Shown: positions 1-40,998 of the stretch, piece after piece | How positions within the stretch are numbered: position 1 is the stretch's first letter | Layout: every line of letters begins with the position of its first letter | NCBI GenBank assembly: GCA_946407725.1 | Contig: CAMJPM010000020.1 | Coordinates: 1-40,998, forward strand | Direction: 5' to 3' | DNA from: an uncultured Lachnospiraceae bacterium | GTDB lineage: Bacteria > Bacillota > Clostridia > Lachnospirales > Lachnospiraceae | DNA length: 40,998 bases | Position numbers and translations under genes: made by a program | Notes under the pieces: model-generated | What the model saw: only the letters and a program-made list of their open reading frames with translations | The model's database searches: none | What the model was told of the DNA's origin: nothing

Positions 1-1149
1 GATCTTTACGATAAAGGCATCCAGGAAGAAATCATCATTGCCACGCTGATCAGTAAAATCTCTGAGTTCTTTCCAGAGTTTTTTATATTCCTCACTTCTG
101 TAGAAATCCCTGTCGGCAAAATCCACCAGCTCCAGGTCACCCAGCCGCTCAAACTCCTGTTCCAGAGCCAGGGACGCAAATCTCCCGTTCTCGCTCTTTG
201 CAATCTTCGCGTAATAATTCTGTATAAAGAACACCGCCGAAAACAGCAGTACGAGGAATACAAACTCCGTAATGGCGAATACATAGGCCATTCTGTTCCT
301 GCGTTTCAGGACTACGCTCACTATGATGATGACCACTATCCAGATCAGCAGTCCTCCCAGCCAGTAAAGCACATAGGTCTTATATAGCTTTATCTGCTGC
401 ATCAGATTGAAACGGATCTTGTCAACCGCGGCCTTGACTCTGGTGTCGGGAACAAATCCTCCCTCCAGCTTATCAATATCCCTGCGGACAAACAGGGTAC
501 CATTCTCATAATAGGCGTCAACAAAGATATAATCCCCGCTGTCATCCCGGAACATAATGTTCTTAGGGTTATTAAGCTTTTTGAAATCTATCTGCTCTTC
601 CTGATGGGTACCGGCGCTGAAACCGGCGGAATATTCGTTAAGCTCATCCACCTGGATCTCATAGACATTTACGGCTCCGTCGACGTTCCCTATGGTCGTT
701 ATATACACAAAACCCTGGGCAGCCGTTAATTCTTTTACATCCTCATAGACATCCACACTAAATCTGTCGGTGGCTGCTGTGGGCTTCAGATCCGGATTGA
801 GAGAAAACAGGCGGTATACTGCCCTTAAATCGTTTCCGTCCAGCCAGTAGGTATGAACCAGCGCATATACCTTACCGTCCGATAAACATATGCCGTCTAT
901 AATCTTTTCGCCCAGATCCTCTACCGAAAGCATGTATTTAACATTACCGCTGGATTCGATAAGGTATATATACCCTTTTCCGTCCCAGTTTTCCGCGAAA
1001 TATACCCCGTTAGTGGAGGCTATCCCGGAACTGTCAAAGGTGAATTCCGGATCATGCTCCCTGTGTGACAGGGTCTGGGACAGGATCAGCAGGGATATCA
1101 GAAAGCTTACTATGCAGATACAGGCAATCAGCCTAACTCGAATGTTCAT
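1..1149 (-). CDS. Large membrane sensor-like protein, C-terminus cut by window edge
   Basis: The reading frame is open from an ATG at 1149 to base 1 (383 residues), so the protein continues beyond the window. Its start overlaps the stop of the upstream gene in an ATGA arrangement, which implies translational coupling. Residues about 7-25 form an N-terminal membrane helix or signal anchor. Residues about 40-240 are rich in beta-strand-like repeats (GVYFAENWDGKGYIYLIE and similar) and resemble an extracytoplasmic propeller-like sensor. Two further helices follow at about 258-282 and 286-311. A second, probably outside, region (SLALEQEFERLGDLELVDF) is still running at the edge and looks like the start of a CACHE-like sensor domain. 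The missing part could hold an output domain such as a kinase or PP2C phosphatase, but none is visible. It is the last visible gene of the operon starting at 3829. I do not recognise the family. Confidence 0.75.
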   Translation of the reverse strand, partial: MNIRVRLIACICIVSFLISLLILSQTLSHREHDPEFTFDSSGIASTNGVYFAENWDGKGYIYLIESSGNVKYMLSVEDLGEKIIDGICLSDGKVYALVHTYWLDGNDLRAVYRLFSLNPDLKPTAATDRFSVDVYEDVKELTAAQGFVYITTIGNVDGAVNVYEIQVDELNEYSAGFSAGTHQEEQIDFKKLNNPKNIMFRDDSGDYIFVDAYYENGTLFVRRDIDKLEGGFVPDTRVKAAVDKIRFNLMQQIKLYKTYVLYWLGGLLIWIVVIIIVSVVLKRRNRMAYVFAITEFVFLVLLFSAVFFIQNYYAKIAKSENGRFASLALEQEFERLGDLELVDFADRDFYRSEEYKKLWKELRDFTDQRGNDDFFLDAFIVKI

Positions 1150-1991
1150 TGCAGCAATGACTCCGTTCCAATGTTCTTAAAGCTGTTATATAAGATACGT
1201 AAAAAAGGTATATCGCCAAGCACCAGATGGGAAAAAAGAAGCATCAGTGCCACTATCATCAATATGAGGCTCACCCAGAAAAGGATTCCGAAAAGCCTGT
1301 CTGCGTTTCTGTAGAAGAAGCTTTTGATCCTTGTAATGATACTCCTCTTTTTTACCGGAGTTGAGGCGATCTTCAGATCCCTGTAGATCTCGGTAAAACG
1401 TGAGTAGCTCCGGTTGGCCATCTTCTTTGACAGCAATACGTAGCTTATATTCTTCTCACTGGATTTACTGGCCAGGATATCTATCAGGATCTTTGCGCAG
1501 TCCGTGGCGCAGTCCCTTTCATTCTTTGTCCTGTCCAGCTCAGAAAGATCCAGGGTATAGCTTAAATATATGCTGTCATCCTTGGACAGATTGAGCTTCT
1601 CCTGACTTAAGATAAGATAGAGAAGCTGGGGAGGCAGGCTGGAGGCAATACACGAAAGTATCACGTTTTCGCATATTTCCTCACATTTCTCCAGCGAAAA
1701 AGCCTCGCCTACAAAAAACTTATTCAGCTCCCTTTCCTGACGGTAGGGGAAAACGAGGCAGAATTCCTGTCCTGATGAAAAGAACTCCAGAAGAGGGCTT
1801 TCCTCTTTATTGTTCCAAAGCCGGAATATCTCCATAAGAACCTTCACGGTCTCATGATCCCTTATGACAATAAGGGTATTCAGACTCTGATCCCCTCTTC
1901 CGGGATTCCTCGCTATATAGCAGTCATTGACCTGACCGCTGAATACGGTAGATAATACCGTATAGCAGTTTTCTCGAGAGCTGTACGTCAT
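1146..1991 (-). CDS. Probable membrane-anchored pseudokinase-like protein
   Basis: This 281-residue protein has a soluble N-terminal region of about 230 residues, one strong membrane helix at about 233-260 (FGILFWVSLILMIVALMLLF) and a short tail. The soluble part reads like a protein-kinase fold without catalytic residues. It has an N-lobe-like start (YTVLSTVFSGQVNDCYIAR), a strand with LIVIRD, a hinge-like CLVFPYRQE, and LNLSKDDSIYLSYTLDLSEL where an active kinase would carry the catalytic loop and DFG. No HRD or DFG is present. A cytosolic pseudokinase followed by one membrane helix is the layout of EssB/YukC of type VII secretion, but the extracytoplasmic domain of that family is missing. 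Start and stop codons overlap the neighbours by 1 and 4 bases, so it is tightly coupled. The gene is certain; the pseudokinase reading is an inference by eye. Confidence 0.7.
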   Translation of the reverse strand: MTYSSRENCYTVLSTVFSGQVNDCYIARNPGRGDQSLNTLIVIRDHETVKVLMEIFRLWNNKEESPLLEFFSSGQEFCLVFPYRQERELNKFFVGEAFSLEKCEEICENVILSCIASSLPPQLLYLILSQEKLNLSKDDSIYLSYTLDLSELDRTKNERDCATDCAKILIDILASKSSEKNISYVLLSKKMANRSYSRFTEIYRDLKIASTPVKKRSIITRIKSFFYRNADRLFGILFWVSLILMIVALMLLFSHLVLGDIPFLRILYNSFKNIGTESLLQ

Positions 1992-3829
1992 TAATTACTG
2001 TCCCCGGTATTTTCCGTCGCGCCGGAGTGATTGTTCTTATCATCCAGCATCTTCTTCTTTACTATGGCATAGGCATATGTGCAGATAACAGGCATATCCG
2101 TACAATAGATCCTTATCTCGTATACACCCTCCTTGGCGGGAGCTGTATAAATACCGTCAGAGCTGATTTCGCCGCTTCCGGGGCTGGTAAGCTCGTAGGT
2201 GATGCTGCAGGCCTTCATGTTATTGAACCTTACACCGAAGAAGTGGCTCTCCTTTCCGCCCATGATAACGGTAGGAGTATCAACGGAAATGCTCTTGTCG
2301 TAATAGTCTTCCGTAAGCTCGATATCGTCTCCTGAAGGGAAGCGGATGGCTACCCATCTGAAGGACAGCACCAGGTAGTCCACATTACGTAATAGCCTTG
2401 CCGCTACAACAAAGCTGCCCTTTTCATTTAAGACCTTTACACCTGTCTCCACGTTTGCCAGTATATTGTTCTGCTGGCTGAAAAGCTCCGGATTTCCGTA
2501 GATGGTGCTCTTCTGGTTCGCACCCATATCGGGATCGTCCGAAACATAGTTATATCCTATCTCCACATACACATTCCCGGGTCCCAGTCCGTGGGCAATC
2601 TCACCGGAATACCTTATGTCCCCTTCCCTGGCATTTCTGCCCAGAGGAACCTCCAGGGTGCCGGTGGCGATGTTGGTAAATTCTCCCGATTTTGCGGAGG
2701 ACTCGGGCTTTGTCACGGGGATATTTCTTCTTTCCCTGGATCTCTTTATCTCCACGTCCTTCATGTAGTAGGACAGGTAGTTATTACGCATTATCTCCTG
2801 GGCAGGGGTAAGCACATATTTCTTCGCGGATGTATCCCGGATGTCATCAATGATATAGCTTCCCGCATTGCGTACCAGATGTATCTCCGCAAGACTTATG
2901 GCCTCGTCCATATACTCAAGGTTCCGCATTTCCAGATTGATACGGCCGGTTTCACGGCTTACCAGCTCCAAAGGGCTCGCAGAGCTTAAACGGACGCGGA
3001 TCGAAAAGTGGGCGGAGGAATTTATGGCCGTCTCATCTTCAAAGGTGGAAGCCGAACCGCTGCGGAGTATGAGCTCGCTCTCATCGGCATCCGTATCCAT
3101 GACACGCACCCAGTATTCACGGCGCAGGCTTTCGCCCTTCTTCAGGGAAACATCTTCCACGCCTATCTCCAGCTCATTCTCGTCATCCGGTGTCATGAAT
3201 ACCGGTATTTCCAGGATTCCCCGGCAGCTTAAGCGGACGTCCTCATCGCTGACCTTCCTGATCTCCAGGACGATCTTTACATTCTTGCCCTTGCATACCG
3301 TGGCGGGCATCATGACCTCTCCCACGTAGTTCTCGCTCTTAAAGAGGATCTCCTTTGTCAGGAATTCGGTCTCCGGGCTGTAATCAGCGCCAATCTCCTC
3401 CTTGTCTATAAGGAAAAGCTCATAGCCTTCAGCTATGCGGTTATACTCATATTCCTTTTCATCCTCTTTGTGATTTACGGAATATACGCTGTGTACATCC
3501 TGTTCACTGTAACGGATCTTGAGAACCGCGGTATCCGTCTCCAGCCTGTCAAAGCCTTCTATGGCAGATACCTTCTTAACTACTGAGGTGTCAAGGATAA
3601 CCTCCCTGCCTGTTCCATCTATGGCCACTCCGCTCTCTATCAGAATGGAAAGGTCATCCAGGCTGAACACACCCAGTCCGCAGACCACTCCGGAACCATA
3701 CATCAGGCCGTTTATAAAGCGTCCCTTATTAATATGATAATTCTGTTCCGCCTGAAAATCCGCGCTTGTGAGGAGTTTCCCGGGATAGTACCGGTTTCTT
3801 TCAAATGGATAAAGCTGGCTGTTACTCAT
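1991..3829 (-). CDS. Tail/contractile-injection-associated-like protein with C-terminal Ig-like domain
   Basis: I choose the ATG at 3829 (612 residues) because GGGGGA lies just upstream; a longer frame to 3880 would add 17 residues overlapping the promoter region. The N-terminus (RNRYYPGKLLTSADFQAEQ, then GLMYGSGVVCGLGV and VAIDGTGREV) matches my memory of a family that sits beside phage-tail-like and extracellular contractile injection loci, in which a GKLL..DF..EQ motif precedes a G.GVV.GL motif. The middle (about 100-500) is beta-rich and includes a conserved-looking stretch of SYYMKDVEIKRSRERR. Residues about 515-590 form a bacterial Ig-like domain (GSGEISSDGIYTAPAKEGVY). There is no signal peptide or membrane helix, so it is probably cytoplasmic or an assembly component. 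It is the first gene of a three-gene operon. No tail tube, sheath or AAA ATPase gene is visible here, so the functional link is uncertain. Confidence 0.7.
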   Translation of the reverse strand: MSNSQLYPFERNRYYPGKLLTSADFQAEQNYHINKGRFINGLMYGSGVVCGLGVFSLDDLSILIESGVAIDGTGREVILDTSVVKKVSAIEGFDRLETDTAVLKIRYSEQDVHSVYSVNHKEDEKEYEYNRIAEGYELFLIDKEEIGADYSPETEFLTKEILFKSENYVGEVMMPATVCKGKNVKIVLEIRKVSDEDVRLSCRGILEIPVFMTPDDENELEIGVEDVSLKKGESLRREYWVRVMDTDADESELILRSGSASTFEDETAINSSAHFSIRVRLSSASPLELVSRETGRINLEMRNLEYMDEAISLAEIHLVRNAGSYIIDDIRDTSAKKYVLTPAQEIMRNNYLSYYMKDVEIKRSRERRNIPVTKPESSAKSGEFTNIATGTLEVPLGRNAREGDIRYSGEIAHGLGPGNVYVEIGYNYVSDDPDMGANQKSTIYGNPELFSQQNNILANVETGVKVLNEKGSFVVAARLLRNVDYLVLSFRWVAIRFPSGDDIELTEDYYDKSISVDTPTVIMGGKESHFFGVRFNNMKACSITYELTSPGSGEISSDGIYTAPAKEGVYEIRIYCTDMPVICTYAYAIVKKKMLDDKNNHSGATENTGDSN

Positions 3830-3883
3830 GGTATCCCCCATAATGAAAAGATTTATAATCAAGTGCCAATATTGCAGCACCCT

Positions 3884-3914
3884 ATTATAGCATGTTTTGT
3901 TAAATTTATGTAAA
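3884..3914 (-). promoter_or_regulatory. Promoter of the 3829-to-1 operon
   Basis: Read on the minus strand, TTTACA (3909-3914) is followed after 19 bases by a perfect TATAAT (3884-3889). The -10 is preceded by TGC, making an extended -10 that can tolerate the long spacer. The expected start lies near 3877, giving a leader of about 45-50 bases before the ATG at 3829. It separates this operon from the histidine kinase gene that ends at 3922. Confidence 0.65.
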
Positions 3915-3921
3915 TTTTTTA

Positions 3922-5235
3922 TTAATTATCCTGTTTTTTTGGAACTTTTATCGTTATCTCCGTACCGCTTCCCGGTATTGAAGATATCTCCAGGCTGGCA
4001 TTCATCTGCATTTTAAGCCTCTCCCGCACATTTTTAATGCCGATATGGCCGCCTTCGTCCTCATTTAATATGTCCACGTCAAAGCCCATTCCGTTATCTG
4101 AGATGGATATTATGTAATACTGGTCATTTTCCCTGGTGGTAACAAGGATTATGCCTTCCCTGCCGGTAGGTACTATACCGTGGCGGACCGCGTTCTCCAC
4201 CAGGGGCTGGAGGGTCAGGGAGGGAAGATAAAAATCCTTTACCGGTGCTATGACGGAAAAACTTAATTCATCCCCGAACCTCATCTTTTCAATTGACATA
4301 TAGGTGTTTACATGCTCCATCTCCTTTTCAAAGGGGATGGGAACCACACTGTCTATGGAACCTATGCTGGCTCTTAAATAATCCGACAGATCCGATATGG
4401 CATTTCTGCCCTTTTCCAGATCAGACCCGCAGAGAATATATATGGAATTCAGCGCATTATACAGAAAATGAGGCTTTATCTGGGAAAGAGCTATCCTGGT
4501 CTGCAGGTTTACTATTTCCTCGCTCTGGACCCCTATCCTGCTCTCCTGCCGCTCAAGCAGGCTTGTTTTCAGCTTTATCTCTGCCGCAAACAGGTTGGCC
4601 GTTCCCAGAATAAGCATTATGTTCAGGAAAGAAAAGCCATACACGAACACCTGTGCCACAACTGCAGCCAGGGAAGCCGTGATATAGAAAAAAACAGGCG
4701 GCCACCTTTCCGGTAAAATATACTTCTTTTCATAGATCAAGAGAATGAAGAACATCATTAACACCAGGAGGTAGAGGACTGAAACGAAAAGAAACCAGTT
4801 TCCCCTGTGGTAATAATTATCCTCATCTATGAAATAGAGCATCCCGTTAAACTGCGATACCACGAGCAGGATAAGGCTGAAAATACATATTCCTATCACC
4901 GGTGAAGCGATCCATTTAAGGACATCCCTGCCCTTTTCATCTTCAATAATGCCTGCAAAGAAGAAAAAGAACAGCACCGGCAGCAGGAAATTCATGAAAT
5001 AGGCGATAAAATTAGCTGCCTTCACGATAATATGCGCAGCCCCCGCCGGAGATCCCCTGAAATACCAGGCGGCAGAATCCGAAAGAAGCATTATCCCCAG
5101 CGCCCCGATCATGACCGTGAGCATCCTGTTGCTCTTATCCGTATCGTTTCCCGAGCTGAAAAGACTTATTCCGATGATATAGCAGAAAACCGCTCCCCAG
5201 AGCTCAACAGCAAAAAAGGTGTATCTCAGTTCCAT
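3922..5235 (-). CDS. LytS/YesM-type sensor histidine kinase
   Basis: This 437-residue protein begins with about seven hydrophobic segments (residues about 5-225) forming a membrane sensor, followed by a short coiled linker. It then has the His_kinase (PF06580) signature QIKPHFLYNALNSIYIL, whose His is the predicted phospho-acceptor. The C-terminus holds an HATPase_c domain with LVENAVRHGI as the N box and DNGMGFD as a G box. The gene overlaps the response regulator gene by 10 bases (5226-5235), so the two are co-translated and form a cognate pair. There is no extracytoplasmic ligand-binding domain, so it probably senses membrane or intramembrane signals. Its placement directly downstream of three surface-protein genes suggests that it controls them or responds to their state; that is an inference. 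Confidence 0.9.
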   Translation of the reverse strand: MELRYTFFAVELWGAVFCYIIGISLFSSGNDTDKSNRMLTVMIGALGIMLLSDSAAWYFRGSPAGAAHIIVKAANFIAYFMNFLLPVLFFFFFAGIIEDEKGRDVLKWIASPVIGICIFSLILLVVSQFNGMLYFIDEDNYYHRGNWFLFVSVLYLLVLMMFFILLIYEKKYILPERWPPVFFYITASLAAVVAQVFVYGFSFLNIMLILGTANLFAAEIKLKTSLLERQESRIGVQSEEIVNLQTRIALSQIKPHFLYNALNSIYILCGSDLEKGRNAISDLSDYLRASIGSIDSVVPIPFEKEMEHVNTYMSIEKMRFGDELSFSVIAPVKDFYLPSLTLQPLVENAVRHGIVPTGREGIILVTTRENDQYYIISISDNGMGFDVDILNEDEGGHIGIKNVRERLKMQMNASLEISSIPGSGTEITIKVPKKQDN

Positions 5236-6038
5236 CCCAGGGTCTCTCCCATGAGCTTTCCCAGAGTGTATTCACTCCAGGAGTACTGGGACATATACTC
5301 GCCCCTGAAAAGCTTTTCCGATCCGCTTACATCTTTATTGTTAAGGTACTCGTAATAATCACAGTCTATGCTGTCAGTCAGTATCCCCATCTCGCCCCTC
5401 TCCCTGGTAATACAGGGAACGCATCCCTTCTCCTCCAGGGTATTCATAAGATCCGTCCGGATGTTCTTCAGATAGGAGATATGGGAGCTCTCGGGGGAGT
5501 CGTCCTCCCACAGGGCTGAAATTATCTCTACATTGCTGGATAATACGCCCTTCCTGTCTATAAGATAAGCTAACAGCTCCTTTGTCTTCTGGTAACGGAA
5601 TTTAACGGGTCTGCCCCCGATAAAGACCTCAAACTTTCCGAAGGTTCTGGCATAGAGCCTTTCCCTATTATCCTTTTCCACCGGGTTTCTCAGGTTATCC
5701 AGCTCATGACGTATCTTTGAGGATGTAATGGGCTTTAATATATACCCGCTGCACCGGAGGTCTATGGCCTCCAGGGCATATTCGGAATATCCGGTGGTAA
5801 AGATTATGTTGATCCCCGGACAGGACTCCAGCAGCCGCTTTGCAAGGATCACCCCCCCTGTTCCCGGCATCTCTATATCCAGAAATGCCACATCGGGAGT
5901 ATTCCCTGTGTTTACGAAAGACAGTGCATCCTCTCCCTTCCTGAAACCGTTTATCTCGGCTTCCGGCTCGGCATGGGATATCTCCCGCAATATACCTTCA
6001 AGGGCTATTTTCTCATCATCCACAGCTATTATCTTCAT
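5226..6038 (-). CDS. Response regulator with receiver and winged-helix output domain
   Basis: This 270-residue protein starts with a canonical receiver domain: acidic pair DD near residue 7, phospho-acceptor Asp in VAFLDIEMPG, and the conserved Lys in YILKPIT. Residues about 130-235 look like an OmpR/SARP-type winged-helix domain (FGKFEVFIGG, then KTKELLAYLIDRKG and ISALWEDD) rather than the LytTR domain usually paired with LytS-type kinases. The remaining C-terminus (LNNKDVSGSEKLFRGEYMSQ) resembles the start of a truncated BTAD-like region. It follows the surface-protein gene at 6077 by 38 bases and overlaps the kinase gene, so all are probably in one transcript. Receiver plus Trans_reg_C plus short helical tail is a known layout in Clostridia. 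Confidence 0.88.
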   Translation of the reverse strand: MKIIAVDDEKIALEGILREISHAEPEAEINGFRKGEDALSFVNTGNTPDVAFLDIEMPGTGGVILAKRLLESCPGINIIFTTGYSEYALEAIDLRCSGYILKPITSSKIRHELDNLRNPVEKDNRERLYARTFGKFEVFIGGRPVKFRYQKTKELLAYLIDRKGVLSSNVEIISALWEDDSPESSHISYLKNIRTDLMNTLEEKGCVPCITRERGEMGILTDSIDCDYYEYLNNKDVSGSEKLFRGEYMSQYSWSEYTLGKLMGETLGWN

Positions 6039-6076
6039 TTAAGCGTCTGCTGCCCTCTGCTAAAGGTCTGTTTCTT

Positions 6077-9000
6077 TCAGCTTACGGCGTTTCTCTTCTT
6101 ATCCGGCATGAACAGTATGACTCCGCAGAGTAGTATGCTTATTATGGAGATCAGTATCAGCCACAGCCGGTTACTTCTCTTTGGAACTGTGGTGGGCGCT
6201 GCGGTGTCAGTGTCTCCTGTGTCTCCTCCGGAGGTATTCCTGTCGGCAATGGCTGCCGCCGACTTTTCAGTAAGATTGTCGCCCCTTATTATTACCGTGT
6301 AGTCCGAGGCGTGGGTAAAGTCAAAGGTGGCAAGTCCCTTGCCGTCCACATCGCTGGAGGCGATAAAGTCCAGACCGTTCTCCTCTTCGTTGTAATAATA
6401 GAGGTTGGCGTGCATGCCTCTGTTCTCTTTTCCCACATTCAGCCCCATTATGGCTGTAAATCCGAATTCCCCGTCATGCTCAAGGGTTAAATTCATGTGG
6501 GGATAGACATCAGCTATCTCGTTTACAAGGGAAGACGGTATGTTCTTCGTATTTGTCCTGACCCTGAAATCAATATTCTGGGCGTCACCCGTAAATGACA
6601 GACCGTTGACGGTCCAGGAAACATCATCATTCATACGGAAGCGCATTGCCACATCCCTGTCCTTGATGTCATTGAATACAGAGGCCGGCACCCTGGTTTC
6701 CCCGTTCATATTGACTGTTATCTGTGCGGGTGCATTAGCGTCCTTTGTCTCTCTGTCTATACGCTCCCAGCCGCTGGTCTTTTCACGGCCGATGGTTATT
6801 CCCTCCGACGCATCCTCTATGAAGGGGATCTTGTCAGGAATTCCCTCATCCTCAGATTCTTCCTCTTCTTCCCCATTACTGTCAGCTTTAGCCTTTTCAG
6901 CCAGGGCTTTCTTGTCACTGACGCTGCTGCCTCCGGAACCTGCTGCGCCTCCTGCACCGCCTGCACCTCCTGCGCTGCCAGCGCCTCCTGCTCCTCCTGC
7001 TGCACCCGCCGCGCCTGCACCTGCGCCTGCGCCACCCGCGCCGGAGCCTGAGCCTGCGCCTCCTGCGGCTGAAGAGCTGCTACTGGTAGTATCTGAAGAG
7101 TTATCCTTGGCCTTGGTATTAATCTTTGTCTCTTTTACGTCACTTAAGTTGCCCGCATAGTCCTCCACTACAGAATAGGCCACATAGGCTGTGGATGCGG
7201 TAAGTCCCGTGATCTCATATTTTCCGTCATCCTCATCACTCTTTTTGCCTCCGCTCTTCACATCCGCGGCCTTGGGCTTCTTTTCCGACTTCTTCTTGTA
7301 GAGCATATAGTAGTTCTTCACACCGCTCTCGCCGTCGCTGCCCTTTATGGTCAGATCCGCCGTGGTGTCCTTGATATCAGAGGCCTTTGCGCTGGTGATG
7401 GAGGGCTTTTTCGTGTCATACCAGACGCCCTGGGATGACAGGTAGGTCTCATGTCCCACCTTGTCAACTATCTTCACATATACATAGTTAAGCTTGTTAT
7501 CCTTTAAGCCGGGCTTGGAATTGTCGTCATATTCCTCCCATTCGCCCTCTGCGGCTTCCTTTACGTCACCCCTGGTGGAGTAGAACTTATTGGTAATGAA
7601 ATATGAAGTGCTCTTCACTCCGGATCCGTTAAAGGTGTCCTCGCTTGTAATGGCCACCTTCTGTGACTCGTTGGTGTAGGCAAAGGTCTTCTTTTCGTTC
7701 TGGAGGCCACTGAAGGTTTTGCCCTTCACCTTAACGGTACCCTTGGGCGGGTTTACGTCAAAGTTCAGGGGTCCTGCCACAGCGCCTACAATTCCGTTAT
7801 CAGAAGCTGTGTTCTTTAAATATACGGCCTTTGAAACGTTCCTTGCATCTCCCGTCATGGTATAAGTCTCGTTAAAGGGTCCGTTTAGGTTGTCTGAAAT
7901 GTAAAACCCGTCTGCCGACACTGTAACTGCGTCCTTATACCACTCGGCTATCACAGTGCTTCCGTTGTATTTCAGGGAATAGGTGCCGCTGTATTGTATT
8001 ATCTTGAATTCCCTTGTGATCGTTCCCTTATAATTGCCCATTCCGGTTATGGTCACCTTAGCCGTACCAGGATTCACATTGTTTGTGTACTGTGCCTTAT
8101 AGTCCACATCCTTTACAAGAGCATTGCTCTCATCCTTTACTATGGCGTTTTCAACTGCCGTGCCCAGATAATAGGAGTCCGAAACGGTCACCATGGTCTC
8201 CGTAAGTTCTTTGGGTGTGATCACAGGGCGGAGAACACCCCCTACGCTGTCCACACTTACCGATACAACATATTCCCCGGCATCGGTGATCTGGGGTATT
8301 TCCTTTGAAAACTCAGGTGATGAGCCTGACTTAAATGTGAGCTTATTCTTTATATCCTCAGGACAGCTCTCGTTTACGGATACGCTGTCGTGGGCTTTGC
8401 CGTCATATTCTCCGGTATAGGCGGTTACATAGTCGTTTAGCTGATCCTTTACGGATTTACCCAGGATTTCAGGCTCAGCAGCCTCAGCAGCCTCACTATT
8501 AACAACAAGAACTGTGTAGACCGAAAAATGGGAGGCATCCACAGTAGCGCTGTTTTCCGCAGCGTTCACCGTAACGTTAAGCTCCTCATGGCTTACAAGG
8601 TCATTATCAAAATGGATTACCCTTACATCCTCTCCGGTCACATCTATCCCGTTAAAGGTGACTCTCACCCTTCCCACAGAGGTATCCGGCTGGATCTCAT
8701 TTCCGTCCTTATCAGTGACAGTAATATCAAAGGACTGGGTATTTTCGCTGTTTAAGGTCTCGTCTATCCGCTCCTTTGCGTCACCGCTTATCTTTCTTAC
8801 GTGGAGCACCGCTCCCTCAGGGAATACCCCTGGGTCAGCCTCTACTCCAACCTTTACTCCTCCGATAACGGAAAGCTGCCTGAACTCCGGAGAAACGGTC
8901 TTTTCCTCTGTTTCCGCAGATGCTTCCCCGGATTCCTCACCGGCTGCTTCTTCGTCTGTTTCCCCTGTGGACGAGGTTTCATCCTCAGCCTCTATAATGG

Positions 9001-10228
9001 TAACCCTGATCTCAGGCAGCGGCGCATCGCTCTTTAAGCCGTACTTGCTGATATCCGGCTCATAAACAAAGACATCATCCTCAAATACCGCCTGGAAATA
9101 GCTGCCGTAGGTGCTCTTTTCCCTGTTGAGCTTCCACTTCACCTTCTTAAGGGTCTTTTTCTCTCCCTCTGAAAGCTCTCTTACGTTTTCAGACGCATAT
9201 ACATCAACAGGCAGGAAAGCATTCCTTATGCCCTGAACCATGGCTGAAAGGTTATCTTCTTCGCCGCTTCCTTCATCTTCCGCAGGGGATGGGGTATCAG
9301 TACTGTCAACTGCCGCAGGTGCTTCCTCCGTCTTTTCTCCCGATCCGCCCTGTTCCTCACCGGTCTCTTCCTTCGGCTCTTCTTTTTCCTCTTCCTTCTG
9401 TTCTTCTTTCGCTTCTTCTTTTTCCTCTTCCTTAGGCTCTTCTTTAACTTCTTCCTTTACCTCTTCCTTAGGCTCTTCTTTAACTTCTTCCTTTACCTCT
9501 TCCTTAGGCTCTTCTTTAACTTCTTCCTTTACCTCTTCCTTCTGCTCTTCTTTTTCTTCTTCCTTTACCTCTTCTTCAGGCTCTTCCTTTATCTCTTCCC
9601 CGGACCCGATTTTATCTTCTTCCTTTACTTCTTCTCCGTTCTTTCCTTCATCGCTGCCGGAGTCCCCGTTCTGTGTATCTTCCTTATTCTCTTCCGAGGG
9701 CTTTTCCCCATCCTCACCGGAATTTTCTTCCGAGGGCTTTTCCCCTTTCTCGCCGGAATTCTCTTCCGAGGGCTTTTCCTCTTCCTCATCGGATTTCTCT
9801 TCTGAGGGCTTTTCCTCACTTTCTTCAGAGGGCTTCTCCTCTTCCTTCACTTCCTCTGTGGGAGTCTCTTCCCCGGATTCCTCCCCTGAGGGTTCCTCTT
9901 CTTTCTCTTCTTCCTTCTTTTCTTCTTCTTTTTCCTCTTCCCTTTCCTCTGAAGGCTCTTCCTCTTCAGCCTCCTCGGAATAAAGGGTAACATTCAGCTC
10001 ATCCGGGAAGTAGATATCGCTTTCCGGGGCTCCTACGGGAATAAACTGGTAAGCCACATCATCCGGCAGTTCTTCAAACGCGGTGATATAGCGTCCCTCC
10101 ATGGAGCTGTCGGCACTTACCACATAGCTCCCTATATTCAGGGTGGAACTTACCACAGCAGTGGCAAGAGTAACCGTAAATGCTTTTTTCCTGAGTGAAC
10201 TCAGACTGTTCCATTTTTTCTTTAACAT
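6077..10228 (-). CDS. Giant surface protein with Glu-rich stalk and C-terminal membrane anchor
   Basis: I choose the ATG at 10228 (1383 residues) over a GTG at 10243 because GAGGG lies at suitable spacing before it. Residues 1 to about 42 form a signal peptide. Residues about 75-325 are an extremely acidic Glu/Lys/Pro repeat region that includes perfect 12-residue repeats (VKEEVKEEPKEE). Residues about 350-590 are folded, with a ZU5-like feel (PGVFPEGAVLHVRKI, then ASHFSVYTVLVV). Residues about 600-745 resemble MBG-type domains (ITGMGNYKGTITREF). Residues about 943-1036 look like fibronectin type III, and about 1046-1100 is a Gly/Ala/Ser linker. A last folded region ends in FDFTHASDYTVIIRGD. 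The C-terminus is a hydrophobic helix (about 1353-1376) with a basic tail. No LPXTG motif is present (VPKRS sits at that place), so membrane anchoring is more likely than sortase attachment. Confidence 0.85.
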   Translation of the reverse strand: MLKKKWNSLSSLRKKAFTVTLATAVVSSTLNIGSYVVSADSSMEGRYITAFEELPDDVAYQFIPVGAPESDIYFPDELNVTLYSEEAEEEEPSEEREEEKEEEKKEEEKEEEPSGEESGEETPTEEVKEEEKPSEESEEKPSEEKSDEEEEKPSEENSGEKGEKPSEENSGEDGEKPSEENKEDTQNGDSGSDEGKNGEEVKEEDKIGSGEEIKEEPEEEVKEEEKEEQKEEVKEEVKEEPKEEVKEEVKEEPKEEVKEEVKEEPKEEEKEEAKEEQKEEEKEEPKEETGEEQGGSGEKTEEAPAAVDSTDTPSPAEDEGSGEEDNLSAMVQGIRNAFLPVDVYASENVRELSEGEKKTLKKVKWKLNREKSTYGSYFQAVFEDDVFVYEPDISKYGLKSDAPLPEIRVTIIEAEDETSSTGETDEEAAGEESGEASAETEEKTVSPEFRQLSVIGGVKVGVEADPGVFPEGAVLHVRKISGDAKERIDETLNSENTQSFDITVTDKDGNEIQPDTSVGRVRVTFNGIDVTGEDVRVIHFDNDLVSHEELNVTVNAAENSATVDASHFSVYTVLVVNSEAAEAAEPEILGKSVKDQLNDYVTAYTGEYDGKAHDSVSVNESCPEDIKNKLTFKSGSSPEFSKEIPQITDAGEYVVSVSVDSVGGVLRPVITPKELTETMVTVSDSYYLGTAVENAIVKDESNALVKDVDYKAQYTNNVNPGTAKVTITGMGNYKGTITREFKIIQYSGTYSLKYNGSTVIAEWYKDAVTVSADGFYISDNLNGPFNETYTMTGDARNVSKAVYLKNTASDNGIVGAVAGPLNFDVNPPKGTVKVKGKTFSGLQNEKKTFAYTNESQKVAITSEDTFNGSGVKSTSYFITNKFYSTRGDVKEAAEGEWEEYDDNSKPGLKDNKLNYVYVKIVDKVGHETYLSSQGVWYDTKKPSITSAKASDIKDTTADLTIKGSDGESGVKNYYMLYKKKSEKKPKAADVKSGGKKSDEDDGKYEITGLTASTAYVAYSVVEDYAGNLSDVKETKINTKAKDNSSDTTSSSSSAAGGAGSGSGAGGAGAGAGAAGAAGGAGGAGSAGGAGGAGGAAGSGGSSVSDKKALAEKAKADSNGEEEEESEDEGIPDKIPFIEDASEGITIGREKTSGWERIDRETKDANAPAQITVNMNGETRVPASVFNDIKDRDVAMRFRMNDDVSWTVNGLSFTGDAQNIDFRVRTNTKNIPSSLVNEIADVYPHMNLTLEHDGEFGFTAIMGLNVGKENRGMHANLYYYNEEENGLDFIASSDVDGKGLATFDFTHASDYTVIIRGDNLTEKSAAAIADRNTSGGDTGDTDTAAPTTVPKRSNRLWLILISIISILLCGVILFMPDKKRNAVS
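9425..9532 (-). repeat. Three perfect 36-bp tandem repeats in the Glu-rich stalk
   Basis: Three identical 36-bp units (9425-9460, 9461-9496, 9497-9532) encode VKEEVKEEPKEE within the surface protein gene. The flanks carry degenerate copies of the same Glu/Lys/Pro pattern. The unit length is a multiple of three, so gain or loss of copies changes stalk length without breaking the frame. Confidence 0.95.
9690..9840 (-). repeat. Imperfect repeats encoding GEKPSEEN-type units
   Basis: The motif GAGGGCTTTTCC (plus-strand reading) recurs about four or five times through this stretch, roughly every 39-48 bases, encoding repeated EKPSEENSG-like units in the surface protein. The copies differ by a few substitutions, so they are older than the perfect 36-bp repeats next to them. 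Confidence 0.8.
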
Positions 10229-10292
10229 GCCGTCAACCCTCACTTCCGCTTAAATCATCTCGTGTCTGTTCATAATCCTGCGTTTCTGAACA

Positions 10293-13200
10293 TCATTTCT
10301 TATAATAAACAGTCCCGTAGTAGTCATTTTTCCCCGTAATGGAGATGCTTCCGCTATCCGGACTCTGGTCGATAACGTAATCTGTCTTGTTTCTGTCGCT
10401 GTTATACTTTAATTTAACGATCTTTCCGATCTCATTTGAATTAAAGGTTATCTTCTTAAACCTCACTTCACCGTTGTCGTCCTGTTTTATTTCCCCAAAG
10501 GTCACATTCTCCGGGGTAAGAAGCATGGGGGTTATGCCAAACTCAAACTTCTTATCCTTGAAACTCTTTTTTGCGTTCTTATGCCTCTTTCCCTTGAATT
10601 TCACCTTGAAATAAGGGAGATTGTCCTCTTTTATGGCATTTATGCCGTCAATGGACACGGAGGCCTTCTTGTTGTTCTTTGTTGTCAGCTTATATTCGGA
10701 GGGATCCACGAACTCACCGTTAAGATATATCTTTACACCGATATCACACTGCTTTGAGCTGGTGTTTTTCGCTTTGTAAAGAGTTCCGTTTTCCTTCATT
10801 CCCACGGCCACATGCCGTCTGCCGTTTCCGGAAACCGTCTTATCCCAGCGCACAGTATACAGGTTTCCCATGACATTGACGGATACCGATGTCTTGTTGT
10901 CGCTTACGGTATTACCGGAAACCTGGGTAATGTCTCCGCTGTCTCCGCTGTCTTCGCTGTCTTCGCCTTTACCGCTGCCTTTGTTAAGTATCTGAACATA
11001 GCCGTCAGTGTATATATCATCCGTGTCATAATCAGGAAGATCCTCATCATCTATCTTCCAGTAGAAGCTGTTATTCGCTCCGCTTTTCGCATCATAGGTG
11101 CCCTCCAGGCTCCAGATCACATCCGCACTGACTGAAAGGGGCTCTTTATTCCCTTCGAAGTGCAATACTGCCTTTCTTCCCAGCTCATTTGACGAAAGAA
11201 CACTATCCGCCGTATATTCCTTTTCAAAGGTATCCGGATAGTAAGGCTCCGTGATACGCTTTATCCGCCTCTTTACGGTGCTGTAAGAGCCCAGGTCAAG
11301 AAGGAGTCCGGAATCAAAATCCCCGTTTTTCACAAGGCCTGTCGAGGAAGGAGAAAGTGTTTCACCATCCAGGCTTACGATAGTGTCTTTAGTAAATTCG
11401 TAGCCTGTATTCACCGAAACCGTTGCCCTTGCCCTGTAGCTCCGTTCCCACTTTGCATCAAGTACAGTGCTTCCGTCGGATTCATCTGTCCAGTTAAGGA
11501 ATGCGGTAACGCGGGCTGTTCTGTAGTTATCTGAAACAGAAACCTTTAGGCTTTTCTGCAGGGCTTCTCCGGCCACAGGCTTCTTTAATCCGTTCAGACT
11601 TACTTCCGCGATCTTTTCCGTATCCACCCCGAAGGTTCCGAGATCCAGCCTCATATCTGTATTATATCCGCCTGCCCTGTTAATGGTAACAGCCTCAGGC
11701 GACAGCTTCTCTCCGTCAAGCCATACAACCGTGTCCTCTGCAAATTCAAAGCCGTGATTCACGGAAACAGATGTGGAAGCCTTATAGATCTTATTCCACT
11801 CAGGCTCTATAGCTCCTGTGCCATCCTCTTTAGTCCATTTGAGTTCCCGGTAATAATCATCTGCAATACAGTTTTCGGATACCTCCGCTAAAATGAGCTT
11901 CTGGAATTTTTTGCCTATTACGGGCTTTTCAAAACCATTCAGGCTTACTTCCGTGATCTTTTTCGTATCCACCCGGAAGGTTCCGAGATCCACCCTCATA
12001 TCTGTATTATATCCGCCTGCCTTGTTAATGGTGACAGCCTCAGGCGGCAGCTCCTCTCCGTCAAGCCATACAACCGTGTCCTTTGCAAATTCAAAGCCGT
12101 AGTTCACGGAAACAGATGTGGAAGCCTTATAGATCTTATTCCACTCAGGCTCTTCAGCCCCTGTTCCATCCTCATTAGTCCATTTAAGTTCCCGGTAATC
12201 ATCATCGACAATACAGTTTTCGGACACCTCCGCTAAAATGAGCTCCTGGAATTTTTTGCCGATTACGGGTTTTTCAAAACCATTCAGGCTTACAGCATTT
12301 ATCTTTGTAGTGTCCAGATAATACTCCCCGGGAGTAATATATATTTCATCCTCAAATACATATCTCCTGTCAGAGGATAAACCCTTTTCGTTAATGTCCA
12401 CTGCGCAGTTTTCGTCAAACACATACCCGTCAGCGGCTTTAAGCATCATAAACGGGTAGTAACTGTATCCATACTCCGCTCTGTCAAACTCACCTGCTTC
12501 TTCATACGTATCATCATTCCACCGGTACCATTTTATTTCCATAATGGGATCATCCAGGATGGAAAGATCACTATTATCCGGGTTATTACTGGAATAGGCG
12601 TTGAAAACAAGTGCATAGCTTGCCAGAGCGTTTCCGGCTTTTGGCTCTTCAAAATCCGAGATCCCGATCCTTTTGATCTTGCTTCCGGCGTTTTGTATAT
12701 TGTACATTCCTGACAGCTCCACCGCCGATGTATCATATTCCCCGGACTCGGTTTCATCAACGGTCCACCTGAAGAGATTCCAGGCATGAGATTTTTCGTT
12801 ATACCCGTCATGACTTACTCCGTTTACATCATTATACGAAACCGTCCAGTTTACACGAAACTCTTGTTTTTCATCAGGCTGTCCCGGCGCTCCCTCCAGC
12901 ACAGCCATTGCTTTCAGATCCTTTAAGGGATCCAGTACAGCATCTTTATCCGCAAATTCCTTCTTAAACTCGTCTCCGGCTACTCCCATCGTCCATAATC
13001 CGGGTCCTGAAACCGAATACATTCTCCTTTTACGGGCAGAAATATTTTCCATCGAAATGGAAAAGTATGTTTTATCCAGAGACATATCAAAATTGCCTTT
13101 AATATCCCCTACTCCGTCCTTATTGCTGATGATGCGTCCATCGCAGTCCGTAAACAGTATTACCACATCTTCCGCGAATACGCCTCCGCCGTTGGCGGAA

Positions 13201-14705
13201 ACAGAAACGGTCATCTTGTACTTCTCATTAATACTGGCACATGTGGTTTCATCAACCGGGGTTGTGTCCTCTTTCTCCCAGGACACAGCAGGCTTGGAAA
13301 TAATAATATTTTCGGAATTTAAAATGTCCACATCCGCATCAAAATCAAAGGGCAGTCCCGCCACCGGCTTATCAATACCATATAACGTTACAAAGGGTAC
13401 GCTCAGCTTTTCATCGATCCTTACCGGAACCGGTTCGCTGGCAAAATCCGTATCCTTTCCGCCATTGATATCTTCGGCAATGATGTAGGAATAATAGTCA
13501 ACGCCCCATTTCTTATCTTCAAGCTCCTTTCCGGTAAAATCATAGGTAGCATATCCGGCTTTGTCCCGGGGCAGATCCATAAGCTTTTCATAGCCCAGGA
13601 TATTGATGTCATCCGTGTCCGCCGCATTATATTCCTTATCCAGGAAAAGGATGGAGAGCTGTGTGGCGTTGGCGCTTAAGCTCCCTCCCACCTTATAGGG
13701 GATCAAAACCTCATTGTCCAGTCTGTAGGTACTGTCCGGGCTCTCCAGTGTCAGCCTGTCATCTATTATGGTGAGCTTATACTCAGCCCCTGTCTCTCCC
13801 TTTGTTCCGTTAACCAGGGAAGAGAACAGCACCTTGCTGAGATCCACGTTAAACGCCGGGCTCACACCTCCTGTTCTGGTAGTAACCGCATAGCCGGAAA
13901 TCGGGCCTCCCCTGTTATAATCCGTCACCGTTGCTACATACATACTTTTTTCATTTCTGGGATTAAGTAGCCACCAGAACGTCCTTTGCTGTCCGTGATA
14001 AAGCTTTTCCCTGCAGATGGCACTCTCATTATCCGACTTCTTCTGGCATTTTATGTACCCGTATGCTTCATTAAACACATCCGCAATGTCCAGCATAAAG
14101 ACCTTTTCATTTTTGAGAGGGACTGTATAGATAGCGTTTTCATTTATATCACCATAGTCCTCGACCAACGGTTCGGGGATCGGTCCTCCGCTTCCCGCTC
14201 CCATTACCTTCTGGGATTCCCTGTTGCTGTCTGCGATGGCACGGAACTCGGAATCAGAAATATTGCTCATCCTGAACGTACGGGATTCATTATTCAGCTG
14301 ATACTGGGCGTAGCTCCCCTCCCATTTATTGCAGGTATAATCGTTGGAATTCCAGAATGTACTGTAAAACTGTAAAACATCACTGTCCAGAAACAGAGTC
14401 TTTATCCCCTTTCCCTTGGTGTACTCGTCCGTGGAGGGAGCCAGTACCCTGTATCTGAAATAACCATAAGACGATGTGTTATAATCATAGTGTTTGCCAT
14501 AGTATACGTAGCTTCCCTCCCAGGGTGCATCAAGGCCTGACGGAACCTTTGGTGTGGCCATTCCGCTGCTGCCAAGTAACAGTGTATCCTTCGATTTCTC
14601 AGGGATGCCTTCTTCAGCAAAGGCTGCGCTGCCTATGGAAAAAACGGCGGCTGCCACGGTAAGAATTCCGGCGATCATATACTTCTTTACTATCTTTTTA
14701 TCCAT
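10293..14705 (-). CDS. Giant secreted DUF6273-like repeat protein (paralogue B)
   Basis: This 1470-residue protein has a signal peptide (residues about 1-30, ending SAAFAEE). An N-terminal DUF6273-like domain follows at about 50-310, with YVYYGKHYDYNTSSYGYFRY, NKWEGSYAQYQLN, FWWLLNPRN and GGVSPAFNVDLSKVLFSS. Residues about 320-800 are beta-rich. Three tandem repeats of about 115 residues span about 798-1138; each starts near LNGFEKPVIGKKFQ and includes WNKIYKASTSVSVN and FEFAEDTVVWLDGE. The C-terminal 185 residues (VSGNGRRHVAVGM to DYYGTVYYKK) are shared with the next gene upstream. No cell-wall or membrane anchor is visible, so it is predicted to be released or held noncovalently. It lies 81 bases after its paralogue and about 64 bases before the stalk protein gene, consistent with one transcript. 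Confidence 0.85.
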   Translation of the reverse strand: MDKKIVKKYMIAGILTVAAAVFSIGSAAFAEEGIPEKSKDTLLLGSSGMATPKVPSGLDAPWEGSYVYYGKHYDYNTSSYGYFRYRVLAPSTDEYTKGKGIKTLFLDSDVLQFYSTFWNSNDYTCNKWEGSYAQYQLNNESRTFRMSNISDSEFRAIADSNRESQKVMGAGSGGPIPEPLVEDYGDINENAIYTVPLKNEKVFMLDIADVFNEAYGYIKCQKKSDNESAICREKLYHGQQRTFWWLLNPRNEKSMYVATVTDYNRGGPISGYAVTTRTGGVSPAFNVDLSKVLFSSLVNGTKGETGAEYKLTIIDDRLTLESPDSTYRLDNEVLIPYKVGGSLSANATQLSILFLDKEYNAADTDDINILGYEKLMDLPRDKAGYATYDFTGKELEDKKWGVDYYSYIIAEDINGGKDTDFASEPVPVRIDEKLSVPFVTLYGIDKPVAGLPFDFDADVDILNSENIIISKPAVSWEKEDTTPVDETTCASINEKYKMTVSVSANGGGVFAEDVVILFTDCDGRIISNKDGVGDIKGNFDMSLDKTYFSISMENISARKRRMYSVSGPGLWTMGVAGDEFKKEFADKDAVLDPLKDLKAMAVLEGAPGQPDEKQEFRVNWTVSYNDVNGVSHDGYNEKSHAWNLFRWTVDETESGEYDTSAVELSGMYNIQNAGSKIKRIGISDFEEPKAGNALASYALVFNAYSSNNPDNSDLSILDDPIMEIKWYRWNDDTYEEAGEFDRAEYGYSYYPFMMLKAADGYVFDENCAVDINEKGLSSDRRYVFEDEIYITPGEYYLDTTKINAVSLNGFEKPVIGKKFQELILAEVSENCIVDDDYRELKWTNEDGTGAEEPEWNKIYKASTSVSVNYGFEFAKDTVVWLDGEELPPEAVTINKAGGYNTDMRVDLGTFRVDTKKITEVSLNGFEKPVIGKKFQKLILAEVSENCIADDYYRELKWTKEDGTGAIEPEWNKIYKASTSVSVNHGFEFAEDTVVWLDGEKLSPEAVTINRAGGYNTDMRLDLGTFGVDTEKIAEVSLNGLKKPVAGEALQKSLKVSVSDNYRTARVTAFLNWTDESDGSTVLDAKWERSYRARATVSVNTGYEFTKDTIVSLDGETLSPSSTGLVKNGDFDSGLLLDLGSYSTVKRRIKRITEPYYPDTFEKEYTADSVLSSNELGRKAVLHFEGNKEPLSVSADVIWSLEGTYDAKSGANNSFYWKIDDEDLPDYDTDDIYTDGYVQILNKGSGKGEDSEDSGDSGDITQVSGNTVSDNKTSVSVNVMGNLYTVRWDKTVSGNGRRHVAVGMKENGTLYKAKNTSSKQCDIGVKIYLNGEFVDPSEYKLTTKNNKKASVSIDGINAIKEDNLPYFKVKFKGKRHKNAKKSFKDKKFEFGITPMLLTPENVTFGEIKQDDNGEVRFKKITFNSNEIGKIVKLKYNSDRNKTDYVIDQSPDSGSISITGKNDYYGTVYYKK
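11290..12310 (-). repeat. Three tandem ~345-bp coding repeats
   Basis: Sequence at 11641 onward recurs at 11986 onward, an offset of 345 bases (115 codons). These two copies are near-identical at the DNA level over about 320 bases, with only scattered substitutions. A third copy at about 11290-11635 is more diverged. This indicates a recent in-frame duplication within the secreted protein gene. Confidence 0.9.
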
Positions 14706-14786
14706 ATTACTTTCTTCCCTCTTGAATTGCTCCCTGTCAATACTGTTTCAAATCCTTAGCGGTTTTCCGGAACTCCGGGAATTGTA

Positions 14787-17700
14787 TCAGTCACCGGCAA
14801 CTGTGCCGTAATAATCATTCATTCCAATTAACAGTATCTTTCCGGTTTCCGGATCCTGTCTTGTCACATAATCCGTCTTTTCCAAATCCTTGTTGTACTT
14901 TAGCTTAATGACTTTTCCCGAATCAGGTGATGTATAGGTAACGCGCTTAAACACCACCGAGCCGTCAGAAGCGGACTTCTTCTGCCCGAAAGCCACTGTT
15001 TCCTTTGTAAGTAGGGCAGGGGTTATGTCAAATGAATACTTCCTGTCCTTAAAGCTCTTTTTTACTTCCTTATACTCTTTGCCCTTGAATTTAATAATGA
15101 AATACGGCAGCTTGTCTCCCCTTAAATGCGTTACCCCGTCAGAGGACACTGAAGCCTTTTTGTTATTCTTTGTGACAATCTTATATTTTGAAGGTTCTAC
15201 AAATTCACCGTTCCTGTATACTTTCAAACCTATATCATACTGCTTTGATTTGCTGTTTTTGGCCTTATAGAGGGTGCCATCCGCATTCATTCCCGCAACC
15301 GCATGCTTTTTGCCGTTTCCCGATACAGTCTTTTCATAGTTTATTTCATATATATCTCCAAGGACATTCTCGGATATGCTGACCCGGTTGCTGCTTACAT
15401 CAGAGTCGGGCAGGACTGAAGGAGCAGGAGGGGTAACCGGGGACTCCTCTTCAGAGCTGCTCCTGTTAACAATACTGACATAGCCGTCGGTACTTATACT
15501 TTCCACATCATAAATATAATGCTTCAGCTGTCCCTCATCTATATGCCAGTAAAAAGAATTCGCAGCCCCATCAGAATCGTCATAGGCATTGCCTGCAAGA
15601 CTCCATATAACATTGCAGCTCATTGTCAAAGGCTCTTTATCCCCTTCAAAATTAAGCCATGCGCTTTTACCGAGCTCATCGGACAAAAGAACTGTATCTG
15701 CCGTATACGTATTTTCAAATACAGCGGGATGATCCGGTGCCGTGATCGTGCTTATTGTCCTTTTTTCACTGTTATATGTGCCAAGATCCAGCTCCAGGAG
15801 GGAAGCATACTCTCCGTCACTTATTATGTTCACTGAATCATCCGGGAGTACCTCTCCATCAAGGGTAACAGCCGTTTCTTGAGCAAACTCATACCCGGAA
15901 TTAAGCGATACCGTGGCCTCAGCCCTGTAATCCCTGTTCCATCCCGCCGTTTCCGCCGCACTTCCGTCCAAAACATCAACCCAGTTCAGACTGACAGAAG
16001 GATTAAGCATGGGATCGCCATCCGGAACGGATACCGAAAGGCTCCTTTTCAACGCTTCTCCCGCCACCGGTTTTTCAAGGCCGCTAAGCCTGATCTCACT
16101 TATCTTTCCTGTTTCTGTCCCGAATGAACCAAGCTCCACCTTAAGGAGTGAATCATACATTCCAACCTTTTCTATGCTTACCGATTTTTTGGGAAGCCTC
16201 TTCCCGTCAACCTCTACAACTGTATCCTCTGTAAACTCATACCCGGAGTTAATTGATACCGTCGCCTCAGCCCTGTAATCCCTGTTCCAGCCCGCCGTTT
16301 CCGCTGAACTTCCGTCCAGAGCATCAAACCAGTCCAGACTGACAGAAGGCCCGATCCCGGGATCGCCATTCGGAACGGATACCGAAAGGCTCCTTTTCAA
16401 TTCTTCTCCCGCCACCGGTTTTTCAAAACCGCTAAACCTGATCTCCCTTATCTTTTCTGTTTCTGTCCTGAATGAACCAAGCTCCACCTTAAGGATTGAA
16501 TCATACATTCCGGCCCTGTTTAAGCTTACCGATTTTTTTGGAAGCTTCTTTCCGTCAACCTTTACAACAGTATCCTCCGTAAACTCATATCCCCTGTTAA
16601 GGGAAACCGAAGCGGAAACCGTATAATCCCTGTTCCAGCCGGCTTCATAAGCCTCATTTCCATCCGGGTCTGTCCAGCTTAAATCCACCCTGTCTCCCGT
16701 AGACAGACAGCCGTCATAGGGCGTGGCTGCCGGCAGTCCGGCGGGAAGCGCTGTTCCTCCCACAGGTTCTTCTACTGCACCAAGCTCCACCTCCAGAACC
16801 TTTTCTGTCGGAAAAGAATGGTAATCAGGGAAGATCCACAGCTGGTCTTCATAAGCCAGAGAAGACCTCTCATCAAGAAAGTATCCGTTAACGTATACCT
16901 GACACTCTTCGTCAAAAAGATACTTTTTTTCACTGTTTGCTTTCAGGAGAATAGTCGGATAATACTCATAATTATACTCTGCAACAGTACCCGCTTCCAG
17001 CTCCCTGCTTCCATAACCTTCATCCGAGGCATACCATTCGATCCCCACTTCCTGATCATCCGGATTTTCAAACGAGATAAGCGTAGGCGGATAATCCACA
17101 TCGTCATCGGCCTCCACCCCGTCTACCCTGACTTTGGTATCGAGTTCTTCGTCGATTATGGGTTCCGTATAATCTGTTATTTTTACTGTTTTGATCTTTG
17201 CCCCGTGATTCCTTATGCTGACTACGCCCGTCATGCTGATGTCGGTTTCATAATGAGAATAATCATCGCTGTGCAATGTCCAGCGGAAATAATTCAGCCC
17301 GTTTGACTCGGGATTGTATCCTTCTTTAGGCTCTCCATCTTCATAGTGAAATACCTCCCAATGATCCAGTCCGATGGGAATCTCCACCGGATTGTTATTG
17401 CTCTGGATCGGACTTACTCCCTCCTTCACCGCTGTCGCCTTAAGATTCGCGTTTTTAAGTGCCTCCTTAACCTTGTCCGCATCTGTCAGATTGAGGTTTT
17501 CAATAAACATCCCATCCTCGGTCAGACCCGGAATATTATCCACATTCGGACCGGAAACGGATACTATCCTTCTCTTTATGGGTGTAACGGCATCACAGGA
17601 TATGGTTATCCATCCCTGTGAAACCCGGCTGATATCTATATGGGTAACATCTTCTCCTTCGGGACCCCTGATATAGCTTTGACCATCACAGTTCTGAAAA

Positions 17701-19271
17701 TAAACTGCCGTATCATTCTGGAAATTTCCGTTTAAGTTTACCGTAAGATAATAGGATTTATTCAGCTCTGCAACCGCATTCTCAGAGACAATATTCCCGT
17801 CTCCATCCTTCCATTCCACCGTTGCTGTGGGATCCTCCGAACTATCACCCCCTATGGAATAGACTGCAGCCTCGCGATCAAAGGGAAATTCAGCCACCGG
17901 TCTCGCTATGTCCCCTGCCAGAACTGCGGCCGTTGTATCAGGCTCAGGAATTTCTATCTTCACCGGTGGACTGGCATAATCAGTAAGATTCCCTTCATTG
18001 ATGTCCTCCGCGATAATGTAGACACCATCATTCTTTGAAGCCTTGGACGGAATATCAAAGGTGACTATACCGTTTTGCAGCGTTCCCTCTTCCTGGCTGA
18101 TATGCTGATATTCTTTTATACGTAACTCATCCTTTTTTTCAGGCTTATACTCACCGTCAAGCACCAGCAGGGAAAGATTGGTTGCGTTGGCACTTAAGGA
18201 GCCTCTCACGCTGTACGGGACATACATCGTATTATCTATCCTGTACATGTGAAGCGGAACAAATTCTATGTTGTCATCCACCATGGTAAATTTATACTCG
18301 GCATCAGCCTTTCCCTTTTCACCCTTAACAACCGAGGAAAAGAGCACTTTATCCAGATCGATATTACAGGCGGGAGAAACATAATACTGATTCGAAACCT
18401 CACGACCCAGGGTAGTGCTTTTGCCGTAGCTGTTGGTGAGGCCTATTATACCTGCTTTTGTATGATCATTGGCGTTATTATCGTTAAAGAAAGGATTTCT
18501 CAGCCACCAATCCCCGTAACGTCTGCCATCAAATGTGGATTTTCCCCTTGAATATGCAGAACCGGAGTTTCCGTATCCCGAATGCCTCAGGTATCCGTAA
18601 TTTTCATCATAAGTATCCGCTGCATCAAGGCAGAAGAACCAGTTGAAATCCACAGGAACCGTAAAGTAATCTCCGGTATAATAATCCTCGATTGTTCTTT
18701 TGTTGCTTAATCTTCTCCGCTCATAATCAGAGATATAGCCGCCATTCGTGGCTATTTTCACCATCGTAGAAGCAATCTGGGTTTTCACAACGGCAAGTTC
18801 TTCAGCTTCGGTAAAATATTCCCTGTTTCCGTAAAAATGATTATCCTTGTTAAGCAGCTTCTGCAGAAGGCTTCCCTCCCATTTGTTGCCCGTTTCTTTC
18901 GATCTTGCCTCGCTCGAATTGAATGAACCCGGAAAAAGACATGAGTCACAATCCAGAAATGCAGCGTTCACTACACCATTGATTCCGGCAACTCTTTTTT
19001 TTCTATTGAGAACCCTGTATTTTACACTCTTAAAGCCGCTGCTTGCGTCACCGTACTTCCCGAAGTAAACGAAACTGCCATGCCATTTGTCTTCCAAAGA
19101 GTCCGGAGGTGTGGGATTTGCCATCTCGTTTGTGCCAAGCATTATGGTATCCATGTTTTTAGCATTGGCGCCATCGGCTGCAGCCACAGCAGCGGCATTC
19201 AGGAAAAGTGATGCCGTCATAACGGTAAATCCGGCAGATATCAGCTTTTTTAAGGTATTCTTTATCTTCAT
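14787..19271 (-). CDS. Giant secreted DUF6273-like repeat protein (paralogue A)
   Basis: This 1494-residue protein begins with a signal peptide of about 32 residues (LFLNAAAVAAADG). The N-terminal DUF6273-like domain spans about 60-340, shown by FVYFGKYGDA, NKWEGSLLQKLLN, YFTEAEELAVV, DWWLRNPF and VSPACNIDLDKVLFSS. A linker motif GSLSANATNLSLLVLDGEY is shared with its paralogue. Three tandem repeats lie at about 840-935, 935-1050 and 1050-1163, with FSGFEKPVAGEELKRSLSVS, AGWNRDYRAEATVS and YEFTEDTVV. The conserved C-terminal domain runs from VSGNGKKHAVAGMNADG to GMNDYYGTVAGD. No anchor is visible. Gene, domain order and repeat type match the gene at 10293, so the two arose by tandem duplication. 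An AT-rich upstream gap with a TATAAT suggests it starts a transcript. Confidence 0.87.
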   Translation of the reverse strand: MKIKNTLKKLISAGFTVMTASLFLNAAAVAAADGANAKNMDTIMLGTNEMANPTPPDSLEDKWHGSFVYFGKYGDASSGFKSVKYRVLNRKKRVAGINGVVNAAFLDCDSCLFPGSFNSSEARSKETGNKWEGSLLQKLLNKDNHFYGNREYFTEAEELAVVKTQIASTMVKIATNGGYISDYERRRLSNKRTIEDYYTGDYFTVPVDFNWFFCLDAADTYDENYGYLRHSGYGNSGSAYSRGKSTFDGRRYGDWWLRNPFFNDNNANDHTKAGIIGLTNSYGKSTTLGREVSNQYYVSPACNIDLDKVLFSSVVKGEKGKADAEYKFTMVDDNIEFVPLHMYRIDNTMYVPYSVRGSLSANATNLSLLVLDGEYKPEKKDELRIKEYQHISQEEGTLQNGIVTFDIPSKASKNDGVYIIAEDINEGNLTDYASPPVKIEIPEPDTTAAVLAGDIARPVAEFPFDREAAVYSIGGDSSEDPTATVEWKDGDGNIVSENAVAELNKSYYLTVNLNGNFQNDTAVYFQNCDGQSYIRGPEGEDVTHIDISRVSQGWITISCDAVTPIKRRIVSVSGPNVDNIPGLTEDGMFIENLNLTDADKVKEALKNANLKATAVKEGVSPIQSNNNPVEIPIGLDHWEVFHYEDGEPKEGYNPESNGLNYFRWTLHSDDYSHYETDISMTGVVSIRNHGAKIKTVKITDYTEPIIDEELDTKVRVDGVEADDDVDYPPTLISFENPDDQEVGIEWYASDEGYGSRELEAGTVAEYNYEYYPTILLKANSEKKYLFDEECQVYVNGYFLDERSSLAYEDQLWIFPDYHSFPTEKVLEVELGAVEEPVGGTALPAGLPAATPYDGCLSTGDRVDLSWTDPDGNEAYEAGWNRDYTVSASVSLNRGYEFTEDTVVKVDGKKLPKKSVSLNRAGMYDSILKVELGSFRTETEKIREIRFSGFEKPVAGEELKRSLSVSVPNGDPGIGPSVSLDWFDALDGSSAETAGWNRDYRAEATVSINSGYEFTEDTVVEVDGKRLPKKSVSIEKVGMYDSLLKVELGSFGTETGKISEIRLSGLEKPVAGEALKRSLSVSVPDGDPMLNPSVSLNWVDVLDGSAAETAGWNRDYRAEATVSLNSGYEFAQETAVTLDGEVLPDDSVNIISDGEYASLLELDLGTYNSEKRTISTITAPDHPAVFENTYTADTVLLSDELGKSAWLNFEGDKEPLTMSCNVIWSLAGNAYDDSDGAANSFYWHIDEGQLKHYIYDVESISTDGYVSIVNRSSSEEESPVTPPAPSVLPDSDVSSNRVSISENVLGDIYEINYEKTVSGNGKKHAVAGMNADGTLYKAKNSKSKQYDIGLKVYRNGEFVEPSKYKIVTKNNKKASVSSDGVTHLRGDKLPYFIIKFKGKEYKEVKKSFKDRKYSFDITPALLTKETVAFGQKKSASDGSVVFKRVTYTSPDSGKVIKLKYNKDLEKTDYVTRQDPETGKILLIGMNDYYGTVAGD
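15780..16740 (-). repeat. Three tandem ~348-bp coding repeats
   Basis: GGGATCGCCAT followed by CGGAACGGATACCGAAAGG occurs at about 16011 and again at about 16359, an offset of 348 bases (116 codons). These two copies are very similar over most of the unit. A third, more diverged copy extends to about 16740. They encode the ..KPVAGE..KRSLSVSV.. repeat modules of the secreted protein. Confidence 0.88.
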
Positions 19272-19388
19272 ATCATTTCCATTCCTTTGAAAAATATAAT
19301 GAAAACTCCAAAAAGAGGGTAAAATTCATTTTAGATTATATTACGGCAAAAGACACAAAACAGACACTATATTGCGGTATTTCCGTTT
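19272..19388 (-). promoter_or_regulatory. Probable promoter region for the secreted-protein genes
   Basis: This 117-base AT-rich gap separates the motor genes from the secreted-protein genes. On the minus strand a perfect TATAAT lies at 19336-19341, but the -35 position is a poor match (CTGTTT at 17-base spacing). AAAGGA precedes the ATG at 19271. A short hairpin CGG-AAATA-CCG occurs at about 19375-19386, too weak to call a terminator. A promoter here is likely, not certain. Confidence 0.4.
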
Positions 19389-20300
19389 TTATTCCTGGCT
19401 CAGTATCTCTATCATCTCCCGGACCATCTCCTCATCCTTCAGCTGGAATAGGAAGTCAACCCTTCTGGAGGCCTCCATATCCACCTCCCCGTCCTCGTCA
19501 TATACCGGGTTCATATAGGATCTTCCAGTGGCCGACACCAGCTCCTTTAAGGCTTCAAGCTGGCCCTCCGGCAGTATTTCGCTCTTTTCGTTCAGGCAGT
19601 ATTCCGCCACCGCAAGGGCACGTTTCTGGGAGAGCTCCAGGTTGAAGAGGTAATTTCCGTCGGTATCCGTATGTCCTTCGATAAGTATCCCGGAGATATT
19701 GTCCTTATACTTGGGGCTTAAGAGCACATCCGCGTACCTTGGCAGGAATTCCGCAAGAAACTCCTTGCCCTTATCGGTAAGGGTTGATTTGTTGTATTCA
19801 AATAATACGCTGGAATCAAAGGTAATGCCTCCGGTCTTCTCGTCCACCTTGACCTTCAGCTCGGAATCCTGGAATTCATTTTTTAAGTCCTCCACCAGCT
19901 CCGCCCTGACACCGATGATGTCGTCAAGCTTCTGCTGCTGCTCGCTCATCAGGGCTTCCAGCTTGTTTAAGAGCTCATGCTGCTCCTTTAAGGTCTTTTC
20001 CTGAATCGCTATCTTTTCTCCCTGCTCCGCTAAGGCTTCCTCCTGGGCGTTCAGCATCTTTGCCTGCTCGTCAAGCTTCGACTTCTGATCCGTTACTATG
20101 GTGCGCTCCTTATCCAGCTCATCCGCCTTCACAAGCAGCTCCTCCTCCTTCCCCAGGAGCTCGTTCTGTTTCTCATCATACTGTATCTTGGCATGGAGCA
20201 TGGACACCGCTATGATGATCACGAAAACCAGAAGAAGACCTGCCATCATGTCGGAATAGGAGAGCCAGTATGTAGTTTCCTCACTTCCCCTTCTTCTCAT
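19389..20300 (-). CDS. ZorB/MotB-like protein with OmpA peptidoglycan-binding domain
   Basis: This 303-residue protein has one N-terminal membrane helix (YWLSYSDMMAGLLLVFVIII) whose Asp17 sits where MotB and ZorB carry the ion-conducting Asp. A coiled coil of about 100 residues follows (40-140, Glu/Lys/Gln heptads). Residues about 150-295 are an OmpA-family peptidoglycan-binding domain with SSVLFEYNKSTLTDKGKEF, the signature ILIEGHTDTDG, N.ELSQKRALAVAEYCL and RRVDFLF. It is predicted to anchor a rotating or force-generating motor to the cell wall. Its start lies 5 bases after the stop of the MotA/ZorA-like gene, as expected for a stator pair. No flagellar gene is in the window, and the long coiled coil argues against ordinary MotB. 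Confidence 0.88.
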   Translation of the reverse strand: MRRRGSEETTYWLSYSDMMAGLLLVFVIIIAVSMLHAKIQYDEKQNELLGKEEELLVKADELDKERTIVTDQKSKLDEQAKMLNAQEEALAEQGEKIAIQEKTLKEQHELLNKLEALMSEQQQKLDDIIGVRAELVEDLKNEFQDSELKVKVDEKTGGITFDSSVLFEYNKSTLTDKGKEFLAEFLPRYADVLLSPKYKDNISGILIEGHTDTDGNYLFNLELSQKRALAVAEYCLNEKSEILPEGQLEALKELVSATGRSYMNPVYDEDGEVDMEASRRVDFLFQLKDEEMVREMIEILSQE

Positions 20301-20305
20301 GGGCT

Positions 20306-21754
20306 TTACCTGCGCTTTCTTAACTGCGCTTCAAATTCACGCAGGGTATCGGAAAACTCATCCATTGACTTTGAAACCTCTTTCAAGGCCTTTTCCAGGC
20401 TCTTATATGAGTAATCCACGGTTCCCGGCACTCTGTCCAGAGTCTCGTTGATATCGTTTACAGTATCCCGGAAATGTATCTCCACGGCTCTTAAATTCTC
20501 ATTTATTATCTTAAAGGTCTCTTCTACTTCCCTTGGGAAAGCCTCCACCAGCTTTTCAGTCCGGTCACCCTGCTTTTTTAAGAGCTCCGTTTCCTTTGCC
20601 ACGGTGCCCTCCAGCTCCTGTACCTCATCCACATACTGCCGGAGGGAGGCCACAACAGACCTGGTCTGGGTGGAAATGGCATTCACATTCTCGGCTGTCC
20701 CCAGGTTTTTATTGTATATCTCCTTAACCTGTTTTTCGTTTTCGCTCTGGAGTATAAGGGTCCTGTTCATGGTATCCGACAGATTTGTAAAGAGCTTTCC
20801 GAGAGAGTTGTTCATCTCGGCGATAAAGACATCCACGATCCTTGACATCTGCTCCATCTGGTTTCTGGTGGCCATATTGGCAAAGCCCTCTACGGTTCTG
20901 TTCAGCCGGTCAAACTGGGGATCCAGCACCTCCTTTAAGGAATCGGCGAAACCGTATTTTACTGCGTTTGAAAGCCCTCTTATGGCATCTGTCTGCTCTT
21001 TTTCAAGCTCCATCAGGCGGTTGACACCCTCCGCAGAGGTATCGGGCATCACGTATTTCTTATATACACCTAAAAAACGGCGGACAGCGTCCTCGGCTTC
21101 TCCCATTCTCCTTCTGAATACATAATTAAATACCAGGGAGAAGACCATGCCGTAAATGGAGGTGTGGAAAGCCACCTTTATTCCCTCCATCAGGGGTTCT
21201 ATGCTGCCCGTGATCTCTGCAGTGGTGCCGGTATTAAAGTTCTGAAGCCCCAGGGTCAGTCCGATAAAGGTGCCCAGGATTCCAAGTCCCGTCATGGCTC
21301 CCGCCACCTGTGAGAGCTGCTCCCTGTGGATCACGCTGTCAATGAGATCAAACCCGATATATTCACCGATATCACTCTTATAATAGGTCTGATCCGAAAG
21401 GTCTATCCGCTCAAGCTCATATTTATAATCCCTGAATCTTTCTTTTAAGATCTTGTCCCTGAAAAGCTCTTCCTGCAGATCCTTGTATTTTTCCCACAGG
21501 AATTTATGGGTGTGCTTTGCGTCATCCTCTATTCTGTCAGAGACCCGGTTTAGGTCCCAGGTGATGTTTGCCGCAGGCCACAGGCTCCCTGTTATGCATA
21601 CCGTGAATATGACGCCGACTATTATGAACATCACAAAATTGACTATGAGATTCGACATCCCCCCTCCGCTGCCGGAGAGATTCAGGAGCACACATACCGC
21701 CGCCATGGCAAAATAGGTTAAAAATATGATCGTTTCGTATCCTTTTCGGTTCAT
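20306..21754 (-). CDS. ZorA-like MotA/TolQ/ExbB-family motor protein with long cytoplasmic coiled coil
   Basis: This 482-residue protein has membrane helices at about 8-25, 35-58, 148-172 and 192-214. The last two carry the MotA/TolQ/ExbB core: AGAMTGLGILGTFIGLTLGL and IKVAFHTSIYGMVFSLVF. The first cytoplasmic loop (60-145) is charged and helical. From about 215 to the end there is a long cytoplasmic helical tail (MELEKEQTDAIRGLSNAVK, then repeated heptads), which is typical of ZorA of Zorya anti-phage systems and unlike short MotA or ExbB proteins. A strong SD (AAGGTGG) precedes the ATG. With the downstream OmpA protein it should form a proton- or sodium-driven complex in the membrane. ZorC, ZorD and ZorE are not in the window, so a standard Zorya locus is not supported. 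Confidence 0.87.
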   Translation of the reverse strand: MNRKGYETIIFLTYFAMAAVCVLLNLSGSGGGMSNLIVNFVMFIIVGVIFTVCITGSLWPAANITWDLNRVSDRIEDDAKHTHKFLWEKYKDLQEELFRDKILKERFRDYKYELERIDLSDQTYYKSDIGEYIGFDLIDSVIHREQLSQVAGAMTGLGILGTFIGLTLGLQNFNTGTTAEITGSIEPLMEGIKVAFHTSIYGMVFSLVFNYVFRRRMGEAEDAVRRFLGVYKKYVMPDTSAEGVNRLMELEKEQTDAIRGLSNAVKYGFADSLKEVLDPQFDRLNRTVEGFANMATRNQMEQMSRIVDVFIAEMNNSLGKLFTNLSDTMNRTLILQSENEKQVKEIYNKNLGTAENVNAISTQTRSVVASLRQYVDEVQELEGTVAKETELLKKQGDRTEKLVEAFPREVEETFKIINENLRAVEIHFRDTVNDINETLDRVPGTVDYSYKSLEKALKEVSKSMDEFSDTLREFEAQLRKRR

Positions 21755-21779
21755 GCCTTACCACCTTTTCTTTATATTT

Positions 21780-21802
21780 TCCGGAATATTTTACTGTCCG
21801 GA
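21780..21802 (-). promoter_or_regulatory. Possible hairpin before the motor genes
   Basis: Two TCCGGA hexamers (21780-21785 and 21797-21802) are separated by 11 bases in the 97-base gap between the YbjN-like gene and the motor pair. Because each is self-complementary they can pair as a 6-bp stem. There is no U-tract, so it is not a clear terminator. It could be an attenuator, an mRNA-processing site or chance. Confidence 0.25.
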
Positions 21803-21851
21803 GCTTTTAATATCTATACCCGCTTTATTCTGAGAGCCACGCTATTTAAGG

Positions 21852-22382
21852 TCAGCTTCCCCACGCCGCGGTCACATCCTCCATCCCGGCTTCACCCTCT
21901 GTCATCCTAAGCAGGATATCCATATGCCGGTCCGCCACCGCCACAGCATTGCCGGAACAGATATTCATTTCCTTAAGAAGGTCATCACCTTTCAGGTCGA
22001 TTGGCAGGGGAACGGACAGCTTGAACACCAGGGAAAGGGTCTCCCTGTCAAGGGCAAAGGCCCCGCAGGGCAGACGGAAATTGATGTATGATATCGCCTC
22101 ATAGAGCAGGGGGAGCTGCTCCTCGTCAATATCCCCGGCAATAGTTATGACAGTGTTAAAATGCTGTACCGCCGCGTCTTCTGATAATACAGGGAGAAAA
22201 AAGAGCTCTCCCACCGCCCCGTCACCGTCCAGACCCAGCTCCGGAAAGATCACCGTCAGCACCTCCACTCCGCCCGCGTCACCGGCAGCATTGAGCTTTG
22301 CAGCGATCAGCTCCTCCTGCAGAAGCCCTTCAAGGGCCTCCAGAGCCGAATGCCTCTCATTCATTATTGTTTTCCTGTCCAT
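21852..22382 (-). CDS. YbjN-like small protein, possible chaperone or adaptor
   Basis: This 176-residue acidic protein has no signal peptide or membrane helix. Its pattern (hydrophobic strands VEVLTVIFPELG, VQHFNTVITIAGDI, then AISYINFRLPCGAFALDRET and LVFKLSVPLPID, ending with a helix near MDILLRMTEGE) resembles the YbjN / type III secretion chaperone-like fold. That fold often acts as a protein-binding adaptor. It lies 28 bases after the 1018-residue protein gene, with a strong SD (GGGAGG) held in the loop of a small hairpin. Inference from position: it may bind or deliver the large protein encoded just upstream, or connect it to the motor pair downstream. The fold assignment is by eye and moderate. 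Confidence 0.65.
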   Translation of the reverse strand: MDRKTIMNERHSALEALEGLLQEELIAAKLNAAGDAGGVEVLTVIFPELGLDGDGAVGELFFLPVLSEDAAVQHFNTVITIAGDIDEEQLPLLYEAISYINFRLPCGAFALDRETLSLVFKLSVPLPIDLKGDDLLKEMNICSGNAVAVADRHMDILLRMTEGEAGMEDVTAAWGS

Positions 22383-22384
22383 TT

Positions 22385-22403
22385 AAGATCCTCCCTTGAT
22401 CTT
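22385..22403 (-). promoter_or_regulatory. Ribosome binding site inside a small hairpin loop
   Basis: On the minus strand AAGATC (22398-22403) and GATCTT (22385-22390) are perfect reverse complements flanking a 7-base loop AAGGGAG that contains most of the Shine-Dalgarno sequence of the YbjN-like gene. The ATG at 22382 follows directly. Displaying the SD in a loop could tune translation or expose it to a regulator. Confidence 0.45.
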
Positions 22404-22410
22404 TTATCCT

Positions 22411-25400
22411 CTATCGTCCGCTCATCCTTCTTGCAAGAAGCTTCGCATCAGGTATCTTCTTTTCCTCATCATAGGGCAGCCCGAATGCTTTAACTAACTC
22501 AATATAGCCCTTTTTCTCATCCTCCTCCAAAACCTCTTTCCCGGAAAACAGCTTTTCACAGACCTGGTCTGCATATCTTTTTGATATCTGGTCCGCCGCT
22601 GCCGTCATATCGCCATAGCCTGCCGCAGCAGCGAGCTTCCTCCTCATCCGGTTCCTGTATTCCTTTTCATCATGTATCTTCCGGCCTTTTTCGGCCATTC
22701 TTTCCTTTACTTTTTCCATGAATTCATCAAAGTGGAAGTACCGGTCAAACATGGCCTCCTGTATATTTCCCATATCCACGGCATTTAAGATACTGACCAC
22801 GATGCCCCCAACTGCTCCCGCCGCACTTAAGACAACACCTATGCCGGGTACCGTGACTCCCAGCATGCTTGAAATGTTCGTTATGGCCTGAAGTCCTGAA
22901 TATTTGACTTTGTGTCCGGACATAAGGTCTGCAAGCTTCAGCATGTCCCTGTCATATCTCGCTTCTTTCCGTTTTTTAAGCCTTTCCTCCTTCTGCTCCT
23001 CTGTCTCATTTTCCGGAGCATCCTTAAGGCTCTTTGCTTTTTCCAGCTTTTTATCCAGATAGTACGCTGCGTTATTTGCGTTATTGCAATCCAGAACCCC
23101 GGCTGTCAGGTTATAGGTATCTATCATAAGCCCGACCCCTGAGGTGACAAAGCTTGCGGTTTTTAAGGAGCCGGACACCTCCACTGCCCTGCTTTTTTTC
23201 ACTTCTCCGGCACTGCGTGCATATTTTCCGACCAGCTCCACACCGGTTCTGTAGGATATATAGGAATCCGCGCCGGAACTAAGCATTTCCGCCACTTCCC
23301 TGGCTTTATCCCCGGCGTGCATCTTAGCGCCGTTCTCGTAGAGATTGTATATCCCGTACATCACCGCCATGGCGTGTCCCAGGCCGGAGATCGCCGATGC
23401 TGTATATCCGTGGGAATATTTACTCACCTTTGCAATACTGCTGTCGGAGAGATGCCAGCTGTTACTTCCCCGGCGGCCGCTTAAAAGGCCTGCCGTACCC
23501 ACTACCGCATTTATTCCGGCAGCCGTAAATTCACCGCCCTTTTCCCCCGCCACAGCGTATGTATCCAGATTACTCTTAAATTCTCCTTTGTTATCATCCT
23601 CGCGGTTTAATAATCTGTCGCCGCTCTTTTCACCCTTTTCCCCGCTCTGTCCGTACTTTGACTCTGCCTCTCCCACGGCATCATCGGCAGCCAGGAGAGC
23701 CTCAAAGTCCTTTTTATACTGTTTCTCAGCTTCCGCCACCTGTTTTTCAAGCCCGGCCCTCTCCTTTTCCTTTGCCCTGCTGCACTCCTCCGCCTTTTCC
23801 TTATAGTTTTTGCAGCTAATGTAAGCCTTTTTTAACATGAGGCTTCTTATTTCCAGAGGGTCCTTAAGCTCACTGCCATCCGTCCCCTCTTTTTCCATCC
23901 TTGTGATCCTTGCGCTGTCCTTTATCAGCTCCTTATAATCCCTGTTTATCTGCAGTGCCTCGGAGAGCTTATGCATATACACATATCCCCCCACCAGGCG
24001 TGACATCAGCTTTATCTTTGATGCCACCATCTGCCTTTTAAGCTTATCGATATCCGGCTTATATTCCGTCTGTGAAGCGTAGGCGTCAAAGACCTTGGGA
24101 TCCTTCCTTGCCCCCGTCTCTATAAGGTAATAGATAAAGAGCCTCTCCCTCTTAGTCCTGCTCATAAGAGCCAAGACTATCTCGCCGTGATGGTTTTTGA
24201 TATTTAAGGGTCTTCCCACTATGCCGCCGTTATTGTAATTCCTGATAAACCAGCGGTCTATCCTTTCAATGGCCATAAGCTGCTCTTTGGAGAGATCCCG
24301 GTCTGTCTCTTCGGGGCTTAATTCCTCCTCAGGCTTTTTGTAGTCCATCCTGTCCACATGCTTTGTTGCGAGGTCATATACGGGATCCCGCTCTACGATC
24401 CCGCTCTTCTCAAAGCTTTTAAGCACCCGGTTCTGTACCTTGTAATACCTCGCCTCCTTTATGATATAGGCGATGTCCGGAACCATTTTTTCAGGGTTCT
24501 TCCGGTACAGGGATCTGTAAATATCCATATCCCTTTCATAGACTGCAAAAAGATCTGCCTTTGCCTTGACATTTGCCCTCTCATCCGCCTCGTTATATGC
24601 AAAATGCTTTTTCCATTTACCGTATTGCTTTACGAGCTCCGAAAGCCTGCTCCTGGCCTGTTTCCCTTCCTTTTCCGTATATCCTTCCCTTTTCACGGCA
24701 GGTATAAGCCCCTCATTATTGAGCTTTATATCCATATCGTCAAAGAAATGATCGGTCAGGTTACGTATAAGGGTGCTTGCCTCTTTACGGTTCTTTCCCT
24801 TTTGGGTATTACGCATTCCCCTGTGGGTATCATAGTAAATATGGGCAGTCTCGGAGAGACGGGTCATGGCTTCCACAAGGTCGTTTTCCGAAACCTCCTC
24901 CGTACCCTTTTCCCTGTCAATTATCAGCTTTTCGGTAAGGGTCATGACATGCTTTACCGCATCACGCATTTCCGTATAGTATACGGACCCCTTTTCAGGT
25001 TCTTCATCCTCTTTATTTAAGAGCTCCCATATATGGCCGGCGGCGATCATCTCCACGTATTTCCTGAAAGCCTCCCGGACCGCCTCCTTCTTTTCTTTCT
25101 GCGTATCCCCTTCAATGCTCTCACCCGGATGCTTTATTATCACACCCTCATCGGGGACGAAACGCTGACTGTCCAGGGACTCTTTTATTATCATCCTTGC
25201 ACTTTCAGCCTTGCTTTCCTCTAAAACGCCGCCGTAAGAGGGATTTATCACCGTCCCCTCCTTAAGGGAAAGTTCGGGACTGTCCAGCCTTGCTGCAATA
25301 ATTTCCTTTACTTCGCTTAAGTGACTTAAACCGGAGCCGGCTCCCGAATTCAAAATATTCGTTTCCTTTAGCCCCGGCAGAAGAGTTTCCCGCTCCTTAA

Positions 25401-25467
25401 GCGTCTCCTGCTCCTTCAGGTCATTCTGCTTTTCTTCTTTTTTTAATGTTTCCCTGAAGCCTTCCAT
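22411..25467 (-). CDS. 1018-residue protein of unknown function, candidate effector or system core
   Basis: I do not recognise this family. Residues about 1-130 are charged and low-complexity. About 130-600 is helical and rich in Lys, Glu, Arg and Tyr, with a folded-looking stretch (IERIDRWFIRNYNNGGIVG, then RTKRERLFIYYLIETGA). A coiled coil lies near 570-610. From about 640 to 900 there are four Gly/Ala-rich hydrophobic segments (about 642-665, 681-707, 771-790 and 859-897, the last being GVTVPGIGVVLSAAGAVGGI), spaced like membrane-inserting or pore-forming regions. The C-terminal 120 residues are charged helices. There is no signal peptide, so export, if any, would need a dedicated apparatus. 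GGGAGAT precedes the ATG. It opens the run leading to the YbjN-like and motor genes. Effector, structural component and scaffold all remain possible. Confidence 0.75.
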   Translation of the reverse strand: MEGFRETLKKEEKQNDLKEQETLKERETLLPGLKETNILNSGAGSGLSHLSEVKEIIAARLDSPELSLKEGTVINPSYGGVLEESKAESARMIIKESLDSQRFVPDEGVIIKHPGESIEGDTQKEKKEAVREAFRKYVEMIAAGHIWELLNKEDEEPEKGSVYYTEMRDAVKHVMTLTEKLIIDREKGTEEVSENDLVEAMTRLSETAHIYYDTHRGMRNTQKGKNRKEASTLIRNLTDHFFDDMDIKLNNEGLIPAVKREGYTEKEGKQARSRLSELVKQYGKWKKHFAYNEADERANVKAKADLFAVYERDMDIYRSLYRKNPEKMVPDIAYIIKEARYYKVQNRVLKSFEKSGIVERDPVYDLATKHVDRMDYKKPEEELSPEETDRDLSKEQLMAIERIDRWFIRNYNNGGIVGRPLNIKNHHGEIVLALMSRTKRERLFIYYLIETGARKDPKVFDAYASQTEYKPDIDKLKRQMVASKIKLMSRLVGGYVYMHKLSEALQINRDYKELIKDSARITRMEKEGTDGSELKDPLEIRSLMLKKAYISCKNYKEKAEECSRAKEKERAGLEKQVAEAEKQYKKDFEALLAADDAVGEAESKYGQSGEKGEKSGDRLLNREDDNKGEFKSNLDTYAVAGEKGGEFTAAGINAVVGTAGLLSGRRGSNSWHLSDSSIAKVSKYSHGYTASAISGLGHAMAVMYGIYNLYENGAKMHAGDKAREVAEMLSSGADSYISYRTGVELVGKYARSAGEVKKSRAVEVSGSLKTASFVTSGVGLMIDTYNLTAGVLDCNNANNAAYYLDKKLEKAKSLKDAPENETEEQKEERLKKRKEARYDRDMLKLADLMSGHKVKYSGLQAITNISSMLGVTVPGIGVVLSAAGAVGGIVVSILNAVDMGNIQEAMFDRYFHFDEFMEKVKERMAEKGRKIHDEKEYRNRMRRKLAAAAGYGDMTAAADQISKRYADQVCEKLFSGKEVLEEDEKKGYIELVKAFGLPYDEEKKIPDAKLLARRMSGR

Positions 25468-25486
25468 CAGTTATCTCCCGTCGCCT

Positions 25487-25535
25487 CTGTTCAGAACAGT
25501 TATCTCCTTCAGCATCTACTCAGAACAGTTACCTT
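25487..25535 (-). repeat. Duplicated CAGAACAGTTA element with a perfect palindrome
   Basis: TCAGAACAGTTATCTCCTT at 25491 recurs as TCAGAACAGTTACCTT at 25520, 29 bases away; the second copy includes the stop codon of the acetyltransferase gene. A further partial copy (CAGTTATCTCC) touches the start of the 1018-residue gene. CTGTTC-A-GAACAG (25487-25499) is a perfect 6+1+6 palindrome. This is either a small local duplication that copied an SD-like sequence or an operator-like site. Confidence 0.5.
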
Positions 25536-26419
25536 CTGTATCCTCTTCTGGTCATGATCATTTCCTTATGGGGAAATACATAAACCGCCAGATTTCTGCT
25601 CTTATCCTTCCAGAGTGTGAGTCTCGCCACCACATTCTCCGGCTCCTCCATATAGTTATGGGCGGCAGAGTAATGCAGGAGCTTCTGCATCTCACGGGGA
25701 TCCGTTCCCGGCATCGCATCCAGCATCACCATATCCAGCTTATTGGTCTTAAGCCTCCGGAATAACACCATTGATGAGATCTCATTTTCATTCAATATGA
25801 CAAAGCTTGTATCTTTATCATAGTAATCTCTTTCCACCGAAAGGTTTTTATAATATCTGAAATTTTCGTCCTCCAGCATCTTTTTTATGGCTCTGCGGAA
25901 TTTGACTGCCGGTATTTCCCCGATGGAAACAACACCTTTGGGCATGTTCTGGAATTTCTCCGGATTTATGGCATTTTCACTGTCTGCATATCTGGACTGG
26001 GTTCTGCAGTCCTCCCTTGTGATCTCCATGACCGGAATATCATTTTCCACAAACTCAAATCCCAGGGACTTAAAAAAGTCCTCCGCCAGATCATAACCAA
26101 ATTCAAGAGGGATGTCGCATACCATGACAGTATCGGGAATATCTTCAGTGATCTCCGTCAGTGTCTCCATCAGTTCACCCGCCACTCCCTGTCTTCTGTA
26201 ATCCTCAGCAGTACATATCCACCGGATCTCTATCATCGCAACGCACGTGCCCGAAGCATGAATGCCGTCGCACACTGAAAACACCAGCACTCCCACTGCC
26301 GTCCCGTCCCGCACCGACCCCAGACAGAAGGCCTCCTCCTCTTCCAGATAATCCCGGACTTCCATAGGTATCAGCGGCAAAAAATTATCCGCAAGTTTTT
26401 CGTCGAGTTTTATAACCAT
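25529..26419 (-). CDS. GNAT-family N-acetyltransferase
   Basis: This 296-residue protein carries a GNAT domain at residues about 1-145. Motif A is visible as IRWICTAEDYRRQGVAGELMETL, where RRQGVAG is the acetyl-CoA pyrophosphate-binding loop. An adjacent stretch (EEEEAFCLGSVRDGTAVGVLVF) forms the usual early strands. Residues about 150-296 have no recognisable motif A and may be a degenerate second GNAT fold. The substrate cannot be told from sequence. The start is supported by GGAGGATAT before the ATG, and a TATAAT promoter lies upstream. It precedes the 1018-residue gene by 61 bases on the same strand, so co-transcription is possible, but a role in that system is not shown. Confidence 0.85.
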   Translation of the reverse strand: MVIKLDEKLADNFLPLIPMEVRDYLEEEEAFCLGSVRDGTAVGVLVFSVCDGIHASGTCVAMIEIRWICTAEDYRRQGVAGELMETLTEITEDIPDTVMVCDIPLEFGYDLAEDFFKSLGFEFVENDIPVMEITREDCRTQSRYADSENAINPEKFQNMPKGVVSIGEIPAVKFRRAIKKMLEDENFRYYKNLSVERDYYDKDTSFVILNENEISSMVLFRRLKTNKLDMVMLDAMPGTDPREMQKLLHYSAAHNYMEEPENVVARLTLWKDKSRNLAVYVFPHKEMIMTRRGYRR

Positions 26420-26470
26420 ATATCCTCCGCTTTATAGAGTTTCTTCACGTATGCAATTTACTGCTAAAAC

Positions 26471-26500
26471 ATTATACACTTTAGCCGGGAAAAATGCTAA
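26471..26500 (-). promoter_or_regulatory. Promoter for the acetyltransferase gene and downstream block
   Basis: On the minus strand TTAGCA (26495-26500) and a perfect TATAAT (26471-26476) are separated by 18 bases. The ATG at 26419 lies about 45 bases beyond the expected start. The -35 matches consensus at 4 of 6 positions. It is divergent from the promoter at 26507-26535, with the two -35 elements only 6 bases apart, so they may compete or share a regulator. Confidence 0.6.
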
Positions 26501-26506
26501 TTCGAT

Positions 26507-26535
26507 TTGATATAGTAAAAATAATGTATTATAAT
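26507..26535 (+). promoter_or_regulatory. Strong promoter for the DUF308/UbiB-like operon
   Basis: TTGATA (26507-26512) and TATAAT (26530-26535) are separated by exactly 17 bases, close to the ideal housekeeping promoter. The first coding ATG at 26587 follows about 45 bases after the predicted start, with TAGGAGG as ribosome binding site. Confidence 0.85.
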
Positions 26536-26586
26536 GTGTTCGCTTCTGTGTCTGGAATTAAGGAGCTGTAAATTAGGAGGTTTTAT

Positions 26587-27135
26587 ATGATTTTCGAAGG
26601 ATTGAACAATTTGAGACGGAGCGCCGTGATGAACGCCATCATACTGATGGCCTTCGGTGTGCTGCTTCTGATGCTGCCGGAGAATTATCTTCCCACCCTT
26701 ATTTTTGCGGGAGGATAGGTGATGATCATTATAGCCATAGGAATGGTCTTTGATTTTTTAAGCAGCAATAAAGCGCTTATCCATTTCATTTTTCTGACGT
26801 GGGCCATTGCCCTGGGAATAGGTGGGATCGCCGTTCTGATATTTCAGGATGACGTGATCTTTGTTCTGGGATTCTTTTTAGGGCTGTTCCTGCTTCTGGA
26901 AAGCCTTCACGGGATCTTTCATTCCTATGTATACGCCAGGCGCTCGGGGATAAAGGGGTGGTGGATGTTAATTCCCCTTTATGTGGTCCAGATAGTATTC
27001 GGGGTATTTATCATGATAAATCCATGGTGGAGAGATCCCGGGGATTTCAAACAGATCATAGGATATGCAATAGTTTTTGCCTCTATCGTAAGTGCCCTGA
27101 AGCTTATATGGGTCTGGCCGCTTAAAAATGCATAA
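26587..27135 (+). pseudogene. DUF308/HdeD-like membrane protein split by an in-frame TAG
   Basis: From the ATG at 26587 (SD TAGGAGG) the frame encodes 43 residues (MIFEGLNNLRRSAVMNAIIL at the start) and then meets TAG at 26716-26718. The same frame continues at once with GTG-ATG and 138 residues ending SALKLIWVWPLKNA, stop at 27133-27135. Read through the stop, the product is about 182 residues with roughly six short hydrophobic helices and the shape of a small DUF308/HdeD-type membrane protein. The expected second helix spans the stop. A GGAGG directly before the GTG (26719) or ATG (26722) could restart translation, so two polypeptides may be made. I call it a probable nonsense-mutated gene; sequencing error or a genuinely split gene are alternatives. 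Confidence 0.7.
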
Positions 27136-27145
27136 GGAGAATACA

Positions 27146-28890
27146 ATGGGCAGCAATAAAGATAACGAAAATATACAGGAAAGCAAGCTGAAGGACATAA
27201 TCAGGGAACAGCTTGAAAACGAAGAACAGGTAATTGAAGTAAAACCCGAAAAGAAAAAATTCAGGAAATTGAATGAACTGCTCTCAAAAGAGCAGGTTAT
27301 GATGGATGTGAAAAAGAAGACCCGAAGCGCAGAGATCATGGGCATCTTCGCAAGGCATAATTTCTACGCAGCGGTTTTACTCCCGAGGAACTGCGCACAA
27401 CACTGGAGGATTTGGGTCCCACCTATGTGAAGATAGGCCAGATCATGTCCAGCCGTACAGATCTCCTTCCCGAGAGCTACTGCGCGGAGCTTGTAAAGCT
27501 CAGGCAGAATGTGCAGCCCCTGGATCCCGAGGTGGCAAAGGCCGTGATCGAGCAGGAGACAGGAAAGAAGATAGATGATATCTATGAGGAGTTCAGGGAT
27601 AAGCCCCTGGGATCCGCTTCCATAGGCCAGGTTCATTACGGCGTGCTGAAGGATGGCACCCGTGTTGTAACAAAGGTACAGCGTCCCTTTATCGCAGAAA
27701 TGACGGATCAGGACTTCGAGCTCTTAAAAAAGCTTGGAAGCATTGTCAATGTGGTGGTGGAAGGCGATGACAGCGGAAGCATGATAGATCTCCTTTCCGT
27801 TGTTGAAGAGCTGGAAAAGGTCACAAAGGAAGAGCTGGATTTCACCAATGAAGCCCGTTATACCAGGGAATTCAGGGAAAAATGCATAGAAGATGAAAAT
27901 GAGGTATCCTGTCCCACCATAATAGACGAACTGTCCACGGAAAGAATACTCACCATGACCTATGTGGACGGCTATTCCATTTCACATAAGGAGCGGATAA
28001 TCGAGGACGGATATGCTCTCACCGATGTGGGAGAGAAGATAGTAAAGAGCTTTGTGCATCAGGTGCTGGATGTGGGTATGTTCCACGCCGATCCCCATCA
28101 GGGAAACATCATGTTTTCCGAAGGAAAGCCCTACTGGATAGATTTCGGAATGATAGGGACCATAAGCGAATCCAATATCAATCTGATCTCCTCCATAGTG
28201 CTGGGAGTGATACAGGGAGATGCGGACTCCCTGGCATCGGCGGCCATGTCTGTGGGCACAGCATCGGCCAAAACCGACAAGGGAAAGCTGATGCAGGATC
28301 TGGACGGCTTTCTGGAAAAATACATGACGGGAACCAGCATAGCGGATGTGAATATTGATGACATGATGACAAGCTTTGCTGACCTGACACAGAGGAACTA
28401 TATTACCCTGCCTTCCGAATTTACCATGCTGCTCCGCGCCCTTATCATGATCGAGGGCGTCATCGAGGAATTATGTCCGGAGCTCAATCTGTTTGAGATA
28501 CTTTCAAATAAGTTCATGGAAAGGGCAAAGAAAAACTTTGACCTGAAGCAGAGCCTTCTGGAAGCGGGCACGGAAGCCCTGTCCTTAGGAAAGAAGGCAG
28601 CAAAGATACCCGCCCTCTGCGCAGATGCCCTGAAGGATATAGTAAAGGGCAACATGAAGATCAATCTGGAATTCACGGGGTACGAAGCCCTTGTGGATGC
28701 ATTGAACATAATGGTAAAGAATATCATCCTGGCGGTATTTGCCTGTGTGATATTCTTTGGCTCCTGTGTCCTGTGCATGTCGGATGTAGGGCCCAAGGTA
28801 GGTGAGAATATGCCGCTTTTATCAGGGGCAGGTTTCCTGTTCTCCATTGCGCTTGGTATATATTCCATTAAACAGATGAACAAAAAGTAA
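27146..28890 (+). pseudogene. AarF/ABC1/UbiB-family kinase-like protein with a frameshift
   Basis: Translation begins at the ATG at 27146 (AAGGAG upstream) and encodes a normal N-terminus up to IFARHNFYA near 27370. The family sequence then continues in another frame from 27373 (GFTPEELRTTLEDLGPTYVK), so one base is missing, or two are extra, around 27371-27372. Downstream the domain is intact: KIGQ near the start (family KxGQ motif), Ala-rich loop GSASIGQVH, Lys in VVTKVQRP, EELDFTNEA, HADPHQGNIMF and the metal-binding WIDFGMIG. Two C-terminal membrane helices (about the last 60 residues) are typical. Bacterial members act in membrane lipid or quinone homeostasis with ATPase-like activity. 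As written, the downstream frame could start only at an internal codon, losing the KxGQ extension, so function is doubtful unless this is a sequence error. Confidence 0.8.
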
Positions 28891-28901
28891 GGATCTGTCC
28901 T

Positions 28902-30509
28902 GTGACAGCTCCTTACTTTACCGGAGAAAGGCCTGGTGCCGGGTACAAAAAAATGGGAAATAATGCTGAAAAAACAGAAAAAGTTGAAAATGGCGTAAAA
29001 AGGGCGGTATTTGCCATCCTGGCGATCCTTCTCGAGATCGTTCTGATCTACATTTTATACTTCAAAATAGAAAGCAGGTATTCCTGGGTATCATTAGTGA
29101 TCACGCTGCTGGCGGTGGTGATCGTCCTGTATATATACGGAAAGCATGAAACAGCTTCCATAAAAATGCCCTGGCTCATTCTGATATCCGCCTTTCCCAT
29201 CCTGGGTGTGTTTCTGTATCTGGTACTGGGCTTAAACAGGGGCACGAAGAAGATGGTGAACCGCTATGAGGAGCTGGACAAAATACTTCTCCCCCTGCTG
29301 CCGGAAAATGACGAGGTGCTGGAGAAGATAGTATCAAAGGATCCCGGGACCGGAGGACAGTTCAGGTATATAAGGAATTATTCCGGTTATCCCGTTTACA
29401 ATAATACCGATGTCTTATTTTATGCCGACGGAGCGGATGGGTTTAATGCCCAGCTTGAGGAATTAAAAACGGCTGAACGCTTTATTTTCATGGAATACCA
29501 CGCCATAGAGGACAGCACTTCATTTAAGCCCCTTCATCAGATACTTAAGGAAAAGGCCGCCCAGGGCGTGGATGTCAGGCTTTTCTATGACTATGTGGGA
29601 AGCATGGGCTTCATCGGAAATTCCTTTATAAAGAAGATGGAGGCAGACGGTATAAAGTGCCGGGTATTCAACCCCATGAACCCGGTACTGAATTTCTTCA
29701 TTAATAACCGGGATCACCGGAAAATCACCGTAATAGACGGACGTGTGGGATTTACCGGGGGCTATAATATCGCGGATGAGTACTTTCATGTGACAGAGCC
29801 CTACGGTCACTGGCTGGATACCGGTTTAAGGCTTGAAGGAGACGCTGTAAAGAGTCTTACTGTCACCTTCCTTGAAAACTGGAACTCCATCAGGGATGAC
29901 GACAGGGATGACACTGATTATCAGTCCCTTATTAAGGATGCTCCCTATGAATCCAAAGAAAAGGGCTTTATCCAGCCCTATGCGGACAGTCCCCTGGATG
30001 AGGAGCATGTGGGTGAGAACGTATATATCAACGTGCTCCGGAACGCAAAGAAATACGCATGGTTTGTCACACCCTATCTCATCATAACGGAAGAAATGAG
30101 CTCGGCATTTGTGATGGCCGCAAAGAGCGGTGTGGATGTGAGGATAATAACTCCCGGAATACCGGATAAAAAGATGGTAAATGCCCTGACGAAGTCATAT
30201 TACTCAGGGCTTTTGCAGAACGGTGTGAGGATATTCGAGTATACACCGGGCTTCTGCCATGCGAAGCAGTGCGTATCCGATGATACTGTAGCCACCTGCG
30301 GCACCATAAACCTGGATTTCAGGAGCCTTTATCATCACTTTGAAAACGGGGTGCTGATGCATGACTGTAAGGCAGTAGGCGACATCCGGGCAATGTTTGA
30401 GGAGACCTTCACCAAATGTGAAGAAATTACGGAGGAATACCGTGTCCGCAGAACAAAGACGCGCCGACTGATCCAGATGATCTTAAGATTATTCGCACCT
30501 TTAATGTAG
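28902..30509 (+). CDS. cls: Cardiolipin synthase
   Basis: The protein has 535 residues from a GTG at 28902 (AAGGAT upstream); an ATG at 28953 is an alternative but lacks a well-placed SD. Three N-terminal membrane helices (about 30-120) precede two phospholipase D-type domains. The first HKD motif is HRKITVIDGRVGFTGGYN; the second is HAKQCVSDD followed by GTINLDFRSL. The enzyme joins two phosphatidylglycerol molecules into cardiolipin and glycerol at the membrane. It lies 11 bases after the UbiB-like gene and 14 bases before a YjdF-like membrane protein gene, so it is part of the membrane-lipid operon started at 26507. Length and motif order fit bacterial Cls. Confidence 0.93.
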   Translation: MTAPYFTGERPGAGYKKMGNNAEKTEKVENGVKRAVFAILAILLEIVLIYILYFKIESRYSWVSLVITLLAVVIVLYIYGKHETASIKMPWLILISAFPILGVFLYLVLGLNRGTKKMVNRYEELDKILLPLLPENDEVLEKIVSKDPGTGGQFRYIRNYSGYPVYNNTDVLFYADGADGFNAQLEELKTAERFIFMEYHAIEDSTSFKPLHQILKEKAAQGVDVRLFYDYVGSMGFIGNSFIKKMEADGIKCRVFNPMNPVLNFFINNRDHRKITVIDGRVGFTGGYNIADEYFHVTEPYGHWLDTGLRLEGDAVKSLTVTFLENWNSIRDDDRDDTDYQSLIKDAPYESKEKGFIQPYADSPLDEEHVGENVYINVLRNAKKYAWFVTPYLIITEEMSSAFVMAAKSGVDVRIITPGIPDKKMVNALTKSYYSGLLQNGVRIFEYTPGFCHAKQCVSDDTVATCGTINLDFRSLYHHFENGVLMHDCKAVGDIRAMFEETFTKCEEITEEYRVRRTKTRRLIQMILRLFAPLM

Positions 30510-30523
30510 GAGGAAAAGCTAAA

Positions 30524-31315
30524 ATGAGACTCAGGGATTACAGAAAACAGCTTATAGATTCATACAGGGAAAACCACAAGACCTTTATCTTTTATACCAT
30601 ACTAAGGATCATGGTGGTCTTAACCTTTATCAGGTGTATACTTACCGGAAATTACCAGAATGCCATGCTTTGTATTCTCTCTCTTTTACTGTTTTTTGTC
30701 CCGGCCATTCTGCAGGACAAGATGAAGCTCACTATCCCCCCTGTATTCCAGGTGATCATATTCAGCTTTATCTTTGCTGCGGAGATACTGGGAGAGGTAA
30801 ACCATTATTATGTGAGGATACACGGCTGGGACACCATGCTGCATACCATGAACGGTTTTTTATGTGCAGCCATCGGATTTTCCCTTATCTACCTCTTAAA
30901 CAGGGGAAGTGACAATTTCAATCTGTCCCCCTTCTATCTGACGCTGGTGGCGTTCTGTTTTTCCATGACTGTGGGTGTGGTGTGGGAATTCTTTGAATTT
31001 ACCATGGACCAGCTCTTCTTCCTCGACATGCAGAAGGATTTCATAGTTCAGGAATTCGGATCCGTAACTCTGGATCCCGCAAATATGGGTACTCCCATAG
31101 ATGTGGCAGGGATCACAGAGACCATAATACATACTGCGTCCGGGGAAACCTATACAGTAAGCGGCGGTTATCTGGATATAGGCATACTGGATACCATGAA
31201 GGATCTGCTGGTAAACCTTTTAGGTGCAGTAGTATTCTCCGTTATAGGCTATTCCACCCTTAAGTATTCCAAGACATCAAAGGTGGCGGAAAACCTTATG
31301 ATAAAGCCCAAATAA
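30524..31315 (+). CDS. YjdF/DUF2238-like multi-pass membrane protein
   Basis: This 263-residue protein has about seven hydrophobic segments. The central GWDTMLHTMNGFLCAAIGF and the later VVWEFFEFTMDQLF resemble the conserved helices of the YjdF (DUF2238) family, whose biochemical role is not known. A loop of about 70 residues (LDPANMGTPIDVAGITETII) precedes the last helix. TAGGAGG lies 9 bases before the ATG. It is the last gene of the plus-strand operon and meets the amidohydrolase gene tail to tail after 20 bases, with no clear terminator between them. Confidence 0.8.
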   Translation: MRLRDYRKQLIDSYRENHKTFIFYTILRIMVVLTFIRCILTGNYQNAMLCILSLLLFFVPAILQDKMKLTIPPVFQVIIFSFIFAAEILGEVNHYYVRIHGWDTMLHTMNGFLCAAIGFSLIYLLNRGSDNFNLSPFYLTLVAFCFSMTVGVVWEFFEFTMDQLFFLDMQKDFIVQEFGSVTLDPANMGTPIDVAGITETIIHTASGETYTVSGGYLDIGILDTMKDLLVNLLGAVVFSVIGYSTLKYSKTSKVAENLMIKPK

Positions 31316-31335
31316 GAAATGAGGACGAGAGGCAT

Positions 31336-32904
31336 CTAAAACACCTGTTTCCCTGCAAAATAAGTGTTTAACACCTTTGTATCGGGAAGCTCCTCTATGG
31401 GACAATTCATGATATCCCTGTCCAGGATCACAAAATCGGCGGATTTTCCTGCTTCAATGCTGCCGGCTATGTCCCCGGTGCAAAGCTGCGCTGCCCCGTT
31501 TATGGTATAGGCTTCAAGACAGGACATCCTGTCAGGCGCACAGTCACCATTTAGCAGGGCATCCCGGATCCCGGCAAAGGCATTTGAGGTACTGTCATCC
31601 GGCAGGCTGTCACTTCCAAAGGCGACGGGTACGCCGTTTTTCATTACGGTGCCAATGGGAAACTCCCTTAAAGAGCGCTCTTTCCCCAGAGCCTTCTGTG
31701 TAAACTCGTCCAGCGTGGTCCAGTGGGGAGTGGTCTGGAAAAAGATGTCCCCGGCCTCTGTAAGCCGTTCTATATCACTGCTGCGGTAGAGCTGGTTATG
31801 GGCTATGGTCTTTGTACCCTTCATATCCTTTAAGGGACAGAGGGCATCCAGGGCGTTGCTTACTGCCCTGTCACCGATAGCGTGTATATGCACGGAGAAA
31901 CCTTTTGCTGCGGCATCTGCCGCGGCTTTTTTCATGATTTCCGCCGGAAGGAGCTCGCTGCCGTAATTATTAAGCTCATCAGCGTAGGGTTCAAAAAGCA
32001 GGGCAGAGTGTTCCTCCACAGTGCCGTCGGATATAAGCTTTAAGGTATCCGGATGGAAATTCTCTGAGGTGTATTTCTTCATGTCCTCCATACACTGCAG
32101 GGTCTCATCAAAGGGCAGGTAGTCCTCGCCGTGGTAGCAGAAGCTGGCGGAAATACGCATGGTAAGAGCGCCTTTTTCATCAAGGATGCGAAGCGCTTCA
32201 AAGTGGGAAAAATCAGGATTGTCCGCGGACATGGCCTCAAATACTCCGGTATACCCCAGGGAAGCGTATTTTTTAAGGATACGTGAAAGGATCTTCCCTG
32301 TATCTGCTGCAGAATTTGCTTCGTCATATAAACTCCGGCATTTCAGCATGGCGGGGATCTCTATCACCAGTCCCGTGGGATTTCCCCCGCTGTCCCTTAC
32401 GAAATAGCTGTTATTATCCACATTCTCCGTATCCCGGCGGATCCCGATACGTTCCATGGCACAGCTGTTAAGTAACAGCGCATGTCCGTCACAGCTGAAA
32501 ACCTGCACCGGTCTGTCATTTATTGCACAATCGATATCCGCGGCGGAAAAAGAGCCCTTTGTGAGGTCTATGCCCACAGCGGTGATCATATCCCTGTAGG
32601 GATCGGCGCTCCGGTTAACTTCATCAAGAAGCACTTTTCCCAGCTCACCGGGAAGTGTATCCTCGTCCACATGGATGGTATCCAGGGCTTCCTTTGTGAT
32701 CATGGCAAACATATGACAGTGGGAATCAATAAGTCCCGGTATCACACATTTTCCCTTAAGATCTGTTTTATCCTCATATCCCGACACATCCTCATTGCTG
32801 CCGACAAAGGAAAACTTCCCGTCACGGACCACAAAGGCCTGTGCTGTCGGCGCAGATCTGTCCGCTGTATACACAATCCCGTTATAATATGCCTTTCCTT
32901 CCAT
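31336..32904 (-). CDS. YtcJ-like metal-dependent amidohydrolase
   Basis: This 522-residue protein has the YtcJ-like (amidohydrolase family 3) layout: an N-terminal composite beta domain, then VIPGLIDSHCHMF with the HxH metal ligands, VHIHAIGDRAVSNAL with a further His, IAHNQL, and VAFGSDSLPDDSTSNAF with the catalytic Asp. The C-terminus (IEAGKSADFVILDRDIM) is the usual closing strand pair. There is no signal peptide, so it acts in the cytoplasm, probably hydrolysing an amide, cyclic amide or formyl group of an unknown small molecule. It starts 3 bases after the two-receiver gene and is therefore the third gene of the hybrid-kinase operon. That pairing is odd and may mean that its substrate or product is the signal. 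Confidence 0.9.
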   Translation of the reverse strand: MEGKAYYNGIVYTADRSAPTAQAFVVRDGKFSFVGSNEDVSGYEDKTDLKGKCVIPGLIDSHCHMFAMITKEALDTIHVDEDTLPGELGKVLLDEVNRSADPYRDMITAVGIDLTKGSFSAADIDCAINDRPVQVFSCDGHALLLNSCAMERIGIRRDTENVDNNSYFVRDSGGNPTGLVIEIPAMLKCRSLYDEANSAADTGKILSRILKKYASLGYTGVFEAMSADNPDFSHFEALRILDEKGALTMRISASFCYHGEDYLPFDETLQCMEDMKKYTSENFHPDTLKLISDGTVEEHSALLFEPYADELNNYGSELLPAEIMKKAAADAAAKGFSVHIHAIGDRAVSNALDALCPLKDMKGTKTIAHNQLYRSSDIERLTEAGDIFFQTTPHWTTLDEFTQKALGKERSLREFPIGTVMKNGVPVAFGSDSLPDDSTSNAFAGIRDALLNGDCAPDRMSCLEAYTINGAAQLCTGDIAGSIEAGKSADFVILDRDIMNCPIEELPDTKVLNTYFAGKQVF

Positions 32905-32907
32905 AGA

Positions 32908-33657
32908 TCACCCCTTAAAAAAATCAGAAAGCTTGGCTATCAGGCCCGGTTTATCAATGGTCTTTAAGATATAGTCCACAGGTCCTAAACTCACCACGGA
33001 AAGAATGCTCTTCCTGTCACCGTGTCCCGTTAAAAACATCACCGGGATATTGCCTGTCTCAGATTCATTTTTCAGCATTTGCAGAACCTGGGGGCCGTTT
33101 GCCACCGGCATTTCATAATCCAGGAGAATTAGATCCACATGCTTCTTTGAAATATAGGAGATGGCCTGTACCCCGTTTGAGGCCATGCCCACATGGTAAC
33201 TGTCCTTAAGCCATTCATACACCGTCCTCATGTAGGTTATGTCATCATCCACTATGAGTATGGTCTTCTTTGCCTTTTCTCCCGTACTGTCCTCCATATA
33301 GCGAAGTACCCTTTTTACCAGCTCATCCATGACGAGGGGCCGTTTGAACCACTTAAGAATAAGAATATCGGGAATGATTTTCAGCACCTGTTCGTACTCG
33401 GTGTTATCCCCGATAAGTATTATCTTCCTGTCCAGATCCTCTGCAAGATCCTTAAGGTATACCAGGGTTTCTGTCATATCCTCCATTCCCTCCGTCATAA
33501 AGAGGATGATGAGCTCGATATGCTCCTTAAAGCCCTTTATCTCCTTTATATCCCCATGGGACATTACGGCCTCGATGCCGCTGTCATTAAGCTTTGATAT
33601 CAGGCTTTTTGCGAGAAAACTCTCTGTTTTACATACTGTTAAAACTTTTCCGTCCAT
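32908..33657 (-). CDS. Two-receiver protein with a degenerate first receiver
   Basis: The protein has 249 residues. Residues about 130-249 form a canonical receiver domain: ILIVDDDITY with the acidic pocket, LILLDYEMPVANG with the phospho-acceptor Asp, FLTGHGD and YILKTID with the conserved Lys. Residues 1 to about 118 have receiver-like secondary structure but ILFMTEG stands where the phospho-acceptor Asp should be and the acidic pair is missing. A Lys in LKWFKRPL survives, so this is a pseudo-receiver. There is no DNA-binding or enzymatic output domain. It starts 4 bases after the hybrid kinase gene and is likely a phosphorelay intermediate or phosphate sink for it. Confidence 0.88.
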   Translation of the reverse strand: MDGKVLTVCKTESFLAKSLISKLNDSGIEAVMSHGDIKEIKGFKEHIELIILFMTEGMEDMTETLVYLKDLAEDLDRKIILIGDNTEYEQVLKIIPDILILKWFKRPLVMDELVKRVLRYMEDSTGEKAKKTILIVDDDITYMRTVYEWLKDSYHVGMASNGVQAISYISKKHVDLILLDYEMPVANGPQVLQMLKNESETGNIPVMFLTGHGDRKSILSVVSLGPVDYILKTIDKPGLIAKLSDFFKG

Positions 33658-33661
33658 TTCA

Positions 33662-36595
33662 TTACCCCTTAAGTTCCTTTATCCTTTCATTTGCAATAAG
33701 TATTATATTATCCCAGTCCAGCGCGTTCATGCCCTCCTCTATCCTCTGCAGGTATTTCCCGTCCTCCGGAGGCAGTGCAAAACCCTTCATCTCCTTTATC
33801 CATCCGTCCATAAGGCCGTAATCCATGCTTCCCGCGATCTCGGAAAGGGTGAGATATGCTTCCTTAAGGGATGCTTCCGGTATTTCAGGCAGGTTCTCCT
33901 TTTTTTCATCAAGGGGATCAAGGTTCCCGTTCATTTCCCTGAAGCGTTCCAGCAATGCTCCCGTATTTTTACTGATATACTCAATATCCTTCTGTTTCCC
34001 GGCTTCCTCCAGCTTTCTTGCCATCTCTGACAATTCCTCCGCACCGATCACCCGTGCAGAGCTCTTCATGGCGTGGACCTTTATGGTGTAGTTTTCAATG
34101 TCACCGTCATTACAGAGCTTTTCAACCTCATCCGCCTTTTCCTCCGCAGTGCGGTGGAATATCTCCAAAACCGAGATAAAGCTCTCCAAAGCCCCGCAGT
34201 TCATAAGACCCTTTTCCACATCCAGCCCCGGCACATTTTTCAGCCATTCCGGAACATCCTCTTCCCCGTCTTCCCCTAATGACGCAGGGAGCCCCTGTTC
34301 CAAAGGAGCATCTGACAGTTCTTCATCGGATGACATTTTCTCCGGCACTTTATCCGGGGACTGTATCTTTTCGGAGGGAAGGTAGCGCTTTATCATTTTC
34401 TCCAGCTGTATGCCGTCCACAGGCTTTGACAGATAATCGTTAAAGCCCGCCCTGAGATACGTTTCCCTTGCTCCGGAAACGGCATTGGCGGTAAGTGCCA
34501 CATAGACGGAGGAGGGAGGATTCTTAAGCTCCTTCATGGCCTTAAGTGTTTCCATTCCGTCCATCTCCGGCATCATGTGATCGATAAATATCAGGTCATA
34601 GCGGCCTTTTTCGGCAAGGGAAAGGGCATCCTTCCCGGAAGAAGCCGTATCTATAACGATAAGGGTTTTCTTCAGAAGATTTTGGATCACGGCGAGATTT
34701 ACTTCCGTATCGTCCACCACCAGGATCCTGGCTTCGGGGGCATGGAAGAGCTCCCGGTATACCCCGGTGTCATCAGGCGCTCCGGTATTTATTCTTATAT
34801 CTCCTGCGCTCTCCCAGTCCTTTACCTCCTGCTCCAGTTCAAAGGAAAAAACCGAGCCCTCTCCGTACACGCTCTGAACCAGAAGCTTACTGTCCATGAG
34901 CTCAAGGAGCTGCCGGACTATGCTCATGCCCAGCCCCGTTCCCTCAACTGTCCTGTTCCTCTTTAACTCCAGGCGCTCAAAGGGTGAGAAGAGCTTGTCC
35001 ATATCTTCTTCCTTCATGCCTATGCCGCTGTCGGAGATCCTGATTTTCAGGATAATGCTGTCAGAGTTCTTTTTCTCAAATCCTGCCTCCAGCTTTACAT
35101 AGCCCTGTTCCGTATATTTTACCGCATTGGTTAAGAGGTTCAATATCACCTGTCTTATCCTTATCTCATCACCGAAGAGGAGATGCGGTATCCCGCTGTC
35201 CACATTTACTTCAAATGCCAGACCCTTTTTTTTCGCTCTCCCCTGTATCATATTTACGATGTCATTAATAAGGGATCTGAATTCATACTGCGTGGGAATG
35301 ATCTCCATTTTCCCCTCTTCTATTTTAGTGAAGTCCAGAATATCATTTATAAGTGAAAGCAGTGTCTTTCCGGCGCTTCTGATATCCTTCGCATAGGAGA
35401 TGGTGTCCTTCTCCCGACTCTCCCTCAGGATCATCTCGTCCATACCCAGCACCGCATTGATGGGAGTACGGATCTCATGGGACATATTCGCCAGAAATAC
35501 GGACTTTGCCCTGTTGGCGTTATCGGCTATCCGCTTCTGCTCCTCCAGCTCCTCCATGTGCATGTAATGCTCGGTATCATCCATAAGGGCATAGACAGTT
35601 CCGGTCCTCATGCCGTTTTGCCATATATCATTTTGAACCGGAGAATAAATACGATCATTAAGTTTTATGGGTTCATTTCTTTCAATGTGAAAACGTATCC
35701 CGTCTGCTATGTTATCTGGAAATGTAATAAGCTCCGGGAACATTTTCAGGGCGGGTTTGTTAAAATAACAGACCTTTCCCGTATCATCAATGGCGATTAT
35801 CCCCTCCGAAAGCTCGTCTATAACATATTTTCTGGCCAGTAACCCGGTATCCAGCAGATTGTAACGAAAGATCGCCACAAACAGAAAGAGTGCACCCAGA
35901 GCATGGCTCATGGTGACAATGTCATACTCCCTGGTGACCGGAATTATCTTAAAGGACTGTATTATAAAGAAAACACTCTCGGTTATAATGGTGAGTGTCA
36001 CCATCTGCAGCTTTCTTCTCATCTGCATAATCTTTTCCTGCCGCCAGAGCCTGATTAAAAAAGCAGTCCCCACCACAATGTATAACAGCATGCAGCCCGT
36101 ATTAATATCGTGCCATATCCCGGATCTGTAATGCAGGGACATTATCCCGTTATGGCGGACAAACTCTTTGTCCGCATAATACAGCTCGTGGTTTTCAACG
36201 GTGGCCACCATAATATAGGTGATGATATGGACCAGGGTACAAAGGGTGCTCACCACGACAGGGATCTTTATCCTGCACATCTCCGCAATGAAAAGAAAAA
36301 GGGCAAAGGCTATCCAGATCCGGCCCACATACGAAAACTTCAGCGCTATATAATACGCTTCCTCTGATTTAGACCGGATCTCCATGATATAGCCTATATT
36401 GTTTACCATTATTGATACACAGAACAGAAAAAGATATGAATGCTGCCGGCTGTTCCACTTATGCATAACGATCCAGCTCTCGGCAAACATGGTGATCACA
36501 CTGACACAGAGTATGCTGTATACCAACAGCAGCTTATACTGAGCCGTGAATAATATGAAGATCCTTATTAAAAACAGAAATAAAAACCAGACCAT
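33662..36595 (-). CDS. 7TM hybrid histidine kinase with receiver and HPt domains
   Basis: The protein has 977 residues. Residues about 1-245 hold seven hydrophobic helices resembling the histidine-kinase N-terminal 7TM region. A PAS-like domain follows (about 255-345, EGIIAIDDTGKVCYFNKPAL). HisKA carries FLANMSHEIRTPINAVLG with the phospho-His near 371. HATPase_c has LLTNAVKYTEQG, DSGIGM and GTGLGMSIV. The receiver (about 622-735) has ILVVDDTEV and the phospho-Asp in IFIDHMMPEMDG. An HPt domain carries VHAMKSSARVIGA with its His near 843. An unusual extra helical stretch of about 110 residues follows HPt. GAGGT precedes the ATG. It heads the operon with the two-receiver protein and the amidohydrolase. 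The final response regulator is not obvious nearby. Confidence 0.92.
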   Translation of the reverse strand: MVWFLFLFLIRIFILFTAQYKLLLVYSILCVSVITMFAESWIVMHKWNSRQHSYLFLFCVSIMVNNIGYIMEIRSKSEEAYYIALKFSYVGRIWIAFALFLFIAEMCRIKIPVVVSTLCTLVHIITYIMVATVENHELYYADKEFVRHNGIMSLHYRSGIWHDINTGCMLLYIVVGTAFLIRLWRQEKIMQMRRKLQMVTLTIITESVFFIIQSFKIIPVTREYDIVTMSHALGALFLFVAIFRYNLLDTGLLARKYVIDELSEGIIAIDDTGKVCYFNKPALKMFPELITFPDNIADGIRFHIERNEPIKLNDRIYSPVQNDIWQNGMRTGTVYALMDDTEHYMHMEELEEQKRIADNANRAKSVFLANMSHEIRTPINAVLGMDEMILRESREKDTISYAKDIRSAGKTLLSLINDILDFTKIEEGKMEIIPTQYEFRSLINDIVNMIQGRAKKKGLAFEVNVDSGIPHLLFGDEIRIRQVILNLLTNAVKYTEQGYVKLEAGFEKKNSDSIILKIRISDSGIGMKEEDMDKLFSPFERLELKRNRTVEGTGLGMSIVRQLLELMDSKLLVQSVYGEGSVFSFELEQEVKDWESAGDIRINTGAPDDTGVYRELFHAPEARILVVDDTEVNLAVIQNLLKKTLIVIDTASSGKDALSLAEKGRYDLIFIDHMMPEMDGMETLKAMKELKNPPSSVYVALTANAVSGARETYLRAGFNDYLSKPVDGIQLEKMIKRYLPSEKIQSPDKVPEKMSSDEELSDAPLEQGLPASLGEDGEEDVPEWLKNVPGLDVEKGLMNCGALESFISVLEIFHRTAEEKADEVEKLCNDGDIENYTIKVHAMKSSARVIGAEELSEMARKLEEAGKQKDIEYISKNTGALLERFREMNGNLDPLDEKKENLPEIPEASLKEAYLTLSEIAGSMDYGLMDGWIKEMKGFALPPEDGKYLQRIEEGMNALDWDNIILIANERIKELKG

Positions 36596-36612
36596 AATGT
36601 TACCTCAAGGTT

Positions 36613-36643
36613 ATTATATCAAAAAAAATCTTTTTCTTATCAA
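36613..36643 (-). promoter_or_regulatory. Promoter of the hybrid kinase operon
   Basis: On the minus strand TTGATA (36638-36643) and TATAAT (36613-36618) are separated by 19 bases, a long but usable spacer. The -10 is only about 17 bases from the ATG at 36595, giving a leader of about 10-12 bases that would contain GAGGT. It lies in the 70-base divergent gap shared with the phosphatase gene. Confidence 0.5.
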
Positions 36644-36665
36644 AGATTTGTTATAAAATAAAATA

Positions 36666-38378
36666 ATGAAAAAGAAAATCAAACTGAAACCGAAAATCAA
36701 ATTTTTTCAGTCCCTCAGATGGAAAGTGGTGGTCTCGATTATCATCTTTTCCATTCTTTTCTTTGCGATCATAGTATTTTTCACCGGATATATAAACTAC
36801 AGATTCGCTACCATGGCCATAGCCAGGAGAAATCACAATCTGGCCAGAACAGTTGCCCTTACGGTTGATGAAGAGTATTCAAACCGCCTTTTTGAAGAAG
36901 TATCGGAGATCTACCGGAGTATTCCGGAAGAGATAAGGAATAACCCATCAGATCCCGCTTACAACAGCTACTTTGCAAAGGTTTATACGGATGAATATTA
37001 TAAACTGAAGGATGATCTTACAAGGATCGTAAAAGAAAACGAGATCTCCTGGATAAACTTCCACATTGAGGTAGATGATCCCGAAAAGCTCTGTTTTGTC
37101 ATAGATACCGACACCACCGAGGACGGCCGGTACGGAGCCGGATGGCAGAGCTTAGCCTCAAATTACTCCGGTATACACGATCTGTTTTTTGAGAATATTG
37201 ATTATAGGATCATTCAGGACATGGATTACGGAGACACCATAATATTACGGGCTCCCTATTACAGGCAAGGCACCGATACCATCATCGGCTATGTTGGAGT
37301 AGGAGAAAAGCGGCATAATGCGGAGGTAAACAACCTTGCATTTATGGTGGTCTATATGGCTCTTCTTTTCGGTCTCACCATCATCATTGTGGTTATATCT
37401 CTCTCGGGGATGCGAAAACTGGTAATAGACCCCATAATATCCCTTTCGGATGCTGCCGAGCACTTTACAGATGTCCAGACAGAAAAAGAGGAACGAACCC
37501 CTGTATTTGAGAACCTGAATATACACTCCAATGATGAGATAGGCCTGCTTGCTTCCTCCATGGCTTCAATGGAAGAGGATATCTACAGTTACATGGACAA
37601 TCTGGAGGATGTCACCAGGGAACAGGAACGTATAGCCACAGAGCTTGACGTGGCATCCAAGATACAGACCTCCCTGCTGCCAAAAAGCCTGACTGGTTAC
37701 AGGGAAAATCCCGATTTTGAAGTCAGCGCCCTAAGCCGTTCCGCAAAGGAAATGAGCGGTGATTTCTATGATTTCTTTGTTATTGATGATGACCACATAG
37801 GGCTTGGAGTGGCGGATGTATCCGACAAGGGCATTCCCGCCGCCATCTTCATGGTAATAGCAAGTATTCTAATAAAGAGTAATTCCCGCCGGAACCTGTC
37901 TCCCGCCATGGTTCTTAAGGAGACCAATCATATGCTCTTTGAAAGAAATGACGCAACTATGTTTGTAACTGTGTTCTTCGGTATCTATACGGTTTCGGAG
38001 AGAAAGCTCACCTATGTGAATGCGGGACACGAGTATCCCGGATTGTACCGGAAAAAAGAGGGCTGCTATACCCTTATCAAGGAGGACCATGATCTGGTAC
38101 TGGGTGTAATGGACGATATCGAACTCACAGAACGGGAGATCGCCATGGAACCAGGAGACCGGCTGCTGCTCTATACTGACGGTATTCCGGAGGCCATTAA
38201 CAAGGACGGCAGCTCATATGGCGAAGAAGCGCTTCTCCAATGCCTTAATACCCACTGCGAGCTTAAGGGCAGCGATATCCCGGAGCTGATCCGCGACGAC
38301 ATAGATAACTTTGCCCACGGGGTGCCCCAGTATGACGATATGACCATACTTCTCTTTGAAGTCAAGGACAGGGATTAA
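36666..38378 (+). CDS. Membrane PP2C-type phosphatase (SpoIIE/RsbU family) with HAMP
   Basis: This 570-residue protein has an N-terminal helix at about 20-42, an extracytoplasmic sensor region (43-225), a second helix at about 228-250 and a HAMP linker. Residues about 332-568 are the SpoIIE/RsbU phosphatase domain: ASKIQTSLLPKSL, MSGDFYDFF, LGVADVSDKGIPAAIFM, NAGHEYPGLY, LLLYTDGIPEAIN and DDMTILLFEV. The GD, DG and DD metal ligands are present. Such enzymes dephosphorylate Ser/Thr-phosphorylated anti-anti-sigma factors in response to external signals, but no partner STAS or RsbW gene is in the window. No Shine-Dalgarno sequence is visible before the ATG, and a TATAAA lies only 9 bases upstream, so a leaderless message is possible. 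Its stop overlaps that of the convergent phosphotransferase gene. Confidence 0.92.
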   Translation: MKKKIKLKPKIKFFQSLRWKVVVSIIIFSILFFAIIVFFTGYINYRFATMAIARRNHNLARTVALTVDEEYSNRLFEEVSEIYRSIPEEIRNNPSDPAYNSYFAKVYTDEYYKLKDDLTRIVKENEISWINFHIEVDDPEKLCFVIDTDTTEDGRYGAGWQSLASNYSGIHDLFFENIDYRIIQDMDYGDTIILRAPYYRQGTDTIIGYVGVGEKRHNAEVNNLAFMVVYMALLFGLTIIIVVISLSGMRKLVIDPIISLSDAAEHFTDVQTEKEERTPVFENLNIHSNDEIGLLASSMASMEEDIYSYMDNLEDVTREQERIATELDVASKIQTSLLPKSLTGYRENPDFEVSALSRSAKEMSGDFYDFFVIDDDHIGLGVADVSDKGIPAAIFMVIASILIKSNSRRNLSPAMVLKETNHMLFERNDATMFVTVFFGIYTVSERKLTYVNAGHEYPGLYRKKEGCYTLIKEDHDLVLGVMDDIELTEREIAMEPGDRLLLYTDGIPEAINKDGSSYGEEALLQCLNTHCELKGSDIPELIRDDIDNFAHGVPQYDDMTILLFEVKDRD

Positions 38379-39841
38379 AGCCTCTTTTCTATTGCTTCTA
38401 TAACTGTCTTCAATGCTTTGATCCGGGCATAATGCTTGTCATTTGATTCCAGGATATACCAGGGAGCGAATTCCGTGCTGGTCTTCTGTATCATTTCATT
38501 GACAGCACCCTCGTAAAGATCCCACTTTTCCCTGTTTCTCCAGTCCTCATCCGTTATCTTCCACTGCTTTTCCGGAGTATTCTGCCTTTCCGTAAACCGC
38601 TTCAGCTGGGTGTCCTTGTCAATCTGAACCCAGAACTTCACTATCACCGCACCCCAGTCGGAAAGCTCCTTTTCAAACTCGTTCATTTCATTATAGGCTC
38701 TCTGCCAGTCATTCTCACTGCAGAAGCCCTCCAGCCGCTCCACCATTACCCGGCCATACCAGGTCCGGTCAAAGATGGCAATATGGCCGTCTTTGGGAAG
38801 CCTGTTCCAGAAACGCCACAGGAAATGACGGTTCTTTTCCCTGGGCTCCGGAGATGCAATGGGATGGACCTCAAAGCCCCTAGGATCCAGCGCGGCGGTG
38901 AGGCGCTTGATGTTCCCTCCCTTTCCGGCAGCGTCCCAGCCCTCATATGCAATGATCACCGGGATCTTTTTCTGGTATATGCGGTTATGCAGATCCGACA
39001 GCTTTCCCTGAAGAAGGGATAGCTCAGAGGAATACTCTTTGTCGGAAATGGTTTTATTCAGGTCTATATCAGAAAGCAGCGGCATGTGCCTTAAGGGGAA
39101 TGTATTCTGTATAACGGTGGCAGGGCGTCCGGTATTCTGCAGCGCAATATCGATACTCTTTACTAATAGCTCCGTTACCTGCAGCTCCGCGCTGCGGCGG
39201 TTCCTGGAATCAATGAAATACCAGGGGGCGATAAACTGGTTGGTTGCCTCCAGATATTCGTCATATACGTTAAGACACTTTTCATAGTGCTTATTCTGCC
39301 AGCGGTCAAACTTCTCCACCCTCCAGGAGGTGGATTTGTCGTTCTCAAGCTCTGAAAGCCGCTTTTTCTGCTCCTTTTCCGAGATATGGAAAAAGAACTT
39401 CACCACCAGATAGCCGTTATCGGAAAGGGTGCGTTCAAAACGCTTGATGCTGGTGAGATGGCTGCGGTAATCATCCTCGCTTATCTCACCCTTAAGATGG
39501 GCACGGGTTACTTCATCCATCCAGCTTCCGTCAAAAAACGAAAACTTTCCGGACTCGGGAATACGCACGAAATACCTGTATAAAAACGGCCTTCTGACCT
39601 CGTCCTCAGTGGGTTTGGAAAGGGTTTCCGTCTTGTAGAACCTGGGATCCAGATTTTTAATGACCTTTCCCAGAATGCTGCCCTTTCCGGCTCCTCCCCA
39701 TCCATCCATTATCACCAGAACCGGCAGTTTCTTTTCCTTTATGGCCATCTGACGTCCGGAGAGCTCCAGACGTGCTGCTTTAAGCCGTTCTCCTGTATCG
39801 GATTCCTCCGGTTTTTTCGCTTTGATCCATTCCTTTAACAT
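38375..39841 (-). CDS. pap: Polyphosphate:AMP phosphotransferase (two-domain PPK2)
   Basis: I choose the ATG at 39841 (488 residues) because GAGGTGA lies well placed before it; a frame to 39868 would add 9 residues. Two PPK2 domains are fused. The first has Walker A MDGWGGAGKGSILGK, but the usual DR.WY motif is altered (FFDGSWMDEV). The second is complete, with YEGWDAAGKGGNIKRL and IFDRTWYGRVMVERLEGF. This is the class II PPK2 layout, which makes ADP from AMP using polyphosphate; the second half is probably the catalytic one. It is cytoplasmic. It meets the phosphatase gene tail to tail, with 4 overlapping bases. Confidence 0.92.
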   Translation of the reverse strand: MLKEWIKAKKPEESDTGERLKAARLELSGRQMAIKEKKLPVLVIMDGWGGAGKGSILGKVIKNLDPRFYKTETLSKPTEDEVRRPFLYRYFVRIPESGKFSFFDGSWMDEVTRAHLKGEISEDDYRSHLTSIKRFERTLSDNGYLVVKFFFHISEKEQKKRLSELENDKSTSWRVEKFDRWQNKHYEKCLNVYDEYLEATNQFIAPWYFIDSRNRRSAELQVTELLVKSIDIALQNTGRPATVIQNTFPLRHMPLLSDIDLNKTISDKEYSSELSLLQGKLSDLHNRIYQKKIPVIIAYEGWDAAGKGGNIKRLTAALDPRGFEVHPIASPEPREKNRHFLWRFWNRLPKDGHIAIFDRTWYGRVMVERLEGFCSENDWQRAYNEMNEFEKELSDWGAVIVKFWVQIDKDTQLKRFTERQNTPEKQWKITDEDWRNREKWDLYEGAVNEMIQKTSTEFAPWYILESNDKHYARIKALKTVIEAIEKRL

Positions 39842-39911
39842 AAAGACGTCACCTCTCTTCCCGTACACTGTGCTGCCTGACAGAAACTCCTGCTGATATA
39901 CTTATCCTATA

Positions 39912-40998
39912 TTATCCCATGATGGGCGAAAGCTCCTCCCCAAGGGCCCGGTAATGCTTAAGAAGCGCCTCCGTATCCCTTTCTATGACCTCTGTATCCC
40001 CACTGTGTCCTGCTTTTTCCAATGCAGCGGCTTCCTCGGAAAGCGCCATGGCGCCCACGAGCTTTGATGAGGACTTAAGCGCATGCACCTTAACGGTATA
40101 ATTCTTCCAGTCCTTCTTATCGTAGTAATCCTTTATTTCATCCGCGTTTTCGTTTGCTATCTCATAGAAGCACTCCAGAACCGTAAGATAATTCTCCTTT
40201 GATCCGCAGTTCTTAAGACCCTCGGCCACATCGATCCCGCTGCACCCCAATAGCCAGGGCGGAAGTCCGGCGGCCCCTTTAAGGCTCTTCTTTGCATCAG
40301 TTTCGGAAACGGTCCGGATCTTTTCAGGAGGAATACAGTTAAACAGCATATCCTCCAGTTCCTGGGGATTGACTGGCTTTGTGAGATAATCCCTGAAGCC
40401 TGCCCGAATGTATTCCTCTTTTGCCCCGGCTACGGCATTTGCCGTAAGGGATATCACAGGGGCATCTTCCGACAGGTTATCCTTTAGTTCCCTCATTTTC
40501 TTTAAGGTCTCAATACCGTCCATATGGGGCATCAGGTGATCAAGGAAGATAACGTCATATTTGAATCTTCTCACCATCTCCAGCGCTTCCTCTCCGGAAC
40601 CTGCCGTATCCACATTGATCCTTGTTTTCTTAAGCAGATTTTTTATAACATCCAGATTTACCTTTGTATCATCAACCACCAGAATATGCGCATCTTCTGC
40701 TGTAAAACGGACCCGGTATCTCCTTAATTCCGATCTCCTGAACCGTCCGTTCATCTCTCCCACAGGATCGTCCTTCAGAACTCCCTGTACGATCTCAAAA
40801 CCGAATACGGAACCCTCACCGTAGGTACTCTCTACATTGAGCCTGCTTCCCATGAGCTCCAGAAGCTCCCTGGTGATATTAAGTCCAAGGCCGGTACCCT
40901 CTATTTTACGGTTCCGTTTCTCTTCCACCCTCTGATATTCCACAAAGAGCTTTTCCATGTCCTCAGGCTTTATCCCGATTCCGGTATCCTTAACCGAC
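39912..40998 (-). CDS. Second hybrid histidine kinase, N-terminus cut by window edge
   Basis: The frame is open from the right edge and ends at TAA (39912-39914); about 361 residues are visible, beginning SVKDTGIGIKPED. The visible part has the end of HATPase_c (DTGIG, GTGLGLNITRELLELMG), a receiver with ILVVDDTKV and phospho-Asp in IFLDHLMPHMDG, and an HPt domain with VHALKSSSKLVGA. It is closely related to the kinase at 33662 across all these domains, including the ..PPWLLGCSGIDVAEGL linker, but lacks its extra C-terminal helices. The sensor part lies outside the window. The two kinases are paralogues and could cross-talk with the two-receiver protein. Confidence 0.93.
   Translation of the reverse strand, partial: SVKDTGIGIKPEDMEKLFVEYQRVEEKRNRKIEGTGLGLNITRELLELMGSRLNVESTYGEGSVFGFEIVQGVLKDDPVGEMNGRFRRSELRRYRVRFTAEDAHILVVDDTKVNLDVIKNLLKKTRINVDTAGSGEEALEMVRRFKYDVIFLDHLMPHMDGIETLKKMRELKDNLSEDAPVISLTANAVAGAKEEYIRAGFRDYLTKPVNPQELEDMLFNCIPPEKIRTVSETDAKKSLKGAAGLPPWLLGCSGIDVAEGLKNCGSKENYLTVLECFYEIANENADEIKDYYDKKDWKNYTVKVHALKSSSKLVGAMALSEEAAALEKAGHSGDTEVIERDTEALLKHYRALGEELSPIMG

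Follow-up and report, generated by a model that had tools for sequence, protein, structure and literature searches.

A lone ZorAB-type motor pair without recognisable ZorC, ZorD or ZorE beside it in Lachnospiraceae

In phage defence, ZorA and ZorB are known to form the sensing half of the Zorya system. As described in a study of Zorya (PMC11890865), ZorAB is a 5:2 motor in which the peptidoglycan-binding domain, ion flow and the ZorA tail are all needed, and protection is lost when any Zorya component is deleted; another report (PMC8565338) describes ZorAB alone as not sufficient for Zorya protection. The gene pair analysed here resembles type I Zorya (ZorABCD) in its motor core, the Asp of the ZorB helix, the OmpA-like domain, the ZorA tail and the order of A before B, and ZorA1 and ZorB1 of this type are its best matches by both sequence and fold. 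It differs from type I in being a lone pair, next to which no relative of ZorC or ZorD was found. With type II Zorya (ZorA2, ZorB2 and ZorE) it has the motor pair in common, whereas three ZorE queries found no relative in the lone loci, and the two lie on separate branches.

More distant systems belong to the same 5:2 motor superfamily. MotAB and MotPS also have a peptidoglycan-binding end, and the periplasmic domain of MotS was the next fold match after the ZorB chains, although these stators ranked below ZorAB in the fold searches. From ExbBD, TolQR and, by description, GldLM the pair is set apart by ZorB, with its OmpA-type domain and its coiled-coil stalk. In a review (PMC9389320), GldM is presented as an 18-nm dimeric shaft, and it is said that for some Ton-type (ExbB-family) proteins that annotation assigns to Gram-positive bacteria, whether and how they function remains to be tested.

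Identity of the gene pair

The window, which is the whole stretch of DNA that was analysed, comprises 40,998 nucleotides of contig CAMJPM010000020.1 (assembly GCA_946407725.1) from an uncultured Lachnospiraceae bacterium. The pair occupies positions 19389 to 21754 and has the following features.

20306..21754, minus strand: zorA-like gene, 482 aa, MotA/TolQ/ExbB-core motor subunit with a cytoplasmic tail (sequence and fold matches)
21125..21304, minus strand: ZorA residues 151-210, the most conserved stretch of the motor core (alignment)
20309..21046, minus strand: ZorA residues 237-482, cytoplasmic helical tail of about 246 residues (low-confidence model)
20450..20539, minus strand: ZorA residues 406-435, conserved patch of the distal tail (conservation)
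19389..20300, minus strand: zorB-like gene, 303 aa, with a single N-terminal helix (Asp17), a coiled-coil stalk and an OmpA-like domain (sequence and fold)
20190..20258, minus strand: ZorB residues 15-37, putative transmembrane helix, with Asp17 at 20250-20252
19872..20189, minus strand: ZorB residues 38-143, stalk (predicted helix, period and length steps)
19401..19853, minus strand: ZorB residues 150-300, OmpA-like domain (peptidoglycan-binding fold) with GHTD and SRRV motifs

Both open reading frames were recovered where the original prediction had placed them, with 5 bases between the stop of ZorA and the start of ZorB. ZorA was matched by the Pfam model MotA_ExbB (1e-07), the PADLOC model ZorA1 (8.5e-23) and, among solved structures searched by sequence, ZorA 8qyk (1.7e-12). 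ZorB was matched by Pfam OmpA (1.8e-14), PADLOC ZorB1 (7.7e-73) and the solved ZorB chain 8qyd_F (1.2e-15). Thus ZorA has the MotA/ExbB core and cytoplasmic tail, and ZorB the N-terminal helix Asp and OmpA-like domain, of the ZorAB family, though both stay below the curated NCBIfam cut-offs (ZorA_2, 73 bits with a cut-off of 100; ZorB1, 88.6 bits with a cut-off of 400).

The predicted ZorB model had a mean pLDDT of 81, and its five best fold matches in the PDB were all ZorB chains. For ZorA the mean pLDDT was 64, with a poorly predicted tail; its six best fold matches were all ZorA chains, of which five reached an E-value of at most 0.001, with modest TM-scores of 0.28-0.40 (normalised to the query length), and ExbB, TolQ and the sodium-driven stators all ranked below them. 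It had been proposed from the DNA alone that the locus encodes a MotA/TolQ/ExbB-core protein with a long cytoplasmic helical tail, followed by an Asp17 single-helix protein with a coiled coil and an OmpA domain, in the layout of ZorA and ZorB in Zorya. Coordinates, model matches and structural models agree with each of these points, the helical character of the tail being predicted at low confidence, and the closest solved relatives are indeed ZorA and ZorB. The pair in the window is very probably a lone ZorAB-type motor.

Stalk and tail of the lone pairs

Asp17 was invariant in 14 aligned ZorB rows. An N-terminal Asp motif was found in all 33 lone ZorB proteins of the length comparison described below and in 91 of 93 proteins of a larger set, which contains three loci twice, from two sources (the doubles were excluded from the tree of stalk steps); the remaining two have the Asp past the 40 residues searched. 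Residues 15-143 of ZorB were predicted as one continuous helix, and the hydrophobic period of the stalk was 3.45-3.5.

The length of this stalk, measured from Asp17 to the OmpA domain, was 129-205 residues in 32 of the 33 lone ZorB proteins, against 61-89 in all eight canonical type I and II proteins (75-82 in the three of type II). The exception is a second lone copy in genome G042, whose stalk of 86 residues has canonical length. ZorA tails measured 141-379 residues in the 33 lone pairs (median 252), against 378-509 in the eight canonical loci: 440-509 in the five ZorABCD and 378-416 in the three ZorABE loci. A tail of at least 378 residues together with a stalk of at most 89 is thus the pattern of the eight Zorya loci compared, not a published criterion, and the window departs from it with a tail of 247 and a stalk of 149; among the lone pairs, a single tail is as long as 379 and a single stalk as short as 86. 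Four other loci were assigned to neither group of the comparison (stalks 170, 120, 75 and 70; tails 305, 305, 414 and 481). The lone branch therefore differs structurally from the canonical loci compared: its ZorB stalk is longer and its ZorA tail mostly shorter.

The stalk also varies in a regular manner. The spacing between the Asp and the GHTD motif in 91 lone ZorB proteins fell into three classes modulo 7, one of which held 81 proteins. When length changes were placed on a tree of 80 proteins, 15-16 of the 17 inferred changes were multiples of 7 (for 16 of 17, p is about 4e-13 under equally likely classes). A control spacing inside the OmpA domain took the values 69, 70, 73 and 74, compared as values off the tree, with one of the 80 proteins lacking the motif. 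Nine ZorA proteins of a third family group, in which the motif was missed, are absent from the stalk-step tree and from the period and gap analysis; the same nine are present in the ZorAB tree, the length comparison and the Asp-to-GHTD count. Heptad steps, hydrophobic period and a single continuous helix are what is expected of a rigid two-stranded coiled coil, the probable number of strands being taken from the 5:2 motor family.

In ZorA, residues T155, T162, T198 and S199 were invariant in 14 aligned rows, and from the Zorya and Mot structures a role in the ion path may be assigned to them. The tail has a hydrophobic period in the range 3.55-3.67 (peak at 3.55, with power to 3.67). Gaps between the tails of relatives numbered 28 in 39 pairs, of which 11 were multiples of 7 and 9 fell in class 3 or 4 modulo 7, a pattern that is only a hint. 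Conservation along the tail was 0.55-0.58 at residues 406-435, against 0.34-0.38 at residues 361-405, and the former stretch is a candidate docking site.

A lone branch and its distribution

Within the genus, ZorA was found in 34 of 48 genomes and ZorB in 36, one of which was discounted (G034, 26% identity, 5e-8). One or both genes were present in 37 of the 48, and in 17 of the 22 genomes with a completeness of 90% or more and a contamination of 5% or less; in 28 of the 37 both were read side by side. Further out, ZorA matches occurred in 26 of 397 genomes drawn from the wider family and 7 of 391 drawn from the wider class. A scan of genome_contigs returned 366 stretches encoding relatives, and among the best 80 of these, 77 were titled Lachnospiraceae, Butyrivibrio or Oribacterium. 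Plasmids gave no match with ZorA; with ZorB they gave 43 records, all below 60% identity, and four E. coli records among the matches listed are annotated zorB2. One phage record had a partial ZorB match. Lone ZorAB pairs are thus a branch in gut and rumen bacteria that is spread through Lachnospiraceae, and no published lone ZorAB clade was found in the literature searched, the coverage of which was partial.

The pair stays together while its neighbours change, as seen in 33 fetched regions and then in 81 loci. ZorA was picked in 79 of the 81 (open reading frame picking gave none in L135 and L147); ZorB follows it in 72 of the 79, and the other seven contigs end less than 700 bases from ZorA. 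No relative of ZorC, ZorD or ZorE was found at E 1e-3 in the 81 loci, which comprise 966 proteins, or in the first set of 33 lone loci, using three ZorC, three ZorD and three ZorE proteins as queries, to which canonical loci were positive; for ZorE, sought next to ZorAB, the positive loci were those of E. coli, Vibrio and G184. The predicted absence of all three genes beside the pair held at this threshold throughout the neighbourhood read. In the 20 loci of the wider family with both genes read, the only effector match was weak, a 195-aa frame in L218 with 28.7 bits to ZorD; three more genomes with a ZorA match stand outside these 20, namely the incomplete G819 and G706, and G613, whose operon is of another type. 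Models of ZorF and ZorG, run without a positive control, gave no match among 93 neighbours at 1e-20 or among the three upstream neighbours in the window at 0.1. Complete systems do occur in relatives: G341 carries ZorABCD and G184 carries ZorABE.

In a tree of the ZorA core and ZorB from 45 loci, 33 lone pairs and G478, which has no recognised effector, formed one branch with an SH-aLRT support of 96, while five ZorABCD and three ZorABE loci fell outside it. The tree is quick, unrooted and without bootstrap, and several outside rows are long-branched; left out of it were L219, whose contig lacks ZorB, L234, where open reading frame picking missed ZorA, and L236, L238 and L239 (another operon type). 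The lone pairs described here are therefore a conserved pair with no recognisable ZorC, ZorD or ZorE beside it, and they form one clade.

Presence of the pair is patchy. On an rpoB tree of 40 genomes it required six changes, which is not clearly fewer than in shuffled data (44 of 500 shuffles were as low). The ZorAB and rpoB trees agree in shallow clades and disagree in one deep placement, for which p-AU was 0.034 and 0.0074 (26 genomes, with groups picked after the trees were seen), and this conflict makes transfer of ZorAB within the genus likely. A Mantel comparison of the rpoB and ZorB trees shows little (r 0.19, permutation maximum 0.19). The pair may therefore have moved between clades in the manner of defence genes, which counts against the reading of a resident device given below.

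Possible functions of the lone pair

The likeliest explanation, to which we give a probability of roughly 55%, is that of a stand-alone, peptidoglycan-anchored 5:2 ZorAB motor whose partner is encoded elsewhere and which serves as a resident sensor or actuator of the envelope. Five ZorA subunits would surround two ZorB subunits, and ions would flow past Asp17 and a ring of Thr and Ser residues. ZorB would hold peptidoglycan through its OmpA domains, at the tip of a rigid stalk some 16 nm long (106 helical residues at 0.15 nm each), so that ZorA would turn against the wall and its cytoplasmic rod would move or expose a binding site for an output protein encoded elsewhere in the chromosome. A long rigid stalk with a wall-binding end fits the sensing of the gap between membrane and wall or of wall damage, and the lone pair would then be a Zorya-like motor with another output, a resident device that senses or acts on that distance or on damage to the wall.

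The strongest competitor, to which we give appreciably less weight, is phage defence in trans, with the pair as a Zorya-type sensor and a nuclease or other effector encoded at another place in the genome. The homology to Zorya motors is in keeping with it, as are the patchy presence and the one likely transfer between clades, and in the model described for Zorya (PMC11890865) ZorAB senses and then recruits a nuclease. However, the ZorC and ZorD that mark type I were not recognised genus-wide with one model each. The ZorC model had no match in 48 genomes, although ZorC models are weak (G112, the positive control, itself scored 6.8e-11) and divergent relatives could escape a single model; the ZorD model gave only helicase-type partial matches in 22 of the 48, at up to 264 bits and confined to positions 421-982 of 1171, compared with 1168 bits in G112. 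Defence-model matches among the neighbours of lone pairs are few and partly generic. At 1e-20, PADLOC models matched mad3 (five members) and C3a214 (two), with single members for methyltransferase, PD-T4-2_B, MkoA and MkoC models, among 93 neighbours of 19 lone loci (93 of 110 listed, those below 90 aa or above 1100 aa having been excluded beforehand); this limit would miss the ZorC of G112 itself (7.5e-17). By contrast, ZorA, ZorB, ZorC and ZorD of G112, from the same order, lie beside Jet/Wadjet-type JetABC genes. Moreover, no relative was confirmed in the viral_contigs searched, and most species of the genus have the pair. An envelope sensor or actuator is thus more likely than phage defence.

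It had also been proposed that the motor is coupled to its neighbours in the window as a new output, and two of them are encoded directly upstream.

21852..22382, minus strand: 176-aa protein that belongs with the 1018-aa gene and not with the motor module (adjacency in relatives)
22411..25467, minus strand: 1018-aa protein, outside the motor module (matches elsewhere away from ZorAB)

It is very improbable that the motor drives either of these two proteins or the giant secreted ones. The genes share a strand with short spacing in the window, and in G015 and G007, the closest species, ZorB is again followed by a giant-gene relative, but relatives of the giant genes cluster in three loci only, and in those same two species a malic enzyme replaces the 1018-aa and 176-aa genes, the flanking two-component and giant genes being shared. 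Matches to the 1018-aa protein occur in 23 of the 48 genus genomes, including that of the window; in none of the other 22 did the match lie within 50 kb of ZorAB on the same contig (in G019 both are on one contig, about 50 kb apart), and a 60% relative occurs in G033, a genome of 89% completeness in which neither gene of the pair was detected. The 176-aa relative adjoined the 1018-aa relative in nine of the nine best relatives, so the region 21852-25467, whose co-occurrence with the motor had been suggested as a check, forms a cassette of its own that was not seen beside another ZorAB. The description of the 176-aa protein as YbjN-like found no backing, since no Pfam, PADLOC or NCBIfam model matched it at 0.1.

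Across species the neighbours included malic enzyme, FBPase, citrate synthase, thymidylate synthase, a GGDEF protein and an ABC transporter. In a search for a recurrent third gene, the widest cluster within about six genes was an ABC-ATPase family (16 of 79 loci), mixed as judged from three members read, and the next family reached seven; this candidate was rejected, and the search brought up no partner for the motor. Choline-binding-repeat proteins lie near ZorAB in five loci of the wider family, but their cluster rests on repeats and was given no weight. With no conserved neighbourhood, the coupling claim fails, whereas the other part of the original prediction, a motor without Zorya effectors, extends from one locus to a clade.

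A role as an accessory flagellar stator has about as little to recommend it. In its favour, the genus has flagella, with FliG found in 44 of 48 genomes, and ZorAB shares the build of MotAB. Against it, MotA-like genes stand about 9 kb from fliG in relatives that include G042, G032 and G030, and the fold search places ZorA above the stators. The MotA_N model matched in 21 of the 48 genus genomes, only once above its cut-off, and had no match in the genome of the window itself. Beyond the genus, a search for FliG was positive in 7 of the 22 genomes that carry lone ZorAB, compared with 31 of 57 controls (G613 left out; some genomes incomplete). Lone ZorAB thus does not go with flagella as flagellar MotAB would, and its occurrence where FliG was not found makes a stator role unlikely, in line with the initial reading of the locus.

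Least probable of all is a decaying Zorya remnant that lost ZorC and ZorD: no recognisable effector gene lies beside the pair, but the listed ZorA matches have no internal stop, motor and stalk features are conserved across many genera, and dN (0.02-0.16) is far below dS (0.57-1.8) in all five segments compared between the window and the two species G015 and G007, so the pair is under purifying selection.

A motor kept under selection without adjoining ZorC, ZorD or ZorE suggests that ZorAB has other outputs than the Zorya effectors, and databases that label every relative of ZorA or ZorB as anti-phage would misname the genes of lone pairs. The lone clade is also a natural experiment on the purpose of the ZorA tail and the ZorB stalk, and the seven-residue steps make the idea of a rigid, torque-bearing stalk testable by mutation. 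More tentatively, the stand-alone motor might belong to a class of 5:2 motors of its own, as a resident rotor that is anchored in the wall of Gram-positive-type gut bacteria, does housekeeping work in their envelope and has an ancestor in common with Zorya. With the tree unrooted, one possible direction is that Zorya took over a motor of this kind and then added nucleases.

Genes beside the motor pair in the window

Two features accompany the ZorA- and ZorB-like genes in the window:
10293-19271, two giant proteins downstream of ZorB, with DUF6273 matches under the cut-off
21852-25467, reverse strand, a cassette of two genes encoding a large protein and an adjoining 176-aa protein

A relative of the giant genes likewise comes after ZorB in genomes G015 and G007. 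The cassette was also seen in the compared loci L197-L205. Its large protein is 1018 aa long in the window, and among the stronger relatives open frames reach 2107 aa; a match to it was found in 23 of the 48 genus genomes (the window's own genome counted). When family models were scanned, neither the 1018-aa nor the 176-aa protein of the window was matched at a useful score.

Additional ZorAB and FliG-like copies

Genome G042 contains a second ZorAB copy (L060, 9186-11550), whose ZorB stalk, from the conserved Asp to the OmpA domain, is short, at 86 residues, and thus of canonical length. Additional FliG-like matches, located at a distance from the main fliG match, were observed in eight genus genomes (G014, G019, G020, G021, G023, G024, G029 and G041) as open frames of approximately 290-400 aa.

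Loci from other Lachnospiraceae

In three loci from three genomes, L236 (4229-9169), L238 (7618-11997) and L239 (4351-8886), a distinct ZorA-like gene is followed by a membrane-type protein, and all three genomes share one set of three gene clusters. The adjoining membrane-type protein of L238 has SpaA folds, and this operon also encodes a ParA/MinD-like ATPase. Elsewhere in the family, choline-binding-repeat proteins lie close to a lone ZorAB pair at five loci (L226, L228, L231, L232 and L233); all three of these proteins that were scanned carry CAP or NlpC/P60 domains.
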